Positions 1-25,160 of a stretch of DNA of 25,160 bases are shown here, piece after piece (the stretch's first letter is position 1; every line of letters begins with the position of its first letter). The position numbers were made by a program, and so were the translations under genes. The stretch comes from Syncephalis plumigaleata. Lineage: Eukaryota > Zoopagomycota > Zoopagomycetes > Zoopagales > Piptocephalidaceae. The stretch spans positions 1 to 25,160 of the forward strand of contig JAIXMF010000191.1 in assembly GCA_025201365.1 (NCBI GenBank), in the 5' to 3' direction. The notes beneath the pieces were generated by a model. It did no database searches. It saw nothing but the letters and a program-made list of their open reading frames with translations, and was not told the origin of the DNA.

Positions 1-77
1 ATAATGATAGCAATAATAGAGAGAATCGCCTATAATATGAATGAAATAGGATAATGGTAGAAAGTCGCAAGTATTAG

Positions 78-1026
78 TTAACTTTGACCTAAACGACTAT
101 TGAAACTAGTTCCCTTAGATCTAGTAATAATAGTAATAAGAATAGTAAGTGGCATGTACTTGTTTCTCTAATAGTTCAATTACCTTGGTAAACGTCTATG
201 ACGATGTAATTGCAATTGTTGTGATGCCGGTGACATTAACTTGTCTGATGGACTAGATACCGCACTATAACATCATGTTCATGATTATTACTATTATGCA
301 TGTATAGTACATGTATGTGTATAGATTACCTTGCTCTATAACTAGAGCGTAATTTCATCAATGATGGATGTCGTAATGATCGCTTGGGTAGCGCTGTGAT
401 GAATGAGGCATTATCGCTTGATTCATCGATTGTTTGTTCATTCTCGTTCGCTTCATTATCACCTACATCCATGCCAGGCATCTCCTCGAGTGTAGCTGAT
501 GCCTCAATCATCACTGATGACTCGGGTGTATCCTCCGCCAATGTCATTATCATATCCGAGTCATCTTCTGATGTATTGGCAAGACCAGTGTGTGACTTAT
601 TCGCAGATGATGACGAGGCAGAATCAGTACAACTCATGACACTATCGCTATCGTCGTTGACGGCATCTTTAAGCTGTTGTGTCAAATTGATACCTTTAGT
701 TCTAATCAATCATTATCAGTTCATCCAACTGGTTACAGGTTACAAGTATTCATGATTGATAGACACGTACTTCATGAGATTACGCTGTCGCTGAGCGGTA
801 ATTAACTTGGTGGCTGGCGACATGATATTATCAGAGGGACTAGAGAACACGCTGTAGCAAGTGTAGATAATGTTAGTAACGCGTGTCCTATGGTTATTCC
901 TCTTACTGTCTACCTGGTTTGTGCACTAGCTCGTAGTTTCATTAGTGGATTCTTTAAGGGTAGACGTGCTGGCATGGCACTAAATGTCGGTGCATCGTCA
1001 CTAGTGGAAGTTGGCTGGTCAGACAT
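78..1026 (-). CDS. SPO12: Spo12-like cell-cycle regulator with duplicated Spo12 module
   Basis: Five exons: 1026-914, 851-771, 701-330, 264-184, 120-78, giving 229 aa. Introns are 62-69 nt; the first carries a perfect TACTAAC branch point. The protein contains SSPSDNIMSP (residues 41-50) and SSPSDKLMSP (192-201). This SP-S/T-D-x-x-x-SP pattern is the hallmark of the fungal Spo12 family, nuclear proteins of the Cdc14 early anaphase release network. The paired SP serines sit seven residues apart in both copies (S42/S49, S193/S200), the same spacing I recall for the regulatory phosphosites of yeast Spo12. Each module begins with a basic LMKLR stretch and is followed by a basic tail and a (T/S)KG motif. 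The modules are separated by an acidic, Ser-rich linker (about 76-165). Exons 2 and 4 are both 81 nt with the same phases. The start is the first ATG after a pyrimidine-rich leader, with A at -3. Family call is by motif only. Confidence 0.72.
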
Positions 1027-1052
1027 GGTTACAAGTTCGACGAGTGGAGTAA

Positions 1053-1096
1053 CGAAAGAAAGAAAGAAAGAGAGTGAGAGAGAAAGAGAGAGAAAG
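1053..1096 (-). promoter_or_regulatory. Polypyrimidine leader tract upstream of the Spo12-like gene
   Basis: On the gene's strand this is a CTTT/CTCT-rich run ending about 27 nt before the ATG at 1026. Similar tracts precede other starts in the window, so it probably lies in the core promoter or 5' leader. Role is inferred. Confidence 0.35.
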
Positions 1097-1342
1097 ATAG
1101 GGCTGATTAGAAATTGCGTGTTTTTTTTTCTGTTATTGTTGATATGGTGATATAATAAATAAACAAATAAACACACGTAATTCATCCATGCTAGATGATT
1201 TGCAATGATATATGATGTATTATTAAGTGTAATATTTTACTTTCATTCATTTCAATTATAGTGAGAAATTAGAGAAAGCTAGGAGTGTGCTGATTGTGGG
1301 GGGGGAAGACAAGCAAACATGTACGCGTATGTTGTGTATAAT

Positions 1343-2724
1343 CTAGAGCAAGTGTTTACGAATAAACGATGACACTTGATCGAATACCACTAGTAGAATA
1401 CCGCCACCCGGTCCAAGACGTAGTACTTTAGGCGTGAATCCTTTGTAGAGTGCGCCGAATCCTTCCTCCTTGACAATGGTACCGAGAGCAGGCCATGCCC
1501 AACCGTATTTCGCCGGTTGACCTGGTAGTTGACCTTGTACACGCGTTTTAATCACATCGAATGGCGTGTTTAGCATTGTGCCTACAGTACCACCAATGGC
1601 ACCAGCTACAAAGTTACGGAATAGTACACCTTCCTTGGTCTAGTACAAGAACATAAAGCCAGATGAATAGATATTCTAATGAGTTGAGCATGATGCTACT
1701 TGTACTTACATGAGCTTCTGGTAAGGAGGCACGAACACCATGAATGACACCAAAGTAACCGCCACTCCAGATGGCGTGACGCCATAAACACGATTCAAGT
1801 CCTTTGAAAAAGGCGGATGCACCTATATATTACAGATATAAGTATATGTAAAAGTAATAATTACTGGATCATTACCTTCTTCGGCGTAAATCTTTTGAAC
1901 AGCATCCATGGTACCTTTATATTTGCCAGCCTATAATTGATAATAGATAAACATGAGTAATGTATACGTTTAATGGATGTATCACTTACATTGTTCTTAT
2001 CCTGTAAACGAATCTTCACCAGTTCGAATGACACGACGAGGAATGCCTCGGTAGCACCGGCACTCATACCCGTTAGAATGGACAACGGTTGAGTTACCTT
2101 GTCCATGCCGAATAGACGCTTATACATCTCGGTGTATTGCTCGTTGGCAGCGAATTTCACCGCACGTTTAGGTGCTTCTACGGCAATGGGTGGCAGAATA
2201 CCACGATACAATGCAGCAGGACTATTGTAATAATGATAATGATGATGATCATGTCAGTATCCATCATTTATATTAGCGTATCATTATATGAATTACCCTT
2301 CATGACGAACAATTTTACGAAGACAATCCATAATGGAGGTGTATCCATCTTTGCCACCTTTACCGACTTGTAATTGGAAACGAGTCTTTACCACTAATAA
2401 TAGCAGATAGATAGATTGATCACAATAATGATTCATTAGTATCGATCTAACTGAAGCAACTACTACTACTTTGCTTATAATTATGGATATCGATATTTAC
2501 AGTCTAGCGGATACATTACAAGAATCTCGGATACACCAGCAATGGCACCTGCCATAAACTGATAATGGAATGGTAGTGCTATACATGATATATATATATA
2601 TATATAAAAGCAAGTATTAGTCTATAGGGTTGATACATAAGGTTGATAATGTCGTAGCATTATGGAATTACTTACGCGCCAAAGGTGGTGCCGGTGTCTT
2701 TTCAGACGAAGTTGTAGTGGCCAT
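1343..2724 (-). CDS. ODC1: Mitochondrial 2-oxodicarboxylate carrier (SLC25 family)
   Basis: Seven exons: 2724-2676, 2578-2501, 2393-2297, 2221-1990, 1930-1876, 1822-1710, 1639-1343. They join in phase to 306 aa, the usual carrier length. Three repeats of the mitochondrial carrier fold are visible, with signatures PLDLVKTRFQ (residues 40-49), SFELVKIRLQ (Pro replaced by Ser) and TPFDVIKTRVQ. The second repeat, with RGILPPIAVEAPKRAVKFA, matches the Odc1/Odc2 (human SLC25A21) subfamily. These exchange 2-oxoadipate and 2-oxoglutarate across the inner membrane, linking lysine and tryptophan degradation or lysine synthesis with the TCA cycle. The start is the first ATG of exon 1, followed by a short Thr/Ser-rich tail without a cleavable presequence, as usual for carriers. 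Exact substrate is inferred from subfamily resemblance. Confidence 0.88.
2588..2607. repeat. (TA)n microsatellite in carrier intron 1
   Basis: About ten TA units lie within the first intron of the carrier gene, between the donor at 2675 and the acceptor at 2579. Confidence 0.8.
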
Positions 2725-3449
2725 ATTGACTAGTTGACAAGTGGTAGACAGGCACGAGATGTAGTAAAGCTAGTAGGAAATAAGAAAGAAAGGCGTCAAG
2801 GGGTGAGTGAGTGAGCTAGTGAGTGGGTGAGTGGTGGTGTATGGGATACGCGTAGTCGCGTCGTAGTAGTAGTGGCAATAACGAGAATGATATGGAATAT
2901 TATAGAGATATACCACAGAAACGTAGATAACCAAAGGGGAGAATGGTAGGCAGTAGTAGCAATAATATCAAGGCTTAGTCCTGTAAAGACACGCAACAAG
3001 CCAAATATACCACTTGTTATTCAACTAGATAAAGAAAAAGATAAAAGTAGTAGAAAGGGTGGCGGCGATAGAGTAACAATAACAATTGTAATGATGATAC
3101 TGAGAATGGGGTACAACGTATATACACACGTACACGCGTGATTGCTTCCTTATTATTCCCTTCGTGTACTGCGCTCAATCAAGTAGCATACCAAATCATT
3201 GAATGATGTCGTCACAAATGGATAGGCTATATCGGAATCACACGGAACCATTCCGAGTCATTATCACGTGATAATAGATTGGAATGGAAGGTAATCTGCT
3301 GTTCTTATGCATTATTCAGGTATATCATGCATTATTGTTGTCAATGAAGACACTAATGGTATCCATCTAAATGGACCAGATAAGAAGCAACTCGTTATTC
3401 TTATACTAATAGATGGCTGTTAGATACATTCAATAACTTAGAAGATGTG
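2725..3449. other. Intergenic region upstream of the carrier gene
   Basis: No gene seen. It holds a GTGA-rich simple repeat (about 2804-2836). The open frame on the minus strand at 2796-2999 runs through this repeat, has no homology I can recognise and is not annotated as a gene. The carrier promoter should lie near 2730-2800, but I see no clear TATA box. Confidence 0.4.
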
Positions 3450-3560
3450 GTTACTAAAAATACAGGAGGTTTTCCAACTAATTAAAACATTGTTAGCCTT
3501 TAACTTTTGTGTTTATTAATAAATAACTATGCACAATTGTTAACACCATTATCGCATCGC
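3450..3560 (-). repeat. Repeat copy C: inverted tail fragment of the dispersed repeat
   Basis: The reverse complement of this stretch aligns with the last ~100 bp of copies A and B. Shared landmarks are GATAATGGTG, a TTATTTATTAATAAAC-like core, AAAGTTAAAGG and TTGGAAAACC. Only the tail of the element is present, in inverted orientation relative to A and B. It lies about 300 bp beyond the 3' end of the pseudokinase gene. Confidence 0.6.
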
Positions 3561-3864
3561 TATTATTATTGAGTAGTTGTCATGGTCCTAGCAGTTGATG
3601 GTTATCGCTCCCGCATCTAAATACGTAAATGTTATCATCATGACTACTATTTATTAGTAAAAGCAAAAGGATACTGCGTTAACCAAAGGGAAAAGTTCTG
3701 TATTTTACTGTAACCCTTTAACATCAATTGCTATTGACATCAGGTTATGTTTGACATTTATACCAATCAATAGGCATTTGTTTGCTCTCTACTATATAAA
3801 ATCATTCAAACAAATGGTTTATTTCATTTTGATTGAATCCTAAGCGTAATAAGTAGGTTATTCT
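3561..3864. other. Intergenic region 3' of the pseudokinase gene
   Basis: AT-rich sequence without a recognisable gene. It should contain the 3' untranslated region of the minus-strand gene ending at 3865. Confidence 0.4.
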
Positions 3865-5160
3865 CTAGTCGTACTTTTCACTTATTAAGTTATATTGGGC
3901 AGTAAGTTGGAAGTTCATCATCATCAGAGGTGGGTTAGCTTCTGCCATTTCTTTCATTAAAGCTTCCAAGGCTTTTCGTTTCTCGTTGTGTTTCTCAAGC
4001 TCACTAGGTGTAATAGTGGGATCAGGAGTAAAGTCTTTGACTAGCTTTGCTTCGTAGTTGGGAAGTAGTGAGGCGATAAATTTGCTAGTGTGGCGAACAT
4101 CAATGATAAAAGACTTATAAATTGCTGTTAACTTAGATGTTGGTGAGGAATTGGGATTGACCTTCAATCGTTTGAAATCCTCGTAGGTAATCGAACGATC
4201 AAAGTAAAACAGCTTGATGTCATACACACGTCCCATAGCATTTTCGGCAATCCAAATATCTATTATGGTAGTGGTTAGATTCATTCATACAATAAAAGCA
4301 ATGACTTACGATCTGCTACAATGCTGTTGTACACGACTCCTATTTCATTAAGGGTTGTAATAGCTAAACAGTATTGTTATGATTAGCATTATTATTCAAC
4401 TCGCTGCTTCTAATGATATACATACCATCCATAATTCGAGCAACTATGCTCGGTAGTTGTTTAATCGAGGCAAATGTAGACATTCGCCTAATGAAAGTTT
4501 GGAAGTTTTCATAGTTGGGGGGCAGCTCAAATACTAAGCACCCCTTTTTCTTGTCTGCCGTTTGGCCATTAGCTATACGTTTAAATAAAATGGTGTTTAA
4601 TTTCCTCTTTTGAAATGGATCAGCTATTCTGTCGACATACTGGATAGCAATAATAATGACGGTGTAAGTCAATGATATCAATTATTATAGTTGTAACTTA
4701 CATCATAGAATCTCTTCGCATTTACATAGTAGTCGTCTCCTTTGTAACATGCTATAAAAGCATCTTTATTGTTCCACTGGACTTTCTTGTGAAATCGAAG
4801 AGTGTGGGAACTAGCTTGCCATTGCATCGGTTCAGGATTATACTTCTTAGGAAAATGGATATATATATGCTTAGCCCCTTGATCTACTGTCGTACCTAGA
4901 GTTATCTCCTCTGGTGGTTGAGGGTTACTTGGAAGTACTGGAAGCGTTGATCCAACTACATTATTCCAGTTATTACTTCCAAATTGCATATTTGTATTTG
5001 GCTGCTGATTCCATGGTTGTCCTGCCATTGGCATTTGATTCAGGTTGCCGTTGTTGAATGATGATGGTGTACCCCGCATATCCATGCCATTTGTGTGACG
5101 AGATAGCATCATACACACACATAGTGTGATGGCAGATAATGAAGTCGTGTTGTATTTCAT
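3865..5160 (-). CDS. Secreted protein with degenerate protein-kinase fold (putative pseudokinase)
   Basis: Four exons: 5160-4702, 4639-4426, 4363-4310, 4259-3865, in phase, 373 aa. The N-terminus (MKYNTTSLSAITLCVCMMLS, then polar) looks like a signal peptide. An Asn/Gln/Pro-rich low-complexity stretch (about 26-90) precedes a kinase-like domain. A VNAK motif (K149) may be the remnant of the ATP-binding VAIK lysine. The region GVVYNSIVADHIWI (233-246) lines up with GWAHGDLKADNIQV of the secreted kinase at 20413-21543. The catalytic HGD is therefore YNS (D to S238) and the loop Asn is H243. The DFG triplet is YFD (261-263). The residues for phosphotransfer are lost, so a non-catalytic role is likely. 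The C-terminal tail (about 335-373) is Met/Glu-rich. The frame is intact with clean splice sites, so this looks like a maintained gene. Kinase ancestry is inferred from motif spacing. Confidence 0.65.
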
Positions 5161-5648
5161 GATTATCCCGGTCGAGTAACTTGGTGATATGTCGTCAATA
5201 TCCTCGATGCTTGTAACCGCACTTGTGCTGATCTATATCAACGAGTGGTGCAATGTATTTCGTATACTAAATGGAATGGCTTTAGCGTGTAGTTCTATGA
5301 AGGAACTTGACTACGACAAACCGAAGTGGAGAAGGTGTACACTACTGTCGATAGCTAACTATTGATACTTTTGATAGCCTACTTATAGCTGTAGATGCAA
5401 CGATAAAATTCTAAGCTTCTTACAGTGACACATGCAGTCCATAAGAGTACGCGTGTCATCTGCCATATTTGAACTGAACCATGGTTGTGGATATTTGTTT
5501 TTGGATGCCATGCTAAAATTTGCCAATAAAGTACTCATTAAGAATGCTCCATGGACCATTTGGAAAATGAAAATGGATACCATCTATAAATAAATGCAGC
5601 GTGCAACATAAGCAATCCATAACTAGCGGTCCAGTATCTGTTGTAAGC
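5161..5648. other. Upstream region of the pseudokinase gene
   Basis: A possible TATA element (TATAAGTA on the minus strand, 5387-5380) lies about 220 bp before the ATG at 5160. A minus-strand frame of 66 codons (5583-5383) is described separately. Nothing else recognised. Confidence 0.35.
5383..5583 (-). CDS. Small open frame, possibly secreted, of unknown function
   Basis: A 66-codon ATG-started frame. The first 26 residues are hydrophobic and end in MAS, so could act as a signal peptide. The rest has a CMCHC cluster near residue 51 and a basic end. I recognise no family. No clear promoter, conservation or codon signal supports it. It could be an unspliced exon or remnant of a former secreted gene upstream of the pseudokinase, or chance. 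Confidence 0.15.
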   Translation of the reverse strand: MVSIFIFQMVHGAFLMSTLLANFSMASKNKYPQPWFSSNMADDTRTLMDCMCHCKKLRILSLHLQL

Positions 5649-5776
5649 AGTACCTTACGCGTCCTATAAGACCATTTTACGCCCTCGCCATGCTCATTAA
5701 GAAGTACCTCATATGCCCAGCATGAATATCTAATACCTTACGCGTCATGTACAAGTCAAGCCACTCGCTATGCTCC
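5649..5776. repeat. Imperfect tandem duplication, unit about 80 bp
   Basis: TACCTTACGCGTC occurs at 5651-5663 and 5734-5746. A CTCGC(C/T)ATGCTC motif follows each at 5684 and 5764. The two units are diverged; no coding content seen. Confidence 0.5.
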
Positions 5777-5940
5777 ATCTACCTCCTTCCTACATCGAGT
5801 AATATCAACCACATGAGCAATGGCTTCCTATGAAATTGAATTGCATTACGGCAATGAATTATCATTCGGTATATTCACACTGACTTGCACAACTGCCGGA
5901 ATGTTTTTCATTGCGATTTCGTCCATTACTCCATGTACAT

Positions 5941-6605
5941 TTGTTTATTGTTCGTTCTAGTCCTTTGTTTTCTATCACTGTCCTGCTTATTTATCAATGT
6001 TTAAGCGTTTACTGCTCTCGTTGTAATATGTACCTTTTACTTTACCACTCTTTTCCGTCGTCTGTTTGTATGCCACCCTTACGTCATGCTTTTATTTGTA
6101 TTTCATTTGTTTACTGCCATATACATACTCTATTGACCTACAAGCATACACTGCTTCTTCAAATAAACTGGCATACGTGTTCATGCACCCTTCCTTGCTC
6201 CTTCCTTGCTCATTCGTGACAAGTCAGTCATTCTACTAGTTACTGCCTGTTTATTATATTGTTTATCGTGTATTCTCCTTGTTCACTCGTTGCTACCTCT
6301 ATGCAATTAACCGTAAGCATTATCATCATAATTTATCTATCATACTAGTTTATTACTACTTGTAAGTACATGACATGGCAATATCCAACTATACTAGTAC
6401 ACTTGTATCATCTACCTTATAGAATTGATGATGATAGTTATTGCTATCAATAAATGATCCATTACTCATACTGAATTGTTATTATTATCGTGCTGTATCA
6501 ATTGGCATTTCTATGATGATAATGGTGTTAACAATTGTGTAGAGTTATTTATTCCTAATAAGAAAAGGCTTACAGCGCAAATTGGATGGAAAAACACTGT
6601 ATTTT
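5941..6605 (+). repeat. Dispersed repeat, copy A
   Basis: About 665 bp aligned by eye with copy B at 19694-20360 in the same orientation, roughly nine bases in ten identical. Similarity starts abruptly at TTGTTTATTGTTCG and fades after GGAAAA..CTGTATT. There is no transposase or reverse transcriptase. The long open frame shared by A and B starts from TTG or GTG, not ATG, and looks fortuitous. No clear terminal inverted repeats or target-site duplication seen. It could be a non-autonomous element or a solo remnant. Confidence 0.75.
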
Positions 6606-6699
6606 TCTGACTTGTTTCGTTTGTCATTCGTATTGTTTGGTCATGTCGTTAGATCGTTTATTACCGTAACTGTTAGAAGAGACGATTAACTACGAGGAA

Positions 6700-8014
6700 A
6701 TGGATACAGACACTAGTGACAATGTTGTAGATAGATGCATGACACGAAAGGAGCGTCGTTTACACGCTAAACTAGTACGTCGACGCAATGAGATTCATTG
6801 CTCGTTAGCTTCAAATACCGGTCAACCTATATCGACCATTATCTCGAATGTACCCACACGTATACTCTGTCTGTTGAATGCAGCATCGGGTGGTGTGGCA
6901 TCGGTGACCTATGAAGAACTAGAGGCTACGCTAAAGCAATATCATGGATTTATGGCAATACAAATGACATTAGGCAAGGTAAATGCATTGCATGATCATA
7001 TGGCATACCATTTATTGACTATCTCGAGTGTAGCCATGTTCATTCGCTATATTTGATACGGCAGAGAATGCAACATCTGCTCGAGTAGCATTAGACGGGA
7101 AGATTAGTCCATTATTATGCAAGGGAAAGGGCAAGCTACTTCTTGTGGATTACGCTGTTGGACACAATCTAGCATCTACGAATACACTAGTTGACAAACC
7201 AATTATAAACGAAAACAATGTGATAATGCGATCATTCGAGCATACAACAACATCTACCATTAATATAGAAGAAGTACCAGGACTCACACTAGTGACCGAG
7301 TACATTACACGCGATGAAGAACTAATGCTATTGAATGAATTTGCACCTAACAATGAGATAGCAACTAATGACTGGACACAAGTACAAGAACGATATGTGG
7401 TAAGTGAACATATATATATTGCATGATGTATACCGCTCTAATCATTAATACTCGTACACGACTATCATGATTAGCAACATTATGGTCATCTATTTGATTA
7501 TGATACCAATCGTGTACGAAACACTCAGAAGAATATACCCGAATGTATTGAACAACTACTAGATCGTTTACCTGATGTATGGCCACGTCCCAATCAACTT
7601 ACCGTCTCCTATTATCCAACAGGATCGGGTATACCACCGCATGTTGACTCGCATCAAGCATTCGGCGACACCGTTTATTCATTTAGTTTAGGCAACCCGA
7701 TTATGATGGAGTTACGACCGACTACCGCGGCTATCAAGTCTAATCTAGCATCATCATCAACATCGGCATCGCGTACGACACTCATTATTGATCTACCACC
7801 ACGATCAGTATTGGTAATGCGTGAGGATGCACGCTATCTATGGGAGCATAGTATTCGTGCACGTCATTCAGATGTATTGCCTAATGGCCAATTACGTCCA
7901 CGTCGTGTACGTGTTTCATTTACGATGCGACCGATCAATGAACGCGGTCGATGTAATTGTCCCTGGCCGGAAGTGTGTCAATTGCGTAATAAAGGATTAC
8001 CAGCTCGTGACTAA
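6700..8014 (+). CDS. ALKBH8: ALKBH8-like tRNA wobble-uridine oxygenase (RRM + AlkB domain)
   Basis: Three exons: 6700-6978, 7034-7399, 7475-8014, in phase, 394 aa. The N-terminal part (about 48-140) reads as an RNA-recognition motif, with FAIFDTAENATSARVAL in its second half. It is followed by a 2-oxoglutarate/Fe(II) dioxygenase domain of the AlkB family. The iron ligands are H271 and D273 (HVD) and H340 (LWEH). The 2-oxoglutarate-binding arginines are R361 and R367 in RVSFTMR. A CNCPWPEVC cluster follows, as in ALKBH8, where it binds zinc. Animal ALKBH8 hydroxylates mcm5U at the wobble position of tRNA and has a fused methyltransferase domain. Here no methyltransferase follows, so that activity would come from a separate Trm9-type protein. 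The stop lies 51 bp before the next gene's ATG. Confidence 0.85.
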
Positions 8015-8065
8015 TCTACATTTTATATTTTATTTTATATTTTTCTTTTTTTTTTGTTTGTTACC

Positions 8066-9354
8066 ATGTCGGATTCCTTAACTAAAGTGTACCATCAGCT
8101 TTATATTAGCGAGTAAGTAGACGTGCAAGTTCATAGACTACTTGTCATACACTACTGACTATTGAATAGTTATGAGACAGCACAGAATATTAGCAAGCTA
8201 CGAGAAACGGGTATTACTCATGTCGTTCGTTGTCTAGTCGATGTTGACGAGGAGCAATGTCACGATGGTGTAAGCATATTAGTATATGGCTACAATAGTA
8301 TTGAATAGCCACTTATTAATATTGCTATTGTTGTTAGATTACGTATTTGAATATTGAGATTCAAGATGTGGAACAGGCTAATCTACTACAACACCTTCCG
8401 TCCACTTGTAATTTTATCCAAGAGGCTCTGACTAGAAATCAAAGTGTATTAGTGCATTGGTAAGGGGAATAGAACTATTGCTAGCATCTAAGTAGTAACA
8501 ATGATAATACAGTCAAGCCGGTGTTTCACGTAGTGCTGCCATTGTTATCGCGTACATAATGAAGATGGAACAACTATCCTATGAACAAGCATTGATCTAC
8601 GTACAAAAGACACGAGCATCTGTATTGTAAGTAAATGGAATGAAGATGTTATAATAGTTGATATCATGTAGAATAACCATTTGATCTCTAGACCGAATAC
8701 TGGATTCCGTGATCAATGTAATCTATTTGCAGAAATGGATTATACCATTAATGAGGAACACGCACAGTATCGTCGATTTATTATGCAACAAACTAGAAAT
8801 GGTAACTCATTAATAACAGAGAAATAGTAATCCTGTTTATTGACATATACTATTAATATATCATCTAGGCAATATGAATACTACTAATACGACTAGTATA
8901 ACTTCAACTGATAATGCCACATCCCCTCCACAATCTTTATCGATTCGTTGTCGTAAATGCCGGTAATTACTTGTAGACAATACAAAAGAGAGAGAGAGAG
9001 ATCATCAGCTTACCTATTTCCTCTTGTATGCACTCATTTAGATGTCCATTACTTACTGATGAGCATATGATAACACACACCGCTGGATCAGGTCAGTCGG
9101 CCTTTTCACCACATCGACGTAATCAATCGTATGGTCATTATACACCCACACAATGTTCCTCTTACTTCATAGAACCTATGGAATGGATTGACGGTATCAT
9201 GGATGGTGACAACGAAGGCAAGATACAATGTCCCAAATGTTTAGCGAAACTCGGTCAGTACAGTTGGTCTGGTACTCAATGCTCGTGTGGTGCCTGGATT
9301 ACCCCGGCCGTGGCACTTCATAGAAATCGTGTCGATGCCATACAACTAAAGTAA
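8066..9354 (+). CDS. YVH1: Yvh1/DUSP12 dual-specificity phosphatase with zinc-binding C-terminus
   Basis: Seven exons: 8066-8112, 8170-8269, 8338-8459, 8513-8626, 8692-8801, 8869-8962, 9042-9354, in phase, 299 aa. The phosphatase signature HCQAGVSRS (89-97) gives nucleophile C90 and R96; D59 is the probable general acid. The C-terminal half has the Yvh1 zinc domain: CRKCR, then CSSYFVEP-like CSSYFIEPMEW, CPKCLAKLG, and CSCGAWITPA. Yvh1 acts in late 60S ribosome assembly, releasing Mrt4, and this role needs the zinc domain. The codon for catalytic C90 is split by intron 3 (TG|T). The promoter must lie within or overlap the preceding ALKBH8 gene because the gap is 51 bp. Intron 6 contains a (GA)n run. 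Confidence 0.92.
8987..9001. repeat. (GA)n microsatellite in YVH1 intron 6
   Basis: About seven GA units inside the intron at 8963-9041. Confidence 0.75.
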
Positions 9355-9824
9355 AGCAAATACGTAAATTATTCATATTGTGTATGACGTGTCATGGGAT
9401 CGATATTCGTATCAGTTGATTGGATCCTACTTTCATATCAGGGGTAGTGTTCTAGTCCCCTGTTTTCCCTCTCTCACTCGCTTAAAGTGTCGTCATCAGC
9501 CATAACTCACCACCACCACCACCACCATTTTAATGTCTCTTTTCCACCGCCACTATCATCATCTCCCCCATCTTTCCGTGGATTATTTCTTTTCTTTCTG
9601 CTTGTTCGTTTTGTCGTTCACACTCTCTTTCTCACTTCGTCTACATACGTTTCTCTTCTTTCTCTTCTTTCTTTCAACGCTCAACACAATATCATCTTGT
9701 TCTTTAGCTGGCGTTTGTTAGTTAGTTGTAAACTCTCCTATATTGTTATTCGTCGTCGTTCTCTACTTGCCTTGTGACATTTTCATCTCTCTCTCTCTCT
9801 CTCTCTCTATTTCTCTCTTTCATC
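9355..9824. other. Intergenic/leader region before VMA3, CT-rich
   Basis: No gene. It holds a CAC trinucleotide run (about 9508-9527) and a long T/C-rich stretch (about 9535-9680), then a (TC)n tract next to the VMA3 start. The open frames here simply translate the pyrimidine-rich DNA. Confidence 0.45.
9784..9808 (+). promoter_or_regulatory. VMA3: (TC)n tract just upstream of VMA3
   Basis: A run of about twelve TC units ends 16 nt before the ATG at 9825. Pyrimidine-rich patches at this position are typical of fungal promoters and leaders of highly expressed genes. Function is inferred. Confidence 0.4.
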
Positions 9825-10618
9825 ATGACTGACTACTGTCCCGTATATGCTCCATTCTTTGGTGCTATGGGCTGCACAGCAGCTATTGTATTTAGCTGTA
9901 AGTATCTATTTAGTTATTTAGTATTGGGTTGTCATCAGAATAGGTGTAGACCAGCTTAAGGGTTATGTTATGGCCTTTGAAGCATAGTCGCTCATCTGAT
10001 AGTTGTATATACAAACACAGCTACTAATTAATTGCGCGCATATATCCACTTCTATGATATAGGCTTTGGTGCTGCTTATGGCACAGCCAAATCAGGTGTT
10101 GGTCTATCAGCCATGGGTGTACTTCGACCAGATCTCGTGATGAAGGCTATTGTCCCAGTTGTTATGGCGGGTATTATTGGTATTTATGGTCTTGTTGTCT
10201 CCGTACTTATTAGTGATGGACGTAAGTAACAATAACAATACTATAAACAATAACAATAACCATGATGATGATAATGATGATTGCTTCTATTTTACATATG
10301 GACTATAGTCAGGATGAAGATGGCACTCTACACGTAAGTATAATACTACTACCTAGTGTATTATTGATTAGCTAACATTTTACATCTAGTGGCTTCATTC
10401 AATTGGGTGCTGGATTGGCTGTAGGATTGAGTGGATTGGCCGCCGGTTTCGCTATTGGCATTGTGGGTGATGCTGGTGTACGAGCAACAGCACAACAACC
10501 ACGTCTCTTCGTCGGTATGATTCTTATTCTCATTTTCGCTGAAGTACTCGGTTTGTACGGTCTCATCGTCGGCCTTATCCTTAACACTAAGGCTACAGGC
10601 GGTGACGTACAATGCTAA
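9825..10618 (+). CDS. VMA3: V-type H+-ATPase proteolipid subunit c
   Basis: Four exons: 9825-9897, 10063-10221, 10309-10333, 10390-10618, in phase, 161 aa, the length of yeast Vma3. Four membrane helices are evident. [10 protein letters not shown] marks helix 1-2 and [20 protein letters not shown] marks the loop into helix 3. Helix 4 (about 126-150) carries [11 protein letters not shown], where E137 is the proton-carrying carboxylate. The subunit forms the rotor ring of the vacuolar proton pump. Exon 3 is only 25 nt. The first intron, 165 nt, is the longest in the window. The gene converges on TRAP1, with 292 bp between the stops. Confidence 0.96.
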
Positions 10619-10910
10619 ATTACAACATGCTCCATCATTATTATAGGAGCATGACAACAATAAGATTGTTTTTCTCCTAAGATGTAATGATGATCATGGT
10701 CATCTCATTTGTTTAAACATATAAATCTACATTGTGTGTGTGCGTGTGTGTACGTATTTCTCTATTCCTTTAGAACAAATGTCACCTATTAATATGTTCT
10801 CATCTCGTTCCTATTTGTAGTACAATGCAATAGACGTAATTCTCTAGAAGGATTAGAGTTATTTTATTGTTGTTATTATTATTTGATCTACAACTAACAT
10901 CGATCAACGA

Positions 10911-13900
10911 TTAGTTTTTCTCATTCTCTTTGATGTTGGTTGACGATGATAATGGTAGTTCGGGTACTGCTTGTGTCTCTAGAACAGTGGCCAACAAGTG
11001 ATTAAGTCGTTTCAACATTGAACGTGGATCATCGAGTGCACCAGCGGCAATTTGAGCATTGGCTACCACCTAATAACATGGTTAATATATAGTAATTATT
11101 ATAGTGTTACTATTATTACTTACCTGTTCTGCCACTTCTTTAGCCAATTCAGGGCGTTGTTCCCTAGCATGGTAGAGACCATAGATGACAGGATGATTTG
11201 GATTGATCTCTAGGTTAACCGGGTTGGGTGGCATCATAATACCCTTGTTGGAACTAGAGATCATTTGCATCATACCTAATGGTTGTTGTGGTGATTATTA
11301 GATGATGTATACATCATTTAGATTACTTGTACAACTTACGTCGCATAGTAGGTGATTCAGGGTCAACTACAATGGCCGGATGAGATACAAGTCGTTTACT
11401 AGCCTATAATAGTAGTAATAGTAATAGTAATGATGGTTATATTACTCGTTTCTCTATGAATATCGCGATAGGACAATAGTAAGGATTGCTGCTTACCTTG
11501 ACTGAACGTAGACTTGTACCAAGTTGACTTAACATCCAATCAGATAATGTTTGTGCTTGTTCATCGGTTAACTGGTTAGATTGCGTATTCGTGTTGTCGG
11601 CACTCTCGGTGGATAATGCCTTGAGTGCTTCCTCGGAATCGATACTGATCAAGCGTTTATCGCTTACTTGTCCCAGATTATGCATGACAAATTCATCGAC
11701 CGAGTCGTACAAGTAAAGTACCTAATAAACGACTATTATAAGTATGTATTTAGTGTATATCATGATGACAATACCTCGATATTCTGCTCTTTGAATCGTT
11801 CGCTATACGGGCTTTCCTCGCCAAATTCACGACTTGGCACGCATAAATAGTAGATGGCCGTTTGGCTGTCGGGCATACGTGCTATGTAATCCTTGAATGA
11901 GGTAACCTTGCCCTTCTCGAGTGTTGACGACTCGAATCGTAATAGCTTGCCAATGGCATCCTAGTTATTAAGCATTAGCAACTAGTATGACTAGTGTCAT
12001 TGTTGCTGTTTTACCTTATGGTAGGAATCGGTACAAACACCTTCCTTTAGGAATACACCGAAATCACGCGCAAAATGATTGTATTTCTCGGGATCACGAC
12101 GTGCCTCCTCGTCCAACCATTTACAAATACGCAAAGTCATCACATCACGTAGTCGCTTGATCAACGCGCTATCCTGTAACATCTCGCGTGACAAGTTCAA
12201 TGGAATGTCCTCGGAATCAATAACACCTAATGTATTGTGGTTAGCCATTGTATTCCCAAAACTATTCTAGATGGATGTGCGTACCCTTAATGAATCGTAA
12301 CCAGGCTGGTAACAAGGCTGCCGATTTGGACTGGATAAGCACTTTACGCGAGTAGAGACTGACACCGGGATCCATACGCTCCATGCCAAATTGTTCGGCA
12401 TGATTCTCTGGCACGTAGAGTAAACTGTTAATACTCAATGGTGCATCTGTCTTGTAGTGTAATCGGAATCTTGGATGATCCCACGTCTAGATGGAGCAAT
12501 GATTAGTTAAGCTATTCCACGTAAAAGCAAGTAATGATCTAGTTGTTGTTGTTGTTGTTGCTACTTACCGAAGCAATAAAACGATAGAATTCCTTGTGTT
12601 GCTCATCGGAAATGCTATTCTTATCCTAATATGAATAGTGATTAGCGTATACAGTTGAAATGAATAAGTGCTTATTATTAGAGTTACCATTGTCCATAAA
12701 GCCTCGACTGTATTGATCTTTTTACCGTTTAGATAAATAGGGAATCCCACAAAGTTACTATACTTGAATACAATGCCTAATCATCATAGCTTATTAGTAT
12801 ACGAATATGGCACTATTGTAAGATTTGTTAATTACTTTCGATTTTAGCACGATCTGCGAATTCCAAGCATTGATCACGTAAATCTACGACAATCTTCGTG
12901 CCTATATCCACATTGTCGGCCTCGGCAATAGTATAGGCACCCAAACTGAATAATGATAATAATAATTAGTAATTATAGTGACTAGTAATCCGCTGGTACA
13001 TACCCGTCTGAAGTCCAGCAGTAACCTTTGGCGTCCGGTTGTGCAGATCGAGTGTAGACGCGTACTTTATCGCCCACCATGAATGACGAGTAGAAACCAA
13101 CGCCAAACTGACCGATAATCTTCTCGCGTGCATCGGCATTCTTATCACCAGTACTGTCGAGTTGTTCGATAAACGATTTCGAACCGGAACGAGCAATGGT
13201 GCCCAAATGCTACGGAATTATTAGATCAAATGTAGTTGATGCCATTCAATTCTCGCTTACATCGTTCAGCTCTTGTTCCGTCATACCAATACCCGTATCC
13301 TATAGAGGTATTACTTAGTAAATCGATATTGTATTTCATAAACAGTGTTCTTGTTTCATTACCTGAATGGTAAATGTCTTTGCATCGGCATCAACGAATA
13401 AACGAATCTCCAATGGATTGTCACTTGCTGCATCGCTTGTGCTTCCCGACATACGCATGTAGCGCAGTTTCTCTAGTGCATCGGTGGCATTCGATACGAG
13501 TTCACGTACGAATACCTCCTTTTCCGAATAAAGTGAATTGGCAACGATATGCAGTAGTTTCTGTGTCTCCGTTTTGAATGTATGCGGTTTGGCATCACCT
13601 TAAGTCATCGATAGATGTTAGTCATGTCATGCAGTGCATATATACTATCGTCGTCATCATCATCTACCCTACCAATGACAGTTTCTTTATTCTCGGCCTT
13701 GACATCAATCTCTGCCTCTTCTGGTTCCTCCGCCGTCTATTATATCGTATTGATTAGTTCTAACTAGTTAATATAATATGATAATGCAAGCCTACTTTAT
13801 CCGAGGAATAGTTACGCGTGCCAAATTGACCAATATGACCGTTTACTATTCCGAACACGGGTAGTCGTTGTCGTCTAGTCTGTTTATATGGAATCGTGTC

Positions 13901-14033
13901 AAGATTAAATAGGTATTGACGTGTGTAATCCTAGATCTCTTACCGTAATACGAGACACGACAAGATTACTCGTAATGAGTGGTCGACGTGCTGTCAAACG
14001 CAGTAACGGTGTGATAGAACGAGCTGCCTGCAT
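10911..14033 (-). CDS. TRAP1: Mitochondrial Hsp90 chaperone TRAP1
   Basis: Sixteen exons join in phase to 724 aa: 14033-13944, 13879-13796, 13736-13673, 13598-13363, 13299-13261, 13209-13004, 12945-12836, 12776-12688, 12625-12569, 12486-12285, 12226-12015, 11960-11775, 11721-11497, 11403-11340, 11275-11124, 11069-10911. The N-terminus ([19 protein letters not shown]) is a basic, amphipathic mitochondrial presequence. The GHKL ATPase domain has catalytic E112 and N116, DTGIGM (159-164) and [11 protein letters not shown] from 204. The middle and dimerisation domains follow, with SREML and [14 protein letters not shown]. There is no acidic linker and no MEEVD tail, which separates TRAP1 from cytosolic Hsp90. 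TRAP1 folds proteins and tunes respiration in the matrix. Intron 9 contains a GTT/CAA trinucleotide run (12543-12561). Confidence 0.94.
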
Positions 14034-14696
14034 GATAATGAACGGTGAATCCTAACAAGAAAGCGGAAAAGGAATTCGGGACAAAGTGGTAATATTCTTT
14101 GTGTGTCGCGTTGATCATTTATTTCTTTTTTTCCGATCTGTAATCCAAATTCGGATTATGATCAACCATTTTTTGTGCATGGTATTTATGATACGATGGA
14201 TTATAGTATTAGCCAAGTAGCATTGTACTGATACCCTATGCATTATGCTTATACTAGAGTATTCATGGTACACCGTTCAATGTATAACAGACAATTTGTT
14301 TACGATTCTATAACGTACAACATAATCTATAGCATTTTATTCGTCGTATACTACGAAATTGTCACAATCATTCCATCCTATATGTAGTGTGTGAGATCAC
14401 ATGTCATTTAACAAAAAGAAAATGACGAAAAGATAGAACGAGGAGGCGATAGATGGAAATACTCGTTACTTCTTACATTTAATATTGACTGCGTTAATCA
14501 AGTTTGTATTGCTAAAAGCGGTACTTGGCTTGTGATAGACCATCTTTTTAAGATCTCAGCTTCATCAGAAAGATCTATGATATAGATGCAATGCAATTTT
14601 CTTCGTCTTCTTCTTCTTCTTCTTCTTCTTCTTCTTCCTGTTCTTGTTCTTCTTTTACGGTCTATCTAGCAACGTACACTTATTCGCTATTTTGCA
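14034..14696. promoter_or_regulatory. Divergent promoter region between TRAP1 and the first pseudo-subtilase
   Basis: 663 bp shared by two divergently transcribed genes. It contains a CTT trinucleotide run (about 14600-14638) ending about 60 nt before the ATG at 14697. I find no convincing heat-shock element or TATA box. No coding content. Confidence 0.45.
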
Positions 14697-16559
14697 ATGA
14701 AACGATACTATTGCATTTTATTTGTTCTAAACTTACACTTACTATTGCTAGCACCATCATTGACTAGAGCAAATGATGGTTTGAACTATGACGAAGACTT
14801 TGGTGGATTTCCTAAATATAGCGTACCGCATGCTATATCTAAAGTCAATGGCAAAGTAGTAGATCTAAAGTTTCATTATGAAATAACCGGCGTTCGACGC
14901 TTGCACTCCTTGGGATTTAGAGGATCCGGAGTGAAGATTGCAATGCTCGAGAACGGCATCCACCATCATCATCCTGCATTACAAAATATCGGTTCATCTC
15001 CATTAAATACTGACACTAATCCTGGATCAGCTCAGACGCATAATGCAGATACGCAATCAGAAGCAATCAAAGCGTTTCATGGACGTGGCACCAGTATGGC
15101 CGGTATTATTGCCGGTAATACTAAAGACTATTTCGGTGTGGCTCCTGAGGCACAACTCACCAGTTACAATGTTTTCGGTAGTCAGGGCTCGACATCGACA
15201 TCGACATCCGCTGTGTTGTCCGCCTTGAATATGGCCATAAATCAAGGTGCACGTGTGATTACCTTGCCGGAAATTAAAACAATCGATGCTAGTGCGACAG
15301 AACTAAAGAACCTAATCATCAATGCCGGAAAGAAGGGTATAGTGATGATTGTCGCAGCAAGTGATAATAATTACCTAAATAACAACCATTTCTCGTACAC
15401 TGGACTGCCGGTGATATCTGTCGGTGGATACAGAACACCGTATCAGCTGGCACATTGGTTCGAGGAATTGGGCACGAAAAAGCGTATTGGATTTACGTCA
15501 ACCTCCAAAGGGTTAAAAGAGAACGGTGATAAAGTCGACATTGTAGTGTTTGATTCCGTACAAACCATTGAAGACTTGTACACTAAGAAAAGTGCTCATA
15601 AGATGATACTAGTGATGTCGTATACCATAACCAATGCTAATTTATTGAGGCATGCAAAAAGTCTAAATGCTCTGGGAGTAATCACTACACGACCGGACAC
15701 TAGGACAAGAAGAATGATATACCCTGTTCCATTGTTTGTCATCAGCAAGAATGACGCCGAATACATAAGGTCAAGAAAGGGTCAGAGCAAGTTTAACTTC
15801 ACCAATCAACGCGGTAATATTCTGGAGGAAGAACTGCCGTCATTGGATAGACTTGAAACGTTGGACAACGTTTCCCATATACCCGCACGTCCTGACATAC
15901 TTGGACCAAGTACTAACGTATTAGCTCCTAGTGATCATGGAACTCATGGTTATACGATGTTTAACGGTGTATTCGCGGCAATTGCCTATGTCACTGGAGC
16001 AGTAGCATTGTTAATACAGTCCAACGTGGACAATACAAATAATTATTTGTTTGTCAAAGGTTCATTACAGAATTATGCAACACCTTTGCTATTCCAAGGC
16101 ATGAAAGTGCCCGTATCGGTGATATTTCAAGGTGCGGGCGCTATAAATGTCAGAGATACGCTAATGAACTCGCTTGCTGTCGCGCCGTCCTTGCTCGATT
16201 CCAACACTCAGGAAAGAACGGTAAAGCATGCGGTAGCCATTTCTAGCTTGGAAATTATTCCAAACTTCTCGTTCTCGTCCGCCTCATCGATATACATATT
16301 GCAGCATAACTCGCAAACTCACTTGATACATCCTAACAGTGGTGGGGCAAACACTACGGTAACAGTTTCACCACCCGTACCAGCTAATCAATATGGCCTC
16401 ACCCAGTTTGAGGTCACAATCAATGTGGCGGCCAATATTCCACCTAAGAGTGTACTGCGATACTCTGGGTTTATTTTGATTCATTTAACTCCACCATTGA
16501 TAGGGCAATACACTCGTAAGCTCATTTGTCTTCCTTACAACGGCAAAATAAGCGGTTAA
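14697..16559 (+). CDS. Secreted subtilase-like protein, catalytic triad lost (pseudo-subtilase 1)
   Basis: Single exon, 620 aa. A signal peptide (MKRYYCILFVLNLHLLLLAP, then SLTRA) precedes an S8 subtilase fold of the Vpr-like type. This has a protease-associated insert (about 265-375) and a C-terminal fibronectin-like region (about 490-620). Fold landmarks remain: VKIAMLENG (79-87), GTSMAGIIAG (131-140), GVAPEAQL, and YVTGAVALL (431-439). The triad is gone. The Asp site is E85. The His of GHGTH is R130. The Ser of GTSMA is probably F426, in NGVFAAIAY. A HHHHP run follows the Asp site. A secreted non-catalytic role (binding, decoy or inhibitor) is inferred. The start is the only in-frame ATG before the signal peptide. 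It shares a near-identical DNA block (15136-15495) with the next gene. Confidence 0.85.
   Translation: MKRYYCILFVLNLHLLLLAPSLTRANDGLNYDEDFGGFPKYSVPHAISKVNGKVVDLKFHYEITGVRRLHSLGFRGSGVKIAMLENGIHHHHPALQNIGSSPLNTDTNPGSAQTHNADTQSEAIKAFHGRGTSMAGIIAGNTKDYFGVAPEAQLTSYNVFGSQGSTSTSTSAVLSALNMAINQGARVITLPEIKTIDASATELKNLIINAGKKGIVMIVAASDNNYLNNNHFSYTGLPVISVGGYRTPYQLAHWFEELGTKKRIGFTSTSKGLKENGDKVDIVVFDSVQTIEDLYTKKSAHKMILVMSYTITNANLLRHAKSLNALGVITTRPDTRTRRMIYPVPLFVISKNDAEYIRSRKGQSKFNFTNQRGNILEEELPSLDRLETLDNVSHIPARPDILGPSTNVLAPSDHGTHGYTMFNGVFAAIAYVTGAVALLIQSNVDNTNNYLFVKGSLQNYATPLLFQGMKVPVSVIFQGAGAINVRDTLMNSLAVAPSLLDSNTQERTVKHAVAISSLEIIPNFSFSSASSIYILQHNSQTHLIHPNSGGANTTVTVSPPVPANQYGLTQFEVTINVAANIPPKSVLRYSGFILIHLTPPLIGQYTRKLICLPYNGKISG
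15136..15495 (+). repeat. Homogenised block shared with pseudo-subtilase 2 (copy 1)
   Basis: This block and 17539-17894 are about nine in ten identical, with one uninterrupted identical run of about 70 bp. The rest of the two genes is much more diverged. Copy 1 has one extra TCGACA unit. Boundaries are abrupt: GGTGT(G/T)GCTCCTGA at the start and GCGTATTGGATTTA at the end. Confidence 0.8.
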
Positions 16560-17119
16560 ACAACGGTATGAAATAACTTGCGATGAATTAGATTAGAATA
16601 ACGCAGTTAGATAAACGTTGTCATTAGTTTTTTTTACTAGTTGGAAAGGCTAAGTATACACACATACACATATTAAAACAAACAATTAAAACGGAATCAT
16701 TTGTAACTATTGATTTTGTATAATGCTGAAACAACATGTCGATCATAATGTATATGTTGATAGTATTCCTAAAAGGAATCGTTATGATGAAACGACATGT
16801 GCTAATGCATCAAAGTTTCATGCTTGTAATGATGTAGATCGTCCGTACGTTACAACTCAGCATGGCGCTGGTCATAAAAATGAGTGTATCTCCACGTGCA
16901 CAATCGTTTGAGCATTCCTAGATTGTAAAATTTGCACTAAAATTTGCATTTATACGTGTCTATATATGGAATCCAAAACCAGCGTGTATCATCAAAAGCA
17001 GCATTCTGCAATGTGATTTATTCATAATAAATATCTAATAGATCGCATGGATTGATGCTGGAAACCATTCACCGTTACTTTCTTTTCACGTACCTCATCC
17101 GCATAGATACAATCATTTC
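16560..17119. other. Intergenic region between the two pseudo-subtilases
   Basis: A TATATATG element at 16961 lies about 160 bp before the next ATG and could be its TATA box. An ATG-started frame of 62 codons at 16723-16911 has four cysteines but no signal peptide and no recognisable family. I do not call it a gene. Confidence 0.4.
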
Positions 17120-18937
17120 ATGATGAAGTCACATCACATTTACACTATATTATCCATACTATTGGGGTTAGAAGCGACAACAGCATTAGTACCAAGCAAT
17201 GACAACAATGCAGTGCCGTATTTAGACAATTTCCAAGTAGAATTGCTTGGAACAAATCCGCATATCATCTCCAAGATCCACAAAAAACCAATTGACTTGA
17301 CGTCGTATCATAAAACATCTGGAGTTGAGGTATTACATTCGAAGAACGTTCATGGTGATGGTGTAAATATAGCCATAATTAACGATATGCCACCGTGAGT
17401 TCTATTAAATACTCAGCTCTTTAGTTTACTAACGTATATTATACTCCATCTCGATAGATCACGCGTCTCTTATAACAAACATAGTAGCAATAGTTATAGA
17501 ATGGAAAGTGTCATTAAGTTAAAAACAGCTTATGCTAAGGGTGTTGCTCCTGACGCACAACTCACCAGTTACAATGTTTTCGATAACCATGGCTCGACAT
17601 CGACATCTGCTGTGTTGTCCGCCTTGAATATGGCCATAAAGCAAGGTGCTCGTGTGATTACCTTGCCGGAAATTAAAACAATCGATGCTAGTGCGACAGA
17701 ACTAAAGAACCTAATCATCAATGCCGAAAAGGAGGGTATAGTGATGATTATCGCAGCAAGCCATAATAATTACTCGAATGACAAGCGTTTCTCGTACATT
17801 GGACTACCGGTGATATCTGTCGGTGGATACAGAACACCGTATCAGCTGGCACATTGGTTCGAGGAATTGGGCACGAAAAAGCGTATTGGATTTATGTCTC
17901 CTTGCAAATCACTAAAATATGAGAAGGGTACATTTGATATTGTGGCCTTGAACGGGAATCAACAGAGAATAAGTCATACCATTCCTACGGGTGATAAGAT
18001 TGCATTGATGATACCTCCAGAAGCGGATATTGAGAGCGCAATGCAAATGGCAATAGCAAGTAATGCCCAAGCAATAGTTGCTACGTACTCGGCCGCTAGA
18101 CACATGTTAAACCACTGCTTAGTTCCGGTGTTTCTTATTAGCCAGGATGATACAAATTATATACGTTTTAGGAAGGAACAACATAAATTCTTGTTCTCTG
18201 GTCAATACGGTAATCTAAAAGAACCTGAGTATGAGACTATAGACGAGGTTATATCGTCTGGAATCTCACAAGGAATGCCAGTTCTTGCTGATATACTTGT
18301 GCCAGGCGACAATATATTGGCCGCCATTCCAGGTAGTGCTGGTGCATACGGCCCGTACAATGATATATGTGCAGCGGTTGCCTATGCTGCAGGAACAGCA
18401 GCGCTGCTATTACCATTCAACGACATGCAATTAACCAACACCCAGTTCATCAAAGCTAGGTTACAAAACAACGCACTACCCATTCTTGATCCAAAATCGC
18501 GTGCCGTGGAGCCAGTTACCAGCCAAGGAGCGGGTATGATCGATGTGGCAGACGCATACCTGAATCCTCTGACTTATGAACCGGGCGAAATCAACCTAGG
18601 AGTCTTGCCACGTACAAGCATTAGAGTTCCTGTCAGAATTAGTAGTCTCGGAAGTATCTTGAAACTTACGGTCACCTATATCCCGGCAAAGAGTACACGG
18701 AAGTCGCTTATGGGCACGCCCGTACCCACTCCAATTAAGATTAATCTTACGTTTTCCGAGATTGTCAAGTCGGGTAATCTTGCCCAGTTCGAGGTGTTAT
18801 TCAATCTCAACCCTAATATTCCGCAAGGAGATGAGCTACATTTCTCGGGATATATAGTCGTTAAAGAGGATAGATCTAATGGAATGAAGCCGTTTGTTAA
18901 TACACTTCGTATTCCATACCAGGGAATAGTTGGCTAG
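17120..18937 (+). CDS. Secreted subtilase-like protein, catalytic triad and His segment lost (pseudo-subtilase 2)
   Basis: Two exons: 17120-17394 and 17458-18937, 584 aa. The intron has a TTACTAAC branch point, and the donor is GTGAGT. A signal peptide (MMKSHHIYTILSILLGLEAT) leads an S8-type fold with a protease-associated insert and C-terminal beta region, as in the neighbour. The Asp site VNIAIINDM has N88. The segment carrying the catalytic His is absent: only about 27 residues separate the Asp region from GVAPDAQL, against about 60 in the neighbour. The gap falls at the intron. The Ser site NDICAAVAY has C396. The protein should not be a working serine protease. Identity with the neighbour is concentrated in one block (17539-17894). 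A poly(A) signal AATAAA occurs at 19067. Confidence 0.83.
17539..17894 (+). repeat. Homogenised block shared with pseudo-subtilase 1 (copy 2)
   Basis: Partner of 15136-15495. It encodes residues from GVAPDAQ to GTKKRIGF. Differences are scattered substitutions and the missing TCGACA unit. Confidence 0.8.
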
Positions 18938-19300
18938 ATAAATTAATTGCAACTTATGACATACCGTTATGAACACAACTGCTACTGCTCGAATGTCTCC
19001 ACCTTGTTGCGATTTTGCTCACTACTCCGTGTAAGCTTTGTTATGTTTATTCATATTACTCATTATAATAAAACTTATCATCTTCTATCTAATGATATAC
19101 AAATGAGACTTTGCTAATTAGTAAAATGCTTATTTGTTTATGCTTCAAAGATCATGACGGCATTCCGACGGTTGTGATGGCAAATCTAACTGTTAATTCT
19201 TTTCTAATGGACTTGCATTTTATTAGCTGTCATTAATGATTTACTAATCCATTCCAAGTATCCATTTCATTGCTGTTTCCCTTTACTTCTTTACCAATGC
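18938..19300. other. Intergenic region 3' of pseudo-subtilase 2
   Basis: AT-rich, contains the AATAAA at 19067-19072. No gene seen. Confidence 0.4.
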
Positions 19301-19550
19301 TGTCTTCTTACTCTTGACTACATTCTACTTGTCGTTGACTTCTTTCACATACTGTCTTCTTCGTGCCAACTGCATTTCCCTGTCATTTCCCTTACCAATA
19401 AACAGCAAGTGTCTTCCTCGTGCCAACTACATTCCACTTGTCAGTAAACAACACGCGTTTACTTCCTCTTAACTATATGCTAGTTTTATTTACCTATTTA
19501 CTTTCTCAGTAATACGCGTCTTCTTCGTGTCATTCGTATTCCACTTACTT
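19301..19550. repeat. Degenerate tandem array, unit about 55 bp, pyrimidine-rich
   Basis: Imperfect units start with TGTCTTCTT or TGTCTTCCTCG at 19301, 19353 and 19410, with a more distant one at about 19517. Each continues with a CAACT(G/A)CATT-like stretch and CCACTTGTC. It lies directly upstream of repeat copy B. No coding frame of note. Confidence 0.5.
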
Positions 19551-19693
19551 CCTCTTTCACTTTAGCATACACATTCCCAATAGCAGCTATTCTGCCATAC
19601 TATCTCTATGACTTTTATTTATCTCTTTGCTTTCCTCTTCCTCTAACCTATCTACATGCTCACTTGTCGTTATTATTACTATACCAATAAGTG

Positions 19694-20360
19694 TTGTTTA
19701 TTGTTCGTTCTAGTCCTTCGTTTTCTATCACTGTCCTGCTTATTTATCAATGTTTAAACATTTACTGCTCTCGTTGTAATATGTACCTTTTACTTTACCA
19801 CTCTTTTCCGTCGTCTGTTTGTATGCCACCCTTACGTCATGCTTTTATTTGTATTTTACTTGTTTACTGCCATCTACATACTCTATCTACCTACAAGCAT
19901 ACACTGCTTCTTCGAATAAACTGGCATACGTGTTCATGCGCCCTTCCTTGCTCATTCCTTGCTCGTTCGTGACAAGTCAGTCATTCTACTAGTTACTGCT
20001 TGTTTATTATATTGTTTATCGTGTATTCTCCTTGTTCACTCGTTGCTCTCTATGCAAGTAACCGTAAGCAGTATCGTCATAACTTGTCTATTATGCTAAT
20101 CAATAGCTACTTGTAAGTACATGACATGGCAATATCCAACTATACTCGTACACTTGTATCATCTATCATATAGAATTGATGATGATGTTATCGCTATCAA
20201 TATAGGATCCATTACTAATACTGAATTCTTATTATCGTGCTGTATCAATTGGCATTTCTACGATGATAATGGTGCCAACTAATATGCAAATCTATTTATT
20301 AATAAACTGCAAAAGTTAAAGGCCAGCAATGTTAACTGGTTGGAAAACCCTGCATTATAA
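19694..20360 (+). repeat. Dispersed repeat, copy B
   Basis: Direct-orientation partner of copy A (5941-6605), about 13.75 kb away. The tail also matches inverted fragment C (3450-3560). It ends about 50 bp beyond the stop of the secreted kinase gene, so may supply its 3' untranslated region. No protein of a mobile element is encoded. Confidence 0.75.
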
Positions 20361-20412
20361 ATATATGTTTATTGTGCTAATACTGCCATGATTTGGCAAC
20401 TATTGTTGACAT

Positions 20413-21543
20413 CTAACCACGACGCATTGGATATGGATTAGGATAACGACGTGCCGATGGCGGTGGCTCGTTGCCCGATTTCTCACCCTTAAACCACGCA
20501 AGCTTAAGCAACTCTAGTGGTGTGGCACGCTTTGCTGGATCGGGATTCAACATGGCGGCAGTCACTTGATTTATAAGACTATTCCAATGGTTCAATGGTT
20601 CTGGCCATTGTGATGACGCGCGAGTATGGTAGGGTTGCATCAGTCTACCGCTGATAGAAGAATGGAGTGTGGCGCCCAATGACCAAACATCAGTCTTGAC
20701 GTAATTGATGTTCTTTAGCGGTGTTATCCACAGTTCGGGTGCTCTGAATAGTTCCGCACCAAGTACATGAGGAGGAGCAGTCAGTGGTGTGGCTTCACCA
20801 AAATCAATAATTGTTACTCGTAATACGGCCGGCGCATTATGATAACGTATCACAGGTAGACCTTGGTAGGTGTTGCCAGCGGCAATTTGTTGGGGTGTCG
20901 GACTGGTGAATGTCACTTGAATGTTATCCGCCTTCAAATCGCCATGAGCCCATCCTGTTTTGTGAATGGCATCGAGGGCCAAGATAATTTGACGGAATAG
21001 CTCACGAGTGACAGCGTCCCTCTCCGAGTCATCTGCTTGCATGATAACATCGCTCAGTGGATAGCTCTTTTCAACTAGCCTGGTAACGATACAGTGACAG
21101 TTTTGCTGTGGCATACCAATGAGTGGTAGTGAGAAAGCGTCCAATAGCTCGACTACATGTCTATTAATGAACAATGAGTACGGTGCCATCAGACTGTTAC
21201 GAACGGCGTTCATCTTTTGCAATGCGTTGACTTCGGCGCTGAATACGGCTTTATCTTCTTCGCTTAAACACTTCATATAGCCAGGTCGTCCATCCAATTG
21301 GACTGACGCAGAAAACAGCGTGTTTATTGTTGTTATGGGAGTCTTGATAGTGAGTCTTGAAGCCAGTGCGGAGAAATCGGGGTTACCCTGCTTCGTTGGA
21401 AAGTTATTGCCAGCAATAGATTCCATGGCCGTGGACGGCATGATTAATGATGTAGGTGAAAGCACCAACCACGCAGTAACCAAGAAATGACATAGTGATG
21501 TAGCCAGACTGGCACACGATTTAGAAAGCAATAGAGTAACCAT
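20413..21543 (-). CDS. Putative secreted protein kinase, catalytic motifs intact
   Basis: Single exon, 376 aa. A hydrophobic N-terminus (about residues 3-32, SLATSLCHFLVTAWLVLSP) suggests a signal peptide or signal anchor. The kinase domain follows: YMK (K91), candidate helix-C Glu E104, HGDLKADN (200-207) with catalytic D202, K204 and N207, DFG (247-249), APE (268-270) and DVWSLG (285-290). The glycine-rich loop is not recognisable. An insert rich in Pro/Gln/Thr (about 211-238) separates the catalytic loop from DFG. A basic Pro-rich tail ends the protein. Predicted activity is Ser/Thr phosphorylation, outside the cell or in the secretory pathway; substrate unknown. A TATAAAAG on the minus strand (21689-21682) lies about 140 bp before the ATG. 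Resembles the pseudokinase at 3865-5160 in motif layout. Confidence 0.8.
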   Translation of the reverse strand: MVTLLLSKSCASLATSLCHFLVTAWLVLSPTSLIMPSTAMESIAGNNFPTKQGNPDFSALASRLTIKTPITTINTLFSASVQLDGRPGYMKCLSEEDKAVFSAEVNALQKMNAVRNSLMAPYSLFINRHVVELLDAFSLPLIGMPQQNCHCIVTRLVEKSYPLSDVIMQADDSERDAVTRELFRQIILALDAIHKTGWAHGDLKADNIQVTFTSPTPQQIAAGNTYQGLPVIRYHNAPAVLRVTIIDFGEATPLTAPPHVLGAELFRAPELWITPLKNINYVKTDVWSLGATLHSSISGRLMQPYHTRASSQWPEPLNHWNSLINQVTAAMLNPDPAKRATPLELLKLAWFKGEKSGNEPPPSARRYPNPYPMRRG

Positions 21544-21681
21544 AGTGGCAAAGCAGATCGTAAATCCTTCCCTCTATCGATGTCGTTGGTAGAAATGTCT
21601 TTTTTGTCGTTTAGAAGCTGGTGTTGTAGTAGTAGTAATAAACGAATGATTGATTCATGCCATTATGATATTGTTACGCTG

Positions 21682-21689
21682 CTTTTATA
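21682..21689 (-). promoter_or_regulatory. TATA box of the secreted kinase gene
   Basis: TATAAAAG on the minus strand, about 140 bp upstream of the start codon at 21543. Confidence 0.5.
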
Positions 21690-21696
21690 GCATCTT

Positions 21697-22098
21697 AATC
21701 CGTAATTTACTGATAGGTCTCTTTTCTTTTTTTCCGAGAACATGTGTACTTCATGCCAATAAAATACTGGAGAAGGTTCCATATTACCCCGAGTATAATG
21801 CCTGAAACATTGCAATATAATAATCCTATGCGTGTATATTGCTCGTAGATTTACAAGTAACAGACTATAGGTCTATCTTTATCTTTAATTCTAGGATAGG
21901 AAAGTATTGCGACACACGACATGTCAATTAAACAGGTTAACATACATGTTGCATGTTGCGCTGTTACAATACCCCGTCTCATTAGTAGAGCCATGACAAA
22001 AAAGAAAATAAGTTTTATTATTGAATGGTAAGGAATCAATAATGCTAATTCCTAATGGTGTATGATACATACCAGTTGTGATTGTAGAGCACATTCTT
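21697..22098. other. Intergenic region upstream of the kinase gene and 3' of glutamate 5-kinase
   Basis: AT-rich, no gene recognised. It lies between the kinase promoter and the 3' end of the glutamate 5-kinase gene. Confidence 0.4.
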
Positions 22099-23825
22099 TT
22101 ACTCTTTGTTCGGATAATGCTTCATCTCCCATTGCTTCCAGTCATCAAATGAAAGAGTACGTGCTAGGTTATCACGATGTACAACACACTCGGCATCGGC
22201 ATAGCCAAGTAGTTCAGCAATCTCCCAACTATGTCGCCCCTTAATGCGTGCTATCTCCATGCTCAAATAGTTAACGAGTCCGTGGCCAATTTCTAAATAT
22301 TGCTCCGGTGTATCAGGTTTTTCACGATGCGCATAAACAATACGAATGCCTTGTTGCGCCATGAAATGTCCTTGTACATCCGTGATACCCGCCGAGAACA
22401 AACTGCCCTTATGGTGGAGTAATGCACGTACAGCACCCCGATCAATTACAATAGTACCGGCATTATGCACGCCATGACGAATCCACCATTTGCGATCGCG
22501 TAATGGAGTACTCTTTGCTAGGAAGCATGTATACAATAATTCGGACGATTTACCAATGTTTGCCACACTAATGGTTAATGAGGCTGATCCCTCCGGAGTA
22601 ACCGGTCTCGATGATTTAGACCGTGGCGAGGTAGTCTCACATGGTGTGTTAGCTCGCGAGTTGAACACGGATACCTCATCGACAATTTTGATAACATTCG
22701 CAGGAGTCGAACCACGTGCAATGAATGTAGTCACCCCGGCTGCTGTGGCTAATTCCGCGGCAATCAACTTGGTTACCATACCCCCAGTACCGAGTGAAGT
22801 ACCTGGTGCGGTAACTTTGACTAGAACACGAATTAGTCACTAGTCATTAGTCGTTAATGAATAGCTTACCTTCTTCTCGAAGTACACCGATATCTTCAAC
22901 TACACGTACAGCTTTAGCATCCGGATTAGATCGTGGATTGTCCGTGTAGAGACAGTCTACATCTGTTAACAAGAACAAGTAGTCTGCATTGACCATACCC
23001 GCTGTAATAGCACTTAGTGTGTCATTATCGCCAAATTTGATTTCCTACTTGTTATTGTGTTATCTTCATGTTAAACTTGCTTGACTACTAAGCACTAGTA
23101 ACTTACAGCAGGACTAATCGTATCGTTTTCATTTCTAACAGTTGATCAAATGTATTACAAGCGTTAATGTATTGCGTACGCTATCGCCAATAATGAAATA
23201 AAAGAGATAATCGAATACTCGTTAGTGTAATCTATTATCTCGATGTATCGTATACATTACAGTTGATGATGACTTACATCGGCTAAATCATTACGAGTGA
23301 GTAGAATTTGCGCTACTGGTTGATTGAACTGCGAGAATAGCGTGTCGTATAAACTCATTAATCTACCCTGACCTACGGCGGCAATAGCCTAATACGTATA
23401 GTATCCATCAGTATATGACATGATAAAATATAACTATCGATAATGTATATCTATGCATATACCTGATTCTTAATGACCTCCTTGGGTTTTTGCGCAATAT
23501 TCAAACAACGTAGTCCGACACCAATAGCACCACTCGTTACTAGCACTACTCGGTGGCCTAGTTGTCTTAATGATATAATAGTCTCCACCACCGAAGATAG
23601 ATTGGCTAAAAGTGGGTAGTGCGTGACAGGATCACAAATCGACGAGGTACCAATCTTCAATATAATAGTAAGCCTGTGTCGTCGATTAATGCGACGGTCT
23701 GCCAGTTTAAACGGTACTGGCTGTACAATAGACGTGGCTGTAGTAGTTGCAGCAGCAGCTGTTACTGGTGCTGATGTATAATATATGGGAGTGTATATAT
23801 ACGAAATGAAACTACTAGTGTGCAT
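22099..23825 (-). CDS. PRO1: Glutamate 5-kinase, reading frame broken in exon 3
   Basis: Exons: 23825-23463, 23388-23278, 23180-23107, 23044-22870, 22820-22099. The amino-acid-kinase domain shows [11 protein letters not shown] (K57), VTSGAIGVG (S98), FGDNDTLSA and [14 protein letters not shown] Ser/Pro-rich loop and a PUA domain follow, ending near HYPNKE. The enzyme makes glutamyl-5-phosphate, the first step of proline synthesis. Exon 3 is 74 nt although its neighbours meet it in phase 0. It reads [17 protein letters not shown] in one frame and NENDTISPA in the next. The stretch that normally links them (about six residues of the V-P-I-V type) is absent. A deletion of about 22 nt with an AATG junction (23133-23130) would explain this. 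The frame then stops early in exon 4, at about 185 codons. It could be real decay, a defective allele or an assembly error. The start is the first ATG of exon 1, giving a ~50-residue extension; an upstream exon is possible. Confidence 0.85.
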
Positions 23826-24550
23826 ACACACACGCACGCACGCAATATAAATAGGAAAAGGTTCTAAGGAGAGGGAAATAATCAACGGACTAACACGGAA
23901 ACACGCGTTCTATAAATGGAGATGGAGAGATGATCGCATATCCATTTATCTAAGAATAGTATCAATGACGATTCATACTTTGTAATAAAATCATTCTAAT
24001 CAACTACTAATACTATAAAATCTATTTATTATGTTCACCTATGCTTTCAATGATCATGGTAGAGTTAACGTGCTAAGGCTACTTGGTCTAGACTAGATGA
24101 GATCGAACATGTATGCATCACCTGTTTATTTTCGAAAGCAAATAATAGACCAAAGGGAAACAGTTGAATAAGGCCTTGCAAGTGCAATACTAAATCTACC
24201 AAGTACTTGAATGCTTTAACATCATGATATTGTTATGTATTTGATTCTATGTATAGTTACAATACCATTGGCTAGGATCATACAGGAAATGGTCTAGAAC
24301 ATGAGTACTCGATATACTTGCTAATCCACTTGCAATCACTCAATACACAATGCTAATTCCGATATTCATTGTACTTTACAGGCCTGTTCATCCACGACTA
24401 ATGCATGTCTATCATTGCCGAGGTCAACAGTAGTTGTAGATCTATCATACTAATCCACTATAAAAGCGCCAATAATATTATGCTAATCCCCTCGGTTAAC
24501 TAACATTCATACAATTCATTATTATCCTAGAAGTAAGCAACACTTACGAC
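23826..24550. other. Divergent intergenic region between glutamate 5-kinase and the trefoil gene
   Basis: About 725 bp without a recognisable gene. It contains the TATA box of the downstream gene. A CA/CG-repeat-rich stretch lies next to the glutamate 5-kinase start (about 23823-23845). Confidence 0.4.
24459..24466 (+). promoter_or_regulatory. TATA box of the secreted trefoil gene
   Basis: TATAAAAG located 92 bp before the ATG at 24551, the same element as at the secreted kinase gene. Confidence 0.55.
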
Positions 24551-25066
24551 ATGAAGTCACTATTCTATACCGTCCTCATCGGCATGCTAATGTCATCGGT
24601 CGCACAAGCCGGTAATAACACGGGAGGATTCGATTGCAAGACCGTTCGTATTCAAATCGGCGATCGTTGTTTGGCAGTCGTCGATAGCAGTACAGCTCGA
24701 TTTATCGAATGCCGACCCGTTTCTTATTTCGATCCCGAAGTAAACTGGAAGGTATTGCAGCACGGTGACTACTATCAACTAATCAATACGAAGAATCATC
24801 GCTGTGCTCAACAAGACTCCAATGTAATACTGGCTAATTGCGATACAAATAACTCTAAACAGCTCTGGCGTTTCTATTACGAAAACGGATACCCTGCTAA
24901 TCATTACAAGGTTATTTCCAAGTTTAGTGATGATAAACATAACGGCAAATGGGATTGTATCGAATATGAAAAGACATTCACTTCGAGTGGAGGTGCTTTT
25001 GTAAGGGGATGTAACAGGCCAAAGTGGACGCAATTCTTTGGTATTCTTACTATGCCGAAAGAATAG
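24551..25066 (+). CDS. Small secreted beta-trefoil (ricin-B-like) protein
   Basis: Single exon, 171 aa. The signal peptide MKSLFYTVLIGMLMSSVAQA has a probable cleavage after AQA. The mature part shows a three-fold pattern expected of a beta-trefoil: C40/C54/W66, C85/C97/W106 (in KQLWRF) and C136/C154/W159. This cysteine and Q-x-W-like spacing matches ricin-type lectin domains, here without any attached catalytic chain. Likely role is binding sugars or proteins outside the cell; carbohydrate-binding residues cannot be judged by eye. Seven cysteines in the mature chain leave one without an obvious partner. Promoter TATA and a poly(A) signal (25111) frame the gene neatly. Confidence 0.72.
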   Translation: MKSLFYTVLIGMLMSSVAQAGNNTGGFDCKTVRIQIGDRCLAVVDSSTARFIECRPVSYFDPEVNWKVLQHGDYYQLINTKNHRCAQQDSNVILANCDTNNSKQLWRFYYENGYPANHYKVISKFSDDKHNGKWDCIEYEKTFTSSGGAFVRGCNRPKWTQFFGILTMPKE

Positions 25067-25110
25067 CACGTCCATTGATTATCGTATTTAATCGAGCAAT
25101 ACAATCTCAT

Positions 25111-25116
25111 AATAAA
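25111..25116 (+). terminator. Poly(A) signal of the trefoil gene
   Basis: AATAAA 44 bp after the stop codon at 25066. Confidence 0.5.
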
Positions 25117-25160
25117 TATTGTTTCTAGTGCAGCATTCATGTGTGCTCATCTTTATGCAA

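Follow-up and report, generated by a model that had tools for sequence, protein, structure and literature searches.

Predicted loss of every catalytic residue in two tandem, probably secreted subtilases of Syncephalis plumigaleata

Introduction

Pseudoproteases with a subtilisin fold and a known or suspected function are described, in the literature searched, only from bacteria and malaria parasites. CspC and CspA of Clostridioides difficile are subtilisin-like pseudoproteases whose pathway also contains a paralogue with proteolytic activity, CspB (PMC6636752). PIMMS2 of Plasmodium is a subtilisin-like putative pseudoenzyme which has lost the HGT/GTS motifs (PMC5520436). An example from another enzyme class is PsXLP1 of Phytophthora sojae, reported as a bodyguard decoy, an inactive paralogue which protects the glucanase PsXEG1 (PMC5814044). 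For fungi, a search of the open-access literature, which is not the whole literature, revealed no described family of secreted pseudo-subtilases, in agreement with the original prediction for the locus studied here. Three published surveys of fungal subtilases state that sequences with an incomplete triad were removed by rule.

We analyzed two tandem genes, P1 and P2, within 25,160 nucleotides of contig JAIXMF010000191.1 of S. plumigaleata. This whole stretch is referred to as the window; its GC content is 38-41%, and for Harpellales, considered as a possible source, 26-37% are reported (PMC5954228). Four chitin synthase hits fit a fungal genome, and a search with a flagellar family, run with no positive control, gave no match.

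Results

Gene structure and domain architecture

The features of both genes are compiled in Table 1. In the region of gene 2 the list of open reading frames contains a single frame of at least 150 amino acids (17501-18937). An upstream frame with a signal-like start at 17120/17123 was joined to it via a predicted intron of 63 nt, which results in a protein of 583 amino acids counted from 17123. Several other acceptors likewise leave the frame open; the first candidate, at 17457, was chosen because it is preceded by a branch-like TACTAAC. This need for a predicted intron and the redundancy of the assembly would be compatible with an artefact of gene model or assembly, but gene 1 requires no intron and the triad positions of both genes are identical on the separately assembled contigs C103 and C373, and we rate an artefact as the least probable of the explanations considered.

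Table 1. Positions of the genes P1 and P2 and of their features within the window.
Feature	Position	Strand	Basis or detail
P1 gene 1, pseudo-subtilase, single exon, 620 aa	14697..16559	+	ORF, PF00082, model
P1 probable signal peptide, about 25 aa	14697..14771	+	judged by eye; helix 2-17 in model
P1 Glu85 at catalytic Asp column	14949..14951	+	alignments
P1 Arg130 at catalytic His column	15084..15086	+	alignments
Gene-conversion-like tract, gene 1 copy, 92% to gene 2	15134..15498	+	
P1 Pro-Glu-Ile 191-193 in place of S1-pocket strand Ser125-x-Gly127, common to 5 core rows	15267..15275	+	
P1 Asp223 at oxyanion-hole Asn column	15363..15365	+	alignments
P1 protease-associated (PA) insert, approximate limits	15519..15851	+	profile columns and fold match; no Pfam call
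P1 Phe426 at catalytic Ser column	15972..15974	+	alignments, including pairwise to Vpr
P1 Ala430 at Pro225 column	15984..15986	+	alignments
P1 C-terminal beta-sandwich (Fn3-like) region, approximate limits	16209..16556	+	model strands; fn3_5 called in relatives only
P2 gene 2 exon 1 with probable signal peptide (by eye); ends just past Asp column (Asn)	17123..17394	+	
P2 Asn at catalytic Asp column	17381..17383	+	alignments
P2 predicted 63-nt intron	17395..17457	+	GTGAGT ... TTTACTAAC ... GATAG
P2 gene 2 exon 2; segment expected to carry catalytic His deleted	17458..18937	+	
Gene-conversion-like tract, gene 2 copy	17539..17897	+	
P2 Cys at catalytic Ser column	18368..18370	+	alignments

Both proteins score above the curated PF00082 cut-off of 21.8 bits (P1: 73.8 bits, E 1.9e-20; P2: 37.3 bits, E 2.6e-9), and this score and the subtilisin fold assign them by descent to family S8 (subtilases). 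An AlphaFold2 model, which covers P1 and was calculated from an input alignment with 57 prokaryotic rows, predicts an intact fold whose matches are PA-bearing subtilases. A calculation from a two-row alignment of P1 was useless (pLDDT 29.6). Pfam did not call the PA domain (PF02225) in P1 or P2; some relatives are called or weakly called, the ranges of the fold matches span the insert, and a PA insert is tentatively assigned to both proteins from the profile and from these matches. The original prediction had named the S8 fold landmarks and the PA insert and had proposed a structure prediction against subtilases of the Vpr/cucumisin type: the S8 fold is intact in the P1 model, and the PA insert is plausible from the profile and the fold matches.

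Loss of the catalytic centre

The triad columns were fixed by pairwise alignment to Vpr (8jmw), by a profile built on paralogues from the same genome and by an alignment with 57 bacterial and archaeal subtilases. In the latter, the catalytic Asp, His and Ser and the oxyanion Asn are each present in 57 of 57 sequences; for Asp and His this number is partly forced, because the prokaryotic loci were found by patterns around these two residues, whereas Ser and Asn are unforced. Instead of the Asp-His-Ser triad of an active S8 protease, P1 contains E/R/F, at the residues 85, 130 and 426 named in the original prediction. P2 shows N/deleted/C; with the Met at 17120 as residue 1, its Asn and Cys carry the original numbers 88 and 396, which become 87 and 395 if the count starts at 17123. 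The oxyanion-hole Asn is replaced by Asp in P1 and by His in P2. An intact triad elsewhere in the fold, which would have contradicted the prediction, was looked for and not found. For P1, each His was checked against the alignment, and only the conserved H92 coincides with a column in which the 57 rows retain His; the HGTH-like letters at 414-417, located ahead of the Ser column, were regarded as fortuitous. As judged from the aligned sequences, both proteins have lost the proteolytic centre, including each residue of the triad and the oxyanion Asn.

The Cys at the Ser column of P2 or the His-rich stretch of P1, which has HHHH at 89-92 as well as a His128 two residues ahead of the His column, might serve a hydrolase chemistry based on another nucleophile. 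Such residual or new catalysis seems very unlikely from the sequences, because P2 has lost the His segment and carries His for the oxyanion Asn, P1 has neither a nucleophile nor this Asn, and the members of the family differ at each catalytic position.

A clade of related loci with a changed S1 strand

A search of the same genome yielded 94 PF00082 HSPs, 54 of them within the DNA read and 40 at 27 places outside; one of these places, C40, was sampled at two motifs. Two places, C112:1280142 (outside the read set) and C362:470047, resemble second copies of read loci. Eight loci that are proteinase-K-like or fragmentary (L023, L025, L026, L030, L032, L039, L042 and L046) are omitted from the tree; their visible motifs read as intact except at three places with a truncated or gapped profile row. 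L040 has no profile row.

P1, P2 and three paralogues form a clade (100/98) in which each member lacks one or more triad residues, and the identity of the lost residues varies from member to member. L045 and L047 perhaps join this core. With the tract columns (see below) removed, L045 stands beside it with 36/48, in 30% of the bootstrap trees; firm monophyly including L045/L047, which had an SH-aLRT of 96 at first, weakened after the conversion and signature columns were dropped. Short N-termini (92-145) occur in triad-intact near relatives too, so that a shortened pro-domain does not set the pseudo clade apart.

Common to all six read rows is a rebuilt S1 strand, with Ser125 exchanged for Pro and Pro225 for Ala; all 30 triad-intact rows from this genome and all 57 prokaryotic rows retain Ser125. 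Pro-Glu-Ile persists throughout the core rows. In subtilisin, strand 125-127 pairs with substrate-like inhibitors. This bears on the idea that P1 and P2, by analogy with PsXLP1 and PsXEG1, are decoys whose substrate cleft captures protease inhibitors from a host or a competitor and thereby shields the active subtilases of the fungus. The genome encodes many triad-intact subtilases that could be protected, and both proteins appear to be secreted (signal judged by eye) with the fold kept (P1 model). However, the strand that would pair with the inhibitor is Pro-Glu-Ile in all core rows, and the His segment is deleted in P2, whereas an intact cleft would be expected in a decoy; we regard this role as quite unlikely. 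Of the partners originally suggested, inhibitors bound in a substrate-like mode have become less likely, since every member read has an altered strand at the place where the inhibitor loop would dock.

A conversion-like tract between P1 and P2

Over about 365 bp, gene 1 and gene 2 share 92% identity, compared with 0.28-0.58 for 20-codon blocks outside this tract. The tandem pair appears to exchange sequence through the segment of the S1 strand (Pro-Glu-Ile). Inside the tract, pN/pS between P1 and P2 is about 0.57 (0.055/0.097), a value that is no sign of strong constraint.

Constraint on the reading frames

A second copy of the P1-P2 pair is located on contig C373, with both genes open as far as read. 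All comparisons of constraint and of clade members were made within one genome. The copies of P1 and P2 differ with a raw pN/pS of 0.22 (P=2.5e-5), similar to triad-intact paralogues. Because 27 of the 31 changes are transitions, this raw ratio was judged too kind and a base-matched null was added, which weakened the result: pooled, 18 synonymous changes were seen versus 9.9 expected (P=0.0027), P1 alone gave P=0.065, and L045/L047, with a raw ratio of 0.43, gave P=0.12. Stops between the copies were not found; since the expected number is just 0.5, this says little.

A decay of the clade, in which activity was lost and the copies are drifting to pseudogenes with P1 and P2 at a young stage, would fit the two non-significant tests, the small number of expected stops, the free variation of catalytic residues among the members and the core member L051, whose frame is broken at two points, so that some core members do decay. 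Against this stand the pooled result and the resemblance to triad-intact paralogues. Furthermore, although more than one change per aligned column separates P1 and P2 from the other core rows, the frames of P1, P2 and the parts read of L050 and L052 are open; when 10% of the bases were changed in a neutral simulation, none of 1000 runs remained free of stops, and the new strand is retained in all core rows. We consider decay unlikely. Between the copies, the dN/dS near 1 with stops that would have argued against the original prediction was not found, and the selection on a non-proteolytic role which it proposed is backed by the lost centre, the open frames and the pooled constraint, and weakened by P1 alone and by L051. 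Taken together, P1 and P2 combine a protease fold and a lost triad with a frame under constraint, as expected for pseudoproteases in the sense of CspC and PIMMS2; the constraint reaches significance in the pooled data and, under the strict null, falls short of it in P1 by itself.

Discussion

Selected, non-proteolytic binding proteins are favoured over pseudogenes. On the combined evidence of sequence and model, P1 and P2 are probably pseudoproteases that are secreted and retain the folded subtilase architecture of the Vpr/cucumisin/C5a-peptidase type, which no longer cut and were kept for a binding role. By parsimony, the exchanges at Ser125 and Pro225 in the S1 strand would have come first, followed in the core ancestor by loss of the catalytic Asp and of two cysteines of the PA insert; the remaining catalytic residues would then have been lost piecemeal and differently in each copy. 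What was once the substrate cleft, now with a Pro-Glu-Ile strand, may act jointly with the PA insert to bind a fixed extracellular partner or ligand, in the manner of regulator or sensor pseudo-subtilases such as CspC and not by a substrate-like inhibitor loop.

More tentatively, the clade could represent a subfamily of secreted pseudo-subtilases that has gone unrecognised in fungi, comprising at least six loci in the genome studied and having a single origin when the Ser-x-Gly of the S1 strand became Pro-Glu-Ile and the cleft a site for binding a new partner. Other early-diverging fungi may have it as well, hidden from surveys just by the filter that discards incomplete triads as pseudogenes. 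Expansions of secreted subtilases are commonly interpreted as digestive or virulence enzymes; a fungal clade united by a new cleft motif would mean that they also feed non-enzymatic binding proteins, and that the three surveys may have discarded real genes.

In fold and domain order P1 and P2 correspond to the subtilases of the Vpr, cucumisin and C5a-peptidase type (8jmw, 3vta, 3eif), which are proteases, whereas P1 and P2 lack the triad, the oxyanion Asn, Ser125 and Pro225. PsXLP1 is comparable as a functional analogy, being a secreted inactive enzyme paralogue, but it is a glycoside hydrolase and its inhibitor-binding surface is kept. PIMMS2 shares a signal peptide, a subtilisin-like domain and triad losses that vary, in its case between orthologues; unlike P1 and P2 it is a membrane-anchored apicomplexan protein, and the P. 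berghei protein retains the letters D/H/S and the oxyanion Asn. CspC and CspA likewise keep the S8 fold with replaced triad residues (two in these proteins), and their non-proteolytic role in signalling and regulation is the counterpart of the one proposed here by analogy. They are bacterial, spore-bound proteins which carry a jelly-roll insert and whose pro-domain stays bound. In contrast, P1 and P2 are predicted to contain a PA-type insert and a C-terminal beta region, are too short at the N-terminus to accommodate a complete pro-domain and have lost the oxyanion Asn and the S1 strand as well.

Gene pair and loss of the catalytic residues

The source genome comprises 32.6 Mb in 383 contigs, with the window as contig C103; four chitin synthase matches are consistent with a fungus. 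Both products of the tandem genes, P1 and P2, contain a PF00082 match. The predicted intron of gene 2 shows the donor GTGAGT, a TACTAAC stretch and the acceptor TAG.

Features of the window
Feature	Position	Strand	Remark
Direct repeat, first copy	5941-6558		~613 bp
TTC trinucleotide run	14599-14654		18.7 copies, ~40 bp upstream of gene 1
Gene 1 (P1)	14697-16559		620-residue frame without interruption
Conversion tract, gene 1	15134-15498
Gene 2 (P2)	17120 or 17123 to 18937		split by one predicted 63-nt intron
Conversion tract, gene 2	17539-17897
Direct repeat, second copy	19694-20305		~613 bp
Kinase-like frame	20413-21543	-	376 residues; PF00069, residues 128-351, E 2.4e-16
Frame with signal-like start	24551-25066	+	171 residues; weak ricin-B-lectin match (PF00652, 27.1 bits, below the cut-off of 29)

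The triad columns were set by three references: Vpr, a profile of paralogues from the same genome, and 57 bacterial and archaeal subtilases. All three confirmed the original prediction that both proteins have lost the triad. At the Asp, His and Ser columns P1 carries Glu, Arg and Phe, and P2 carries Asn, a deletion and Cys, the His column of P2 being uncertain due to gaps. The oxyanion Asn is Asp in P1 and His in P2. Identical triad letters were found in a second copy of the pair on contig C373, which may stem from the other haplotype or from a recent duplication. Since many small contigs nearly duplicate parts of large ones (C103/C373, C94/C112, C257/C340, C341/C112 and others), the assembly resembles that of a heterozygous genome in which both haplotypes were kept.

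The direct repeat flanking the pair (84-96% in pieces) is dispersed in the genome: among 574 candidates 40 copies were scored, and these are 92-95% identical to the first copy. In the kinase-like frame HRD is replaced by HGD, and the N-terminus is hydrophobic and signal-like; the product is possibly a secreted kinase-like protein.

A clade of paralogues with a common change in the cleft

PF00082 gave 94 HSPs genome-wide, 54 of them in DNA that was read. The alignment comprises 39 rows, with haplotype copies counted in; Asp, His, Ser and Asn are each kept in all 30 rows outside the group. The other nine are P1, P2, their second copies and the loci L050, L051, L052, L045 and L047 (paired with L045), which a branch with SH-aLRT 96 separates from the rest in a tree without catalytic columns. 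In a stricter tree of 27 rows, with catalytic, conversion-tract and signature columns removed, the core of P1, P2, L050, L051 and L052 came together at 100/98, and L045 stood beside it at 36/48 only. Judged from the sequences, P1 and P2 are part of a clade and not an isolated pair.

The Asp, His and Ser columns read Ser/His/Asp in L050, Gly/His/Ser in L051, Gly/Lys/Ala in L052 (His column uncertain, gaps) and Asp/Ser/Ser in L045. A locus on C40, sampled in two short stretches, has Gly at the Asp and Asp at the Ser column; C340:687, C373:677, C373:769 and C329:768 are further candidate members by similarity to P1. Contig C373 contains four P1-like loci within about 335 kb, at 540 (L052), 677, 769 and 871 kb (second copy of the pair). 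The triad-intact near relatives L037/L038 and L043 have the Ser motif GNS instead of GTS.

Unlike these scattered catalytic letters, two cleft columns (subtilisin numbering) are uniform. Ser125 is Pro in 6/6 group rows and Ser in 30/30 other rows of this genome and 57/57 prokaryotic ones; Pro225 is Ala in 6/6, and Pro in 29/30 and 57/57. Residues 125-127 of subtilisin pair with the substrate and with substrate-like inhibitors. All five core rows read Pro-Glu-Ile at this S1-pocket strand; P1 and P2 are non-independent here, so that four independent rows carry the motif. The protease-associated region has two cysteines in 27/30 other rows (the remaining three are gapped or have no such region); L045 retains them, and all five core rows have lost them. 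By parsimony, the simplest order would be a change of the cleft first, then loss of Asp and the cysteines in the core ancestor, and the remaining losses later and separately.

Conversion-like tract and tests of selection

The conversion tract, which spans the oxyanion loop as well as the Pro-Glu-Ile strand, is 92% identical between the two genes, compared with 0.28-0.58 in blocks outside it. Inside the tract pS is 0.097 and pN 0.055, with many changes at residues 211-231. This pattern indicates that the pair exchanged sequence and later diverged at the oxyanion loop.

Between the C103 and C373 copies, P1 shows 9 synonymous and 7 nonsynonymous changes and P2 9 and 6, without any stops (573 of 583 codons compared for P2). 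The raw pN/pS was 0.237 for P1, 0.195 for P2 and 0.216 pooled (Fisher P=2.5e-5); 11 triad-intact pairs gave a summed value of 0.262 (individually 0.04-0.62), with L014a/L016 (0.347) outside the sum since L016 was used already. Because 27 of 31 changes are transitions, we used a base-matched null with the same base changes placed at random. The pooled pair had 18 synonymous changes versus 9.9 expected (P=0.0027); singly, P was 0.065 for P1, 0.011 for P2 and 0.12 for L045/L047. These results therefore lend moderate support to constraint on the pair. The frames of P1 and P2, and those of L050 and L052 as far as they were read, are open even though their divergence exceeds one change for each aligned column, and in neutral simulations with 10% change none of 1000 runs left P1 stop-free. 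The two frame breaks in L051 speak against constraint over longer time.

Putative role and comparison with known pseudo-subtilases

The most likely role of the group is that of secreted binding proteins built upon the scaffold of a subtilase. The cleft, rebuilt alike in all core rows, would take a new fixed partner, and the catalytic letters would be free to drift. Such a partner fits the common rebuilding of the cleft better than an inhibitor decoy does.

No fungal pseudo-subtilase was found in searches of an open-access library, judged from listings. Passages of three papers treat such sequences as material for exclusion: incomplete triads as potential pseudogenes, a subset perhaps neofunctionalised (PMC6169396); proteins whose conserved regions carry deletions or in which two catalytic residues out of three are substituted (PMC5567314); and genes with ambiguous triad regions, removed as pseudogenes (PMC5371821). 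Pseudo-subtilases are known as a kind, namely CspC and CspA of Clostridioides difficile (PMC6636752) and PIMMS2 of Plasmodium (PMC5520436). The nearest worked example is CspC, described in the former paper as a pseudo-subtilase acting as sensor and regulator.
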